Assembly (NCBI RefSeq): GCF_000209165.1
Contig: NC_009044.1
Coordinates: 1,674,001 to 1,738,000, forward strand
Source: Scheffersomyces stipitis CBS 6054
Lineage: Eukaryota > Ascomycota > Pichiomycetes > Serinales > Debaryomycetaceae
Length of the DNA stretch: 64,000 bases
Direction: 5' to 3'
Shown: piece after piece, positions 1-64,000 of the stretch
Layout: the number at the start of each line of letters is the position of its first letter
How positions within the stretch are numbered: position 1 is the first letter of the stretch
The notes under the pieces: model-generated
Seen by the model: only the letters and a program-made list of their open reading frames with translations
Told to the model about the DNA's origin: nothing
The model's database searches: none
Program-made: the position numbers and the translations under genes

Positions 1-2
1 AA

Positions 3-1520
3 CCAGAATTATTCCACTCTTTTATCAATTCTATGTACGAAGAGAATGTTGCTAAAAAGGATTTTATTCAAGCAGCATTGAGTTTAGAATTGCTTGCTTC
101 AACTTATAGTTGGGATCACAATAATATTCTATCTGCAAGTTTTAGACCAAAGTTCCCAGAACAATCATCATTTGAAAGAAAGGAAACACTTTATAAGATG
201 ATTGCCAACAATTATATTAAGGGTAACAGTCTTGAGAGGGCTACAGATACTTATAATGAATTATTGGATTCATACCATCAACACACATACGACTTGAAGA
301 GTTTTGCCTATGTTCACAATAAATTGGCAAAGTTGTACCTTGACTTGGAATCTTCAGACAAGCTCAGTCCTTCGTTCTTTAGAGTTGCTTTTATTGGAGC
401 AGGTTTCCCCACCAACATTAGAGGTAAGGAGCAAATTTACGAAGGTTTACCTTTCGAGCATATCACTTCGATTCATGAGAGATTGTTGAGATTGTATCCT
501 GGTGCCAGAATTATTTCCGACGATTCTGAAGCACAGAAATTGAAAGAGAAAATACAAACAGGAAGATATCTTCATGTCAGTGTTGTTGAGCCCGTCAATG
601 AGATTTCTGACAAGTTATTCAATGCCTCCATTGGTGTTAGACAATACGCCCGAAATAAGGATTTGAGATTCTTCACCACCATGAAGAAGGTTCCAGGTGC
701 TACTTCCATCTTTGATTTGTGGACAGAAGAAACTACCTACGAAACATTCCTTTCGTTTCCAACGTTGATGAACAGAAGTGACATCAAGGGAACGAAGACG
801 CTCAAGTTGTCACCTTTGGACAATGCCATTAGAACCATTGTCAATAAGAACAATGACATGATTCAATTGGAAAGTATGATCAACTTGGCGTTCAAGGAAA
901 AGGTTGACTTCACATCGTTGTTCAACGATTTGTCCAGGCAATTGGCTGGTACTGTTGACTCGCCGGTCAATGGTGGTGTTGGTCAGTACCGTACATTCTT
1001 TTCTGATCCTAAGTACGACGGAAAGGAAGACTACGCTTTTCAAATCAGATTGTTGAGAAATGCGTTCAACGACTTAACATTGATTTTGAATCGTTGTTTA
1101 CATCTTCACGGTAAGTTGATCCCCAACAGCATGAAAACCTCACACGAGGCATTGGTAGAGTTATACAAGAAGAACTTCAAGGAAGACATAGAACTGTTGA
1201 AAATCTCCACTGATTACGAGCACTCCTACCATCACCACCCCCACCAATCGCCCCAGCTTTCTCACCACTCACCACAACTTAATCACCACTCGCCCCTGCT
1301 TGGAAGCAACGCCAGTGATAAGCGGTCTATGTCAGGAACAAGTAGTGCGTTCATGAGCAGTAAATTAAACAGCAGTAGAGTTTCGGTTGCATCAGGTCAG
1401 TCAGGCATGTCATCTGACAAAGGCTCTACTATTGATGGGTCTACCTACAGCATTGGCAGCAGCACCAATAACAAGCAGAAGCGAACTGCATTGAATTGGA
1501 GAGGGTACAGCAAGGCGTAG
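3..1520 (+). CDS. DCK1: DOCK-family Rho/Rac GEF, C-terminal part (DCK1-like)
   Basis: This is the C-terminal 505 residues of a DOCK-type guanine nucleotide exchange factor. The frame is open from the window edge, so the start lies upstream. The sequence matches the DHR-2 catalytic region of yeast Dck1, for example the run around LPFEHITSIHERLLRLYPGA and the following segment LRFFTTMKKVPGATSIFDLW. In Saccharomyces, Dck1 works with the ELMO-like protein Lmo1 to activate Rho5 in oxidative-stress and mitophagy signalling; that role is carried over by family. The last ~100 residues are low complexity: a His/Pro/Ser stretch with two near-identical units (SPQLSHH, SPQLNHH) and then a Ser/Gly/Thr-rich tail that is probably disordered. 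The family assignment is firm; orthology to DCK1 is likely. Confidence 0.8.
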   Translation, partial: PELFHSFINSMYEENVAKKDFIQAALSLELLASTYSWDHNNILSASFRPKFPEQSSFERKETLYKMIANNYIKGNSLERATDTYNELLDSYHQHTYDLKSFAYVHNKLAKLYLDLESSDKLSPSFFRVAFIGAGFPTNIRGKEQIYEGLPFEHITSIHERLLRLYPGARIISDDSEAQKLKEKIQTGRYLHVSVVEPVNEISDKLFNASIGVRQYARNKDLRFFTTMKKVPGATSIFDLWTEETTYETFLSFPTLMNRSDIKGTKTLKLSPLDNAIRTIVNKNNDMIQLESMINLAFKEKVDFTSLFNDLSRQLAGTVDSPVNGGVGQYRTFFSDPKYDGKEDYAFQIRLLRNAFNDLTLILNRCLHLHGKLIPNSMKTSHEALVELYKKNFKEDIELLKISTDYEHSYHHHPHQSPQLSHHSPQLNHHSPLLGSNASDKRSMSGTSSAFMSSKLNSSRVSVASGQSGMSSDKGSTIDGSTYSIGSSTNNKQKRTALNWRGYSKA

Positions 1521-1768
1521 ATAGACTTTGTTTAGACATTTCAAGAGACATTATATGGCTTAGAGAAGGACTTGTACCATTGAAGAGTAAACACTTATAT
1601 TCTGATTATTTAAGGTTCATAGCTGCATTTTTTGCAATCGTTCACGTGACTAAATGCACACGACTTAATCCGAAATTTTTGCACTTCGATTCTACAATAC
1701 AATTTTGTGAATAAATAGTACTAGCAATCCTATCTCTCCCGAATTTCCATCACATTACGCCCCTCACA

Positions 1769-2119
1769 ATGTTTAGATTAGCTGTTCGTTCTGCTCGTGT
1801 GCAAATGGCCAGAGCTCCTGTTGCTGCTGCTATTGTCAGAGCCCCAGTGCGTTTCTACGCTGTTGCTCCCATCACCAAGGAAGAAGTTACTAGTCGTGCT
1901 TTTGAAGCCTTGAAGACTGTTGCCGCCTTGCAAGAATCCAAGCTCACTTTAGAGGCCAACTTCCAGAAGGACTTAGGATTGGACTCTTTGGACACCGTGG
2001 AAGCCTTGGTTGCCTTGGAAGAAGAATTCGACTTGGAGATTCCAGACAAAATCTCTGACGAAATCAAGACTGTGGGAGAAGCCGTTGATTACATCTACGA
2101 AGAAGAACGTAAGTTGTAA
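1769..2119 (+). CDS. ACP1: Mitochondrial acyl carrier protein
   Basis: A 116-residue acyl carrier protein. Residues 1-30 are rich in Arg, Ala and Val without acidic residues, a typical mitochondrial presequence. The carrier domain follows and holds the DSL motif (Asp72-Ser73-Leu74), where Ser73 takes the 4'-phosphopantetheine arm. In mitochondria this protein carries acyl chains for type II fatty acid synthesis and lipoate formation, supports iron-sulfur cluster assembly, and in complex I-containing yeasts is also a complex I subunit. A CACGTG box lies about 120 bp upstream (1643-1648). The start is the first Met of the presequence and no in-frame Met precedes it. Family identification is secure. 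Confidence 0.93.
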
Positions 2120-2814
2120 TTCTGACGCAATGAACTTTTCCAATTACAATTTGGCGTGAATCGATGCAACAGCGATAAGTTGTACTGAAATCGAACCCTC
2201 TAGAGCTTTTCAACAATGTATATATGACTTGCTATACTGAATATACACCAGCATAGTATGAAATTTTAGGTGCGAGTCGTCGATATCTATGGATTATTTA
2301 AACATAACGACTACTACGTTTTTTCGTATACAGACAAGACTGGCCATTGGTGCTCATTTGTCGGCCTTTGTTGACGACTCAATGTAGACACTCAGAGTTC
2401 TGGTGGCGTAACAGTAGGACTATGACATCTAGTTGGATCTCATTGGTTGATGTAGAGTCACGTGCGAACATTTGGAGGAGTGTTTTCTGGATGTAGATGA
2501 TTCTTCGGTATTTCTGCGCGACTTACTAATGTATTTCTCAATTTCTTGCGGTCTAGTTCTCGCTATTTTCTCAATTCTCAGTCTCAGTCTCGCTAGATTT
2601 TCTCGCTATTCTCCTTGAAGCAGTCTCACTGTTTTACTTATGTCGCTGTTTTCTTATCTCGCTAATTGTTCTCGCTATTTTACTTTTCTCGCTATTTTCA
2701 CTCTACGCATCCATTGCATGATCGAAAAAAGATCTCCAGGTTTCTATCTCTCTATTTAGAAGAATTACCCTTAAGTAATAGACAATTGCCATAGATACCA
2801 CGCTCGACTTCACA
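2120..2814. other. Intergenic region ACP1-SDS22
   Basis: No coding signal was seen. It holds a CACGTG box at 2459-2464 and the TCTCGCTATTTT repeat cluster described separately. A B-box-like GGTTCGATTTC on the minus strand near 2190 has no pairing T-arm stem, so no tRNA is called. Confidence 0.6.
2558..2698 (+). repeat. Cluster of TCTCGCTATTTT-like units upstream of SDS22
   Basis: Seven to eight copies of a degenerate 12-mer lie in 141 bp. Three copies are exact (2558-2569, 2670-2681, 2687-2698). Variants lie at 2588-2600, 2601-2612, 2624-2635, 2641-2652 and 2657-2668, and most keep the core TCGCT. The spacing is irregular, so this is not a simple tandem repeat. It sits 117 bp upstream of the SDS22 start and could be a homotypic transcription-factor site array or a slippage-derived repeat. 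Confidence 0.7.
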
Positions 2815-3969
2815 ATGACAGCTGACAAAATCGACCAGGCTCCTAGTCAATCAGAGTCTACCCAGTTGCCATCTTCACTGGCTCCGATCCCGGCCCTGAC
2901 TCAGTCTCTGGGTTTAGCTGCTACAGAAGAAACGATCTTGTCTCACACTGAAGATGAAGACGAAGAAGAAGTAGAAGACGACGAAAACGAGCCACTTCCT
3001 GTGGAATACCCGGGAACTGTTGTTCCTGATACTCGCCAGGAAGAAATCGATGCTGACCAAGACTTGACTACGGACTTAGATCCCAACACGGACTACATTG
3101 ACCTTATCCATTTGAAGATTTCACTGTTGGATGACCTTCATCTCGAGAGATTCTCCAAGTTAGAGTCGTTATGTTTGAGACAGAACTTGCTTACTTCGAT
3201 AGTGGAGTTGGATACCCTTCCCGCAGACACCATGGAGGAATTGGACTTATACGACAACAGAATCAATCATATTTCCAGTAGCATCAAGCGATTAGTCAAG
3301 TTGAAAAATCTCGATTTGTCATTCAATAAAATCAAAAATATCAAAAATTTAGAAACATTGACCAAACTTGAAAACTTGTACTTCGTGCAGAATAAAATCA
3401 AAGAGATCAAGAACTTGGAGACCTTGACCAGCTTAAAGAACTTAGAGTTGGGAGGTAACAAGATAGAGTATATAAGTGAAAACCTTAACACTTTAGTCAA
3501 CCTACAACAGTTATGGTTGGGAAAAAACAAAATTCACAAGTTTGAGAACATGTCGAACTTGGTCAACTTGAGAGTGCTCTCAATACAGTCCAATAGAATC
3601 ACCAAGATCGAGGGCTTGGACAAGTTGACCAACTTGGAAGAATTGTACTTGTCTCATAACGGTATAGAGAAAATTGAGAATTTGGACCATAACACGAATC
3701 TTAATGTGCTAGACGTTACTTCCAACAAATTGACCAAACTTGAGAACTTGTCGCATCTCACCAAATTGACAGACTTCTGGTGTTCATACAATCATATCGC
3801 TACCTTTGAGGAGATCTCCAAGGAGCTAGGCAAGCTTCCAGAGCTAGACACTGTCTATTTTGAGGGAAACCCAGTTCAGACTCAGAACATGACGGCATAT
3901 AGAAGAAAGTTGAAATTGAACTTGGGCCCCAGCTTGACCAAGATTGATGCCACCTACATACGTAGCTAG
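2815..3969 (+). CDS. SDS22: SDS22, leucine-rich-repeat regulator of protein phosphatase 1
   Basis: A 384-residue protein. The first ~95 residues are acidic and Ser-rich (runs of Glu and Asp around residues 45-60). From about residue 98 to 350 there are tandem 22-residue SDS22-class leucine-rich repeats of the form LxxLxxLxLxxNxIxxIxNL, ending in an LRR-cap-like segment (DTVYFEGNPVQ). Sds22 binds the catalytic subunit of PP1 (Glc7), promotes its nuclear localisation and maturation, and is needed for mitotic exit. The length and repeat number fit the family. Several CTG codons fall in the Ser-rich N-terminus and one in the sequence KIS-CTG-LDDL. Read as Ser these blend into their context, which fits a CTG-clade code. 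Confidence 0.93.
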   Translation: MTADKIDQAPSQSESTQLPSSLAPIPALTQSLGLAATEETILSHTEDEDEEEVEDDENEPLPVEYPGTVVPDTRQEEIDADQDLTTDLDPNTDYIDLIHLKISLLDDLHLERFSKLESLCLRQNLLTSIVELDTLPADTMEELDLYDNRINHISSSIKRLVKLKNLDLSFNKIKNIKNLETLTKLENLYFVQNKIKEIKNLETLTSLKNLELGGNKIEYISENLNTLVNLQQLWLGKNKIHKFENMSNLVNLRVLSIQSNRITKIEGLDKLTNLEELYLSHNGIEKIENLDHNTNLNVLDVTSNKLTKLENLSHLTKLTDFWCSYNHIATFEEISKELGKLPELDTVYFEGNPVQTQNMTAYRRKLKLNLGPSLTKIDATYIRS

Positions 3970-4090
3970 AATTAGTTGAAAATGATATGATTTGCTTCGT
4001 ACGACTTGGTCATACCCTCCTGTAACCCTCTGTAATCATGTAATCAATAGCCATTGTTGGGTGATTTTACAGGGCTTCTGGGTCATGCTA

Positions 4091-4180
4091 GAAGCCCGGA
4101 GAAAATTCTGCAGGATTCTCAGGGTTCCATAATTCGCAGCCATTAAGCCGTTTCAGGGGTGGGTTCCAGCAATATATAAG
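4091..4180 (+). promoter_or_regulatory. Heat/stress promoter elements and TATA box of the small HSP gene
   Basis: Upstream of the small HSP start lie a GAA unit at 4091 and spaced TTC units at 4106, 4116 and 4125, a gapped or step-type heat-shock element layout. An AGGGG stress-response element (4155-4159) and a TATA box, AATATATAAG (4171-4180), lie closer, about 80 bp before the ATG. A TCGCAGC heptamer is at 4134-4140. The assignment rests on known HSF and Msn2/4 consensus sites and on the downstream gene. Confidence 0.6.
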
Positions 4181-4254
4181 GAGACGAACGTTTCCTTATC
4201 TTGTTGGTTTCAATTCTAGTTCTTCAGTTATACTTGAATACAAATTAATTCACA

Positions 4255-4881
4255 ATGTTCAGACACAATTTCTTTGACAACGAGTTTGACAACTTTTTCT
4301 CTTCGGATTTCTTCAACAGACCTAGGAGATATGAATCCAAATTACTTCATGGTTACTACAGCCCAAGTCGGTTGATTGAGCTGAGGTACCCTCGCCAACT
4401 TGTGAGACGTGATTTCGAAGATGACTGGCTTGCTCATTTCAATGACGGCAAGATATTTACTGGTTTTGACGAAAACGTAACCACCAAAGAGGAGCCAGAC
4501 AAGTACATCGTGTCATTCAAAGGAGAGGACTTGAAGAACAAGGGATTGAAGGTTGACTTCCGTAGAAAGGAGAACGAATTGACTATTTCTGTTGAAGAGA
4601 AGAAGACAGAAGAAAAGGAGGGCGTGACTTCCTCCTACACTAACAGCTACCAGAGCAGCGTAAGGTTCGATAAGAAAGTTAGACCAGATGATGTCCTGGC
4701 TGACTTCAAAGACAACACCGTCGTTATCACCATTCCAAAGCTTGAGTGTGATGAAGAAAATGTTGTTAACGTTCTGATAGAAGGTCACAATGTGGACCAT
4801 TTAATCGACGAAGCACCAGCTAAAACGTTGGCTGAGCCTGTCGAAGAACCTTCTAAGACAACGAAAGAGAATCTGAAGTAA
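4255..4881 (+). CDS. Small heat-shock protein (Hsp20 / alpha-crystallin family)
   Basis: A 208-residue protein. Residues 1-70 are rich in Phe, Asp and Arg (FFDNEFDNFFSSDFF), like the disordered N-termini of fungal Hsp26/Hsp42-type chaperones. The alpha-crystallin domain spans about residues 75-163: a beta-sandwich pattern (YIVSFKGEDL, LKVDFRRKENELTISV), a charged loop with Ser and Tyr, and the closing strand VVITIPK. The C-terminal tail is acidic. Such proteins are ATP-independent holdases that bind unfolding proteins during heat stress. The promoter with heat-shock and STRE-like sites supports stress induction. Which paralogue it matches (HSP21, HSP26 or HSP42 type) cannot be decided here. 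Confidence 0.88.
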   Translation: MFRHNFFDNEFDNFFSSDFFNRPRRYESKLLHGYYSPSRLIELRYPRQLVRRDFEDDWLAHFNDGKIFTGFDENVTTKEEPDKYIVSFKGEDLKNKGLKVDFRRKENELTISVEEKKTEEKEGVTSSYTNSYQSSVRFDKKVRPDDVLADFKDNTVVITIPKLECDEENVVNVLIEGHNVDHLIDEAPAKTLAEPVEEPSKTTKENLK

Positions 4882-5088
4882 ATGAACTTACTGGAATGTT
4901 TTCTGTGTTGCTCTACTTTTGATAAGATATTCAACGTGTTTATAGTTATTTAGGATGTGAATTCATTTTTGAAATATTCATAGTGTAGATTTGTAGGTGT
5001 TGCAAATTTTTAAAATGAGTATAGGACTCGCTAACATTTTTGCACCCATTTTTAGCTTGAAATAAGACAAGATTTCAAACAATTACAA

Positions 5089-5589
5089 ATGGGTTTGGTG
5101 CATACCTGGATCCAAAGAGGATCGGATTGGGTGAAAGTGCCAACTTGGCCAATCGCCGAAGAACAGGTCTACATTGTAGATCTGGAATCAAAACCTCAAC
5201 CTCCCATATCGTTACCGCTGCCCAGAAAGAAACCTGCGAAGACTCGGAATCCCAAAGTTAATATTGACAGAAATAATTACCTTGTCTACGGCCACTTACA
5301 AACTCCTCTTCCCATTGGTTCCAGTGCTTTGGATAAATTTCATCCTAGAGCTGAGCCATCTTCTTCTCCTTTGATGAGAGAGTTGATGGACTTTGTAGAT
5401 GGTGAGATACAATGGTGGCACCAGAAACAAATCATGATGGCCAGTAGTGAAACTAGAAAGAGAACAGGAAGACCCAAATTAAACAGTATGAAGACAATAG
5501 GACAGGATTTCCATAATAACTTTCAATCTTTGTTTGTTCCAAGAAGGGACATCTCAGGTGCGTTGAATACGGCTATAGAGCAAAAATGA
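5089..5589 (+). CDS. Uncharacterised 166-aa basic protein
   Basis: I do not recognise this protein. It starts MGLVHTWIQRGSDWVK, has a Pro-rich stretch around residues 40-60 (PQPPISLPLPRKKPAK), and is basic overall, with a Trp pair (IQWWHQKQ) near residue 107. There is no signal peptide or membrane segment. The ATG is preceded by an A-rich leader and the gene fills the gap between the small HSP gene and GCD7, with which it converges (72 bp apart). Codon choice is unremarkable for this genome, which favours a real gene. An AATGGGTGCAAAA element (minus strand) lies about 40-50 bp upstream. It could be a lineage-specific mitochondrial or nuclear protein; no function is assigned. Confidence 0.6.
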   Translation: MGLVHTWIQRGSDWVKVPTWPIAEEQVYIVDLESKPQPPISLPLPRKKPAKTRNPKVNIDRNNYLVYGHLQTPLPIGSSALDKFHPRAEPSSSPLMRELMDFVDGEIQWWHQKQIMMASSETRKRTGRPKLNSMKTIGQDFHNNFQSLFVPRRDISGALNTAIEQK

Positions 5590-5661
5590 AACCTACTATA
5601 ATATACTTTCTTTTATATTCAACATGAAATTGTTCAAGTTTTGGTTATTATTATACAGATG

Positions 5662-6741
5662 CTATTCAAGGCTGTTGTCTTCAGTCTTGTAGTTATCCAA
5701 CACTATTCTATAGATGAAAGAAGGAGCAAAGCCCCCAACGTTGGTGATGTAGATGTCAATATTCTCAGGAGGGATATAGTCATCCAAGGGGTTGGTGACG
5801 AGCTCTACATTGTCGACGAGTTTGAAGTCGTCATAGTTCAAGACTTTGCCGGAGTTTCCCACTTCTATTAAGTCATCTCTGGTGAAGGGATATAATGGTG
5901 ATAACTTGTACAAGCCCGCAAGAGCAAACACAGGAGTTCTGTGTTCTTTGGCACACTCGACTACGTGTGATACCCCCGAGTTGGCCATACAGCCTCCATT
6001 GACAAATACGGCACTGGAGCCTATTATTACCTTACCTACACGGGACATTACGGCATATATGGTTGAGTCTGGTACCAAGATGGTCTCGATCTTGTGTTCG
6101 GCCAACTTCTTCGCAAACAGATGCGATTGCTTGATGTAGTTGGGGAAACTCTCGGTGATTAAAACCGTAAACTTTCTCTTTTGTCTGGCCTTGATCAAAA
6201 ATTGCAACACGGTCTCTGAGGTAGGTGTAGGAGTCAATAAGATTTCGTTGTCGTGAATCAAGTCCATCGACATCGACTCGATTCCGTCGTTGACGTTGGT
6301 GATTTCGTCCACCAAATCACGAATTCCCTGAATAATTATTGATCTTAATTCACTCATCTGCTTTTTCAGCTGATTATGCTGTTCCTTGTGACTAGTATCG
6401 TTGGTGGTAGAAAGCAATGAGAACATAGAGCTCATCATGGGTGTTGCCCCATTTTCATGCTCAGTCTCAATCTCATCTCGGATTAATGCTAGCACTCTTC
6501 TGACTATGTTACCCGTCACGACTTTCCTAGGCTGTGCAGAACTGAGTGTGGTGCCTACTTTTCGGATTATGTCAATCAAGTCGTACGGATTGGTCCATCT
6601 CGCGGCAGCTATGACCTTCATAAGCAATTGGGAAACGGCCAAAGCAATGGTTTTGTCTCCGTTGAGCTGCTGACGTTTCAACGAAGATACCAAAGGGTCA
6701 ATTATGGCCCGGATCTCGGGTGTCACAGTGGCAGCAGGCAT
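5662..6741 (-). CDS. GCD7: Translation initiation factor eIF2B subunit beta
   Basis: A 359-residue member of the eIF2B alpha/beta/delta family. It has an N-terminal helical part (IRAIIDPLVSSLKRQQLNGDKTIALAVSQLL, shown here only as the opening pattern) and a C-terminal Rossmann-like domain with the family-typical run VPDSTIYAVMSRVGKVIIG, GGCMANSGVSHVVECAKEH and TPVFALAGLYKLSPLYPF at about residues 225-290. Together with Gcn3 and Gcd2 it forms the regulatory subcomplex of eIF2B that senses phosphorylated eIF2, in the cytoplasm. Its length is close to Saccharomyces Gcd7 (about 380 aa). It is transcribed divergently from MED1, and a CACGTG box lies about 80 bp upstream (6822-6827). Confidence 0.92.
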   Translation of the reverse strand: MPAATVTPEIRAIIDPLVSSLKRQQLNGDKTIALAVSQLLMKVIAAARWTNPYDLIDIIRKVGTTLSSAQPRKVVTGNIVRRVLALIRDEIETEHENGATPMMSSMFSLLSTTNDTSHKEQHNQLKKQMSELRSIIIQGIRDLVDEITNVNDGIESMSMDLIHDNEILLTPTPTSETVLQFLIKARQKRKFTVLITESFPNYIKQSHLFAKKLAEHKIETILVPDSTIYAVMSRVGKVIIGSSAVFVNGGCMANSGVSHVVECAKEHRTPVFALAGLYKLSPLYPFTRDDLIEVGNSGKVLNYDDFKLVDNVELVTNPLDDYIPPENIDIYITNVGGFAPSFIYRIVLDNYKTEDNSLE

Positions 6742-7306
6742 GTTGTGGTTGCAAGAGAATAGAGTAGAGACAATTGTAGATGTGAATCATAAGTGAAAAA
6801 AAATTATTGTAGTAAAATAGTCACGTGATATAATAACCTGAGTCTTTATGGGGTTAGGTTGGTAAAGTAGTTGATGTTGAATATACAGCATGGACGACAA
6901 ATACTGAGTTCAAAGAGAGTTACTGTATTCAGTTCAATACGGTTATTGTATAATTGACAATTGTTGATAGTAACCATGCTGGGCTTAAAAGATAATTATA
7001 AGAGTTTTTCGCAGCTAATTGATAATAATCTGTGAAGTACTTTAACCGTATAGTTTGTTAAACTTTCAAATTAAAGCTTCACGGTCTTATCTTGAACATC
7101 TAACCCATACATCACAACTTTGTTCAAGATTAACCATTTGACATTGAACTGATATCTTGTACGATTTATGGATTCCATTGATGAGTCCTATGGTATCACG
7201 TGACATCGTCAACTATGCCGTACTGTAAGTATTCAGATATACCATACTATACTACTCTCTTCTCCAGATTATCAATATCCAATTCTCATATCACAGCTTA
7301 TACGGC
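6742..7306. other. Divergent promoter region GCD7 / MED1
   Basis: A 565-bp AT-rich region with no coding signal. CACGTG boxes lie near each start, at 6822-6827 on the GCD7 side and 7197-7202 on the MED1 side. A TTTTTCGCAGCTAA element (heptamer at 7009-7015) sits in the middle. Confidence 0.6.
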
Positions 7307-9136
7307 ATGCCTATTTCCACTGGAGCATTGGAGAACAGCTTGCTGTCGCTTTACGATTATTCTCTGAACTTCAAGGTGTCTATAGATTTGGTTCAGCGAC
7401 TAGCACATCAATTGAAACTAGAGACTTTTGTAGATAAATTGGGGTACACCGTAGATGCAGCACACCAGACTCCGGGAGGCGGAAAAACACAGAGATTGAC
7501 GATAGCAGGCACTTCTATCCTTATCGACATTGATTTTGTTGATGACAACGACATAGTCAATGTTTCCCTTTCGTTGGCCAATCATACGTCTTCTCTGAGT
7601 TCAATAAGCGAAGTGAAAAATCCCAATAGCCACATTAAATCGCTGACTCAGGATGCCAATGGAGTGACCAATCTCTTGATAGATCCAGCCAAGAACCCAG
7701 TGTCGTTTTTCCAACAGGGAACGTCAGGCCTGGCTTCGATAGCGGAAGAGATATTGCTTCTGAATCTTCGTTCCAAGAAATTGAACAGTTTCCCCGTTAA
7801 CTTGAAGTATTTGGCAGGTATGGATAAACTTTCTTCATCGAGTGTGGATGTGTTCTCATTTCTTGAGCGTGTGGCACTCCTTTTATATACGATATCCTCA
7901 GTTCAAAGCACAAATGACCCCAGAGATTGGCTCCTCAGTGAAGGTTATATTACCAGCACTGGCAAAATCAGAATCAACGATGACAACAAACAACAACTCG
8001 GAGTATTCAGCGACTATTGGCAGGACAACAGATACATAAACCATGAAAATGGCGACAAAACAAACCTTGTGGGAAAGAACTACAACATGCTCTTGAAGAT
8101 TGTTTCTTCACATAGAGAGTCTAAGCTCGATTACTTTGAGGAAAACAGAACAAAGGTATGGGACTTGCATTCACCACAAGGAGGCTACAAGCCATACCGT
8201 TTCGACTTTGATGTGACTTCAAACCCCGACTTCTTACCTGGAAACAATTTGTCGATAGAATTGGTACTCAATCATCCAGTATATCTTCCCGTCTATCTAT
8301 TGGAATATTTGGGGTTGCTTGATTATAAGAAGAAGAAAACAGGCACCATTGTAGACGAGATGTTCGAAACGTTGAATACTGGCGATGAAATCGTAAACAA
8401 GGTGATATTGGAAAGTAATTCTGAGATACTGTTCAAAATAGCCCATAACTTTACCTCCAACAATGTAGCACCCATAAAGTCTGTGGTAATTAACCAGCTT
8501 ACAGATCTCGCCATTCTCATTCCTAACTTCAGAAACTTTCTTGTTCTTGCCAATATTTACCGGTCGTTGTGCGACGTCAAGTCTCAACTGGAGATTTTGC
8601 CTGGTGGTATAAAGTCGCGTAGAAATTCTAAAGTAGGCAACATAGCTAGTAACAGCATCGAAAAGGAATTGACTGAAGAAGCCAAGAAGAAACTTAAGGA
8701 GTCGTTGAAATTGCCGGATGATGTCACCGACGAAGAATTGCTTTCGCTTAATGCTATTTCTGAGAATGCCACCTTTTCTACTATCCAGCCTATCAACAGA
8801 GAAGCAGAAACCGATCTTGACTCTTTCTTCAAGAATACCCCTGAGGAGCCAGCAATTTCTGTTGAGGAGCAAAATGCTGAAAAAGAAGAGTATTTCCAAC
8901 TTTCATTGGACGACATCGATTCTGCTTCTCCTTACTACGACTTGCAAATGTCTTTACAGGCTCAATCCAGATTAGGAGATATATGGGTCAAGTTCAAGAT
9001 CGCCAACGGAGTAATAGTCGCAGCACAAGACGATTCGGCTATGGAGGTAGATAGCGACGACATTAAAACCAGGTTCATTAGGGCTCTAAACTTGACTGAA
9101 GATGTCATCAAGTCTATTAAGTATGCTTATATGTAG
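7307..9136 (+). CDS. MED1: Mediator complex subunit Med1
   Basis: A 609-residue protein with the fungal Med1 domain. The N-terminal helix (LENSLLSLYDYSLNFKVSIDLVQRLAHQL) leads to a characteristic segment LTIAGTSILIDIDF and NVSLSLANH at about residues 65-95, and the central part holds the conserved run LVLNHPVYLPVYLLEYLGL. In yeast, Med1 is a middle-module subunit of Mediator, linking transcription factors to RNA polymerase II. The acidic C-terminal third is poorly conserved. CTG codons here often sit next to Ser codons (for example in SS-CTG-SSISE), fitting a Ser reading. The product assignment rests on domain pattern and length and is fairly secure. Confidence 0.82.
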   Translation: MPISTGALENSLLSLYDYSLNFKVSIDLVQRLAHQLKLETFVDKLGYTVDAAHQTPGGGKTQRLTIAGTSILIDIDFVDDNDIVNVSLSLANHTSSLSSISEVKNPNSHIKSLTQDANGVTNLLIDPAKNPVSFFQQGTSGLASIAEEILLLNLRSKKLNSFPVNLKYLAGMDKLSSSSVDVFSFLERVALLLYTISSVQSTNDPRDWLLSEGYITSTGKIRINDDNKQQLGVFSDYWQDNRYINHENGDKTNLVGKNYNMLLKIVSSHRESKLDYFEENRTKVWDLHSPQGGYKPYRFDFDVTSNPDFLPGNNLSIELVLNHPVYLPVYLLEYLGLLDYKKKKTGTIVDEMFETLNTGDEIVNKVILESNSEILFKIAHNFTSNNVAPIKSVVINQLTDLAILIPNFRNFLVLANIYRSLCDVKSQLEILPGGIKSRRNSKVGNIASNSIEKELTEEAKKKLKESLKLPDDVTDEELLSLNAISENATFSTIQPINREAETDLDSFFKNTPEEPAISVEEQNAEKEEYFQLSLDDIDSASPYYDLQMSLQAQSRLGDIWVKFKIANGVIVAAQDDSAMEVDSDDIKTRFIRALNLTEDVIKSIKYAYM

Positions 9137-9306
9137 ATGTGATAAATATAGACTTTCAATTTGCAGACAAACCGGTAATACATAGAGATCCATATTTTTG
9201 AAAAAATATACATTTAGTCTTCCATACTAGAAGTAGTCATATATATACACTTACATTATTTTATATAAGTAGTTAGAAGTATTGATTATTTACAGATTTA
9301 TTTCTT

Positions 9307-10260
<954 letters not shown>

Positions 10261-10580
10261 TCATCTATTTCGTTTTCGAATAATCTCATGGAGCAACTTT
10301 TCAGTCTTAGTCGCGTTTTTCACGTGATGTGAAAAATGACATTGGCGCGACAAATCTTGTCTCATCCCTCTTCCCATCTCACATCGAGACGGAGTCGTAT
10401 ATGATTATTCTCACAAATGCCTATTTTCACAATTAAGCCAATTCTATCTACCGTGTAGCATTTCGGTGTTTATCACGTACTTCAAACCGCTGGTACACAT
10501 TTAGATCAATTGACCAAATTGAACTATCTAGTAAAATTTACACTTATTCTCTCAATTACTGTCTTTTATTACTATGATAT

Positions 10581-12095
10581 CTAAGCTTGAACGATTCTGA
10601 CAGTGTTGGAGTGACCTGAACCTCTAGTCCAACCCTGCACAGTGACAATAGAGTCACCCTTGTGGATGATACCCAACTCAATGGCTTCGGAAACAGCCCA
10701 TCTCAATCTGTTTTCGACGTCTTCTTGCCAGTTAGCAACCTTTTCCTTGGTGTAGATGAAAGGATACACACCTCTGTACAAGTGGGAGTATCTGGCGGAT
10801 GTTTCGTTTCTGGTAACCATCATGATTGGCACGTTTGGCTTGTACTTGGACACGAGTCTGGCACTCAAACCAGAAGTGGACAAGACAACGATAGCCTTAG
10901 CGTCCTGTTCGTAGGCAGCAGAAACGGCAGCTACAGCACAGGTTTCGGAAGTAGGAGTTGGCTTTTTGGCCAAGACTCTGAGTTCGTTGTGCAACGACTG
11001 GTAAGAGATAGCCTTTTCAGCAATGATGGCAGTGTTGTGCATCATGGAAACAGCTTCGAATGGGTAGTCACCCTTAGCGGTTTCTCCAGACAACATGACA
11101 CAGTCAGCACCATCCAAGATGGCGTTACCGACATCGGAGACTTCGGCTCTGGTTGGTCTTGGGTTGTAAGTCATAGACTCCAACATCTGGGTGGCACAGA
11201 TGACTGGCTTAGCAGCCAAGTTACACTTAGCAATCAACTGCTTTTGCACAACAAAAACTTGAGGAGCTGGAATTTCAATACCCAAGTCACCTCTAGCAAC
11301 CATGACACCGTCGGTTTCAGCCAAGATGTCGTCGAAGTTGTTGACACCCTGTTGGTTTTCGATCTTAGCAATGATTTGAATTTGCTTACCGTCTTCACCA
11401 AGTACTCTTCTGATTTCCTTGATATCGTCCCCGGTTCTGATGAACGAAGCAAAGATCATGTGTACACCGTTCTTGACACCAAAACGGATGTCGGCCTTGT
11501 CCTTTTCAGACAAAGCTGGCAAGTCGACGTCAGTACCTGGCAAGTTGACACCCTTGTGCGAGCAGACCTTACCAGCGTTGATGGACTTGACCTTCAAGGT
11601 CTTTTCGTCAACGATTTCCAACACTTCGAAGGAAAGAACACCATCATCAACGTAGATGATTCTGCCGACTTCAATGACCTTTGTGATGTTGGCGTAGTCG
11701 ATGTACATGATCTTGTCGTCAGACTTGGTCTTGTAGGCGTCGTCGGTGGTGAAGATCATTTCGTGGTTAGGTGGAATTGGATAGTCGACATTATCCACGG
11801 TAGTACCGGTTCTAATTTCTGGGCCCTTGGTGTCCAAGGCAATAGCGAGTGGACGGCCAACATACACTTCTTCGGACTTCTTAGCGTTGTCGATGACCGA
11901 CTGGTGGTACTCGTACGAGCCGTGGGAGAAGTTCATTCTCACGATGTTAAGACCGGCCTTTCTCAACTTGACCAAGACTTCGACAGAGTTGGTCTTTGGG
12001 CCAATGGTTCCGATGATGGAGGAACGACGGAGCACCTTGTCGGGGGTGTCGGTGGTGTTCAATTGGGACAACCAGGCGAGAGAAGAAGACGACAT
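10581..12095 (-). CDS. CDC19: Pyruvate kinase
   Basis: A 504-residue pyruvate kinase, almost exactly the length of the Saccharomyces enzyme. It converts phosphoenolpyruvate and ADP to pyruvate and ATP, the last step of glycolysis. Visible motifs are [11 protein letters not shown] near the N-terminus, [10 protein letters not shown] (about 55-64), the active-site signature [16 protein letters not shown], the [12 protein letters not shown] loop, and [19 protein letters not shown] with [14 protein letters not shown]. The C-terminal allosteric domain ends VRIVQA. Leucine is encoded almost only by TTG and no CTG was seen, the bias of a very highly expressed gene. The promoter carries a TATA-rich stretch, a Gal4-type site and an E-box (separate entries). 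Confidence 0.97.
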
Positions 12096-12282
12096 TGCGA
12101 ATTGGTATATATATGGGTGAAGTTATATATATACGAGTATATATGGATATAATGATATATGAACTGAGCAGAAAAAGACTCCGAAAAACCAATCAATTCA
12201 AGCAGATAACAGCCTATTTATGTATTATGAAAAATGCGAATCGTTCCGACCAGCCTGCATCACTGAGTGAAAAAAATTGGGA

Positions 12283-12299
12283 CGGAGGACCGGTGGCCG
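12283..12299. promoter_or_regulatory. Gal4-type CGG-N11-CCG site in the pyruvate kinase promoter
   Basis: The sequence CGG, then 11 bases, then CCG is exact, 188 bp upstream of the CDC19 start. This is the consensus bound by Gal4. In Candida albicans, Gal4 together with Tye7 activates glycolytic genes instead of galactose genes, so the site fits the downstream gene. Binding is inferred. Confidence 0.6.
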
Positions 12300-12715
12300 G
12301 ATGATTGCACGTTGATGGATTGTGTGTAGGTTGGGTATATATACATGGAGAAAGATATGGTGATTTGACAGTGTACGGTGAAGGTGTACGATAGGTGATC
12401 TGATAGTAGAATAGTAATAGAGACATGCAAATTGGTATCTAGTAGTGCTATCGCTTCTCTTCCCATTGCTGGTTCTGTTCAGGATTTTTCACCGATCTCA
12501 TCTCTCCACTCACTACCAATTCAACTCCGACCACGCCCATTTTGACTCCATAAACTCCAATTGAACAGCAATGTCTGATCTGTCTACAATAACTCCAACA
12601 ACCACATCACTCCAGCACCACTACTCTACAATTGACATCCTCCCAAAGCCAATCGCCCAATACCACCCTTTCCTTGTCTCTTCCTCTCTCCAACTCCGAT
12701 ACGAGCCAATAGAGA

Positions 12716-12723
12716 TCACGTGA
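12716..12723. promoter_or_regulatory. TCACGTGA E-box (Tye7/Cbf1-type) in the pyruvate kinase promoter
   Basis: A perfect 8-bp palindrome, TCACGTGA, lies about 620 bp upstream of CDC19. It matches the site of bHLH factors such as Tye7, the glycolysis activator in Candida, and Cbf1. The co-occurrence with a Gal4-type site supports the Tye7 reading. Confidence 0.5.
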
Positions 12724-13413
12724 ACAACCAATCCTCCAGCATATATCCATCTCCCTTATCATATTCAACAACTGTTTCCATTGAGTTACGCTGTATATGC
12801 GTTGGAATCTCCATAAGACATTTCAGCAAATCTAAACATCTTTAGCGTTGGTTCATGATTGACTTTCCACTCTTCACTCCAGCTCATCTCTGCTTCGCTA
12901 ATCTCTGTGTGTGCCCCCGGTGCGATTTCCGACCCCAGCCCGGATGTACCCAATCTTCAGATCCGCAATCAGCGTAATTAAATTTTTCACTCTAAAGAGG
13001 GGCAATCAACTGACGCATACTTTAGGGCCATCACCTGATAGGTATCACCTGGCTACGTGGTCAGCAGACGCTAGCGCCCGATTCGAATGCCATTAGAGAC
13101 GTTCGGGTGTACACTTCCACATGTTTGTTGTAGACTCGATCTCTTTGAGGCTCCATCGTGGAGTCTAGACAGCCCCCTCTTTGTTCGGACCTTTCTCGTC
13201 TAGGCTTTTCGGACTTTTTTCTGCCCAAAACAAAAAGAGGGGAGAATCGCACTCAACGCGAGAAAATTGGGCAATCGCAGCACATGACGAATGTCAGCCG
13301 ATAAGTAGCACGTGTAGTCAATCACATGCCCCAATATCAGAATCCATTTCATCGTTTCTGCTACTGGCCCATTCCTCTTTTCTAGCCCCAGCCAAACTTC
13401 TCATTCTGTTCAT

Positions 13414-13851
13414 ATGGTTCTTCCCATAATAGTGGGAATCGGTGCCACGGTGCTTGCACTTACGGCCAAGTCCACTATTGCGGCGTACCGGAAGTTTCTC
13501 TTCCTCACCCCGCAAATGATAGCGTCCTTGAACAATATCAATCTTGTAGACGATCAGGGCGATTCCAGACTCGACAAGTCCGACCCGAACTTCAGCCATA
13601 TTCGGTTTCTCCGCAGCCACTATCCTAACGCGCCGTTCAGCGAGCCAATGACGGAGCTGGAAGCATTGTTGATTCTAGGTATAGAAGGTGACGAAATCGT
13701 CAATTTTAATAAAAAGCTCCTTAGGGACAGATACAGAAAGTTGATGATTCTCAACCATCCGGACAAAAATGGAAGCCAATATATGAGTCAGAAGATCAAC
13801 CAGGCCAAATACGTGCTTGACAATAGTTATATGTTCAAAAACGAAAAATAG
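13414..13851 (+). CDS. MDJ2: Mitochondrial inner-membrane J-protein (Mdj2/Pam18 type)
   Basis: A 145-residue protein with an N-terminal membrane segment (about residues 3-25, MVLPIIVGIGATVLALTA) and a C-terminal J domain carrying the essential HPD triad (residues 115-117 in ILNHPDKNGS). The length and layout match Mdj2 of Saccharomyces (146 aa), a Pam18 paralogue that can stimulate mtHsp70 (Ssc1) at the TIM23 import motor. The J domain faces the matrix in this family. A canonical Pam18/Tim14 would have an intermembrane-space tail before the membrane segment; its absence favours MDJ2. The start is the first Met, directly before the membrane segment. Confidence 0.82.
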   Translation: MVLPIIVGIGATVLALTAKSTIAAYRKFLFLTPQMIASLNNINLVDDQGDSRLDKSDPNFSHIRFLRSHYPNAPFSEPMTELEALLILGIEGDEIVNFNKKLLRDRYRKLMILNHPDKNGSQYMSQKINQAKYVLDNSYMFKNEK

Positions 13852-14010
13852 AGACCGGTTCTCCCGTACATAGTTAATGACCTCTTCCTGTAATATAGTT
13901 TAAAGCATCAAAGTGCATAGTAGATAGAGAATGCATTATATCAAATGAAGTAATTTTTAATATTGTAATTGTAGGAAGTGCTCATACAAATACTGAGCGA
14001 ATGCTGTAGT

Positions 14011-14036
14011 TGATTGCTGTAACTGATTGCTGTAAC
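14011..14036. repeat. Two tandem copies of a 13-bp unit (TGATTGCTGTAAC)
   Basis: Two exact head-to-tail copies (14011-14023 and 14024-14036) lie in the 3' spacer between the convergent MDJ2 and PEX6 genes. It is likely a small local duplication. Confidence 0.7.
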
Positions 14037-14133
14037 TACTATCTTGAAGAACAATATTGTTCAATCTACGAACTCATTTACGTGATTTATTTTATTTTGA
14101 ATATAATGCTCAATAAATACAATCAATGCTATT

Positions 14134-17100
14134 TTAGTGTCCATTAGTAGTTCCGTTTGGAGCTCCGGCCCCTGGGTTCGAGAAATCAATGGTGAATCCA
14201 TTCTCAGCAAACCCATTAATAAGATCTTGTTCCAGCAAAGGTTGCAGTTCCTGAGGCTGCTGTTTCGCCTTATCCTTGCCTCCTTCAAAGTTCTCTCTGA
14301 CTCTCAAGTAGTGTTGTAACTCTTCAGCACTGACCGAAGGATTCAACTCACGTTGGGCCTTTTCAAAATCTTCCATTTGCACCAATACAGTGGTGTCAGC
14401 TTCTGTGGCAGCATTGTCAAACCACCATCTGGATGATATTTCTCCCTTACCCTGACTAGCTAAGTTGTCGTTGTATGCCTTGATCTTGACGTCCACCTCA
14501 TTGGCTACTCTGGTCATGGCATTCAACATCGAGTCAGAACACAAAGCATAGAAATCAGCACCAGTAAAGGTAAACGAACAGTTTTCAGCGATCTTTTCCA
14601 AATCGACATTATCGTGTAACTTGAACTTTCTCGTCAAAGCTTCCAAGATCTTGGTCTGTTTTTCATTCGTATCTGAAATACCAAGATACAACATCTTGTC
14701 AAATCTTCCTGGTCTCAAAAGGGCTTCGTCTAGCAAATCTGGCCTATTAGTAGCCCCAACCACAAAAACACCATCACCACCTTCACTACTCATACCGTCC
14801 AATTCAGCCAACAACTGAGAAACAATTCTATCCATTACACCACCAGAGTCACCCTGGTTACCTCTTTTGGGAGCTACAGAATCCAACTCATCGAAAAAGA
14901 TAACACAGGGTTTGGCATCTCTGGCTCTTTGAAAAACTCTTCTCACATTGGCTTCAGACTCACCGATATACATGTTCAACAACTCAGGACCCTTGACAGA
15001 AAAGAAGTTCAAAGAGAAATTGGTAGCAATGGCTTTTGCCAACAACGTCTTACCAGTACCCGGAGGACCATAAAATAAGATACCACTTCTCTTCTTCAAA
15101 CCATTGTTGAACAATTCAGGATGTTTCAACGGCATATCAATAGTATCTAAGATTTCATCCTTGACCAAGTCCAAACCTCCAATGTCTTCCCACTTCACAT
15201 TGGGAATTCTTGGTGCACCTATAGAGTCACTGAACTGGTTACGAGCCTCATTGATAGCCAGGTTGAAATCTTCAGGTAACCAGTTAATCAAACCACCATT
15301 ACCAATTCTAATCAATTTGCTAACAGGAATACCAACCTCTTTAGAGAGCTTGGTTAATCTAATTAGAGCTAACTTTTTCGACTTTTTAATAATGGAAATC
15401 AAATCTCTTGGAGTCAAACCAGCAGACTGTAAAGCCAAAGTCTTGAAATTTATATCCTTTCTTATAACAAATGGAAACGAGTTGATATCGTCCATTTCGT
15501 GGTGAATTCCAAGTATGTTCTTCCTTTCATTGTGAATAAGGAACTTGAAGATTTCCAATCTTTCCGTTTCGTTAGGCACCGAGAAATCAATGGTAAACTT
15601 GATGATAGTCTTTAGGTCTCCATTCAATTTATCATAATCATTACAACTCATTACTATAGCCAAGTTCGGGTAGTTGCTCAAGTACCCATTCAAAGTCTGG
15701 ATAATCTTCAATGCCAACGACGCAAAGATGCTGGAGTTCTGGTCATTTTCATCTGCCAGAGGACACAAGCTCTCAATGTGCTTTAAGTAAATCATATGGA
15801 AAGCACTAGAATTTGTTGGTGCATTGGAAATGAGCTTGTCGATCTTTCCGCTCAACAATCCAATGGTCTTCAATTCCTGGCCCGGATTCAACAATTCGAA
15901 ACAATCCAACTCAATTAAATTCAATCCTAATTCTACAGCCACATTTCTCACCAACGCAGTCTTCCCAATTCCTCTACTCAATGAATTCAACAACACCGTC
16001 GTTTTCAACGCTATCTTAGATGACATACATGTAGTCAACACTTTTTTGAACTCCTTAGCATACTTAAACTCTGGTTTTTCGATAAAATTGAACAATGGTG
16101 GCAAGTTGATATAGTTATACCACTGATAGAATTCGTTCTTGGGCAACTTGACAAACTCAACTCCAGAAGAAACCAAGAGTGTTTTGTTTGGATCTATAAT
16201 AAACTGATCAGAGCCATTATCACTCTTTCCTTTGACTTCAACAATCTTAAACCAGGCAACCGCGTCTGGGTCCCCTATAGGGATAACATCAAGTGCATCA
16301 CCATCTTCGTTGTTATCATTACTGTTCTCAATGTCGTCGTTTTCATAGTCAAAGATCGTTTTGGACATTACAGAGTCTATGACGACCGGGAAGAAATCTC
16401 CCTGCTTAACGCATTTAAGCTGGTTGCTGAGAGTTGATTTCAAACTCGAGAAGAAAGTACGTTGGAATGTCTTGTCCATCGTAATTTGCGAGCTCACTCT
16501 AGATATGGTGACGGAGTCTGCGATGGGAATGACACTTGAAATAGATCCTTCCTGGGCATGGACTGCTTCAAAGGTGACAGTGGATGTTTCAATTAGGCCC
16601 AAATTGATCAACAATATAGGCGATACATAGATAGTTCCCTGTTTGAAAGTCAAATTTGGTTCCGTGAAGGTAAAGATACGGACAATGATGAAGTTGTCTG
16701 TGCCATACTTCAACTTAATCAAATCTCCATTGAAGACAGGGAAGCCTAACCTTATAAAGTCAGACGAGTTGATGAATAAGTATAACTCTGAATCCTCCTT
16801 GACCCATTGCTGAGGAAGACTGTCCACAGAGAGCTTTTCAGGCAAAGGTCTGACATGGAATTTGGGAGAAGTAGTTGCTGGAGAATTTTTGTTAAACTTC
16901 AATCTGGATTGTAAGTAAGTCGACAAGTCCAAGTTGTCCTCTACTTGATCAAAAAAGTCTTCATCCTCAAGCTCGTAGTCGAGATCGATATCATCAAGAG
17001 GTTCTCCATCTTCAAGGTCTTCTTCTTTCTGGTTAATCAAAATGATAGTAGTGTTGCTGTCCAAAAGACCTTGGGACACAGGTTCACAGAGCTTTATTCT

Positions 17101-17670
17101 GCCGTTTATTAAACGGATGTAGTCGCTGTCGTTTACTACATTGCCGCTGCTTTGCAAGAACTGATTCATGAACTGTGACTTGATACTTGACTGCGATTTG
17201 TTTGATAAGAGGGCGTAGATTTCGTGGGGTACAGACACAAAGACTGAGCTCAAGCTGGGAACATCACGGATATCTATAGACTGGATAACGACACTGTTCA
17301 AGGTGAGCTTGTCGTTGGAGAATCTCGTCAAGTTGGAGTTGTTGATCAACTTCACTAAGTTAGACAGCTTGTGGCTGACGTCCGAGATCTTGTAGATCTT
17401 GAACGAGATGAAGTAATCTGGTGCACCCAAGAATTTGATCAACACGAACTTATCGTTGTCGCCTTTGTTGCTGCTAATGTTATTGGCGTTGCTGTTGTTT
17501 GTGAGATTCGGTTCTTCAATCGACTCGGGAAAGAGCTTGTTGAACAAGTCGAGCGATAACTCCAAGGCATCGTATCTCATCAACTCTGGATCGTTAACTA
17601 TGGACACATCGGCCACGGCCGTGACCGAAGCTTGCGGAAGCTTTCCTATCGGCGAAACGACAGACGGCAT
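14134..17670 (-). CDS. PEX6: Peroxisomal biogenesis AAA ATPase Pex6
   Basis: A 1178-residue type II AAA ATPase. The N-terminal ~500 residues are the adaptor-binding domains. D1 has a recognisable P-loop (SRGIGKTAL, about residue 565) but a degenerate Walker B (MIYLKHIESL lacks the usual acidic pair). D2 is canonical: Walker A GPPGTGKT at about residue 868, Walker B VIFFDELDSVAPKRG at about 925, then ATNRPDLLDEALLRPGRFDK. Pex6 with Pex1 forms the hexamer that extracts ubiquitinated Pex5 from the peroxisomal membrane for recycling. An inactive D1 and active D2 is the family norm. The protein is somewhat longer than the Saccharomyces one (1030 aa), mostly in the N-terminal part. It is divergent from the aminopeptidase gene. 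Confidence 0.93.
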   Translation of the reverse strand: MPSVVSPIGKLPQASVTAVADVSIVNDPELMRYDALELSLDLFNKLFPESIEEPNLTNNSNANNISSNKGDNDKFVLIKFLGAPDYFISFKIYKISDVSHKLSNLVKLINNSNLTRFSNDKLTLNSVVIQSIDIRDVPSLSSVFVSVPHEIYALLSNKSQSSIKSQFMNQFLQSSGNVVNDSDYIRLINGRIKLCEPVSQGLLDSNTTIILINQKEEDLEDGEPLDDIDLDYELEDEDFFDQVEDNLDLSTYLQSRLKFNKNSPATTSPKFHVRPLPEKLSVDSLPQQWVKEDSELYLFINSSDFIRLGFPVFNGDLIKLKYGTDNFIIVRIFTFTEPNLTFKQGTIYVSPILLINLGLIETSTVTFEAVHAQEGSISSVIPIADSVTISRVSSQITMDKTFQRTFFSSLKSTLSNQLKCVKQGDFFPVVIDSVMSKTIFDYENDDIENSNDNNEDGDALDVIPIGDPDAVAWFKIVEVKGKSDNGSDQFIIDPNKTLLVSSGVEFVKLPKNEFYQWYNYINLPPLFNFIEKPEFKYAKEFKKVLTTCMSSKIALKTTVLLNSLSRGIGKTALVRNVAVELGLNLIELDCFELLNPGQELKTIGLLSGKIDKLISNAPTNSSAFHMIYLKHIESLCPLADENDQNSSIFASLALKIIQTLNGYLSNYPNLAIVMSCNDYDKLNGDLKTIIKFTIDFSVPNETERLEIFKFLIHNERKNILGIHHEMDDINSFPFVIRKDINFKTLALQSAGLTPRDLISIIKKSKKLALIRLTKLSKEVGIPVSKLIRIGNGGLINWLPEDFNLAINEARNQFSDSIGAPRIPNVKWEDIGGLDLVKDEILDTIDMPLKHPELFNNGLKKRSGILFYGPPGTGKTLLAKAIATNFSLNFFSVKGPELLNMYIGESEANVRRVFQRARDAKPCVIFFDELDSVAPKRGNQGDSGGVMDRIVSQLLAELDGMSSEGGDGVFVVGATNRPDLLDEALLRPGRFDKMLYLGISDTNEKQTKILEALTRKFKLHDNVDLEKIAENCSFTFTGADFYALCSDSMLNAMTRVANEVDVKIKAYNDNLASQGKGEISSRWWFDNAATEADTTVLVQMEDFEKAQRELNPSVSAEELQHYLRVRENFEGGKDKAKQQPQELQPLLEQDLINGFAENGFTIDFSNPGAGAPNGTTNGH

Positions 17671-18627
17671 GGAAAAGAGTGGGACCTTCAGATATCAAAG
17701 TATACGAAAGAAAGAAAACTACAAAAGAATTCAGAATAGCAGGCTACGAATTGATATGATCATTTTCGAAGTCTGGAGTGTGTGGAATTTTTCAATCCTC
17801 GGAAGCTTGTGCGAAAAAAATGTGGGGGAGTCTTTGAGCACAAGAGTGAAGAAAGCACCATAAGAGACATTGCACTTGCAAAACTTATCGTGTACATAAT
17901 TTTACTTGCCCATGCAATGACGAGTATGTTTGCAATATTGGAAATGTCTACTTCTGCTTTTCTGGAGTTAAATAATCCCATAATGAGCCCTTTATTACAT
18001 TAAGCAAACAGTTTTCACACACTAATCGGCTGCGAAAAACTCTTTCAATATTCCCACTGCACAGGAGCCATAAGAATCCCACTAGACAATAAGCCACGAA
18101 CTCTAATCCAAAATTCAACTACTTCCTTACTACACCACTTGAGTATATCATGTTCGTATCTTCACCAACTTGCCTTTACATAACCAAATTAGCCTCTGGG
18201 TTCAAAGTTGTGCACAGAGTACGAAATTGCATTGTATGAAATTGTGGAAGCGCAATATCCTGCTGTGAATGCCACTGCAAGACACGGCTCTGTTAACGAC
18301 AAGACGTAAGACGTACAATAAAGGAATTGATCCTATTACTTGATGAAATTGCTTGTGAAATTCGTGCCTAAAATGGCTTGCGCATTTGGAAGCATGTTTT
18401 AGTCCTCTTCGTATGACTCAATATCGACATGGAACAAGCCACATGCGTAAATATAGACCGATTGGTCGTATTTCTTCGAAGATTAGGAGCGGCAGTCGAA
18501 GCAAAAAAGAGTGGGAATAATAACAGTTTCCAATTGCAGTGCCAATCCACAAACAGACCTATCTATAAAAGAGACGATTTCTGCACCTTTCTTTTCTGTT
18601 TCATGCCTTGACTTAAACTAGGTTTTA
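17671..18627. other. Divergent intergenic region PEX6 / aminopeptidase
   Basis: A 957-bp region with no supported gene. It contains one GCTGCGA heptamer (18029-18035, in CGGCTGCGAAAAAC). Short ORFs on both strands lack family resemblance. Confidence 0.5.
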
Positions 18628-21240
18628 ATGACTAAATCAGGTACGATAAACGATTTGCAACTACCAGAACATGTGCGTCCCAGCTCTTATACGCTTCAGC
18701 TCAAGGTAGATGTCGAGAAGCAAATATACGACGGCTCTGTACTCATTAAAATCTTCATTTATGAGGATTGCGATTTCATTGTTCTCAATAGCAGCAACCT
18801 AGAAGTCCAGGGGGCCAGACTTGGCAATAAACCAATTAGTTGGTCTGTTGATAGGGAGTTTTTAAGGTTCGATTCGAAGTTCACAAAGAATGAATTGGTT
18901 GAGTTATCTATTGAGTTTGCTGGTAAGTTTAACGATCACATAGCTGGCTTATATCAGTCTTCCTACACAATTGAGGAGGAAAACGAAGAGAAAACACGAT
19001 ATGTGGCAGCTACACATTTTGAACCAATCGATTGCCGAACAGTCTTTCCGTGCTTTGATCAACCTGACATGCGAGCCGAGTTCGAGATCATTTTGATAGT
19101 TAAAAGTGAATTGACGGCTTTGTCAAATATGGAAGTAGAGAAGGAAATCGCACTTGAAAATGGCTTTAAACAAGTTGTCTTTAAACGCTCACCACCAATG
19201 CCAACGTATTTGGTGGGCTTGCTAATCGGACAATTTGATTATGTAGAATCCAAACTTCTGAGAATTCCAATAAGAGTATGGTCGGATCCCGGAAAAATTA
19301 ACAAGGCATTATATGCACTTGAACTTGCTGAAGCTGCCCTAGAATTTTATGAAAAGCAGTTCAAAATCAACTATCCACTACCAAAATTGGACTTCGTAGC
19401 CATTCCAGATTTTCCCAAACTAGGCATGGAAAACTTTGGCTTGATTTTCTTTAAGGAAGAAACCATTTTGGTAGACAGGGATACTACCTCTACCAACAAT
19501 AAGTACGAGGTTGCTGCAACTATTTTCCATGAAGTTTCTCATCAATGGTTTGGAAATCTTGTGACATTGAAATTCTGGGATAGCCTTTGGCTCAAGGAAG
19601 GATTCGCCGATTGGATGTCTTGGTATGCTATTGATAGCCTTTATCCCGAATGGAAGCCGTTTCAAAATTATCTCGTCTATGACTTGCAAAATTCATTAAC
19701 AGCAGATGCTCTCAGTACGACACATTCAGTAGAGATGCCAATTGCGTCATTGGAGGATATCAAACAAGGGTACGATAGTATTTCATACGCCAAAGGCTGT
19801 TCATTAATAGTGATGGTTGCAAAATGGCTTGGAGTGGATATTTTTATGGAAGGCGTTGTAAAATATTTGTCTACATTCAGTTGGAAAGCTACCACCGCAC
19901 TGGATTTATGGTCATGTTTATACGATGTCAGCGGAATAGATGTTGGATCTGCAATGGAGGTTTGGATAAAACAAGCTGGTTTTCCGAAGGTTACTGTTGA
20001 GGAATTGGATGATAACAAGATAAAGATTTCCCAAAGGAGGTTCATATCTAATCCGACTGTAACTGAATATGATGACTATTTATTTCCAATCTTTGTAAAT
20101 ATCAGGACTACAAAAGAACCAAGTTATCAAATTTTACTCAAATCAAAGGAAGAGATATTTGAATTAGAGCTTGAGGATGACTTTTTCAAAGTTAATAGTG
20201 ACCAAGTTGGGTTTTATCGAACTGCGTACAGTGAAGAGAGGTGGACCAAACTAGGTTTAGCTGGAGTTCAAGGAAAGCTATCCGTCGAAGACAGAATTGG
20301 TTTACTTGCCGATTGTGCAAAATTGGCGGAATCCGGTTATATACTGACTATTTGCTTTTTTGAGCTACTTAAGCAATGGAGTTGCGAAAAAGACGCATAC
20401 GTTTGGGATGAAGCAATTAATGACTTATTTGATATTCAGGATGTATTCATATTTGACAATGGGAATATATTTGAAGGCATCAATCAATTTATGAGAAATC
20501 TAATTGGGAATCATATTCAGGCTAGTCTTGAAATCAGCCAAAAAGATTCTTATGAATTGAATAATTTCAAGAAAACAATCTTTTCTGCTGGCTATAGTAA
20601 TGGCGATCCACTTGTTATCAAATACTGTAGAGAAAAATTTGCTTCATTTACACACGACGGAAACACAGTTAATGCTGACCAAAGAGGTGTCATTTTCAAG
20701 TGTGTTGCTAAATACGGAGGGCAAGAAGAGTATGAAAGATTGATGGAGATCTATGAGGAAGCAGATGATGACGACATTGCAGATGATGCGTTGGTTTCAT
20801 TAGGTCGATTTCCAAAGCCTGACATATTGCAGAACTTCTTGCAATTTGTTCTAGATCTGCTAAATGAGCAGGATGTATTGTTTGCATTATCTGCTTTGAA
20901 AAATCATTCTACAGGTATCACAACTCTTTGGAGATTTTTGCGGAATGATTGGGAATCGATTGCTGAAAAGCTCGGATATGGTTCAGAAACACATATCAAA
21001 GTCGTCAACGCATGCTTGTTAAGATTAGCTACAAGGGATCAAAAAGACGAAATTGAGAGTTTCTTTGCTGATAAGGGCGAGGTTTTTGAGAAGACCGTTC
21101 GTCTGGCGTTAGAACGAATTGACTTGAAAGTGCAGTGGGTCGAAAGAGATGGTTCTAAGTTAAGGGAATGGTTCAAAACCAACTTGCATTATTCCGATGG
21201 TATTGTGTCCAAAGTGGAAGGATTGTCAATAGACAAGTAG
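18628..21240 (+). CDS. M1 zinc aminopeptidase (AAP1/APE2 type) with altered GAMEN motif
   Basis: An 870-residue M1 (gluzincin) aminopeptidase, the usual length for Aap1/Ape2. The zinc site is intact: His301-Glu302-Val-Ser-His305, then 18 residues, then Glu324 (in WLKEGFADW). The proton-donor Tyr region is present (YDSISYAKG). The substrate-binding GAMEN motif instead reads LGMEN (266-269 GMEN, followed by FG where WG is usual). The family removes N-terminal residues from peptides in the cytosol or periplasm. There is no signal peptide. Codon use is more AT-rich and less biased than in neighbouring housekeeping genes, which suggests low expression or a divergent paralogue. It is likely active, perhaps with shifted specificity; that last point is inference. 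Confidence 0.85.
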   Translation: MTKSGTINDLQLPEHVRPSSYTLQLKVDVEKQIYDGSVLIKIFIYEDCDFIVLNSSNLEVQGARLGNKPISWSVDREFLRFDSKFTKNELVELSIEFAGKFNDHIAGLYQSSYTIEEENEEKTRYVAATHFEPIDCRTVFPCFDQPDMRAEFEIILIVKSELTALSNMEVEKEIALENGFKQVVFKRSPPMPTYLVGLLIGQFDYVESKLLRIPIRVWSDPGKINKALYALELAEAALEFYEKQFKINYPLPKLDFVAIPDFPKLGMENFGLIFFKEETILVDRDTTSTNNKYEVAATIFHEVSHQWFGNLVTLKFWDSLWLKEGFADWMSWYAIDSLYPEWKPFQNYLVYDLQNSLTADALSTTHSVEMPIASLEDIKQGYDSISYAKGCSLIVMVAKWLGVDIFMEGVVKYLSTFSWKATTALDLWSCLYDVSGIDVGSAMEVWIKQAGFPKVTVEELDDNKIKISQRRFISNPTVTEYDDYLFPIFVNIRTTKEPSYQILLKSKEEIFELELEDDFFKVNSDQVGFYRTAYSEERWTKLGLAGVQGKLSVEDRIGLLADCAKLAESGYILTICFFELLKQWSCEKDAYVWDEAINDLFDIQDVFIFDNGNIFEGINQFMRNLIGNHIQASLEISQKDSYELNNFKKTIFSAGYSNGDPLVIKYCREKFASFTHDGNTVNADQRGVIFKCVAKYGGQEEYERLMEIYEEADDDDIADDALVSLGRFPKPDILQNFLQFVLDLLNEQDVLFALSALKNHSTGITTLWRFLRNDWESIAEKLGYGSETHIKVVNACLLRLATRDQKDEIESFFADKGEVFEKTVRLALERIDLKVQWVERDGSKLREWFKTNLHYSDGIVSKVEGLSIDK

Positions 21241-22209
21241 ATCTCATAAGTAAGAAATGGATACAATTTAGTTCACCCTTCGATCCTAAACTTCTATAGA
21301 CAACTTAGTGCTATATATGCTGGCGAGATCTTATGAAAAGGAGGCTGAAAATTCCCCATGGAAGTAAAAGTAATCTCCGAAGAGCATAACGAATCAATCA
21401 GTCTTACTCCAATTTGTGAATTTGAACAGACTTGGGTTTCTTTCAGATTCTCAATCAACAACAACTAAGTCCATTTCAGCTGCAATTGGCCCTTCTCTAT
21501 ATGCTGCAAAAGTTACCCGGCTCCAAATTAAGTTCAGAGTCGTGTACAGCCAATGAAAAATTTACTACTACAATTTCTGTACCAAAGAATAACTACAATA
21601 TCGAAGTCTGTTCTCCTGAAGACAAACACAACAGAGGCAAGATTGTCATTAATTGGTATGTAGAATTCCGAGAAGTTTCAGGAAGAAATGGATTTCTGCT
21701 GTCTGCGTGTTTTAATGATGATACTTTTTTCTTTTTCATACCAACATAGAGCTCTTACTTGAAGTCTTTACCGTTTTGGTAATGCATGGCTTTATTGCAA
21801 TGATCTGGTATTTTTGTCATAGTTACACTGATATTCACTACACGAGACTAGAGGAACCATCTGATTTAAAATGGAAGTTGTACTAACTTATACAGAAGAA
21901 TGCTGGCATTCTCAACAATCGATGTGTAATATATGGCGATAATCAAATCAAAGATGTGTAGACTTGTAGGTTAGTAGAAGATTTACAGATGTAAATTGTG
22001 AATATTGATGTTAAAGTTCTACATGAACTGGCGTATTCACTGTGAAAACATGACTAAAGGCTCTCTTATCGTACAGCATCTCTGACTGAAGGCAGTGCTG
22101 CTGCGTTCTATTCATATAAACTCGCTCTACATTCTTTTCTAATACAATGATTATGAATTTATTATACAAACTTCTTATTTATGAAAAACTACTTAACTTG
22201 AAGTTCAAC
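21241..22209. other. Intergenic region aminopeptidase / RPL31
   Basis: 969 bp between two convergent 3' ends. A 105-codon ORF on the plus strand (21432-21749) has no recognisable domain and is not called. Nothing else is supported. Confidence 0.5.
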
Positions 22210-23034
22210 TTAAGCTTCGTCTTCATCAACAACAACAGTTTGCAAACCCTTGGTGGTTGGAACAATGACTGGTTCAACGAAAGCGAACAACTTTTCCTTG
22301 GCGTCTTCTTCGTCGTTTCTCTTTCTAGAGATTCTCAATCTCAATCTGTTTTCAACACCTTGAACACCTCTCTTCCACAATTGGACGTTCAACTTTGGAT
22401 CTAATCTAACATCGGTGGTACCCATGTGCAAAGTAGCGAACTTCTTGATTTCCTTGACAGCCTTTGGAGCTCTCTTCTTGAAGTGAACACCGTGCAACTA
22501 AATAGGTTAGTATAAAATTCGAAAATAATGTGCTGGACGTAGACGGGGATCAGAATGACTTTTTCTATTTGATAATATGCTTGAAATTATTGGAATACTT
22601 CTCTGGGCTAAATTTTCAAATGGAAGATGCTTACGACATCTATGTATGGGATGACAAGTCTGATAATAACATGCTGTTCTGAGCTTCCATGGAACACTAC
22701 TGCTGGAGTTTCTAAAACTTTGCTATTTCCACATTACAGCATAGAATGGACATAGACGAATGAATAACTTAAATGTTCTGACCTCTTTATTCTTCTTCTC
22801 TGTCACGTTAATTCTTCATATTGAATATTGACTTTTGATAATGTTTTCAGTTTGGTGATATTACGTTCTTCTAATCGACTTCGAGCCTTCGCTTGGATTT
22901 TGGAGTATAATTCTGGAATTTTTCAGTCTTCGGATAATCCCCATTTAAACGTCTTTCTTTCCGCAGCTTTCTTTACATACTCTCTTGTGCAAGTTGATGG
23001 TGTATTCACGAGTAACAACGTCTTGTAAAGCCAT
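22210..23034 (-). CDS. RPL31: 60S ribosomal protein eL31, two exons
   Basis: Ribosomal protein L31 is split by one intron. Exon 1 (23034 down to 22981) encodes 18 residues, MALQDVVTREYTINLHKR. The donor GTATGT starts at 22980. The branch point TACTAAC lies at 22512-22506 and the acceptor TAG at 22500-22498. Exon 2 (22497-22210) continues LHGVHFKKRAPKAVKEI and ends VVVDEDEA. The joined product is 113 residues, the family's usual length, with the conserved core RLRLRISRKRN. eL31 lies near the peptide exit tunnel and helps bind nascent-chain factors. The intron is 483 nt in phase 0. The branch A to acceptor distance is very short (about 10 nt). Promoter sites are listed separately. Confidence 0.95.
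22498..22980 (-). other. Spliceosomal intron of RPL31
   Basis: A 483-nt intron with donor GTATGT, branch point TACTAAC and acceptor TAG, placed after codon 18. I looked for C/D-box snoRNA signals inside it and saw none convincing. Confidence 0.93.
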
Positions 23035-23563
23035 TTTGGATGATTGCTATTAGTAAAGGTATACAAACACTAGAATTAAAAGGAAGTTTCAGCACTCTTG
23101 AAAAGTAGTAGCTGAAAAAAAATTTTCCCTCACACAGTAGCAGTTCTCGCACTCCCATAGTGAGAGTATCTCCATAGTCGATTTTGTGAAGACTTTCTGG
23201 CAAGGGAAGCACATCACGTGCACTAATAGTAAGGTGCGAAACTGATGGTGGTATGTGCAGTCGAGTATTAGAGAAACAGACACGTGAGGTATGTAACAGT
23301 TGAGGGCTGAGCCCTAAGCAAACTGGCAAGATCAGTGAGGTGGGACTGTCTCTTTCACACTGCACCAATAATAGGCTGCAAACAAGGGCTTATCGTCACA
23401 GATTATAACACTTTAAAATTCATGAATTTATATACATATATATAAAACATATACCGTGTGGGTGTAGTGAAATGAAAACCATTCGAACCATTCAAAAAGT
23501 AGGAATTGATAACTCTAGAGATGCTATCTGGACCCAACTATATCTGTACCTATTTTGCAATCA
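23035..23563. other. RPL31 promoter region
   Basis: 529 bp upstream of RPL31 and downstream of the convergent end of the next gene. It contains two CACGTG boxes and a Tbf1-like site (separate entries) and AT-rich sequence around 23420-23460. No gene is seen. Confidence 0.6.
23215..23317. promoter_or_regulatory. Cbf1-type and Tbf1-type sites upstream of RPL31
   Basis: CACGTG occurs at 23215-23220 and 23281-23286, and AGCCCTAA, a match to the Tbf1 consensus ARCCCTAA, at 23310-23317. In Candida albicans, ribosomal protein genes are controlled by Tbf1 and Cbf1 instead of the Rap1 system of Saccharomyces. The pairing upstream of RPL31 fits that circuit. Confidence 0.6.
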
Positions 23564-24817
23564 CTACTCTAGCCCGTATATCTTATAGATGTATTTGTAC
23601 CAATGATTATTCAAGTCCGCATATGCTAAGTCGAGGAGTTGATCGTGGTCGAATTCTTGGAGTTGCTCCTCGGAGACGTCACTTTTTTCTTTACGGCTGA
23701 GAAATTGTAGCTTTCCGTCTTCGCTGGATTCAAGTTTGAAGTGAGGGAAGATGTTGCACAATTCCCACAAGCCTAAGGTAGAACAGATGATACGGGTTGT
23801 AACGGATCCATTGATGACCGAGTCCACGAGCTCTTCTAGCGTGATATCTTGCTTGACATATACACTGGCTGCGGGTGTTTCAGTAATTTCAGAATCTTGT
23901 GATGGAATCGTTGGCTGCAAGGTTTGCATGGAGTGAAGCAAGGAATTTTTGGTGAAGGGCTGGACTTCACTTTCGTAGCTATCTTTGTATTTCGGGATTA
24001 CAAGTTCCTCTACGTTCGTGTCGGGAGTAGACTTTCGACGAAGGTTGAGCACCAAAGTTTCCACAATTATGATTAATAGTGTTACGTTCAGCAAGTATTG
24101 CTGGTAGTGTTCGTCTGGGTTAGGTAAGAGTTTCAATTCCTGGCGCAAGTTGATCAAGTAGTTGAGTAATGACAAATAGTTTTTCGTTATCAAGAGGACA
24201 ACTACGATGTCGTAGCTGAGATTGATAAGCTTGTGTTTCAACTCGCTGGAGCTTTTGAGTCGCAACTGGTAGTTTAGTTTGTATATCTCATTTATCAAGT
24301 TCAAGTTAGGCAATGATTTCAAGCGCAAAAGCAAGATCAAGAGGTCGTAGTCTATGAGAGCCCAGTTGTTTTTGGGCAATGGGTAGATTGGCGTTAAGTT
24401 ATTTGTGTTTAAACTCGAAGACAAGGATGAGGACCGGCTAACATTGGTTGTGGCCGAAGCAGTAGTAGAAGCTGAATCGGACGTCGCTAAACTAGCGGAA
24501 TTGGGCGGGACAGCATTGTTGTTCTCGTGCAAATACAAGGCGTTGTTCAAGTTTATGGCCTCCTTCTTAGCGTAATTGAGCCGATTGTTGAACAAATGGA
24601 GAACTAGACGAAGATGCCAGAGCCGGAGAAGCTGGCTCTGCGAAAATCCGGGATGCCGTATGAGATGGTAAGTCTGGTCAAGCAACGAAGCGTAGTTGGG
24701 TCCGATTGACTCGGACTGTAATGATTTCACCAAATGAAGAATTGAGGTATTCAGCAGTGGAGGAGAAGTAGGAGGACATACAAAGAGTGAATCTTGGGAA
24801 AGGTGTTGGGTAGACAT
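23564..24817 (-). CDS. Conserved-looking helical protein of unknown function (417 aa)
   Basis: I cannot name this gene with certainty. It encodes 417 residues. The N-terminal part (about 20-95) and the middle (about 165-260) are rich in Leu, with patterns like amphipathic helices of a solenoid or TPR-like fold (RLWHLRLVLHLFNN, YDIVVVLLITKNYLSLLNYLINL). A Ser/Thr/Ala/Asn-rich, probably disordered insert lies at about 105-150. The C-terminus is acidic and ends with an aromatic motif (LNNHWYKYIYKIYGLE). The pattern is loosely reminiscent of the TPR region of TRAPP subunit 12 proteins, but that is a weak guess. There is no signal peptide and no clear membrane segment. It is divergent from the gene at 25144. 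Confidence 0.65.
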   Translation of the reverse strand: MSTQHLSQDSLFVCPPTSPPLLNTSILHLVKSLQSESIGPNYASLLDQTYHLIRHPGFSQSQLLRLWHLRLVLHLFNNRLNYAKKEAINLNNALYLHENNNAVPPNSASLATSDSASTTASATTNVSRSSSLSSSLNTNNLTPIYPLPKNNWALIDYDLLILLLRLKSLPNLNLINEIYKLNYQLRLKSSSELKHKLINLSYDIVVVLLITKNYLSLLNYLINLRQELKLLPNPDEHYQQYLLNVTLLIIIVETLVLNLRRKSTPDTNVEELVIPKYKDSYESEVQPFTKNSLLHSMQTLQPTIPSQDSEITETPAASVYVKQDITLEELVDSVINGSVTTRIICSTLGLWELCNIFPHFKLESSEDGKLQFLSRKEKSDVSEEQLQEFDHDQLLDLAYADLNNHWYKYIYKIYGLE

Positions 24818-25143
24818 TGTGAAACCGTTAATTAATCAGTGGAAAATCGCCAGAATTGATGAGAGTTAATAAAAAATGAATTGAAAATTGAATTGAAGGT
24901 TTGGAGTAGAACGGATAATAGGATGGGATGTCTAGAATTGTATAGTATAATAGTGATTAATGGTACGGTACGATTTCCTTTGTACACAAGAATGTAGAGG
25001 GGTGAGATCTTTATCTACTCCATAGTTAACAGACTAATTCGAGAAACTCACGTGATAATATATGCGAAAGATCAACCCCATATAACCAACTCAGCTTAAC
25101 ACTAAAGGACAATTAATCATAATTCTTACAAGGGTCGATTTCG
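24818..25143. other. Divergent promoter region at 24.8-25.1 kb
   Basis: 326 bp between two divergent unknown genes, with a CACGTG box at 25049-25054, about 90 bp before the plus-strand start. No gene is seen. Confidence 0.5.
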
Positions 25144-25599
25144 ATGACTTCACATACTGAACTTATTCAGCTGGCAAAAAATAACCAAATTGCCCAATTG
25201 CGACAATCGGCAGCTTATTCGAAACAGCTATCCAATACCTTCTATTCCCTCATCAAGTCCAATTCTACAAATGGACCCAACACCTCAACTTTGATAGATA
25301 AAATCACCACGATCCATCAGCTTAATGACGAAATCGATAAGCAGTTGAACCAAGGCATTGCTTCCAGTTTTGATCAGTTGATGCGATCCAAGAAACGGCT
25401 TCAAATTCTTATTGATGATTGCAATAGTCTACTCCAGGTAAAACATCATCCTCATCATCATACTACTGGCAAACACACACAAAATCACAATACCCGTACG
25501 AATGCTCTAGTAGATGTGCTTCAATCGCGTTCAGAGTTGATTGACCAGGATTTGCGTATTCTAGAACAGACTTTGAAGTTGGTGAAGAACCACCAATAA
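25144..25599 (+). CDS. Small coiled-coil protein, function unknown (151 aa)
   Basis: A 151-residue, probably all-helical protein. Heptad-like hydrophobic spacing is visible at about 1-95 (LIQLAKNNQIAQLRQ, IHQLNDEIDKQLNQ, LQILIDDCNSLLQV) and again at 120-150 (LIDQDLRILEQTLKLVK), split by a His/Thr-rich linker (HHPHHHTTGKHTQNH). There is no membrane segment. Size and coiled-coil layout resemble subunits of small assembly complexes (BLOC-1-like, MIND/DASH-like), but no specific match is recognised. It has a CACGTG box 90 bp upstream. It is likely a real gene given its clean start, plausible composition and promoter. Confidence 0.6.
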   Translation: MTSHTELIQLAKNNQIAQLRQSAAYSKQLSNTFYSLIKSNSTNGPNTSTLIDKITTIHQLNDEIDKQLNQGIASSFDQLMRSKKRLQILIDDCNSLLQVKHHPHHHTTGKHTQNHNTRTNALVDVLQSRSELIDQDLRILEQTLKLVKNHQ

Positions 25600-25855
25600 G
25601 TCATAACGACTAACGAATGTACACTAGATATAATACAACAACCTCTTTCGAAGTGATATTACTATTTATTATGTATACTATTGAAAGATGATTTTCAAAC
25701 TGTAAATAGTATATACTACAAATATGAAGTTATTACTATCGTAGGTATTAATTATATTGCTACTATTGTACGAAATTTAGCAGAATTTAAGACATTAAAA
25801 CGTTAAGATGACGATATGCTAGCCAATTATAAGAGTAGCAATCTTCACAAAAGAC

Positions 25856-26896
25856 TCATGGCAAGCCTCTTGCTGCTCTCTCCCATTTCTCCTCCGCAAT
25901 CCAACCGGCGTTGATGATTTTGACCAAGTCCTCGAGATTGATGCGTTTCTCGTTCTTGAGAAGACGACCCTTATCTACCAAGTTGTTGTATATCTTAACA
26001 TACAAGTCACGGGGTATGTGGCTGATGGACAGCTTGCGAAGACGCTTCTCAACCTTTTGGGGATCGTCATTTGCAAGCCATTTGGAACGGCGGTATTCCC
26101 AGAGTGAAGTACCAATGTTGTCTATTTGAAGGTTCATATGCAAAGTTGTACGTGATGAACCGCTGTCCATAGCAGGCGATTCGTTCTTCGCGTGGATTTC
26201 AAACTCCTGCTTCAACTTGCAGAGGTCAAGATCACGGAAATTGATTTCGTTGAGATATCCTTCGCCTTCCTCTTCTGATTCATCATCCATGCCATCTTCT
26301 CTGTCGCTATCGACATCTAATTCTATTGGAATATCTGGATGTGGACTTCTAGAGTTCATATCCAGGTTGACATTGCTGTTGCCTGCACTTTGCTGTATGA
26401 AATCTTGCAACGTACAACTCATCTTGTTGTGATTGCTATCTGATACGAAGGTCGTGGAAGACTTGACTTCTTCGTTCTTCAAGTGGATAGCGGCCATGCG
26501 GTCCAAGCTCTTGTACTTTTTATATCCTTCAAGGAAAGCTTCGCTAGCTGAGTTGTATCCCTTGTTGGACTTAATGAGTCTATCTAAAGTGTCGTCGTTT
26601 TCTACGTCTACAAAGAGATCGTCAACAAGTTCGTCAGTGTTGAACACTTCTTCCAGAATCGACCTGAGTTTAAACAAAAGTAGGTTCCACTCAATGGAGA
26701 TTTTCTTGAAGAATCCAACCTTTTTTGACAGCTTCGAGTTGCTGATTTCTTTTTTCAACGGCGAGGACTTCTTCTTTGCTCTGCTTCTTATATCTGGCAG
26801 CGACACGGCGTTACGTAATATAGGAATGTGACCGTGCTGGGTGGTTGTGGATGAAGATGGTTCGTTGCAGGTATACAAGTTGTGAATCACCACCAT
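25856..26896 (-). CDS. Fungal-specific protein, DUF4050-like C-terminus (346 aa)
   Basis: A 346-residue protein. A basic N-terminal segment (about 35-65, RSRAKKKSSPLKKE) precedes an acidic middle (about 185-215, with runs of Asp/Glu). The conserved part is the C-terminus, about 250-340: SLWEYRRSKWL, then an IPRDLYVKIYNNLVDKGR-type run and LVKIINAGWIAEEKWERAARG. This Trp-rich ending resembles the fungal DUF4050 family as I remember it; its function is not established in a way I can state. There are no membrane segments. Many Ser residues and the acidic/basic alternation suggest a regulated cytoplasmic protein. The naming is tentative; the gene itself looks real. Confidence 0.6.
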   Translation of the reverse strand: MVVIHNLYTCNEPSSSTTTQHGHIPILRNAVSLPDIRSRAKKKSSPLKKEISNSKLSKKVGFFKKISIEWNLLLFKLRSILEEVFNTDELVDDLFVDVENDDTLDRLIKSNKGYNSASEAFLEGYKKYKSLDRMAAIHLKNEEVKSSTTFVSDSNHNKMSCTLQDFIQQSAGNSNVNLDMNSRSPHPDIPIELDVDSDREDGMDDESEEEGEGYLNEINFRDLDLCKLKQEFEIHAKNESPAMDSGSSRTTLHMNLQIDNIGTSLWEYRRSKWLANDDPQKVEKRLRKLSISHIPRDLYVKIYNNLVDKGRLLKNEKRINLEDLVKIINAGWIAEEKWERAARGLP

Positions 26897-28564
26897 ATCT
26901 AGAGCGTTGGTAGAACAGATAAGACCAAACGCTAGATGCTAGTATGACTATGAAGGGTGTCTCTGATCTATATGACGATGACAGAGACAACTGAAGAAAT
27001 CTGATATGATATCAACAGATATGTTAGAATGATAGATACTATAAGCTGAAAGGATACCTATAATTTGATACGATATATCAATGTAATATACCAATATGAT
27101 AAACCAACTTTGGATGGTATCTTGACTCAAACGTTGCGAGATCAGTATATTTGATCTTCAGGCTATTTTGTGGTGTTACTTAGGCAATAGCCACTGCTGA
27201 GTTCTATCGGAAGAAATCTGAAAATGAGACTTTTAAGTAACAAAAACTTCAAGTGAGTTGGAACACAACAAAAAAAGCCAGACCTGGCTCAGCAATAGTG
27301 GAACAATAAAGGCTTAAGGTCACCAGGTGCCTTACAAAGGGAACTATGAAGACAACAGGCGAGAAAACGACAGCCGAAGCTCTGGAAAGGAAGAAATAAT
27401 ACAAACATCTGGTCAAGCTCAAAAAGAAAAGTCACTCTCCAATACTCATACAATATTGGTCTCCCAATCTGGGCATTCTGTGTGCAGGTATTGGAAAACA
27501 GCATATTTGAAGGATCGCACGGAACAAGATGCTTCTAAGTAGTGTTCCATTTGGCTTGGGCTCCAGATATCACCTAGACTGTACATAGCCGCGGAAGACC
27601 TTTACATGAATCATTTTCAACTGATAATTAAGCTGCTCTAGTGGAAGATAGATAGAAATTTTTCCTAAGCGAAAATTGTGAAAGATTGCGGTTGTGAACC
27701 CATGCCGCAATAGTGTTACTTCCCAGAGAAAAGTCTTCTGCATGCTCCACACTCTACACTTACTCCTAAAGTCAATCACACCACCAGCAGCAAGAAATTA
27801 TCACAACTGTTCATCTAATCGCCGAGTCGGTAGTTCCTTTCTAGAATCTCCTATTTACGCACTGCCTCTGTCCCGAGCTTTCCAGCTACAGGCTTCTGCT
27901 ACTGCTTTGTGTCTGGACCAAAGGACTAAAGCGATGGGCTCAGTTTTTGGCGGCACGTGATGACTGAGCCTCGGGATTTTCTTCACCTACGGTGACCTTA
28001 CCCACATATTCTCAGTATTGGCGAAACAATCTGGTTGTTGAATGTAGACTCGAAACTGTAGCCTCTGCACGATCAATGTAGAAATTGGTCACCATTTCAT
28101 TTTTCATTTCAAGTGTTATTTTTTCAGAGTTTTTCATTCGAGATGCAATCCGTATTTGACAATACATGCGGCTGGCAGCCTGAAATGGCTGCGAAAAGTA
28201 ATTGTAGATCATTGGGCTGATAGCACGACCACTAACTCGTTTGGACTGATACCTATGGATTGATAGGATCTGTAAATTCGGTCAAAACTATTATTTGTCT
28301 AGATTTCAGGGTTCTTCTGGCGAACATATGACAGTAGAGCCATACGTAGTAACTTCAAACAGTATGGTCACTGTTTGACCAATAAAGAGCGAAATTTGAT
28401 CTGTAGTATATTCTACAACAGAAAAGAATTACATAACGAATTAATAAACAAACTCTTTTTGCTAGAGCTCCCACCTCGTCTGCAAGCCACCAATCATTCT
28501 CTGCCCTAGTTTCAAACATTACTCATTAATTGAGACATATAGAATACATTACTAGATAAACCTT
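26897..28564. other. Long intergenic region at 26.9-28.6 kb
   Basis: 1.67 kb with no convincing gene; it includes the upstream region of the 346-aa gene and the 3' flank of the sugar transporter. It holds a CACGTG box (27954-27959) inside a 7-bp inverted repeat and a GCTGCGA heptamer (28188-28194). ORFs of 60-90 codons on both strands show no family resemblance. Confidence 0.5.
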
Positions 28565-30000
28565 TTAAGCCTTTGCAACATGGAGTTCTTCGATAGTTTC
28601 TACGACTTCCTTGTCGTCGAGGTCCGATTCTCCACTGCTGGAAACGACCACCTTATTGTCTAATTTTCTGTAAGCAATCACAACGTAGACAGCATAGGTG
28701 CTTGCTAATATATAGCCACACATAGGAATCACAGCTGAAACACGGTACGAGACGTTATCTGCTACTACACCAGTCAAAGATGGCCAACACATACCTCCGG
28801 AGATACCCATAACCAACCCAGCACCACCTCTCTTAGAGTGTCTACCCAAACCTCTCATACCCATCCCAAAGATCATGGCAAAACAACACGATTCAAATGC
28901 AAAAACAATGATATAACACGCAAGACCAGCTTTGCCATGTAAACCAGCAGCAAGAGCTGCGAATAAGATGCATCCAGAAATGAAAGCACTATACATATAC
29001 TGAGGCTTACAACCCAAATGAAGCATGAACGAGGCAATGAATCTGACACCACAGTAGATGGCTTGGGCAACAGAAAGCAAGTTGGAGGCTGTAGTTTTAG
29101 CGATTCCAGCATTGAAATGGGCATAGTTGATGAAGAATGAAGCGAGCGAGACTTGCGCTCCAACATAGCAGAACTGAGCAAAAATTGCCCAGAACAAGGG
29201 CCACTGTTTCAAAAACCTCTCTTTGTCGTTGTAGACACCATTAGCCTCTTCAGTCAACTGGTGCATATCCTCGTCCGTGATTTCTGGAATGTCTGCAACA
29301 TAGAAAACGATACTCAAAATAAAGACAAAGGATCCTACGGCGAGATACACCCATTGAACGTTGGTCAACGAGTATGCATTAGCACCGTTGAAAAAGGTGT
29401 GCGATGCTATTAAAGGAGAAACGAAAGTACCCGCACCTTGAAACGATTGAGCCAAGTTGATTCTGAGCTCAGTTTTGTCTGTTGGACCACACATAGTCGT
29501 GTAAGGGTCAGCAGCAGTTTCCAATGTGGAAAGACCTACACCTACAATGAACATGGCCCCACAGAAGCCGCCAAAGCTTTCGAACTTAGCGCAGGGCCAG
29601 AACATGAAGCTTCCAACACCGAGAATAAGAAGACCAGCTATAAAAGTGTATCTGTAGCCATAGCGACGAACGACAAACGATGCAAAAGTAGGGGGGTTGA
29701 TAAAATAGGCTCCGAAGTAGGCAACTTGAAGTCCAGTAGATTGTGTACTGGATATTCCAAAAACGGTTTGGAAGTGGGCATTCAACGTATCCAACATTCC
29801 ATAGGCAAACCCCCAAAGAAAGAAGAGCGACACAACAAGTGACAAGGGTACAAGCGATTCTCGTGCTGTAAGCTGGGAGCCTGATATTCCCTAGAAAAGG
29901 CGTTAGTACGTTTTCAGTAAAGTTTCAGCTATCAAGATCCATGTTTTTCTATACTCACTCTTTTACATAAGGAGTTTTCCTGGTACTTTAAGAGAGTCAT
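28565..30000 (-). CDS. FucP-like MFS sugar transporter, two exons
   Basis: A major facilitator of the fucose/galactose/glucose:H+ symporter type. The uninterrupted frame opens without an ATG, but a spliced model solves this. Exon 1 is 30000-29959 (MTLLKYQENSLCKR, 14 codons), donor GTGAGT at 29958-29953, branch point TACTAAC about 10-15 nt before the acceptor, acceptor TAG at 29893-29891, exon 2 29890-28565. The joined protein is 455 residues. Exon 2 begins GISGSQLTARESLVPLSLVVSL and runs into FFLWGFAYGMLDTLN, the hallmark first membrane segment of this family. About 12 membrane helices are visible, with a hydrophilic tail. The substrate is a sugar by family; which one is unknown. The promoter region is long (1.7 kb). 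Confidence 0.85.
29891..29958 (-). other. 68-nt spliceosomal intron in the sugar transporter gene
   Basis: Donor GTGAGT, a perfect TACTAAC branch point and acceptor CTAG lie within 68 nt near the start codon. It is phase 0 between codons 14 and 15. Removing it supplies the only ATG that gives a full first transmembrane helix. Confidence 0.85.
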
Positions 30001-31705
30001 GGTGAATAACAGATATCGAATTGGATTTCTTGTGTCCGATACTAGAAGATGGTCATGATTGTGTGCCAGTTGTCGTAGCTTCCTATGTTCTTATATAGAA
30101 AAAGAAAGGACGGAGATCGCCAAGTGTATAAAAAGTGAAAAATTGACATTATGGTGATCTCGGCTCAAATTTGTTGCGAGCAAGCAATGATTCACCGAAG
30201 TGTCACCACTGTACTCCACAGCACAGAACCCCAATAATAGTTACTGCAGCATTACTACCATTACAATATGTCGGCTTAGCCTCTTACAATGATACTGCTA
30301 TTATGTTATGCACGAGTGAGAGAAGACATTTTCCTGTTGGGGATTCATTCATTTTTTTTGTTCAGATTAATTGAATCTAATTTTTCACTCTTAATTTTTT
30401 GCTCATTACTCGCCGAAATGGTTTCGAATCTAATTCCTATTCCCTACAATTATAATTCGAAATAACGAACACTCGCAAAGTTCAATTTCGTATGCATTGT
30501 TAACAATAAATCTTTGATAATCTTTCACTGATTCTCTCTTTTCTACTATTACATGTTCTCTATTCATGGATTTTTCGATATGATTGCAAAAATAGTTAAT
30601 TCTCAAAATGTCAAGTTGAAGACCTGTGTTGAAAAACCTCAAGGTGTCACCTCCCTCTATTCAGCTTGTAAGGAGTTTGTACAGGGTGATTCTCTAACAG
30701 CAACGTTGATTATGGGGTTGGGAAACTATTTCTTCGATTCGAGATCTCTTTGTGGGGTTTGCGGGGTAGTCCTTTGAAGTGTGTGGATAATGCTCCGCTA
30801 GTCATAATTTCTATACATTTTGGGCTCGGAAGAAAGATACTTCGAAAAATGCTCTGCTCTATATACGAAGACCAAAGCAAAGAGGTAGAGTTTTCTGAAT
30901 TGAAGTAGGTGGAGTATGCTGAAACTGTTTGGACGCTGAATGTAGTAATACCTGGTACATTTCTTCCATAAGTCGCAGCTTGTGTGCGGTGAAATTATAC
31001 AATAAATTCAGTCAATTTAACCTCACAATTTCTTCATGCTTTTGCAATAGAAGAACTACACTGTAACACCATGTGAGGATAGTCTTCAGAAAAGAAAGAG
31101 GAAACCTTCCGTGGTCATTTTCCTTAAATTGTCGCAGCACCAATCATACAAAGATTATGAGAAAGCGGGCGAGTTAGCAACTTGGTTCGAAGAGAAATGA
31201 TAGTCCAATCACTGTCAGGATGGATGAGTTGGCCACAATTTACAAATGGAACATTTAATGCGATGTTTCTCTTGCGCTGATTTTCCCATATAAATGACCT
31301 TCGGATATAGAACCACTAGATGAAGACATGACTATTGCATCTATTGCTTTGTTCTTGCTAATTTCGACAAGTCTACTTGGACGACTTGCTTAGACGACTT
31401 GCTTAGAAACAATTAACTGGTTCTTCTCAAATTGTGACAGAATTTACCCTTAGCAACTGACGTACAGACTGGCTGCAAAATGATAGATCGTATTGATTAT
31501 GTGCAGATATCTCCAAGCGAATAATATAATTTGAGTTGATTTTGTATCAACATATAGTTTATAGATTTTAGCTTACAAAATTAGCTTTGAACAAAATATT
31601 TGCAACCATTTTTAAATCTATTCTAACGTTCGTGAAGAAACTATGACATAACTATGTAATTTTTACAGCAATCATTTCGAAATTATACAAACTTAGTAGT
31701 AGCAT
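30001..31705. other. Long intergenic region at 30.0-31.7 kb
   Basis: 1.7 kb between the transporter start and the 3' end of RXT3. Two TCGCAGC heptamers (30974-30980, 31132-31138) and a 13-bp tandem duplication at 31381-31406 (ACGACTTGCTTAG twice) were seen. Short ORFs have no recognisable content. It probably acts as the transporter promoter. Confidence 0.5.
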
Positions 31706-33583
31706 CTATGATACCAGATTGGCTGCGACAACCTTACCACCGTTAGTTTCGACAGCACTATTTTTTGCTTCGGTGTCTAGAGCAGCAAACTTATTTTTCA
31801 ACTGCTTATAGTATGCGTAATCAAAGCTCCATCCTCTTTTCCCATTTAGAACTTTCGCGTTATCATTGGAGTCCTTGGCCAATTCCAGAGCAGACCTCTT
31901 CGAAATCAATCTACTACGCAAATGGGCACCGAAGCTTTCCCATTTGACATTGTACACAGCAATGGATAGTCCATTGTGTTTGTTGGCCGAGGTCCACGAT
32001 CGAGAATTAATGCCATTGGCATAAAAGCCATGGTATTCTGGAAGAGGGGGCAACAAGAGTAACTCTACCGATAAATCACCGTAGATCTCAGCATGTTCGT
32101 CACTGTCTTGTTCAGAAGGAGGCGCTTTACTGTCGGCATTAACGTTAATGTTCAATGGCTTTATTATGTCATTCCTGGTCCAGTTCGGGTTCCACTGCGT
32201 GAGGTCCATCTTGTCGTGGAAGAATCCGTTGTGGGCCAAAATACTGAGAATGTCAGAATCATCGGTATAGGCACCACTGGCGCCACCCCACAACTCTCTT
32301 TTTATTATTACCGATGACTCGAACTCGTGGATGAACTTGTCAATGAAATGGAAGGGGATTTTGATTTCCACTATGCTATTTATGTAATCTGCGGTCAATG
32401 GTGGGAGCGAGGGGATATACTTTTTCTGGAAACACACCTCTTTAGATTTTGATTCATATCGTTCCTTCAAGATGTCGAATTCTTCAACATGTCCTGGCTT
32501 TAAGCCATAGAGCTGTGAAGTCTGCAAGTTGGACCACGTAGTCGTGGGATTATAGACAATCGTGCCAAGGTGGCGACGTTGTGGAAACTTTTCCTTGATA
32601 AATTGTAATACAGGCTGCACGTTCAAGGATACGGGAGGAACGGTATTGAATTCCACTTTCTCTCTGAGAGCTCTTTGTGGAGGCAACAAAGACTTGGCAG
32701 ACTCAACATCTTTTGTTGCTTCTAGAATGCCTGCAGCTGTTTGTTGTTCAGACTCAGTGTCCTCAAGATGTTGTACTGGATTGGTAATATCTACATCATC
32801 GTTTGGTTTAGCCACCCCTTCCTGTTTCACCAGTTCAGGTGCAAGAACATGTATATGATTTCCTGAGTGAATGTGAGGTATTCCAGATTGTTCTGAGCCT
32901 GGCTGGGGGTGCGAATGGTGATGGTGGTGATGGTGATGTGGATGGTGATGATGGTGATGATGATGGTGATGGTGACGGTGCGGGTCCTGGTCTGCGTACT
33001 GTTTGTTAGTTTCTGTAGGTATAGCAGGAGGACTTGGTGCGTTTGTTGCGTTTGTAGAGGATGTCTGTGAAGCCTTAGACTGAGTCTGAGTTTGCGCCTG
33101 AGGATTTTGGTGCGGCTGAAACTGAGGTTGGATTTGCGTTTGCTGCAATTGCGCTTTCTGAGTCTGAGTTGGTTCTTGCTCAATTGGTCTATACGTTTTG
33201 GTATGTTCTGGTTGCGGGTAACCCGAGTTGTAGTCGTGGGAATAGGTTCCATACTGATTTTGCGAAGATTGTGCTATAGCTTGTGAGTGCGTCTGAAGTT
33301 GGGCTTGCGCTTGCGATTGATCCTCCGACGGCTGCACCTGCGTTTGCGTTTCTGGCTGTTCGTGCTTGACACGTTTGGCTTTTGGTTGAATCTGAGACGA
33401 CGGGTCTGGAGCCGAGGTATTGTTCAAGAAGCTGGAAATGCCCATGTTGGCAGCTGGGGGAAGTTTGCTACTACCAGAGGACCCCAGAAGAAACGAGATG
33501 GATGGCAATCGAATGCCCGAACCAGCACCAGTGGCGGAACCAGTTCCAGTGCCGGTAGGAAGTGATTGTTTGTCAGCAGACAT
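31706..33583 (-). CDS. RXT3: Rxt3, subunit of the Rpd3L histone deacetylase complex
   Basis: A 625-residue protein. The first ~320 residues are low complexity: Ser/Gly/Thr repeats, a long Gln-rich stretch (QTQ, QAQ, QPQ units) and a poly-His tract of more than 20 His at about residues 195-225. The C-terminal ~300 residues hold the Rxt3 domain: RRHLGTIVYNPTTTWSNLQ, PFHFIDKFIHEFESSVI, YTDDSDILSILAHNGFF and a closing segment AVYNVKWESFGAHLRSR. Rxt3 belongs to the large Rpd3 deacetylase complex that represses transcription in the nucleus. The protein is much longer than Saccharomyces Rxt3 (about 290 aa) because of the N-terminal extension, as is common in Candida-type yeasts. Confidence 0.85.
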   Translation of the reverse strand: MSADKQSLPTGTGTGSATGAGSGIRLPSISFLLGSSGSSKLPPAANMGISSFLNNTSAPDPSSQIQPKAKRVKHEQPETQTQVQPSEDQSQAQAQLQTHSQAIAQSSQNQYGTYSHDYNSGYPQPEHTKTYRPIEQEPTQTQKAQLQQTQIQPQFQPHQNPQAQTQTQSKASQTSSTNATNAPSPPAIPTETNKQYADQDPHRHHHHHHHHHHHPHHHHHHHHSHPQPGSEQSGIPHIHSGNHIHVLAPELVKQEGVAKPNDDVDITNPVQHLEDTESEQQTAAGILEATKDVESAKSLLPPQRALREKVEFNTVPPVSLNVQPVLQFIKEKFPQRRHLGTIVYNPTTTWSNLQTSQLYGLKPGHVEEFDILKERYESKSKEVCFQKKYIPSLPPLTADYINSIVEIKIPFHFIDKFIHEFESSVIIKRELWGGASGAYTDDSDILSILAHNGFFHDKMDLTQWNPNWTRNDIIKPLNINVNADSKAPPSEQDSDEHAEIYGDLSVELLLLPPLPEYHGFYANGINSRSWTSANKHNGLSIAVYNVKWESFGAHLRSRLISKRSALELAKDSNDNAKVLNGKRGWSFDYAYYKQLKNKFAALDTEAKNSAVETNGGKVVAANLVS

Positions 33584-34085
33584 TGGTTTATAGCGTTGAA
33601 GGTGTAGCTTTAGACGATTGAATGCTTTCTGTAGCTAGTCTCTTTTGTGTTACTATTCTAGGAAATAGTGGAAAGAAATGAGTACTGGAATTGGAGAGAT
33701 GTACAATTTTGCGCGAGTTTGTAAAGTGGGTTGTTGCCGCTGCTTCGCTAGATAGGCTCAGAATCTCGAGCTCAATACAGAGGTGTGCTGCTTCAGATGC
33801 AATTGCTGCTAGGGGTTGCACTATACTGAACGGTCTATTTCGGGCCTAGTACCACTTCTCCAGTTTGACATCGGATTTTTTTCATTCATGTTTTTTTTGT
33901 CTTTTTTTTGGTGAGAGTCACGTGTCAGTCAAACCACTCGAAAATAATTGAGACAAAAATAACATGCGCACGACTCAGTTTTTGTGGGGAAGCGCAAATT
34001 GAATGGGTGCAAAATATCATTACAAGATTTCATAATTTAAATCTATATGCTGGTAAATACATATATCTAATATGCATAAGTTTCT
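33584..34085. other. Intergenic region RXT3 / VAM6
   Basis: 502 bp upstream of RXT3 and downstream of VAM6. It has a CACGTG box at 33919-33924, T-rich runs (33885-33909), and a 16-bp AATGGGTGCAAAATAT at 34002-34017 that recurs at 50825. No gene is seen. Confidence 0.5.
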
Positions 34086-37000
34086 TCATGGACTCGAGCC
34101 ACGAGCCGGTTTCAAGGCTCGCTGTGCACATCCATAATGTACAATCTGGTTATCCTTTCCTACGCTAAATACACTATAGCCCAACCTCTTGTTGCAGATG
34201 GTACAGAGCTGTTTACCGGAGGCAATAGGATATTCTTGACTTTGAATTTTCCAGATCCTATCTTGCAACTTAATGCTTCCCACCTTGTACAACTGAGAAG
34301 CTATACGTGCATCATGTAGAGTTTCCTGAGACCCTCGCATATGACTAGTAAGGAACTTCTCAAGACGATGCAAAGGAAATGAGTTAGGCAAAGCTGTCAT
34401 CACTCTTAAGATAGACATCTTCGATCCCTGTAGAGTCAAAAGCTTCTCGATCGATTCAACATTTTCATGATAGTTCATAAGCAAGTCTTCCAAGAGTTTA
34501 TGCAATAATTGTTCGCCAATATTCTGACTATTTGGCAATTGATAGATATCACAACAATATTGCATTGCTGCATCCAAATCATTAAGCTGGTTGAAAAGAA
34601 CATCAATTGATTTATCATGTTCTCCTAACCTTTTGTAAATAAAAATGGTGAACCTCAAGAATTTATCTTCGGTGGTCGGAATGCTTTTCAATACAGTCCA
34701 AGGCTCATACAAGCTTGTAGAACCAAGGAAATTGTACAACTTGACGTAGTACTCGATCTTTGTGAATGAATCTAAATCATACTCATCTTTGACTTCCTTT
34801 AATTGCTTCAAGTACAACAAACAAAGTTTTGTGTGGAACTTTCCAAGTGTCTTTTTTCTGGATAAGTGATCAACCAAATCACTTTCGAAGTTTAGCCATT
34901 CCAAATATATTATTCCAAATGCATCATTCTTAAGGACCTGAGTAAAATAGTTCAACACCTTGAAGTTGTCGTAGTTCTCACATTCATAAGAGTCGTTCAT
35001 AAATATCAACCTAATTTTCTCAACACTTCTGTGGAAATCCGTTTCTTCTACTATAACCCAATACGAAAATTGAAACACGAGATCCAAGTCTTGGTTTGTC
35101 ATTTTTTTCAAGTATTGGATCGTGAGATCGGGGCCCTTTAGAAAATCATCAAATGCATTATCGTCATCATTAGAGTGCGTCTCTTCTTCTTCGTCATTAT
35201 GCGAAAGCCTGTACAACATTTCTAATGCATCCTTGTGCAAGCCTCTTGTGAAGTAAAAATCAAGCAATTCTTTTATAAAGTTGGGCTGTTGTAGTTCTCT
35301 TTGTTGAACATGATTATGAATGTTGCTCATAAGGCATTCGTTGACCACACTGGCATTACAATGATTGTTAGGAAGTCTCAATAATGGGCCCAACAACATT
35401 GGCTTTGTATGGAAATAGCATAGAAACAACGATGTGTCAATAGTTGTAGCTGCTTGATGTAATTTGTTTTTCAAGTCTTCCTTGCTCAAATTAGGATATA
35501 TATCAAGAGGGGAGATTTCGATTCCTTTCCACTGAATGTTATCTCCATTTAGAAAACTCATGTGGATTCTTCTCTGATCAGTTAAATATATGATAAGGTT
35601 ATTCACTGCTTTACTGAATTTCCTCATGTTTTGCGATTTTGCATAACCCTGTAATCTATTGGGTACTTTTTGTGGACTAGTAGCTCTGCTAGACATGGTA
35701 CGTCTGTCAGCTTCATTTTCTGTACCTGACTCTGCTGTAGTTGCAAATCTAAGTGTTTGAATATCTTCTTTCGATACTCGTTTGACAACATTATGTGTAG
35801 ATCGTATACTCTTGGTTTCATCTGCATCGTTCAGAAGTACACTTCGAATCTTGGAGTCTCCGTTCAAAAAGTCAGGAAATAACTCCAATACGTCCGGATA
35901 AGCTATCATCCAATCGGAGCAAATGTCGACCAAAGATTCATGGTACTTGGAATACGACTCAAAAAGAAGAACGGCCTTGGATTTGTACAAGTCCCTCAAT
36001 TCCAAATATTTCTTCTTCTCATTTGATACTTCCTTGTTGTAAAAAAAGGGACATTTGGTATCTAATTTCGAGACAAGAGAAATTGCTTTGTCGAGGCCAA
36101 TTATCCTGAGATCGTTGTTGGGGTCCTTGATGTTTCCCAATGATGAGCCCTTTCCACTTATATTGAGATACTGTTCTATTTGCTTCTTGTATTCAAGGAC
36201 ATTAAATTGAAGAATATCGGATCCTGAACCGAGAAAAATTGTTCTGTCTTCGTGGCAAGCATAGATCAGATTGGAGTTGATCTGGTGGTTAAAAATCTGG
36301 ATACGATCACCATTTACATAATCCACTATCTCTATTCTCTTGCCATAGACTACCATGATGTACATGGGTTCAATGAAGTCTACAAATATGGGAACTGCAG
36401 TTAATTTTATAGCAGAGGGTCTTATCACTTGGCTGGAAATGGTGTACTCCACGCATTGGGTATCTTTCACAAGCAACAACTTGTCTTCCGACAATTTTAT
36501 TGTCCATGCTGCTGGACCTGAAGATGATAGTCCAAAGTAGCTAAATGAAGTAGAATGGTTGAAATTGTACAAAGTTGGGTCGTCGATAGCGAGAGCTATT
36601 ATCAGGAAGTCTTTCGCGATATCTACAATTACGAAGTCACTGGCTAGACTTAACAAAATCTTGGACCCAGAGCCTGGAATCAAAGCAATTGTTTTAACTC
36701 TATCCTTAAGAGATATTTCTTTCACCTTCTGGAATATGAGGATATTTCTTGTCTTATTGACGATCTTGAATGCAATAAGTTTCTTTTTGGTGCCTACGAG
36801 AAAGAGACGATGCTCGTCATATTCAGTATACAAGCAGTCGCTACAACTCTTGGTATCGTCCAACTCCTGGACGAGATTGATATGTGATCCAATTAATTCA
36901 TAAGCTCGTACACACTCAGCTGTAGTTATCACCAATATTGTTTTGTTCGATTCATTGGATATGGGAATACATTTGATGCTGTCTATGGCAGAAGAGTCTT

Positions 37001-37277
37001 GCGACAAGTTGGAAAAAGCCAGGTCTAGTTCAAACTGCTGCAGCTGCGAATTGTCGTGGAACAAGAACTTAATGTCGTTGAACGATTTGAGCGTCTTCAA
37101 CGTCTTTGCCGCTGGATATAGCGGCTTTTGGCTCTGGCTGGTTAAGCTGGAATAAACTTGAAGATCTCCATTGTTGAACCCCATGAATAGTCGATTGTGG
37201 TAGTAATGGACTGCCGAAACCCGCGGAGAGCCGGTGAAATGGATCCGGTTGAACGGCTCGATGATATCGACGTTCAT
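34086..37277 (-). CDS. VAM6: HOPS complex subunit Vps39/Vam6
   Basis: A 1063-residue protein, close to Saccharomyces Vam6 (1049). The N-terminal third is a CNH/beta-propeller region (for example RVSAVHYYHNRLFMGFNNGDLQVY). The middle is helical with Vps39 domain 1, and a basic, Ser/Thr-rich insert at about 510-550 precedes it. The C-terminus has the Vps39 domain 2 zinc-like motif CTICNKRLG ... IVHYGC. Vam6 binds the Rab7 homologue Ypt7 at one end of the HOPS tether and supports vacuole and vCLAMP mitochondrial contacts. The identification rests on domain order, length and the C-terminal cysteine pattern. Confidence 0.9.
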   Translation of the reverse strand: MNVDIIEPFNRIHFTGSPRVSAVHYYHNRLFMGFNNGDLQVYSSLTSQSQKPLYPAAKTLKTLKSFNDIKFLFHDNSQLQQFELDLAFSNLSQDSSAIDSIKCIPISNESNKTILVITTAECVRAYELIGSHINLVQELDDTKSCSDCLYTEYDEHRLFLVGTKKKLIAFKIVNKTRNILIFQKVKEISLKDRVKTIALIPGSGSKILLSLASDFVIVDIAKDFLIIALAIDDPTLYNFNHSTSFSYFGLSSSGPAAWTIKLSEDKLLLVKDTQCVEYTISSQVIRPSAIKLTAVPIFVDFIEPMYIMVVYGKRIEIVDYVNGDRIQIFNHQINSNLIYACHEDRTIFLGSGSDILQFNVLEYKKQIEQYLNISGKGSSLGNIKDPNNDLRIIGLDKAISLVSKLDTKCPFFYNKEVSNEKKKYLELRDLYKSKAVLLFESYSKYHESLVDICSDWMIAYPDVLELFPDFLNGDSKIRSVLLNDADETKSIRSTHNVVKRVSKEDIQTLRFATTAESGTENEADRRTMSSRATSPQKVPNRLQGYAKSQNMRKFSKAVNNLIIYLTDQRRIHMSFLNGDNIQWKGIEISPLDIYPNLSKEDLKNKLHQAATTIDTSLFLCYFHTKPMLLGPLLRLPNNHCNASVVNECLMSNIHNHVQQRELQQPNFIKELLDFYFTRGLHKDALEMLYRLSHNDEEEETHSNDDDNAFDDFLKGPDLTIQYLKKMTNQDLDLVFQFSYWVIVEETDFHRSVEKIRLIFMNDSYECENYDNFKVLNYFTQVLKNDAFGIIYLEWLNFESDLVDHLSRKKTLGKFHTKLCLLYLKQLKEVKDEYDLDSFTKIEYYVKLYNFLGSTSLYEPWTVLKSIPTTEDKFLRFTIFIYKRLGEHDKSIDVLFNQLNDLDAAMQYCCDIYQLPNSQNIGEQLLHKLLEDLLMNYHENVESIEKLLTLQGSKMSILRVMTALPNSFPLHRLEKFLTSHMRGSQETLHDARIASQLYKVGSIKLQDRIWKIQSQEYPIASGKQLCTICNKRLGYSVFSVGKDNQIVHYGCAQRALKPARGSSP

Positions 37278-37807
37278 TGGATCCTACAATGTGAACGTGA
37301 GCAATGACTTGTGGAACATAGGTTTCCCTTGTATTCCAAGGGAATGAATAGAGTAAGAAAATGCAGACAGAAATGTAGATACCAGTGGAGTGTATATAGC
37401 CGATTTTTTCGCGCGACTCTCATACTGGCAGTTGGCTCCGAATTTAGTCTCAGGTTGTTCCCAGCCAAGAGAATTCGGTGATTATTTGAAGATGTTTTCA
37501 ACAGTTTTGAGAATCAAAACTCTGTAGAAAACGATTTAGCAAGGAGAAGAAGTTGAGAAGCAGTAGACAGCGCTTCGACGTGAGAGCTTTGTTATTGTAT
37601 ACTTATGCTTTGGCTACATACGGATTGTTTTATATGAACATATGCAAATATACGCAATGAAACAGTCGTGCTCAATCCAAACAAGATATCACCCCCTTCT
37701 TTTTGAGAGCTAACAAAGCTAGTACGACACTGTTGTTAGCAGCTCGTAGGACGATTCAATATTAACTCAGAGTCCATAGATAACAAAATTGTTACAACGC
37801 CGTCAAA
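37278..37807. other. Divergent promoter region VAM6 / small membrane protein
   Basis: 530 bp without a supported gene and no notable site beyond AT-rich stretches. Confidence 0.45.
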
Positions 37808-38281
37808 ATGAACCAGCTTCCCGACACAGAGATCGAAAAGATCGATTTGCAAGACTTCTCTGAGCCTTCTACAAGAGAAAGAAGTGATCCCATGATTCCA
37901 GTCTTGAACAAGATTTTTCCTCAAACTGAATCTCCCCAAACAGCTGAGCAGAATATACGGACGAAATGTATTTCCGCTATCTTGTTTACTTTAGTAATGG
38001 CCCCTCTTTGGGTTGTTTTCCACTATATCTTCAATGACAACGCTGGCGAATTTTTCAAATACATGGGTATATCGTTTATTCTGACATTTTCAAATTTGAC
38101 AATCTATTTGACACTTGTATTTGGCTTTGTTTTGGTGGTAAGATTAGTAGCAAGAGTGCCTATTGGTGTTGTGGTATTCAGAGCATTGGGTTTCTTGACG
38201 ATGGTTTCGTTGCTGTTGAAATTTGTAAGCCGATGCTTGCCAGACCCGACAGAGTTTATAAAGAGTGTAAAGTCATCTTAG
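37808..38281 (+). CDS. Small polytopic membrane protein, function unknown (157 aa)
   Basis: A 157-residue protein with an acidic, soluble N-terminus (1-50, EIEKIDLQDFSEPSTRERSD) followed by three or four hydrophobic segments: about 53-72 (ISAILFTLVMAPLWVVFHYI), 83-108 (a long Ile/Leu/Val/Phe run) and 118-142 (IGVVVFRALGFLTMVSLLL). The tail is short and basic. I do not recognise the family. No signal peptide is evident, so the N-terminus is probably cytosolic. It is convergent with UTP21 (71 bp apart). The clean start and typical codon use support a real gene. Confidence 0.65.
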   Translation: MNQLPDTEIEKIDLQDFSEPSTRERSDPMIPVLNKIFPQTESPQTAEQNIRTKCISAILFTLVMAPLWVVFHYIFNDNAGEFFKYMGISFILTFSNLTIYLTLVFGFVLVVRLVARVPIGVVVFRALGFLTMVSLLLKFVSRCLPDPTEFIKSVKSS

Positions 38282-38352
38282 ATCGTGGTCTATTTTTCAT
38301 CTCTATGATTATACGAAATAAATACATATATATCTTTAATGTGCAATAATAC

Positions 38353-41220
38353 CTAAACAGTGCTCAAGAAACTGATCACTCCAGAACAGTACTTAACAAG
38401 CTCGTCTAACTTTTCTCCTTTTTGTCTATCCAATTCACTCCATTGCTCAAGGGCCGAATTCAATCTCTGCTCGTCTGCATTGTTGTGAATGACATCACCG
38501 TGGCTCTTTAAATACATGGAGAAGAAAGCCTGATATAAATCGAAATTGGTGTTAGACTTGAGACCCTGGTTAAGAGCTTCAACAAAATTGGCCATTTCAT
38601 TCAAGGGAGGGAATGAGTTCAATGATCTGATTTCCAAATCGACAAGAGAAGGAGAAGCACCAACCAAGAACTTCAAAAACTCTGAGTAATCACCGTTACT
38701 AGAACCTTCTCTTAATAATGTAGTGAATTTAGACTCAAAGTTGTGTCCTTGGTCTGACTTCAATTTATGTAATCTACCCTCGGCTGTATCATCATTATTG
38801 TCTGCAGAAGATTGACCTGGCTTCCCTTCAGCTACAGAAGCTTGGTCTCCAACAGCTTGTCCAGACAAAGACAAGAAGAAAGGAGCATTTTCTGGTTTCT
38901 TTGGAGCTTCCTTGGGTTTGCTTCTTTGTTTGATGACATCCAAGTGAACCAAGTTGCTGAATTTGCTTCTGGCTCCCAAGGACAAGGTGATAAGCGATTC
39001 GTCTATTTGGTCCAAAGTGGTGTATGTTTGCGCAAGAACGTCATCCTCATCGGTATCTCCCTCTAGAGCACCATCCAACATGGATGATCCACCATCTCCA
39101 GAGGCCGTTGGCAATAATATAGTTGCAAAATCTTCCTCTTCGACGTGTCTGGTAGAAATGGGTCTGAACTGGGCACGATTAGTCCATAATGAAATCCCAT
39201 TTCCAGAAACATGGGTGGTGGCCAAGACATCACCAATTGGGGAAAACTTGATCCCCGTTGCAACAACAGGTAATCTGACACCATCGATACATCCACCAGT
39301 AGGCAAATCCCAAGTTCTCATTGTTGCATCCAAACCAACAGACACAATCCATCTACCATCTGGAGAGAAATCCAAACTAGTGATTCTGTTAGTGTGCCCA
39401 ATCAAGACTCTGACAACCTTTTGAGTGGTGACATCGATAATGACAATACTCAAGTCGTCTAACGCACAGGCAATCAAGTCCGAAGATTTGTGATAAACCA
39501 TACTGGTAATAGGAGCTTCCAATTGCAACTTTCCCAAGTACTTGGACTGACTAAAATCGTAGAAGCCAATGATTCCGTCCAAACCACAACTAACCATTTT
39601 CCTATTCATGCCATCAATAGATAAACCGGTCACAGCCTTTTTGTGCAAAACGTACTTCTTACGAAGCAATCCTGATTGCAAATTGTACACTCCAATACCA
39701 CCTTGAGCAGAACCTACCAAACCGAAGTTACCACAATGAGAAATGCAAACAGATTTGACCATTCCATTGTCGATAGTGTTCAAATTGAATCTACCCACTC
39801 TCTTGTTCTTTGATTCCCAAGTTCTGGCAAAAGGCTCATCCTTGTGAGCTGTCAAGATATTCTCCCAATCGCCTTCACGAGTCTGAGACGATGAGATTGC
39901 GATAATTTCGTTGAATTTTTCCTTCATGGACTGAACCTGACCAGCCTGTCTCTTCCCGTTCTTTTGCTTCTGCGGTCTCTGAGACATTTCTTGAGCCTGA
40001 GCATCCTTTCTCAACGAGAAGGACCAAAATGATCTATCACCTGATGCACTGTAGATAAAGTGAGATTTTTCTTCGTCAGGAAACTCAATAGTTACGGGTG
40101 GGGCAGAATGTCCTCCTCTGGATCTCAAGTGACGTGGAGGAGAAACAATAGATGAGTTAGAAGTCGACAATGTAGGGTCAAATACATATTCTTTCAAATG
40201 GTTGTCACCACCATTACTGACTACAATAGGCTGTCCATTCAAGAATTTGGCGTTGGAAATACCTCCGTGGGTTTCTTTATGAGCATGCCTTAACACATGG
40301 ACTCTAGCTTTCTTGGCCAAGTCGTAGAAGAACAAGTCTCCTGTGTTCAAGCCCGCTACTAAATGAGGCGAGCCATCAGTTCTGAAAGATAACGAAACGA
40401 CTTTGGCCGAAGCGTCTTCGGCAGCTGTGACGATTTTCTGTCCCAAAATCTTGCCCTTTTTCAAATTATACAAATAGACACTACCAGTAGTAGTTCCTAC
40501 AGCAATGATATCCAAGACGGGAGCAGCCTCAATACAAGAAATCGCTTCTGTGAATTGACTAGCTGGAGATCTGAATAGAAGCTTTCCAGTACGAACATTG
40601 AAGATGAATAACCCAGAAGTCGTAGAAACCACAATTTTGTTCAAATAAGTAGGTGGATGAATCAAACCGACGATTTCACCCTCAATGGCAGCGTTAATGG
40701 CTTTCAAGATGGTGTACAACGAATTTGCATACTTTGCTCCCGGTAACTTCTTAAAGACAGAAATTTCTCCATCTGAAGCAGCAGCTATGACATAATCACC
40801 AAAAGATAATACATGTGTCACACTAGCACTGGTTGTACATTCCAAAGTATGCTCCAATCTGCCTCTCTTGAAAATTCCAATCTTGTTTCCAAATCCAGCA
40901 TAAACATAATGGTGATGTGCTTCCAAACAGGTAATCTTGGCAGGAGTCTGCGATTGTGAAACAAACAAAAGATGCAAAGTAGCAGCATCATATATTTGGA
41001 AAGATCTTCCCACGGAAGTTACAATGTAAAAAGTTGACCCTAACGTTCCTACAGCAAATGGAACCTCGTTCGTAACATTTCCTAGAACTCTGAAAGGACT
41101 GAAAATCTTGGATGGTTTTGGCTTCTGTACCGTTTTTGAGCCAGGCAAGACTGAGATCGAACTATCTGCATCCAAAACCTTCCTCTTCTTATCTACGGGT
41201 TCAACCATATTCTGTGTCAC
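38353..41220 (-). CDS. UTP21: U3 snoRNP / small-subunit processome protein Utp21
   Basis: A 955-residue WD40 protein. The N-terminal ~680 residues form two beta-propellers (repeat signatures such as FSPDGRWIVSVGLDATMRTWDL and YGLDG-like turns). The C-terminal ~250 residues are the Utp21-specific domain, including LVGASPSLVDLEIRSL and the helical end of the family. Utp21 belongs to the UTP-B subcomplex, which binds the pre-rRNA 5' ETS and U3 snoRNA during 40S subunit assembly in the nucleolus. The length matches the Saccharomyces protein (939 aa). An acidic, Ser/Asp-rich stretch near residue 830 is probably disordered. Confidence 0.93.
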   Translation of the reverse strand: MTQNMVEPVDKKRKVLDADSSISVLPGSKTVQKPKPSKIFSPFRVLGNVTNEVPFAVGTLGSTFYIVTSVGRSFQIYDAATLHLLFVSQSQTPAKITCLEAHHHYVYAGFGNKIGIFKRGRLEHTLECTTSASVTHVLSFGDYVIAAASDGEISVFKKLPGAKYANSLYTILKAINAAIEGEIVGLIHPPTYLNKIVVSTTSGLFIFNVRTGKLLFRSPASQFTEAISCIEAAPVLDIIAVGTTTGSVYLYNLKKGKILGQKIVTAAEDASAKVVSLSFRTDGSPHLVAGLNTGDLFFYDLAKKARVHVLRHAHKETHGGISNAKFLNGQPIVVSNGGDNHLKEYVFDPTLSTSNSSIVSPPRHLRSRGGHSAPPVTIEFPDEEKSHFIYSASGDRSFWSFSLRKDAQAQEMSQRPQKQKNGKRQAGQVQSMKEKFNEIIAISSSQTREGDWENILTAHKDEPFARTWESKNKRVGRFNLNTIDNGMVKSVCISHCGNFGLVGSAQGGIGVYNLQSGLLRKKYVLHKKAVTGLSIDGMNRKMVSCGLDGIIGFYDFSQSKYLGKLQLEAPITSMVYHKSSDLIACALDDLSIVIIDVTTQKVVRVLIGHTNRITSLDFSPDGRWIVSVGLDATMRTWDLPTGGCIDGVRLPVVATGIKFSPIGDVLATTHVSGNGISLWTNRAQFRPISTRHVEEEDFATILLPTASGDGGSSMLDGALEGDTDEDDVLAQTYTTLDQIDESLITLSLGARSKFSNLVHLDVIKQRSKPKEAPKKPENAPFFLSLSGQAVGDQASVAEGKPGQSSADNNDDTAEGRLHKLKSDQGHNFESKFTTLLREGSSNGDYSEFLKFLVGASPSLVDLEIRSLNSFPPLNEMANFVEALNQGLKSNTNFDLYQAFFSMYLKSHGDVIHNNADEQRLNSALEQWSELDRQKGEKLDELVKYCSGVISFLSTV

Positions 41221-41849
41221 GTTTATCTAAAGAGAGTAGAAACGATTTTCAGGTTTCTTACGGTGAATCAAAATTTATTTGATAAAATTTCAATTCCGGC
41301 ATATAATGCACGATAGAGATGAGTTCATGGAGATTGATGGGTACCATTGGGGTTACAAGATTAGTTCAAAAACACCTGAAAAGGTATTATAACCGCTTGT
41401 TTATTCCGTGATGTTGGTTTGAATTCTTTGACTATTACTCTACTATCCTTTTTGATCACTTTGCTGGTGGTTCAAACTGCTGACCTGAGTGTACGGTATA
41501 TAGTGTATCACATAGTTAACTGCTCTAGGGCAAGATCCAGATCTTCAGATGATAAATATGCTACTATATTAAGTTTACCGGAAGCTCCAAGCAATAAATT
41601 AAATGGATAAAGCAATTCAATTAACTCGGGCAGTCTTTTATTCTCAAATTGGCTTATAAAACCAGTAATATATGGAATTTTTCATTTCCCCATACTTAAT
41701 GTCGCAGTCGATGAGATTGCAAAATTTAAATTTTCAGTCTTCTACACTCTTGTATCTTCCTATCTAGTTGGCTCATAGCTATATTCTGCAAGTGTATATT
41801 TATTATATACACATCGTCATTTGTGTAGAATTGGTATCATTAGTCCACG
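41221..41849. other. Divergent promoter region UTP21 / DUS3
   Basis: 629 bp without a supported gene. AAAATTT runs and a GATGAG (41318-41323) resemble fragments of the RRPE and PAC elements of ribosome-biogenesis genes but are too short and loose to call. Confidence 0.5.
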
Positions 41850-43691
41850 ATGACTGCTGGTGAAAAACGTACTTCAGAAGCCTTGGATCAACCTGAGTCC
41901 AAGAAGGTTCATGTCGAAAGAGGCATGGCTGCCATCAAACCAGAATTCATAGTACAGAAAGATCGCATTGTAGATTCTTTTGACGACGATGAAGCTGAAG
42001 GTGGAGAAAGAGGTGTCGAAGAAGGTAAATCTGGGAAAGGAGGAAAGAAAAAGAGAAGAGGACAGAACAAGAACAGAGACTTGAAGCAGAAGAGAGAAGA
42101 AATCAGATTATGTACTTCTCTCTTAGACCCCGACAATATCAAAACTTGTGCATATGGACCAGAGCAGTGTCGGAGTACACATAATGTCGAGGAGTATCTT
42201 GCCTCCAAGCCCGTTGACATTGAAGGAATCTGCCCTGTCTTCAGAGCCATTGGATACTGTCCAGCTGGATTGAAATGCAGATGGTTGCAATCTCATTATG
42301 ACAAGGAGACCCGCAAGTTAATTAAGGACTTAGGTAGAACCGAGGCCAGTAAAATAGAATTGAACTATGAAGTGAACAATGTCTCCCACGAAGCCAGAGG
42401 TAAGTTGAGAAAGAAACAATATGACTTCGCTATTGCTGGCAAAGTAATTGAGTACATCGACTCTACAGTTCAGAACGACGAAAACATCGCAAACGCTAAG
42501 GAGCAGAGAAAGAATAACGAAGCAACTTATGTTGACGCACCTTACAAGATCGCTGAAAAGAAAAGACTTGACTTCAGAAACGCTAAGATCGTCTCTCCTT
42601 TGACTACTGTAGGGAACTTGCCATACCGTAGACTTATGAAGAAATTGGGAGCTGATATCACCTACTCAGAGATGGCACTTTCTGTTCCATTGCTTCAGGC
42701 AACCAATGCTGAATGGGCTCTTCCAAAGGCTCACCGTACCGAATATCCAGGCTACGGTGTTCAAATCGCAACATCCAAACACTGGGCTGCTGCCAAAGTA
42801 GCCGAAATTATCTCCAGAGAAACCGAACATGTCTCTGAACTCAACTTGAACTGTGGGTGTCCTATTGATCTTTTGTATAGACAAGGCCAGGGATCTGCTC
42901 TTTTGGAGCAGCCAGCTAGATTGGTGAGAATCTTGAAGGCTATGAACGCCTCTTCAGGTGACATCCCAGTCACTGTCAAGATCAGAACGGGATCTAAAGA
43001 AAACAAGAACACTGCAAAAACCCTTGTCGAACGTTTACTAGCAGAAAACGATGTGGCTGCTATCACTTTGCATGGTCGTTCAAGGCAGCAGCGTTACACC
43101 AAAGAAGCCGACTGGAACTACATTGCTGAAGTTGGACAGGTTGTGCAACAATGGAACGACAAGAAGGAAGAAAACAAGGACAGTCGCGATACGCAGAGAA
43201 CTTGTTTTGTGGGTAATGGCGATGTTTTCTCTCATGTAGATTGGTACAATGCTGTCAACACCGATGGTATCGACTCAGTCATGGTGGCTAGAGGTGCCTT
43301 GATCAAGCCATGGATCTTTGAGGAAGTTGAGGCTCAACAGTATTTGGACAAGACTGCTACAGAAAGACTCGATATCTTGAAGACTTTCTCTGATTATGCT
43401 CTTGAACATTGGGGTACTGATGAATATGGTGTAGGATTGGCCAGACGGTTCATGTGTGAGTTCTTGAGTTTCACCCATAGATACATCCCATTGGGTATCT
43501 TGGAAAGGCTTCCTCCTAAGATCAACGAGAGACCACCACAATGGAAGGGTAGAAACGAGATGGAAACTTTGCTTGGATCTACAGACTACAAAGACTGGAT
43601 CAAAATCACCGAGATGTTCTTGGGCAAGTCTGGGGACGACTTTGTGTTCACACCTAAGCACAAGAGTAACTCCTACGAAAAGTCGAACTAA
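41850..43691 (+). CDS. DUS3: tRNA-dihydrouridine synthase 3
   Basis: A 613-residue flavoprotein. After a Lys/Glu-rich N-terminus there are two CCCH-type zinc fingers at about residues 99-150 (CAYGPEQCRSTH and CPVFRAIGYCPAGLKCRWLQSH). The FMN-binding TIM barrel follows from about 250: VSPLTTVGNLPYRRLMKKLGADITYSEMA, the catalytic cysteine region LNLNCGCPIDL (about 335-337) with RQGQGSALL, then VTVKIRTG and ITLHGRSRQQRYTK. Dus3 reduces U47 in the variable loop of cytoplasmic tRNAs to dihydrouridine, using NADPH. The size and domain order fit the family well. It is convergent with YET3. Confidence 0.93.
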   Translation: MTAGEKRTSEALDQPESKKVHVERGMAAIKPEFIVQKDRIVDSFDDDEAEGGERGVEEGKSGKGGKKKRRGQNKNRDLKQKREEIRLCTSLLDPDNIKTCAYGPEQCRSTHNVEEYLASKPVDIEGICPVFRAIGYCPAGLKCRWLQSHYDKETRKLIKDLGRTEASKIELNYEVNNVSHEARGKLRKKQYDFAIAGKVIEYIDSTVQNDENIANAKEQRKNNEATYVDAPYKIAEKKRLDFRNAKIVSPLTTVGNLPYRRLMKKLGADITYSEMALSVPLLQATNAEWALPKAHRTEYPGYGVQIATSKHWAAAKVAEIISRETEHVSELNLNCGCPIDLLYRQGQGSALLEQPARLVRILKAMNASSGDIPVTVKIRTGSKENKNTAKTLVERLLAENDVAAITLHGRSRQQRYTKEADWNYIAEVGQVVQQWNDKKEENKDSRDTQRTCFVGNGDVFSHVDWYNAVNTDGIDSVMVARGALIKPWIFEEVEAQQYLDKTATERLDILKTFSDYALEHWGTDEYGVGLARRFMCEFLSFTHRYIPLGILERLPPKINERPPQWKGRNEMETLLGSTDYKDWIKITEMFLGKSGDDFVFTPKHKSNSYEKSN

Positions 43692-43894
43692 ATAACAAGG
43701 ATACATTTGAAAATACATAGTAGCGACAAAGCAATCTCATAAGAATTAGAATAGATATGTAATTCTGTCATAACTCTGATACTAAAACATTTTTATAAAT
43801 GGCATCATAATATTGTAAAACATTCATACTGTAATACTAAATTTCGATAATACTGTTAATGACCGGATACAACAACAATTCCAAATTTGCTGAT

Positions 43895-44482
43895 CTAACG
43901 CTTTTGTGTAGTATCAGACACAGCTTCATAGTCCTTGGACAAGCTCTTGGCTTGTTCCTTCAAGATTTCAAGATCTTCATCCTTAGTAGCCAATTCCTTC
44001 TTCAATTTGGCAATTTCAGCAGAATCGGTTGGTAACTTCAGTCCCTCATTAGCCTTGTAGGAATCCAACTTATCTTTGGTAGCGATCAATTCAGCCACTA
44101 AGCCATACGTTCTAGTTAAGATCAACGTCAAGAACAAGGTAAAGCCACAGAGATACATATTTCTTTGCGCATAGAATCTTCTGGCTTGGACTTCAGACCG
44201 GTCGTTAAGGATTCCCGGTTGGATACCCCCGTTCTGAATAACGTTAGAGTTGTGCAACTCGTTGGTCACTGAATAGACTCTGTTCACAGAGTCAATGAAT
44301 AAGATAAGAACAAATCCCAATATACATTTGATGGCAATTTGGAACTGCTCATTTTTGAAGGGAGCAGACACCGTTAATAAAACCCTTCTTCTAATGGCTC
44401 TGGGGAAGGGCAACGACAAAATGGCAAAAAACGCCATCTCTGCAGCCAATAAGGCAAACACTAAGTTGTAGTACAAAGCCAT
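43895..44482 (-). CDS. YET3: BAP31-like endoplasmic reticulum membrane protein (Yet3/Yet1 family)
   Basis: A 195-residue protein of the BAP31 family. Three membrane segments lie in the first ~125 residues (YYNLVFALLAAEMAFFAIL; IALKCILGFVLILF-like run near 50-65; YLCGFTLFLTLILTRTYGLV near 110-128). A charged coiled coil follows (KKELATKDEDLEILKEQAKSL). Yet3 and Yet1 form an ER complex that associates with the SEC translocon and affects secretory protein sorting. Whether this is Yet3 or Yet1 is not certain; Yet3 is the more likely by length and sequence feel. A complete retrotransposon lies 212 bp upstream of the start, and the CACGTG box at 44677-44682 is between them. Confidence 0.82.
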   Translation of the reverse strand: MALYYNLVFALLAAEMAFFAILSLPFPRAIRRRVLLTVSAPFKNEQFQIAIKCILGFVLILFIDSVNRVYSVTNELHNSNVIQNGGIQPGILNDRSEVQARRFYAQRNMYLCGFTLFLTLILTRTYGLVAELIATKDKLDSYKANEGLKLPTDSAEIAKLKKELATKDEDLEILKEQAKSLSKDYEAVSDTTQKR

Positions 44483-44676
44483 GATGAAATGATTTAGTAA
44501 TGAAAACGTTCAGAGACTACACAGGGAAGTTTGAGGTGTTCAAAATATTGCAATTGACGTTCTGGAAACAGTCAATATCTTCGATAACGAATTTTTCCAG
44601 AATAAGAGGGCATGGTTTCAGAATCGGTAGTCAGACTAAATCTAAAATTTCATGTTCGCTAAGGTGTCTTTTTTGG

Positions 44677-44682
44677 CACGTG
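44677..44682. promoter_or_regulatory. CACGTG box in the YET3 promoter, adjacent to the LTR
   Basis: An E-box/Cbf1-type hexamer, extended as CACGTGATG, lies about 195 bp upstream of YET3 and only 12 bp from the LTR boundary. The insertion therefore left it on the gene side. Confidence 0.5.
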
Positions 44683-44694
44683 ATGAAAGAATGG

Positions 44695-44979
44695 TGACGG
44701 GAAACCTGTATATGGGTAGGCCGGTTTTCCTTTTGGACTTAGAAATGGATTAATGGATATGGAGTTATATTAATCACTGAAGAACTATTTAAAATCTGTT
44801 TAAACTAGAGGGAATCCTCTGGGCTTTATATATTCTTCATCCTCATCTCATCTCTGTAGTTTGTTGCGTTATTCAACAAAAGAAATGTAGAATTTCTGTT
44901 TCGGATATTTATCGGATCCAATCCGAGGTTGGTCACCTCGGAAACCATTATTAGAGATCCTGTATCTTATTTTCCATCA
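44695..44979 (-). repeat. 3' LTR of the retrotransposon
   Basis: 285 bp, identical to the other LTR. Read on the element strand it begins TGATGGAAAATAAG and ends GTTTCCCGTCA. A TATA box (TATATAAA) lies at 44832-44825 on the minus strand. Upstream of the TATA, between 44942 and 44860, the sequence is packed with perfect inverted repeats (see findings). In this copy the TATA faces YET3 and could drive read-out transcription. Confidence 0.95.
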
Positions 44980-44987
44980 CTCCCCTT
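44980..44987 (-). other. Polypurine tract (plus-strand primer)
   Basis: AAGGGGAG on the element strand, directly abutting the 3' LTR, is the expected plus-strand primer of reverse transcription. It overlaps the pol stop codon TAA (44988-44986). Confidence 0.8.
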
Positions 44988-47900
44988 AACGCTTTGTACG
45001 TGAATCAAATGTAGAAGCGTTTCTGACATTGGAAACTAGATGATCCCTAAGAGTAATAAATTGCGCTCTAGATAGCGCTTTAGTAAACATGTCAGCCGTG
45101 TTTACTGATGTCTTGACATAGTCAAGTAGGATTTCTTTATCCTTAATCAATTGTCTCAACAATTTGATATCGATGTCCACCATTCTCCTACTATGGGAGA
45201 TATTTTCGTTTTTGCAATTGGCGATTACAGCTTGATTATCTTCATAGATTTGTACGCTTGACACTATGAATCCAAGTTCTCTTAAGATGTTCTTTATACG
45301 GATCGACGTCTCTGCAGTCAGCTTTAAAGCGACCAATTCGCAACTAGCAGAACTTGTAGTAATGTTATGTTGACGTTTAGTGGTCCAGCTAACCAAATGT
45401 CCGTTGAGATAAATGGCATTTCCAGTAATTGATCTTCTATCCTTCTCTGGAGCGAAGGAAGCATCTGTGTAAGCAACTATGTTAAAATCTAATTTCTTGT
45501 TTGATGATTGGTTGCTCTCATATTTTAATTCATAATCTATGTTCAGCTTGAGGTAACGAATGCAGTATAATAATTTCTGAAAATCATTTATATTTGGGTT
45601 GGCACCTTTGCTACCCAACTGATTGGCAGCAAAAGATATATCAGGACGAGTATTTCGATTTGCCCAAAGCAATAATCCTACTCCCTTTTGATATAGCTCT
45701 TTACCCTTTGCATCCAATAATGTTTGGTTGTTTATCGGATTGTCCTCGATAAAGTGATCTTTAACAGTGGTGGATGCATTATTGTACTTCGACTTGTCTT
45801 TGATCATTGGAATATACTTTCCATATGATTCTTCAAGTTTGAATTGCTTTACAATATTTTGTAAGTATTCTGTCTGGGACATAATGTAACCGTTCTCGGT
45901 CTTATGAAATTTTACCCCAAGGTATTCCTTGATTTCTTCAAGGTACTTCATGTCGAAATGCTTTTGTAGGTCTCGTTTGAATTCTTTAAGCATCCTTTCG
46001 CTTGATGACACCATGAATAAGTCATCAACATAAACAGCAATGATGATTATGTCACCTTTGTTCTTTTTGTGGAACAATCCTGAAGCGAATGATGATTCCT
46101 CAAAACCGAAGTTTTGAATAACCTTGAGTAATGTGTGGTACCATTCGTACCCACTTTGTCGCATACCATATATTGCCTTTTTAACCAACCAGCATTTATT
46201 CTTTGGCAATTCGTATCCTTTCGGTGGACGGATGTAGATTGGCTCATTGTTCGATAATGGCGCGTTTAGATACGCAGATTCAATATCGAGCTGGTGGATA
46301 ATATAATTGTTAGTGGTGGCAATAGAAACTAGTAATCTGATGGTCAATAGGTCTACAACGGGGGATGATATTTTTGATGGATCGAAATCCCGGCCGGGTT
46401 GTTGTAGAAAACCTCTAACGACACATCTGCTTTTGTATTTAACGCCTTTTATTCCTCCATCCTTAGATGTATGTACCCATCTGGTGGATATGGCTTTCCT
46501 GCCTTTCGGAATATCAACGACTTCAAAAACGTTCAATTTAATGAATTTGTCTATTTCACGATCCATGGATTCTATCCAATTTTTATCGTTGTAATCAATG
46601 TTTTCGATAACAGCATTTATAACATTGATTGGTAAATCATCCGAGTCTTCTTCAATTTGATCGATCAATGAGAATAAGCAATGTGCACCTTCGATATTTG
46701 TACATACGTCAGTTGATCTAGACTCAATCAAACTGGCCATAAGGTTGATTGTGCTTATACTCAGGAAGTCTGGTGATGTTTTCCTCTGTCTTTTATTGTC
46801 GCCCCCTTCTGTATCAGTTTTAGTTTTAGCTGATACAGAATAGACGCTGCTCTTTTGGCCCGGATGCGTCTTTGTCCTTGTTTTAAGTGTCTTACTTTCC
46901 GGAGTAAAATTGGGTGACCGCTTTAATTTAACTGATGGTTCTGGTGTGAGTCCCTCTTGCATTCTTTGACGTTTCAAAGCTCGGACGTCTCTGTTTGAAG
47001 GTGCTTGAATCATCTCTGGCTCATTCTTGATAGTTGTGCTCTCCCCTTGATTGTCAATCGGTTGAACAATGCCATGTTTCGTCTTGACGTTACCAGTGTC
47101 TTTAGACGATTTCGTATCTGAATTGAGTTCGGTAATTTCAATTGCAGCTGGGATGTGCTTATCATTTGCATTATCGCTTTTATTGTTATGATCTTTAACA
47201 ATAATTTGCTTTGAGGCAGGATTTTGAGATTCTTTTAATGTTGCAACGGGTGCATCTTCATTAATGAGTTCATATTTGGTTTCATCAGCCTTCTGCTCTC
47301 TTTGAGTAGAAGTTATGCCTGAGTCGGATTTATAGCCCAGTGGAGTATCTCTCTGGATATCCTCTCCGGATACAGGAGCTACCTGTTTATTGACTGGGGT
47401 AGGTGTTCGTACGTTTGTCCCCCTCACTAATGTGGACGAATTAATTGCAGTGCTCGTGCTCTCTCTATGAGTCTTATCTGTAGTAGTAATAGGTTTTGGA
47501 TGTTCAGGATTTGTCATCCAAGGAAATTTGTTAGTAACGTTCGTGTACACTTCGGGATGTTTCTTGGCTAAGATCAGGAAAGAGGGTTGAGGATCAGTTG
47601 AACAATTATCCGTGGGCGACGGATCCCTCCTTGCTTCTGAAATACCACGGGTCATCACGGCTGATTTTTCGTGGATGCCCGCTGATGTGGAAGGTACATT
47701 TTCCTGTCGAACGGATTCAAAAGTATCATAGTCATGGGCTTCTTGATTAAGTTTAAATTGAGCAGCAGCGACTTGGGCATTCAAGGTCGCTTTAACTTCG
47801 TTCGCCTCCTGAATTTGAGAGAAATCAAGCGATTTGAAGTATGAGTTAATATGTGCCATGGAACTCATGAACTTGACATTTACTGTCTGAATAACTGGGA

Positions 47901-49290
47901 AGTTTTTCGTACTGACGAGGATTTTATATGTGTAGTTGTCTTCGCAGAAACCAATAAAAGTACCAAAGAATGTCATCGGGTATTGCTTATTATTTGGATT
48001 AGCTGGTGCATTGGGTAGAGGAATATGCAATTTTTTAAATTCCTCTGGCGAAGATGCTTTAACTGACACGTCCAAGCCAAATTGAATATATGTCGGTCTG
48101 TATGCATCGAGCTTATTAAAGACTTCATAAGGAGTCCTACCTTTGAGAGCCTTGTTGGGCGTATGGTTCTTAATGTACAGCACATATTCAATGATGTGGT
48201 CAAAAAGACAAAGAACCTTGTCTGTGTAATTCGGAAATTGAAGGATAATCTTGTATATATTTCGCAAGATCGTACGGTTGTGGGATTCAGCAAGTCCATT
48301 CAATTCCGGAGAGTAGCTAGCAATCTTATCTCGTTTTATGCCAAGTTTGGCAAGCAGTTCGGTGTCAGGTAGTTCTTTGGCATTGTCTGCTCTAAAATGC
48401 GCTATCCTTTCTGGAAATCTATTGTTCCATATGTGCAAGAGAAGGAGAACATCATCCATGACTTGCTTATGAGATGTAAAGATAAGTTCGGTAAATCGGG
48501 AGAAATGATCAATGAGTGTAGTGATAAAGTATTTTTTGTGGCCGATAAGGAAGGGTCCCATCGTGTCACTACTAACTCTTTCTAACCGACGTGTGGCAGG
48601 TCTTTGGGTGGTGTGGTTATGTGATGCTTGTCTAATGTTCACGGCGTGACATAGGCGACATTCTTTTACCCTACGGATACTCTCTTCCGTATCAACTACC
48701 TTAATAAATCCCATTTTTGCAAGGGATTGTAAATTTGAAATTGCCATATGACTGCATTGTAGATGGTGATAAAACCAGTCTTGGGGGCCGTGTAGTTCGG
48801 CAACTTCAGCAGGAATATTATGTATTGTGGAATATTCCTCTTCAAAAAAATGAAGTGATTCGATATTATTTTTGGCAGAAAGTTTAGAAATGAAAAGATT
48901 ATTCTTTCTATTAGCAACTTTGAGCATGTGTTCACTATTGGCAATATAGGCTCCGTCGTCTGTGAGAACGGTTGTCCATCCTTGTTCAAGTAGTTGGCCA
49001 ACTGATATGAGATTACAAGAGATTTCAGGGACGACCATAACGTTGGAGATAGATACTTTTGGGTCTAGGTGTATGTCAAGCGTACCTTTTGCAATAGCTC
49101 GTACGGTTCTTCCGTCAGCAACACGAAATGATGTACCTTGGCCTTTAGGCTCATAGGTTATATCATGCAATAATTTTGTGGAATTAACACACGTTCTTGA
49201 ACAACCTGAATCGTATAGAAATAGTACATTTGACAGCAGTGGTTCGTCACCTAAGTAAAAGATTTGACGATTTGGGTGACCACCAAACCA
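44986..49290 (-). CDS. pol: Retrotransposon Pol polyprotein (protease, integrase, reverse transcriptase, RNase H)
   Basis: A frame of 1434 codons starts right after the gag stop codon, with no ATG, so it should be made as a Gag-Pol fusion by readthrough of TAA. In order: an aspartic protease with DSG at residues 27-29; the HHCC zinc motif (HLQCSH ... CRLCH, about 177-215); the integrase core, with Asp in SSDTMGPF, Asp in RADNAKE and Glu in NGLAESHNRT; a variable linker of about 400 residues with low complexity; reverse transcriptase, with YVDD near residue 1085; and RNase H (AYTDASF) ending in ADMFTKALSRAQF. All catalytic residues appear intact. The frame has no internal stop. The linker is Ser/Thr/Lys-rich and probably disordered. 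Confidence 0.92.
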   Translation of the reverse strand, partial: WFGGHPNRQIFYLGDEPLLSNVLFLYDSGCSRTCVNSTKLLHDITYEPKGQGTSFRVADGRTVRAIAKGTLDIHLDPKVSISNVMVVPEISCNLISVGQLLEQGWTTVLTDDGAYIANSEHMLKVANRKNNLFISKLSAKNNIESLHFFEEEYSTIHNIPAEVAELHGPQDWFYHHLQCSHMAISNLQSLAKMGFIKVVDTEESIRRVKECRLCHAVNIRQASHNHTTQRPATRRLERVSSDTMGPFLIGHKKYFITTLIDHFSRFTELIFTSHKQVMDDVLLLLHIWNNRFPERIAHFRADNAKELPDTELLAKLGIKRDKIASYSPELNGLAESHNRTILRNIYKIILQFPNYTDKVLCLFDHIIEYVLYIKNHTPNKALKGRTPYEVFNKLDAYRPTYIQFGLDVSVKASSPEEFKKLHIPLPNAPANPNNKQYPMTFFGTFIGFCEDNYTYKILVSTKNFPVIQTVNVKFMSSMAHINSYFKSLDFSQIQEANEVKATLNAQVAAAQFKLNQEAHDYDTFESVRQENVPSTSAGIHEKSAVMTRGISEARRDPSPTDNCSTDPQPSFLILAKKHPEVYTNVTNKFPWMTNPEHPKPITTTDKTHRESTSTAINSSTLVRGTNVRTPTPVNKQVAPVSGEDIQRDTPLGYKSDSGITSTQREQKADETKYELINEDAPVATLKESQNPASKQIIVKDHNNKSDNANDKHIPAAIEITELNSDTKSSKDTGNVKTKHGIVQPIDNQGESTTIKNEPEMIQAPSNRDVRALKRQRMQEGLTPEPSVKLKRSPNFTPESKTLKTRTKTHPGQKSSVYSVSAKTKTDTEGGDNKRQRKTSPDFLSISTINLMASLIESRSTDVCTNIEGAHCLFSLIDQIEEDSDDLPINVINAVIENIDYNDKNWIESMDREIDKFIKLNVFEVVDIPKGRKAISTRWVHTSKDGGIKGVKYKSRCVVRGFLQQPGRDFDPSKISSPVVDLLTIRLLVSIATTNNYIIHQLDIESAYLNAPLSNNEPIYIRPPKGYELPKNKCWLVKKAIYGMRQSGYEWYHTLLKVIQNFGFEESSFASGLFHKKNKGDIIIIAVYVDDLFMVSSSERMLKEFKRDLQKHFDMKYLEEIKEYLGVKFHKTENGYIMSQTEYLQNIVKQFKLEESYGKYIPMIKDKSKYNNASTTVKDHFIEDNPINNQTLLDAKGKELYQKGVGLLLWANRNTRPDISFAANQLGSKGANPNINDFQKLLYCIRYLKLNIDYELKYESNQSSNKKLDFNIVAYTDASFAPEKDRRSITGNAIYLNGHLVSWTTKRQHNITTSSASCELVALKLTAETSIRIKNILRELGFIVSSVQIYEDNQAVIANCKNENISHSRRMVDIDIKLLRQLIKDKEILLDYVKTSVNTADMFTKALSRAQFITLRDHLVSNVRNASTFDSRTKR

Positions 49291-49293
49291 TTA
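49246..49293 (-). promoter_or_regulatory. Gag-pol readthrough site: in-frame TAA with possible pseudoknot
   Basis: Gag ends with TAA (49293-49291) and pol continues in the same frame. Three nt after the stop, TTTGG (49287-49283) can pair with CCAAA (49275-49271). The loop segment GTCAC (49280-49276) can pair with GTGAC (49250-49246), an H-type pseudoknot. In Candida Tca2, gag and pol are likewise divided by an in-frame stop followed by a pseudoknot, there a UGA. The fold is drawn by hand and unproven. Confidence 0.6.
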
Positions 49294-50496
49294 ATTGTTG
49301 GCGAAGTTCTTATTTCCACTGTTCTTTTGTGATTCAGTGTAATTTTGGTTCTTTTTGTATCCATGTGTATGACTTTTCTTATTTTGAAGTTGTTTATCCG
49401 ACGAATTCAGAGGCATATCAATAAAATTTGAATCGGATCTCATTTTAAGAAATGTATGTCTGAGTGGAGCTGCAACCTTTGATGAATCATTTTTAAAAGC
49501 TTGGTATTGTTCATTTAGTTGTCTACCTAAAGCTTTGACATTTGATTCGTTACTGTTGTTGACATATATGAAGTAGGCAATAGCATCGCGGGAGTTTAAT
49601 GTTTTTAAGAACTGGGTAATCTGACGATCGGTAACGGAAGTTATACGTACAAGATGATTCTCAATATCTGAAGTATTGGTGAGTCTTTCGATCTTTTTAA
49701 ACTTCTTGATATATTCAATGATCTGTGCTGAACAATCATTACCATCGTGAGTTTCGATGTATCCGATGATTTTCTTCAATGTAACATTTCCAGCTTCGTT
49801 TTCAAAAGCTGTTGCTGTGTTTTCGCTTAGGATACTTGCTATATTTTCGGCCACTAATTTATAGAAGTATACCTTATTGGCTGTACTATGACCGTCAAGA
49901 AAAACCGTGTCTTTTGAGGTTGATTTGAGGTTAAAGTCATTCAATATGATCTCCTTTAATGGCGGAATCCGAGTGTAGACGCGTTTGAGTGTGGTCTTAT
50001 ACTTGGCTATAGTCTCAGGGCTTGTATCCAATTCTGGCAACTTTTGAAGTTGGTCTTCATATTTATCAATTAGTCTCCATACCGACCTTCTAATTTCTTC
50101 TTTAGAATTCGAAGTACTATATCCCTTACCTCTTTCAAGGGTCTCGGATATAGGAGTGTTAATATTTTCCAGCAGGTCTTCGTCAGAATCCAGCGATGAC
50201 TCCGAATCTGATTGGGACTCTGATCCATTACCAGCATTTGTAGCATCAGCCTTTTCCTTACCCTTTGGTTCCTTGTTTGGAACTTCTCCGAGATTAAGCT
50301 TGTTAATTAAGTTCGTAAGGTTTTTGTTTACCTCATTGAACCTTTCGTCGATTTCGTTGAATTTTTTATCAAACTCACCCTTCAGGACAGGGACTAATGA
50401 TTCATCAGTCAAGGCCTTGGGTTCAGTTGGAGATTGACAATCAACGAATTCATTTTCGAACTTGTCGTAAACTTCAGCAGCTAAAGAGGAGGACAT
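49291..50496 (-). CDS. gag: Retrotransposon Gag (nucleocapsid-like) protein
   Basis: A 401-residue Gag. It has an N-terminal helical stretch (FDKKFNEIDERFNEVNKNLTNLINKLNLG), an acidic, Ser-rich middle near 85-105, and a mostly helical core. The tail is basic and Asn/Lys-rich (KKSHTHGYKKNQNYTESQKNS). No CCHC zinc knuckle was found, so RNA binding probably relies on the basic tail. The start is the first ATG, 43 nt after the end of the 5' LTR, with an A-rich leader. It forms the shell of the virus-like particle by family. Translation stops at TAA; the pol frame follows without a shift. Confidence 0.9.
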   Translation of the reverse strand: MSSSLAAEVYDKFENEFVDCQSPTEPKALTDESLVPVLKGEFDKKFNEIDERFNEVNKNLTNLINKLNLGEVPNKEPKGKEKADATNAGNGSESQSDSESSLDSDEDLLENINTPISETLERGKGYSTSNSKEEIRRSVWRLIDKYEDQLQKLPELDTSPETIAKYKTTLKRVYTRIPPLKEIILNDFNLKSTSKDTVFLDGHSTANKVYFYKLVAENIASILSENTATAFENEAGNVTLKKIIGYIETHDGNDCSAQIIEYIKKFKKIERLTNTSDIENHLVRITSVTDRQITQFLKTLNSRDAIAYFIYVNNSNESNVKALGRQLNEQYQAFKNDSSKVAAPLRHTFLKMRSDSNFIDMPLNSSDKQLQNKKSHTHGYKKNQNYTESQKNSGNKNFANN

Positions 50497-50527
50497 TTTT
50501 GGGTTGGCTTAAAAATGGTTGCAACTT

Positions 50528-50539
50528 TGACTTCTAATC
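50528..50539 (-). other. Primer-binding site matching the tRNA-Arg(UCU) anticodon arm
   Basis: Directly next to the 5' LTR the element strand reads GATTAGAAGTCA. Its complement, TGACTTCTAATC, equals the 5' side of the anticodon stem and the loop of yeast tRNA-Arg(UCU) as I recall that sequence, not a tRNA 3' end. This fits priming by a tRNA cut in its anticodon loop, as in Drosophila copia and reported for Tca2. Confidence 0.7.
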
Positions 50540-50824
50540 TGACGGGAAACCTGTATATGGGTAGGCCGGTTTTCCTTTTGGACTTAGAAATGGATTAATG
50601 GATATGGAGTTATATTAATCACTGAAGAACTATTTAAAATCTGTTTAAACTAGAGGGAATCCTCTGGGCTTTATATATTCTTCATCCTCATCTCATCTCT
50701 GTAGTTTGTTGCGTTATTCAACAAAAGAAATGTAGAATTTCTGTTTCGGATATTTATCGGATCCAATCCGAGGTTGGTCACCTCGGAAACCATTATTAGA
50801 GATCCTGTATCTTATTTTCCATCA
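50540..50824 (-). repeat. 5' LTR of the retrotransposon
   Basis: 285 bp, identical to the LTR at 44695-44979. On the element strand its TATA box (50677-50670) should drive the genomic transcript toward gag. The inverted-repeat block lies at 50787-50705. Confidence 0.95.
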
Positions 50825-51105
50825 AATGGGTGCAAAATATTTCTCTGAGTGGTGGTGGTAAACAGTGTGAGACGATGACTAGTTGAGGGACATGCAACTA
50901 CAGTTATACTATAATCATCGGTGAGATGATTGCAAAGTTTCCAGTTTCTTATGTATATATATCTATTAATTATACCTATATTAATTGTACTCGGTTCTAT
51001 GTCTGACAAACCAGAGAATATAATGCAATGGTGAGAAAAAGATAATGCAAGCTGAATGGTCTTTCGAACATATTGAGGTTTTCTCGCTGGCATGGGTACG
51101 TCACG

Positions 51106-52854
51106 TCACATCCCGAGCGAGACTCGGAGGGTGAAAGTAATAAGAAATGGGAGTGTAACACAAAGAATTGCGTACTGAAAGATCAAGCAAATAGCCAAAC
51201 AATCCATTTGCAAGTGATCTTCAGATTTGGGGTCAGTGTAGAAAGCTGTGAAGTACACCAAGGCTGTCGCATTGGGCAATCCAAACTCAAGCACACTGAC
51301 AAAACGAATTAACTTATCATCTCCATACCAGCCACCTTTGTAGAAGCCTGTGGTGACGCCGACACCGAAAATTGGAATAAGAATCAACCGCGAGGCTGTT
51401 ATCATCACTGCTGTCTTCCAGAAACCTTTAGGCATTGATTTGACTTGCAACCGTGAAATCGTGGCACCCAACAAAATCAAGCCCAACGGCACAGAGGCAG
51501 CTCCAATATAACTTGTAAGATCAATCACAAATGACAACGGAGGTTGGCCATCTGGGGCAGGGTGGATGTGAACCTGATTAGATTCTACGAACAACGCTTT
51601 TAAAGGAGGGGACATGGCGATGGCTAGAGAAATGATAAGTGACAAAGAATTGGGGGTGAGGAAGTTCTTCCCGATTTCAATAAGCCTCTGCACAAATTTA
51701 CTTCTCTGCTTTTCAGGGGCTTTCAACTGGCCATCGATTGTAGGATTTCGAACTATATCCAACCCAAGCTGGCTCGTACCTGAAACTGTACGCTTGACTT
51801 CGCTATCTCTCAAGGCTTCGAATTCCGAGTATTCGTTGATGACATCATGAATATCCTGGGACTTTTGTTTCCTTAGCTCTGCTGTTCTGGATGGAATCAT
51901 TTGAAGAGGATTGTAGCTGGCTATGGAATCTCTTCTAGACCTCCTAGACAGACGACTACCTTCTGTAGATATGGATCTGGGTAAAGAAGCTATTCTTTCC
52001 AACTGCCTTACTCTAAGAAATTCCGTGTGCTGCATATCCTCTTCTTCTTCCTGTGTCTGCTGCTGAGAACGCATACGTTGACGGACTTCTGAATCATTGT
52101 TACCGGGTTCTTTGTCTTCTTGAGAAATTGTTCTAGAGCTAGATGAGTTGATGCTGCTCAGAATTGAAAGAGTGTCATTCTGGTTCATCTGTGTTGTATC
52201 ACCAGCTGATGGACCAGTAGAATCTGTTATTATAGCTGGGACTTGTTGTTCTTTTGCGGGAGATTCCATTTCACTTGAAGAGTCTATGGCACATTCGTCA
52301 TCTTGTTCTTCTTTATTATTGTCCAAGAGCTCTTCACGGAAATCCCACTCGATAAGTCTATACAAGCCTAAACTGAACTGGTAGAACACTTGTGAGGCGA
52401 GAAAGATACAAACATATGCTACACCTTTACTTCCCTCGTCAGCTGTGAAAAGAACATCTCCTTTCGACAAGGTCTGTAAGTAGGCAATGGGCAAATCGGA
52501 GATATTGGGAAAAAGTCCAACAGAGATCAACCCACCCATCCACCTACGTGGAGAGCCAGTTACAAAGTAGGTGAGGAAGCCAAAAACGGCTCCAATGAGA
52601 AATAACAAGGTTCCCGAGAAAAAAATTATGCCTATGTTCTTGATATCTGAACTTTTCAAGTTGGTGACAACATTTTCAAAGATCAAACAGGGCATAATGG
52701 CTGTTACAATGGTGTCGGCAATATCACGACATGTCGTCACCGTGAGAATGTTCTTCTTTGCCAAGTAATAGCCCAAGGCTATGATGAAGTAGATTTTGAA
52801 GATGGGCTTTGTGGCTGCATAGATGATGAGCCCCAATGGATGCTGTTCAGACAT
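51106..52854 (-). CDS. PIN-like auxin efflux carrier family transporter (ECM3/YNL095C type)
   Basis: A 582-residue membrane protein with the two-lobe layout of the fungal PIN-like family. Five hydrophobic segments lie at about 5-170 (IIYAATKPIFKIYFIIALGYYLAKK, FLIGAVFGFLTYFVTGSPRRWMGG), then a hydrophilic loop at about 190-390 rich in Ser, Arg and acidic residues, and a second set at about 395-580 ending LPFLITFTLRVSLGM. The family includes ER-localised plant PILS proteins and yeast Ecm3. Its substrate in yeast is unknown. The long charged loop is probably cytosolic and may be phosphorylated. The upstream region is 1.4 kb. The retrotransposon lies 281 bp downstream of its 3' end. Confidence 0.85.
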   Translation of the reverse strand: MSEQHPLGLIIYAATKPIFKIYFIIALGYYLAKKNILTVTTCRDIADTIVTAIMPCLIFENVVTNLKSSDIKNIGIIFFSGTLLFLIGAVFGFLTYFVTGSPRRWMGGLISVGLFPNISDLPIAYLQTLSKGDVLFTADEGSKGVAYVCIFLASQVFYQFSLGLYRLIEWDFREELLDNNKEEQDDECAIDSSSEMESPAKEQQVPAIITDSTGPSAGDTTQMNQNDTLSILSSINSSSSRTISQEDKEPGNNDSEVRQRMRSQQQTQEEEEDMQHTEFLRVRQLERIASLPRSISTEGSRLSRRSRRDSIASYNPLQMIPSRTAELRKQKSQDIHDVINEYSEFEALRDSEVKRTVSGTSQLGLDIVRNPTIDGQLKAPEKQRSKFVQRLIEIGKNFLTPNSLSLIISLAIAMSPPLKALFVESNQVHIHPAPDGQPPLSFVIDLTSYIGAASVPLGLILLGATISRLQVKSMPKGFWKTAVMITASRLILIPIFGVGVTTGFYKGGWYGDDKLIRFVSVLEFGLPNATALVYFTAFYTDPKSEDHLQMDCLAICLIFQYAILCVTLPFLITFTLRVSLGM

Positions 52855-54265
52855 GGCTTTGGTCTTTTTTGTTAGGTACGTGACGTTGCTTTAGTCACGT
52901 TGGTATTCGAACAATATTCTATTGTAACTAACGCCAAAATCCAACGCTGGTTTTAGTTTGTATTATGAGATGGCTGAAAAATTTGAAATCGCAAGTCCGA
53001 TTATGTCAGGAATGATAGAATAACTGTTACTTTGGTCTTTCCTTAAGTAATGGACTATCGTCTATTATGAAGCCGAGATAGGTATAAGGGAGAAAAGCTG
53101 CTCTCAAGATGGAAAATGTGGAGTACTTAAGTTATTTTGCGATGGTTTAATGGGGTAGAAAGATACGGAACAACAACCTATATATGGAATATCAAGCCGA
53201 GTTTGGGGGATTTGTATTCCGGCGCGGGTGTAGTTGCTCTTTTCTTACAAACAGTTAAGTATGGATACCGTTTGGGGCATTTCAAAGACTTCTGCTGATG
53301 CTGTGGAATCCAGTCCGCAAACGAAGCTATAAGGAAAATGTGGAATGAGGAAGAACCATCACCAATGACTCTTGTTCTGACAGCAGGTAGAGGCTGGAAA
53401 AAAGTACCCCCACCGCGAAAAAGTGTATCCAGGAGTGGGGGACACTTCAGTCTACGAGATGAGAGAATACAGAATATATCAAGTATTTGGAATACAAGGA
53501 AAGTAGTATTTGTTGATAAGGAAATAAATAAAGACATAAGACATAATGATACTAAACTGATGTGGCCCTCTTATACTGAATATTTATTTAATAGTAATTG
53601 CTAGTTGAGCACCAAAGAATTGCTACTTAGAATCTCTAACAATCCGGTTCAAACTTCTTCTGGCTCGCATTCTTAACTAACACCAATCTTCCTTTACAAT
53701 ACTAATCCCTTTGTAGCTCAAGCTTCTTTGGAACCATATGTTCTTAACTGTTCGCTACTGTAGTTCAAGTTTTGACAAAGCTTTCTGTAGCAAGTTTCTC
53801 TTTTGGATTACAATCCTTTGTCATATTATTTGACTGTGCTTAGTCGCAGCTACAGACGAATTCTCAACTTGATGTCAATAGGTGAGGGTTTACAGAGTTC
53901 GTATGTTGCAATTATCAAATCGCTACAATGGCGACTGTCTATCGGGTGCCAAACTTCAAGGAATGACAACCCAATTTAACTGTATAAGTTGTATAGGAAC
54001 AATATCTATGTCTCTTCTTAAGTTGTTTTATTGTCCAATATATAAACCAACAAGAAAACTAAAAATAGTATACATTATAGAAAAACTGTCCGCGTGACAA
54101 AGTGATGAATATCGAAAATGAAAGAATGAAAGGTATTGTTAATGGGAATCGTTATATGGGAGAACCAAAAGGAAGACTGGCTCTTTTGGGGACATTATGT
54201 GCGGTTTCGTCCCTATTTGGGACGGGGGAGTGTAATTATCAGGATTCTTGGAAGAGGAAGCTAGC
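52855..54265. other. Long intergenic region at 52.9-54.3 kb
   Basis: 1.4 kb between two minus-strand genes, serving as upstream region of the PIN-like transporter. A TCGCAGC heptamer (53844-53850) is present, and GTGACGT/GTCACGT near 52880-52900. ORFs of 60-120 codons on both strands overlap each other and have no recognisable content. Confidence 0.5.
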
Positions 54266-54829
54266 TTACTGTGGTGTACCAGCCTTGACATGAATGTATG
54301 AGAGTGGGGATGTACCATCGTGAATGCCCACTACTGTGATGACTGTGTCTATTTCGAATATCACGTTGGACGACTTTCCGTTTTCTGTGAGCTGCATTTC
54401 TTCAAAGAGTTCTTCCTCGTCAATACCGTTCAAGTCCAAACCAAACTCGTCTAATTCAACTTCCTGGTTGGTCCTGATTTCTGGACCTGGAGAGGACGGA
54501 GGGGTTCTAGTGAAAATGGAGGCTTCGGATATGGAGGAATAGTCGGTGCTTTTTTCCTCGAATGACGAGGCATCTGACATAGAATATCTAGATGTGGGAG
54601 AAGAGGGCAATTCTAATTTGTGGAAATCAAGCTTCAGGGGTCTGGCTGGAGACCTTTGGGGAACTTCTTCGGACGACGCAGACATCTTTCTAGGGGGTTG
54701 GACAGGAGCAGGGGCTTCAAAGATGGGCATAACAGTGGAGTAGGTCAAGTAGTCTTGGAATTCTGATAATTCCAACGAGGACGTAGACCCAGAGAGAGTT
54801 ATATAGTTAAACTCTGCTGTGGTAGTCAT
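54266..54829 (-). CDS. Uncharacterised acidic Ser/Pro-rich protein (187 aa)
   Basis: I do not recognise this protein. It is 187 residues, rich in Ser, Pro and acidic residues. Two parts stand out: a Ser/Pro segment at about 50-115 (PQRSPARPLKLDF, LPSSPTSRYSMSD, TRTPPSSPGPE), with many possible Ser/Thr-Pro phosphorylation sites, and an acidic one near 125-145 (ELDEFGLDLNGIDEEELFEEMQL). The C-terminus is more hydrophobic (FEIDTVITVVGIHDG). There is no membrane segment. It is probably an intrinsically disordered regulatory protein. Low-complexity acidic content and the long upstream region suggest regulated expression, but that is inference. Confidence 0.55.
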   Translation of the reverse strand: MTTTAEFNYITLSGSTSSLELSEFQDYLTYSTVMPIFEAPAPVQPPRKMSASSEEVPQRSPARPLKLDFHKLELPSSPTSRYSMSDASSFEEKSTDYSSISEASIFTRTPPSSPGPEIRTNQEVELDEFGLDLNGIDEEELFEEMQLTENGKSSNVIFEIDTVITVVGIHDGTSPLSYIHVKAGTPQ

Positions 54830-56102
54830 TTTGTTGGGATGCTAAGGTACTGGCGATATTGCTATATTAGGTTGAAGAACAAAAGTCAAAACTCTAAAGT
54901 TACACAAGAAACCACAGGTAGTCCTATCAGGAAAGATAAGAATAGAAGGAAGTAGTTCCGGTTATATATGTTTTCGAAGAAAGTTTTACGGGTCTTCAGC
55001 TAGCCATCCAGAGGATAACGGGACATAAAAATAGCGATAAAAAGGGATAAAAGAAAAGTTAAAAGCTAAAAAGCAAATTATTTTTTGGTCGCAGCAGGGT
55101 CTCCCCCAGCGTCATTAACGGTGAAAAAGACGTGTAGTCAGACACGAAAGTCTCCTAAACCGTGTTGTGGGCCATATGTAGTTAACCAGTACTTGAATCT
55201 TCCCCCATTATACTGGTGTGACAGGAGGCACAATCATTTTGCAGCTGCTGGCTTGTATGCATGCCGCTGGAGTTTCCCCGATCAGGTAATGCGCGCAGAA
55301 AATACTGCAGCCAATTTATCCAGAATTACTGTTTTAGTTAATTAATGTCGCTCAGCCAGATTGCGAACTTCACTGCTACCCTAATAGAGGAGTTTGGTAG
55401 GCTAGTGATGATGTGCGAATGCTGTAAGGGAGCAGCTTGAAGGCATACACGAAGCATATATTATCACCTGTGTAGGTAAAAGAGCCTATTGTTGGAACTG
55501 TTGGAACATGAAATTGTCGCAGTTGCCGAGTGTCACAACTCGGTATTTTCGTCGCTTGCCAGGAAGCCGAATAACGACAAGGGGAATTAAATTTTGCCAG
55601 CGCTGGCTGCGAACTTCAAATTGGCACTAACAATGGAAAAGACATGTTGGTTTTACATTCCACTAAGAAGTGGTGCAACATTGAATGACACCGGTATAGC
55701 CGACAGTGTCTAACCATGGACCCATTGATGTAGGTATTGAAATGTATGGTCCTGACTGTGTCCGTACCTCTAGGCTAAACTATGCTTCTTCTTTTTCTTC
55801 CTGAAGAGTCTGCCCTGCTCTCTTGCAGGATTGCATAAATGTCGAATAGTCAACTGCACTAATTCAGTTGTGACACACTATGCACGGATCCTGTTGCCCT
55901 CTTTGGGTGATTTCGACACTGATAGCCATCTTCGCTGCCTGTCTAAGGAACAAAGGTAGGATCTAAAATCGTAGATGGTCCCGCTCGGAACCTGAATTGC
56001 CTACTGTGGTAACTACAAATGAGACTAATCCAGTAAAAATGCTATAATACAAACTGCTACTATTACCGTACATAGTTTAGAACTCCAAGGCTCCGAAGAT
56101 GA
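54830..56102. other. Long intergenic region at 54.8-56.1 kb
   Basis: 1.27 kb upstream of the 187-aa gene and downstream of POB3. Two TCGCAGC heptamers (55089-55095, 55606-55612 as GCTGCGA) and a CCGAGT-ACTCGG hairpin (about 55526-55543) were seen. No gene is supported. Confidence 0.5.
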
Positions 56103-57806
56103 TCAGTTCTTCACCTTTTTCTTTGGGGGTCTGTCATCGGCTTCTCCCTGCGCTTCTCCTTCAGAACCAGATAAGGAAGCTTCAGAGTCGAACTCTTCGG
56201 CTACATCCGAGTCTGAGCCGGACTGGAAGTCGTCGTCAGCGCTTTCGGAGTCGTCATCGCCGGCACTTCCCATGTCTACATCATCGTCGTCGTCGTCATC
56301 TGCCTCATTAATCGCCTTGGCCAATCTTGCCTTAGCCAATTTTTCCTCGTTCTTAACTCTGATACCCTTTTCGGCACAGTAGTTTTCGATAGTTTCCTGC
56401 TCTTCTCTATCAATACTACCGAAAATGTGCGACTGGTTGGAGCCACGAACATTGATCTCAAGATCAAACGTTCTCGAAGCAGAAACACCCCCTCCAGTTC
56501 TAGACATGGTGATGTTACTAATTTCCGAAAAAGGGATATATATCGTAGGCTTGGTCACAAAAAGGAAACATCTGTCTAATGGATACAAGTACCCTTCAGA
56601 TGCCTTCAAAGAGCACGAAATGCCGGGTTGTAAGAACCTAGATTGGAAGGACCCTGGAACAATCAACCTTCTTTCGGTTAAACCCTTGAAACAATGGGAC
56701 ATAACCAATTGGGTAGGAGCATCATAGCTCTTTTTCAAACGGTCCTTGTACTTGGTTTCGTATTCCTGTTCTGATAAATTCAACTCGACTTCGGTTTCTT
56801 CTTCTCTGGCAAACTGTAACACCAAGAATGGATATCTAGTTTGTCCCTGTCTCAATGGTGGATCAATTTGCAATATGATCAAGTGGTGAGCATCATCTGG
56901 TTTGGGCAATGAGAAGATCCTTTCAATCTGCTTGTATTGGATCTTGTAGTCGTAAGTCTTACCACGCAATCTCAACGACGATGCATACATGTCGATATCG
57001 TAACGTCCTCTTGGAGTCAAGAAAAGAACATCACTGAACGAAACAATGGCTTCTCCAGCAACTTGCCCAATAGAAGCTCTGTCTTTAACTTGTTCATAGA
57101 AAGCCTGAGCAGCGCTTGTCTCTTGGGCTGAATCAGAAGAAGTCAGAGGCTTTTCTCCATTTTCACTATTTTCGCCCTCATCTTTAACTCCAGTTTCAGC
57201 AGTTTCGTCGTTTTCTTCGCCATTTGCAGTAGAGACTTGGCCATTCTCACCTTCAAGCTTATTCGATTCGTTTTCTACAACTCCTGGAACGTAGAATCGC
57301 ATTTCAACCATCTCATCACCAGCTCTAGAAGGTGCTGTGTCCAAGTTGAACTCGATTGCTACCTCGTTTTTCCCTGTTAAGTTGGAGTTACTGATAACAT
57401 CATATGGGATTTCGAATGCCGGCTTGTTGTTGACTTGGAAAACCAACTCGTTACGGGCAAAATCATTTTTCCCCCAGTTCCAGCCTCTTAACGAATGCTC
57501 CTTATGTTCCAAGTTCAACAGAAAGTTTCTCTGCAATTCCTGTTTTAACTTTGTAAAGTCTTCTACGTCGAATCCATCCAACATCACAACACCTTTGTTC
57601 TTAGTCTGGACACGCAATTCGTAGCCTCGCGAACTTCGGGACCATTGAGCTGTCAAGATCTCTTCAGAGGGCAATAAGAATGGATCAGCATTACCGTTGG
57701 AGCCCGCAGAACTAGCCTTCCAGCCAAGCCCGGAGTCTGCTATACGCATACGTCCATTGTTTCTCGATTGGTTCAAGTAGATCTTCTCAAAATCTGTGTT
57801 GACCAT
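56103..57806 (-). CDS. POB3: FACT complex subunit Pob3 (SSRP1 homologue)
   Basis: A 567-residue protein. The start is set at the Met of MVNTDFEKIYLNQ by family alignment; an in-frame ATG 40 codons upstream exists but gives an N-terminus not found in the family. The N-terminal SSRP1 domain opens FEKIYLNQSRNNGRMRIADSGLGW and includes HSLRGWNWGKNDFARNE. The middle double PH-like region has EGYLYPLDRCFLFVTKPTIYIPFSEI. The C-terminal ~90 residues are highly acidic (runs of Asp, Glu and Ser) and end KKKVKN. Pob3 with Spt16 is the histone chaperone FACT, acting with RNA and DNA polymerases in the nucleus. It lacks an HMG box, as in all yeasts, where Nhp6 supplies it. Confidence 0.95.
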   Translation of the reverse strand: MVNTDFEKIYLNQSRNNGRMRIADSGLGWKASSAGSNGNADPFLLPSEEILTAQWSRSSRGYELRVQTKNKGVVMLDGFDVEDFTKLKQELQRNFLLNLEHKEHSLRGWNWGKNDFARNELVFQVNNKPAFEIPYDVISNSNLTGKNEVAIEFNLDTAPSRAGDEMVEMRFYVPGVVENESNKLEGENGQVSTANGEENDETAETGVKDEGENSENGEKPLTSSDSAQETSAAQAFYEQVKDRASIGQVAGEAIVSFSDVLFLTPRGRYDIDMYASSLRLRGKTYDYKIQYKQIERIFSLPKPDDAHHLIILQIDPPLRQGQTRYPFLVLQFAREEETEVELNLSEQEYETKYKDRLKKSYDAPTQLVMSHCFKGLTERRLIVPGSFQSRFLQPGISCSLKASEGYLYPLDRCFLFVTKPTIYIPFSEISNITMSRTGGGVSASRTFDLEINVRGSNQSHIFGSIDREEQETIENYCAEKGIRVKNEEKLAKARLAKAINEADDDDDDDVDMGSAGDDDSESADDDFQSGSDSDVAEEFDSEASLSGSEGEAQGEADDRPPKKKVKN

Positions 57807-58616
57807 GGTTTGTTGGGTGTTGTGGTGAAGTGAATCTTTTGAAAGAAACTGAAAAGTTATCGATTTGATATTGAAGTTGAAGACGCGACATTGAACGTGT
57901 TGCGACATAGCGACATTTGGAGACATGAAAAACGCGATTCAAGTGTAAAAATGATTATATGGCAGTTTTTCAATTTTATATGCAGTCCTTTACTTTAGCA
58001 CGAAGCAGACCGTATAGAAATACAGAAATGGAATACCATTTAAAACCATTTGATGGAAATTTCAGAAGCGTGGTTGTTCAATTGACAACTTCTATTTATT
58101 GTATGACACCTACAATACTATTGATCATTAGTCATACTCATACGATTGCCTGATTTTTCTGATAGCTGACTTCTGTTAAAATAAGTGTTCAAAATAGAAA
58201 AATTGCTTTGCAGAGTGAGTCAAGTCCTGCATGTTCCCCAGAATCACACCGCACAACGGCCCGATTCTCAAGAGACAAGCTTGAAATATGATACAAGTGG
58301 AACGTATCTCAACCCTAATGTTGTCTCCCTTTGAGAACAGTGCCAAATAACTTCGTTCACAAGCAATACATACAAAAGCTTCAATTCTAGTTCAAAATCT
58401 TTTTCAAAATTGCACAAATTACACCAGTTTTCAGAATCTTACTGGTATGGTAGCGCCTGATTATGGTAGCGCGAATGTGAGTCAATAGACTGGTGATGTC
58501 AAGATTTTTTAAGCATTCATAAACCTCTTCATTTCAGGGTCTTGAGAGAAAAACGATTATTTGGATATATACGTTTCTTCTTCAATTTTCAATATCGTTG
58601 TACACGGAAACCCAAA
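57807..58616. other. Divergent promoter region POB3 / HOM2
   Basis: 810 bp with no gene; AT-rich. A short direct repeat, GGTAGCG, occurs twice near 58450-58470 (TGGTAGCGCC and TGGTAGCGCG). No other strong element was seen. Confidence 0.45.
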
Positions 58617-59708
58617 ATGGTCAAGAAAGCCGGTGTTTTAGGAGCCACAGGCTCTGTGGGTCAACGTTTTATTTTATTGTTAGCTGAACATCCCGACTTT
58701 GAGCTTCATGTATTGGGGGCCTCCCCTCGTTCTGCTGGAAAACAGTACAAGGATGCTGTCCAATGGAAGCAGACCGATCTCTTGCCAGAAAATGCTCAGA
58801 AAATAATAGTTTCAGAATGTAAGGCAGAAGCTTTCAAAGACTGTGACATTGTATTTTCTGGTTTAGATGCTGATTACGCTGGACCCATTGAAAAAGAATT
58901 TGTAGAAGCTGGACTTGTTGTTGTCTCCAATGCTAAAAACTACAGGAGAGAACCAGGTGTGCCCTTGATTGTGCCTATCGTCAATAGTGAGCATTTATCT
59001 GTCATTGAAAGGAAACTTGCTGTTGCCAAAGCTGAGGGTAAGTCCAAGCCAGGCTACATCATTTGTATTTCCAACTGTTCCACTGCCGGTTTGGTGGCAC
59101 CTTTGAAGCCTTTGATTGATGCTTTTGGTCCCATTGATGCCTTGACTGCTACCACTTTACAGGCTATCTCTGGTGCTGGTTTTTCGCCTGGTGTTCCAGG
59201 CATGGATGTGTTGGACAACATCATTCCATACATTGGAGGAGAGGAAGAAAAGTTGGAATGGGAATCCAAGAAAATCTTGGGAAATCTCACCAAAGACGGC
59301 ACTGACTTCGCACCTTTGTCTAACGACGAGATGAAGGTTTCTGCTCAATGCAACCGTGTGGCTGTCATCGACGGTCACACTGAGTGTATTTCTTTCAGAT
59401 TTGCAAAACACCCAGCTCCATCTGTAGCTCAAGTTAAGAAGGTATTGTCTGAGTATGTTTGTGAGGCTACCAAGTTGGGCTGTCATTCTGCTCCAAAACA
59501 GACAATCCATGTTTTGGAACAGCAGGACAGACCTCAGCCCAGATTGGACAGAAACAGAGACAACGGATACGGTGTTTCTGTTGGCAGAATCAGAGAAGAT
59601 GCTGTGTTGGACTTCAAGATGGTTGTCTTATCTCACAACACCATTATCGGTGCTGCTGGTGCTGGTGTATTGATTGCCGAAATTCTTAAGGCCAAGGACA
59701 TGATTTAA
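58617..59708 (+). CDS. HOM2: Aspartate-beta-semialdehyde dehydrogenase
   Basis: A 363-residue enzyme, the length of the Saccharomyces protein. The start is the Met of MVKKAGVLGATGSVGQRF; the longer frame begins with a non-ATG codon. The NADP-binding GATGSVG (residues 9-15), the catalytic Cys154 in ISNCSTAGL, and the conserved downstream RVAVIDGHTECISF and RPQPRLDRNRDNGYGVSVGRI are present. It reduces aspartyl phosphate to aspartate semialdehyde, the second step shared by Thr, Met and Ile biosynthesis, in the cytosol. Leu codons are mostly TTG, a sign of good expression. Identification is secure. Confidence 0.96.
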   Translation: MVKKAGVLGATGSVGQRFILLLAEHPDFELHVLGASPRSAGKQYKDAVQWKQTDLLPENAQKIIVSECKAEAFKDCDIVFSGLDADYAGPIEKEFVEAGLVVVSNAKNYRREPGVPLIVPIVNSEHLSVIERKLAVAKAEGKSKPGYIICISNCSTAGLVAPLKPLIDAFGPIDALTATTLQAISGAGFSPGVPGMDVLDNIIPYIGGEEEKLEWESKKILGNLTKDGTDFAPLSNDEMKVSAQCNRVAVIDGHTECISFRFAKHPAPSVAQVKKVLSEYVCEATKLGCHSAPKQTIHVLEQQDRPQPRLDRNRDNGYGVSVGRIREDAVLDFKMVVLSHNTIIGAAGAGVLIAEILKAKDMI

Positions 59709-59833
59709 TTTCTAGTATATAATTGAACCTCTACAAAAGCATTTTAGTAATATAGATTTAAGTTTATTGCAATTGTAGATTTACGATTCATTGCTCTTTC
59801 TTTATTCGCGAGACATTGATAGAGAACAATTTT

Positions 59834-59840
59834 TCGCAGC
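59834..59840. promoter_or_regulatory. TCGCAGC element upstream of the methyltransferase gene
   Basis: TTTTTCGCAGCTTAA lies about 80 bp before the start at 59917 and closely resembles the element at 7005-7018 between GCD7 and MED1. It is one member of a recurrent intergenic heptamer (see findings). Confidence 0.4.
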
Positions 59841-59916
59841 TTAAAACATAGAAACTAACTTCCATTTTCAATTCTTCCTTTCTAGTATCTCGATATCTTC
59901 CTTCTCACGTAGCCAT

Positions 59917-60837
59917 ATGACACATATTGTAGATTGTTCGTTGCTAGATTTTATAGACAGAGGAGATGTGGAAGACCATGTTTTCGAGTTATACTCGAGT
60001 CGGGCTCCGCCAGAGAAACAGCACCTTGGATACGTTGATAACTCTAAAGAAGTAGTCGAGATCTCTCTTGACCAACTTGGAATGGATTTGCAAATCCGTC
60101 AATCGCTTACCGAGTTGAACTCGACTCGTGAGAGCTCCACAACTGGCTTTATAGTATGGCAATCGAGCGTATTGTTTGTTGAGTGGATGTTGAGCGATGA
60201 GAAATCACCGTTCTTCAAAGTATTTCAGTATCGCTCGGACTTGACAGTAGCGGAATTAGGTGCTGGTATTAGCGGGATCTGTGCTACTGTACTTGGACCC
60301 AAAGTTGCCCGTTACATTGCTACAGATCAAAAGCATATCTTGAGATTGCTAATGGATAACTTTCAGAACAATGCTGGAGGGGCAAAATGGACTAGTTCTA
60401 CTGTGGAAAATGATGCTAGTTCAAGTGGTAAAAGCTCGAAGAAGAAAGGAAAGAAAGTTACCAAATCAAGAAGTTCATATTCAGAGGGATCAAAGATAGA
60501 TTTCATTGAATATGATTGGGAATACTTGGACCTTGGACGAGATAACTACGATTCGTTGTTCTTAGATCTGGGACTCACTCCAAAGCACCCAGACATCATC
60601 TTAGCCTGCGATACCATTTACAACGAATATTTGATTCCATTTTTTATAGAAGCTGTGAAGAGTTTACTAGCAGAGAACACCATAGTCGTTATATCTCTCC
60701 AGTTGAGAGATTCCATTACGTTGAAATCGTTTGTCGATCAGGTTGTTGAATCCGAATTAAAGATGTACTCAGTTCCAGTAGAGATGCTCAGTGAGAAGCT
60801 TGCGAAGGGATTTGTTATTTATGTGCTAACAAAGTAA
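59917..60837 (+). CDS. RKM5: Seven-beta-strand lysine methyltransferase, Rkm5-like
   Basis: A 306-residue member of methyltransferase family 16. SAM motif I is ELGAGISGICATVLG at about residues 113-128, followed by YIATDQKHILRLLMDNFQNN (acidic post-I region). The motif near ILACDTIYNEYLIPFF is the family's D/E-x-x-Y/F-type post-motif. A preceding TGFIVWQSSVLFVEWM element is shared by Rkm5 and relatives. A Ser/Lys insert at about 165-190 is specific to this protein. Rkm5 methylates a lysine of ribosomal protein L1 in Saccharomyces. The exact substrate here is inferred; it could also be another family 16 enzyme such as Efm6 or Rrg1. Confidence 0.7.
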   Translation: MTHIVDCSLLDFIDRGDVEDHVFELYSSRAPPEKQHLGYVDNSKEVVEISLDQLGMDLQIRQSLTELNSTRESSTTGFIVWQSSVLFVEWMLSDEKSPFFKVFQYRSDLTVAELGAGISGICATVLGPKVARYIATDQKHILRLLMDNFQNNAGGAKWTSSTVENDASSSGKSSKKKGKKVTKSRSSYSEGSKIDFIEYDWEYLDLGRDNYDSLFLDLGLTPKHPDIILACDTIYNEYLIPFFIEAVKSLLAENTIVVISLQLRDSITLKSFVDQVVESELKMYSVPVEMLSEKLAKGFVIYVLTK

Positions 60838-61317
60838 AGAAATAATACATATCCAGTTACAGATGTAACAACTGCAGTCGGCATTGGGTGTTATTCTATT
60901 GAAGTCACATACATTCTTATTGAATCTAGAATCGATATTATCGTGTTGCAGTCTCACAAGATCTCATAATCAAGTCTAACAAGGTCTTTCAGTTAAATTA
61001 TCAGTACAAAAGAATTTCAAATTCCTAAATAATGTCACTCCAGCATCTTTATAGACTTCTTATTAATATGATTATTTAGATTGTTTTCTTTTCTCTTCTT
61101 AGCCTTTTCTCTTCTTCCTTTAGTTACACCATTCTGCCCTCGTAACTCCAGCCGTATCTCGCACTTGTCGCACCGGATCTCCAGCAACATCAGAAAAAAG
61201 AGATCTACAGAAGTATTGAAATTCTCCATTCTCTCTTTTTCTCAACAACCTTCTAGAGCATTCTGCTGTCTGCTTCTGTCTTGGTGGATCTGCGTGTCCG
61301 GAAAACGCCACCGAAAC
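60838..61317. other. Intergenic region RKM5 / SAC3
   Basis: 480 bp, mostly the SAC3 upstream region with pyrimidine-rich stretches at 61080-61140. No gene is supported; minus-strand ORFs here are Leu-rich shadows. Confidence 0.45.
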
Positions 61318-64000
61318 ATGTCGTCTGCTTTTGGACGGTCTGCTTCAGGTCTGAGTCCGTTTGGCAATCTCAATACGAACTCCAATTCTAACTTCAACGA
61401 CCAAGGCAATTCTGGATTCAGTGACTCCAGAAGAACAAATGGGCCCATGAAACAGAGAAATCGTAACGGAAGAAATAACAGCAGTAACAGCAACAAAAAT
61501 AGTATTAATAATAATAGCAACAATGGAAAATTGAATTCTACTTCATCTATATTTGCCAATCCTAAGCTAAACGACTTGGAAAAGAAGAAGCAGGGTCTTC
61601 GTAATTCACTTTTTCAGCGCAAAGCCAATAAGGAAAATGTTCAAAGAAAGGTATCTGCCAATGTTGAACTGCCGGTGGCCGATCCTCTCGATATACCCAC
61701 TAGAGTAATTCCTCCCCAGGGCCCCGTCAAGACAATGCAGTTTTCTGCTCAAGAATTAAGTCGAACTGGTCAATTGATACCTAATCCTGAATCGTTTGGA
61801 TTCCACCGTAATAATAAGAATATTCGGCCACGGCCAGTGCCGAAGTACCTATTGGTACAAACTCGTTTATTGCATACACCTCCTTTTGTTCAGAACCAAT
61901 GGGACAAACAGAACCAGGACAAGATGGTAGCCATGGAAAATGAGAATGGAGGAAGAGATGCACAGGGACTCTATGAGCAGTTTCAGAAAATGAGAGAAGT
62001 GGAACGGAAACAGATGGAGAACTTGGGTCTTGTAGATGCTGAGAATATCAGTAAGGACTTGAACGACGCCATTTCGTTCCAAGGATCTTGTTTGGACATG
62101 TGTCCTGTCTTTGAGAGAGTCAGAAGATCATTGGAAAACAACGTGAAGGCATTAGAAAAAGATCCAGCTACCGGGAAGATCTCCAGACAAAGAGCTGTGA
62201 AAGCATTTTCCAGACCAGCTGCTGGCCAACCTCCTCCATTACCGTCGGAAGTGCGTCCCCCAAGTGTGCTCGTGCAATCTTTAGATTACCTTGTGGACAC
62301 CGTAGTTGATATGCTCCCAGAAGCACATTCGTTTATCTGGGATAGAACCAGATCCATTCGTCAGGATTTCACGTACCAGAACTCCTTTGGTCCTGAAGCC
62401 ATAGATTGTAATGAGCGGATTGTCAGAATCCATTTGCTCTGTTTTCATGTCATGGCCGGCAGCGAAGTTGAATTCTCGCAACAACAGGAGTTGGAGCAGT
62501 TCAACAAGGCATTACAGACATTAATTGAAATCTACCAAGATGTACGAAATCACGGGGGTGCAGCACCAAACGAAGCTGAATTCAGAGCATATCATTTACT
62601 TAGTCACATCAGAGACCCGGAGTTGGAAAGAGAAATACAGAAGCTACCACCAGATATATTTCAGGATTCTCGTGTGCAACTTGCATTACAGTTCAGAAGC
62701 ATTATATCTCAAAACAATGTCGTTGAACGAGGTGTTACTGTTTCAGCTGGAGCTGTCAACTTGTTTGTAGAGTTCTTCAGAAAGGTTTACAGCAGCCAAA
62801 CTCCTTTCTTGATGTCGTGTCTTCTCGAGATTCATTTCAGTGAGATTCGCTTTTACGCTTTAAAGGCAATGGCAAGAAGTTATCACACAAAGGGTAAGGC
62901 TTATTCCGGTCAAGTATTGACTAACATGTTGGGTTTTGATACACTTGAAAAATTGGTCAAATTTGTAACCTACTACGAAATTGATACCTTTCAGGATGGT
63001 CAGGATATCTTGGTCGATTTGTTCAATAAAGAGAAGCTTGAATCAAAGTATAAATTAAACTCGATTACTGAAAAACCTAGACAGCTGCCAGTGTACTCAC
63101 CACAATTGGATGTGAAAATCCCTGGCTCTTACAAGCAGATAATTAACAGTGGAAAACCAAATGGAAATTTAGCGTTAAACCATCAGAAAATTGATGCACC
63201 AGTATTATCAAAACCAGAATCTGCATTTACACAACCATTCTCAATACCTTCATTCGCCGCATCCAAGTCAACTTCGACCGCTATACATCCTTTACAAACA
63301 TCGACATCTATATTTGGTAATCAGTCTCAACCGACAAATAACCCTTCATTCCAGTCAAAGGACACATCATTTAAAACATCTTCTAGTAAAGCCCCAGCTT
63401 CTTTGTCTTCAGATATCCAGAGCCAGAATATCCACAAGAGGGGGCAGGAACCTTTATTGGCTCCTAATTTTGCCAAAAGTGCATCTGCTACTGTTTCCAA
63501 TAAGTCTCCACAGTTCAATTTGGGAAACCCATCGTTAAAGTTGAAAAACGATAGTTCAGCTATCTCATTTACTCCACCAATTAAGTCATCAAAACCGGTT
63601 ATTAACATCACCAAACCCACTTCCGTAAAGTATGAAGCTGAGGAGCCTCCTTTTGTTAAGTCGGTACCGGCAATAATTGAGACGCCAATAATTAAGAAAC
63701 CCACGGTAGTTCTTAGGAAGTTGTCAAGTTTACCCCAATATCCAGAGGCAGTGAAACAGATATTTGACAGCATTCTTCAGGGAACCATTGATCACGAGTT
63801 GAGTGCACTTCTTCCCCAGTTGATAAAACGTCAGAATCGTCATCAAGAACACAAACAGATCATAGGTTCACTTAGTGAAGAGTTATATGATGCATTCATT
63901 TCTGAAATTGTTTATCAAACTACATTAGAGTCACGAGCAGTTGAGTTCTACAATCACAACTTGAAGTTGAGATACATCGAGAAGGTTATTGCTGTGGGTA
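61318..64000 (+). CDS. SAC3: SAC3, TREX-2 mRNA export scaffold (5' part, runs off the window)
   Basis: The frame is open from ATG at 61318 to the window end (894 codons, no stop). The N-terminus carries an FG motif (SPFGNL) and Asn/Ser-rich sequence. From about residue 250 the SAC3/GANP PCI-type module begins at SCLDMCPVFERVRRSLE and extends to about 570 (FLMSCLLEIHFSEIRFYALKAMARSY). A low-complexity Ser/Pro/Lys linker follows, with an IFGN motif. At about 800-835 a long helix (LPQYPEAVKQIFDSILQGTIDHELSALLPQL) matches the Cdc31/Sus1-binding CID. Sac3 is the scaffold of TREX-2 at the nuclear pore, coupling transcription to mRNA export. The C-terminal remainder lies outside the window. Confidence 0.93.
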   Translation, partial: MSSAFGRSASGLSPFGNLNTNSNSNFNDQGNSGFSDSRRTNGPMKQRNRNGRNNSSNSNKNSINNNSNNGKLNSTSSIFANPKLNDLEKKKQGLRNSLFQRKANKENVQRKVSANVELPVADPLDIPTRVIPPQGPVKTMQFSAQELSRTGQLIPNPESFGFHRNNKNIRPRPVPKYLLVQTRLLHTPPFVQNQWDKQNQDKMVAMENENGGRDAQGLYEQFQKMREVERKQMENLGLVDAENISKDLNDAISFQGSCLDMCPVFERVRRSLENNVKALEKDPATGKISRQRAVKAFSRPAAGQPPPLPSEVRPPSVLVQSLDYLVDTVVDMLPEAHSFIWDRTRSIRQDFTYQNSFGPEAIDCNERIVRIHLLCFHVMAGSEVEFSQQQELEQFNKALQTLIEIYQDVRNHGGAAPNEAEFRAYHLLSHIRDPELEREIQKLPPDIFQDSRVQLALQFRSIISQNNVVERGVTVSAGAVNLFVEFFRKVYSSQTPFLMSCLLEIHFSEIRFYALKAMARSYHTKGKAYSGQVLTNMLGFDTLEKLVKFVTYYEIDTFQDGQDILVDLFNKEKLESKYKLNSITEKPRQLPVYSPQLDVKIPGSYKQIINSGKPNGNLALNHQKIDAPVLSKPESAFTQPFSIPSFAASKSTSTAIHPLQTSTSIFGNQSQPTNNPSFQSKDTSFKTSSSKAPASLSSDIQSQNIHKRGQEPLLAPNFAKSASATVSNKSPQFNLGNPSLKLKNDSSAISFTPPIKSSKPVINITKPTSVKYEAEEPPFVKSVPAIIETPIIKKPTVVLRKLSSLPQYPEAVKQIFDSILQGTIDHELSALLPQLIKRQNRHQEHKQIIGSLSEELYDAFISEIVYQTTLESRAVEFYNHNLKLRYIEKVIAVG

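Follow-up and report, generated by a model that had tools for sequence, protein, structure and literature searches.

Introduction

In-frame stop codons between gag and pol are known from Tca2 (UGA), from elements of fission yeasts (UGA), from MuLV (UAG), and from other systems. In Tca2, also called pCal, of Candida albicans, gag and pol are arranged in the Ty1/copia order in one frame that is split by a single stop codon, the LTRs are 280 nt long, and a candidate pseudoknot lies 3' of the stop (PMC2194720, PMC7175516). As published, the stop is UGA, the spacer is purine-rich and 8 nt long, and the pseudoknot loop contains an in-frame AUG; readthrough was assayed in S. cerevisiae, and the authors state that no evidence was obtained for the pseudoknot (PMC2194720). 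A review from 2020 still regarded the way in which Tca2 gets past the gag stop as undetermined (PMC7175516).

In MuLV, an 8-nt spacer separates the in-frame UAG from a compact pseudoknot whose loop 1 is 1 nt long, and readthrough was measured at 7–9% (PMC4178896). With UAA in the same signal, readthrough is 1.7- to about 3-fold lower in reporters and the virus replicates less well (PMC4178896), and some pomovirus readthrough sites are listed with UAA (PMC3542737). Because the MuLV signal still works with UAA and pomoviruses have such sites, UAA is not prohibitive for readthrough. Among fission yeast LTR elements, Tj1, Tcry1, and Tosmo have an in-frame stop between gag and pol, which is essential for Tj1 transposition; these are Ty3/gypsy elements in which UGA is followed by CU within a strictly conserved 8-nt context (PMC10085805).

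The genome of Scheffersomyces stipitis contains the centromeric LTR element Tps5. Ava, Bea, and Caia of the same species are LTR elements described with two ORFs, one for Pol and one for an LTR-associated protein suspected to be Gag (PMC8546629). In the main text of that description, "stop codon" has no match, and its passages on these elements do not mention frame or recoding; no report of UAA in S. stipitis elements was recognized in the open-licence literature. The locus described here lies in a 64-kb stretch of this genome, referred to below as the window. The original prediction held that gag and pol are separated there by an in-frame TAA, followed by a pseudoknot that would promote readthrough in the manner of Tca2.

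Results

A Young Ty1/copia Element on the Minus Strand

A complete Ty1/copia LTR element, structurally intact and very young, lies on the minus strand of the window. Its parts, in the order in which the element is read, are the following.

50825..50829, upstream copy of the target-site duplication, CCATT in the sense of the element; the same 5 nt flank the other end at 44690–44694
50540..50824, minus strand, 5' LTR, 285 nt, TG...CA, identical to the 3' LTR
50526..50539, minus strand, primer binding site adjoining the 5' LTR, complementary to the anticodon arm of tRNA-Arg(UCU)
49291..50496, minus strand, gag, 401 aa from the ATG at 50496, ending in TAA
49291..49293, minus strand, in-frame UAA between gag and pol (TAA at 18 of 18 junctions)
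44986..49290, minus strand, pol with protease, integrase, and reverse transcriptase in copia order, without an AUG start at its 5' end
44695..44979, minus strand, 3' LTR, 285 nt, identical to the 5' LTR
44690..44694, downstream copy of the target-site duplication, the same 5 nt as at 50825..50829

The gag open frame extends from 50508 to 49291, and pol continues in the same frame from 49290 to 44986 for 1434 codons. As originally predicted, then, gag and pol share one frame split by the TAA at 49293..49291 and no frameshift is needed; the shared frame argues against frameshifting, which was rejected as a candidate. The second prediction, that pol has no ATG before the protease DSG motif, was borne out as well: DSG is codon 27 (49212–49204) and the first in-frame ATG is codon 85 (49038–49036). 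The LTRs and the protease–integrase–reverse transcriptase order are those of Ty1/copia elements (Pseudoviridae). Pfam matches in pol are Pol_BBD (25–104), RVT_2 (920–1164), and a weak rve match (234–321) below its cut-off, and Gag has no match in Pfam. Protein searches returned a gag of 401 aa that is 99% identical (P0087), and the window pol matches the S. stipitis protein G9P44_003126 at 634 of 639 residues.

A 594-codon frame on the same strand (window:51106-52890), which by eye resembles a membrane transporter of the auxin-efflux-carrier type, lies next to the insertion, with the element about 280 nt past its 3' end.

All 13 full-length LTR matches in the seven copies of the family to which the element belongs (family A) are 100% identical to the window LTR; one copy (L017/L044) shows just 165 nt of a 5' LTR. 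With open gag and pol, identical LTRs, and a 5-bp target duplication in the window copy, it follows that Pol has worked recently, and S. stipitis transposons have been proposed to be active (PMC8546629). A coding region split by a stop might suggest that the UAA is a damaging mutation and that the copies are dead. This reading is scarcely conceivable, since in 7/7 near-identical family A copies gag and pol are open with the UAA as the only in-frame stop, the same stop is common to four families, and both the identical LTRs and the proposed activity of these transposons speak against it. Among the copies scored (33 of 109 candidates), none was a potential Pol donor lacking the stop.

Directly adjoining the 5' LTR, a run of 14 nt is complementary to the anticodon arm of tRNA-Arg(UCU). 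A 13-nt pattern of this site occurs at 28 places in the genome, compared with 0 for the reversed control; by their coordinates, 18 lie at 18 elements, one at the decayed copy L050, and nine elsewhere, and the four of these nine that were fetched are all tRNA-Arg(TCT) genes. The primer site of Tca2 is likewise directed against an internal part of tRNA-Arg(UCU), a feature that the window element shares.

Four Families and Their Relatives

Four families with copies reaching the start of pol were found in the S. stipitis genome (A, seven copies; B, one; C, six; D, four), and these numbers are lower bounds because 33 of 109 candidate loci were scored; the 18 junctions considered below are all scored loci reaching the start of pol. 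Relative to family A, pol identity is 84% in B, 43% in C, and 27% in D, which comprises two subfamilies, D1 and D2. These families are probably the published Ava, Bea, and Caia elements. One family C copy (L019) has a TGA further along in pol. In a protease–integrase tree of 14 rows with distant outgroups, A/B joins C (support 100/99) and D joins Candida subhashii Pol (support 97/98); in this small sample, therefore, the families with UAA form no exclusive group.

Fifteen more distant reverse-transcriptase matches have open frames of 1428–1429 aa (ten matches) or 1796–1951 aa (five matches). The one examined, a copy of a further family, E, apparently of the Tps5 type (L038/L051, G000:C6:890000-897322), has a single 1428-codon frame without an internal stop and so differs from the four families in the same genome. 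Beside it lies another frame of opposite orientation that has a reverse-transcriptase-like end.

Besides many plant and other distant copia proteins, the protein search matched Candida subhashii Pol (P0003), a Metschnikowia pulcherrima fragment (P0089), six unnamed Pol or partial Pol sequences (P0004–P0008, P0090), an S. stipitis fragment (P0088), and the gag noted above; among the matches listed, none bears the name of Tca2 or C. albicans. The viral-contig scan gave no relatives outside the S. stipitis genome.

Several loci merit separate mention. Family B (L018/L048) is 84% identical to A in pol and just 47% in gag, and the nucleotide identity of the two is 0.75 across the last 25 codons of gag and 0.91 across the first 25 of pol; this contrast could reflect mosaic elements joined close to the junction, or faster evolution of gag. 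L052 (G000:C7:837089-838048) is an isolated frame of 326 aa that resembles gag and has no internal stop; no pol was seen in the 2.4 kb covered, and the frame ends in TGA AGG TTT AGG at a junction-like place; it could be a relic or a captured gag gene. L049, L050, and L009 (G000:C1:2301009-2301149) are decayed relatives of the A/B group, of which L009 has kept TAA at the junction, followed by AGG in place of TGG.

UAA at the Gag–Pol Junction

TAA stands at 18/18 junctions examined in families A, B, C, and D; the junction search used family patterns that contain TAA and missed 0 of the 18 loci. Upstream of it, gag is open for 362–440 codons, and downstream the first in-frame ATG of pol is codon 78–182, always past the DSG motif at codon 27–37 (18/18). 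The host uses UAA as an ordinary stop, as 6 of 20 long ORFs elsewhere in the window end in TAA (TAG 10, TGA 4).

A consensus nucleotide context around the UAA was rejected, as the bases on both sides vary between families. The base after UAA is U, A, or G depending on the family; family C has UAAA, which has been termed an optimal stop (PMC4178896). The TMV-type readthrough motif CARYYA was not found after the stop at the junctions, and in place of the MuLV-type UAG followed by G or a purine-rich octamer, the junctions have UAA-U, UAA-A, and UAA-G. Purines make up 4 of the first 8 nt past the stop in A, B, and C, 5 in D1, and 6 in D2, so that the window element lacks a purine-rich spacer of the Tca2 type, which in D2 is arguable. 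What all five junction types (A, B, C, D1, and D2) have in common is GGU 6 nt past the stop; GGU also encodes glycine, and selection on the protein may be what conserves it.

These features bear on how Pol could be made. A separate transcript from a promoter inside the element would have a parallel in the weak junction promoter measured in Tca2, which did not follow Pol induction there (PMC2194720). The absence of an AUG before the protease in any family argues against a free, AUG-started Pol with protease: at each of the 18 junctions there is no in-frame AUG before DSG, and a Pol started at an AUG would lack the protease active site. An internal promoter is thus an improbable source of Pol.

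Families A and B would allow a more elaborate route, in which ribosomes reinitiate at UAAUG and then shift +1 at CUU AGG into pol. Both motifs occur in A and B: the AUG of UAAUG (49289–49291, minus strand) lies in the -1 frame, which meets CUU AGG at 49255–49250 exactly where a +1 shift enters pol, and these are the same letters as the Ty1 +1 slip site. Such a route would, however, demand two recoding events. There is no AUG at the stops of C and D, neither motif survives intact in a relic of the A/B group, and in family A, where the reinitiation motif UGGGA was sought over 120 nt upstream, it does not occur. The chance that this route operates, even in A and B only, is very slim.

Removal of the stop by splicing from a minor share of the RNA has in its favor 5' splice-like hexamers upstream of the stop in the scanned region of A, B, D1, and D2. 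None of these hexamers is found in C, and a limited consensus scan of up to 150 nt 3' of the stop gave no match to the branch patterns used in any of the five junction types, which makes splicing extremely improbable.

With no AUG before the protease, no frameshift, and no branch site match within 150 nt past the stop, what is left is that the UAA is read as sense. Bypass of the in-frame stop to yield Gag-Pol is well supported by this comparison of sequences, and the corresponding part of the original prediction, a stop-based strategy, may be retained.

Candidate RNA Structures 3' of the Stop

Both pairings of the predicted pseudoknot are present in the sequence: TTTGG/CCAAA 3 nt after the stop, and GTCAC/GTGAC about 25 nt apart. 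The strands concerned, together with those of an alternative nested stem-loop, are listed below.

49283..49287, minus strand, stem 1, 5' strand, UUUGG (+3 after the stop)
49271..49275, minus strand, stem 1, 3' strand, CCAAA (+15); CCAGG in B, paired through G-U
49276..49280, minus strand, stem 2, 5' strand, GUCAC (+10; GUCACC with one more base); GUCGC in B, still paired
49246..49250, minus strand, stem 2, 3' strand, GUGAC (+40), 25 nt further on
49282..49284, minus strand, GGU at +6, shared by every one of the five junction types and contributing the outer pairs of the nested stem-loop
49241..49243, minus strand, ACC, which can close the nested stem-loop with GGU

In predicted H-type folds of all five types, pairing is possible between a strand just 3' of the stop and the loop of an inner hairpin. 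The following lines give, for each type, stem 1 and the inner helix; the rank of the best H-type fold among all in-frame positions of that element when stem 1 may begin 3–10, 5–9, or 0–12 nt after the codon; the dinucleotide shuffles (stem 1 at 0–12 nt, stricter loop 2) and the protein-preserving synonymous-codon shuffles that do as well; and the rank of the nested stem-loop with the synonymous redraws that match it. The energy model was a simple one of our own (stacking energies plus a fixed penalty), three start ranges of stem 1 were tried, and the geometry was examined after the data had been seen.

A: UUUGG/CCAAA, GUCAC/GUGAC; 36/1813, 33/1813, 16/1813; 5/200, 53/400; nested 64/1817, 72/400
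B: UUUGG/CCAGG, GUCGC/GUGAC; 87/1806, 126/1806, 71/1806; 35/200, 110/400; nested 32/1812, 86/400
C: GGUGGU/ACCAUC, UCAAUA/UGUUGA; 20/1476, 14/1476, 32/1476; 7/200, 20/400; nested 26/1502, 19/400
D1: GGUUU/GGACC, GUCUCU/AGGGAC; 31/1312, 20/1312, 52/1312; 77/200, 94/400; nested 110/1317, 82/400
D2: GGUCU/GGACC, GUCUCUA/UAGAGAC; 6/1306, 4/1306, 10/1306; 0/200, 4/400; nested 46/1300, 15/400

Combined over three lineages by Fisher's method, the ranks at 3–10 nt give p = 1.3e-4 when A, C, and D2 are used and 1.1e-3 when B, C, and D1 are used, and the synonymous-codon null gives 0.004 and 0.075 for these two sets; three of the five junction types (A, B, and D1) are not significant against synonymous shuffles. 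Among the stops of 20 other window ORFs of at least 300 aa, some of which overlap one another and may not be genes, none reaches the weakest of the five junctions (best -4.5 compared with -6.0). Plain MFE at the junction of A is unremarkable (z -1.19, equaled by 26/200 shuffles; z -0.61 to +0.43 in other runs). A conserved simple hairpin by MFE was rejected because A, B, and D1 show only weak values (z -1.2 to -1.5); those of C and D2 are stronger (z -2.6 and -2.8). Conservation of synonymous codons between A and B in the first 25 codons of pol ranks 44 of 1417 overlapping windows, and between D1 and D2 no special conservation is seen at the junction (rank 189 of 947). By these models, the case for junction RNA structure is thus good for C and D2 and weak for each of A, B, and D1 on its own, and the modeled pseudoknot of the window element by itself exceeds chance only modestly.

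Covariation, proposed as a check with the original prediction, is present in part. Three substitutions between A and B fall inside the proposed stems and all remain paired as G-U, C and D can adopt the same topology with different sequences, and between D1 and D2 two stem changes stay paired and one end pair is lost. Within A/B and within D the changes are one-sided; changes on both sides of a stem occur only between families, in an alignment made by hand. The stems were compared by hand because MAFFT put the D loops in the wrong place when it aligned the five junctions; as the protein matches come without junction DNA, covariation was judged only among families of one genome. In the relic L009, stem 2 is mismatched and the end pair of stem 1 is lost; being decayed, this copy was counted neither for nor against the pseudoknot. 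The predicted spacer between stop and stem 1 is 3 nt in A/B and 6 nt in C and D. Since about 8 nt is usual in viral readthrough structures (PMC3542737), the spacer in A is short.

A nested stem-loop is available in all five types as well, with the GGU at +6 closing with ACC at +44 to +47 (combined p 0.0015–0.0017 for ranks and 0.013–0.055 for synonymous redraws). It uses much of the inner helix of the pseudoknot in the MFE structures of B, C, D1, and D2, and in family B the GUCGC strand (49276..49280 in A) serves as one of its strands too. The MFE structure of A is built from other strands. A and B differ at five positions from +6 to +52; none of these lies in the two 6-bp stems of that structure, and two of them hit its 3-bp third stem, breaking it in B. 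On these models, the nested stem-loop and the H-type pseudoknot are to be regarded as equal alternatives, so the exact pseudoknot of the original prediction becomes one of several competing folds.

Such folds need not be what matters. The UAA could be read through with the help of remote RNA sequences or a host factor peculiar to these yeasts rather than a local 3' fold, as suggested by Tca2, whose 300-nt junction failed in S. cerevisiae, with 0.3% readthrough like a control stop, although the LTR transcript is the source of its Pol. A role of remote sequences was proposed in that study, and a trans factor was named as a possibility (PMC2194720). The weakness of A and B alone against synonymous shuffles and the family-specific fourth base (U, A, or G) fit this explanation as well. 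On the other side, the junction windows of three lineages stand near the top of the structure rankings and the GGU at +6 is common to five types, although as a glycine codon it may be protein-kept. Dependence on remote sequences or a host factor is a possible but doubtful explanation.

Discussion

We consider it fairly probable, from the sequence comparisons and fold models, that in this Tca2-like Ty1/copia element the UAA is read through by a minority of ribosomes, helped by RNA structure 3' of the stop. Most ribosomes would stop at the gag UAA and release Gag, and a small fraction would decode it by a near-cognate tRNA and continue in frame to produce Gag-Pol, the low ratio of readthrough setting the excess of Gag. 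The likely stimulator would be a structured RNA that begins 3–6 nt past the UAA and folds as an H-type pseudoknot or as a bulged stem-loop. That the bypass is readthrough rather than another route, and that RNA structure acts in it, we infer.

Of the likeness to Tca2 drawn by the original prediction, the layout holds: Ty1/copia order, one frame split by a single stop, LTRs of similar length (280 and 285 nt), and a candidate 3' pseudoknot. A working stop-plus-pseudoknot mechanism in Tca2 itself lacks support in the published assays (PMC2194720). By its published description, Tca2 also differs in its UGA, its purine-rich spacer, and the AUG in its loop; in the window element the stop is UAA, the 8 nt after it include 4 purines, and no AUG precedes the protease. 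MuLV resembles the C and D models in its compact pseudoknot and 1-nt loop 1, and differs from all families here in its UAG and 8-nt spacer (PMC4178896). Unlike the fission yeast elements, with their fixed context, the present families vary around the stop (PMC10085805).

More generally, these junctions look like a rare case in nature of UAA serving as a recoding site. Four divergent families in one yeast have the same stop and comparable candidate folds, and family A has seven intact, very young copies. These families offer natural variants that can be compared by reporters in the native host, so that a stalled question becomes testable. It is possible, though doubtful, that a whole lineage of yeast copia elements relies on efficient readthrough of UAA, usually a tight stop, through a fast-evolving 3' fold anchored at the GGU at +6, its topology kept and its sequence replaced between families, and that this fold functions only with the translation machinery of this yeast clade. 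If this were true, dependence on the translation machinery of the clade would explain the failure of the Tca2 junction in S. cerevisiae.
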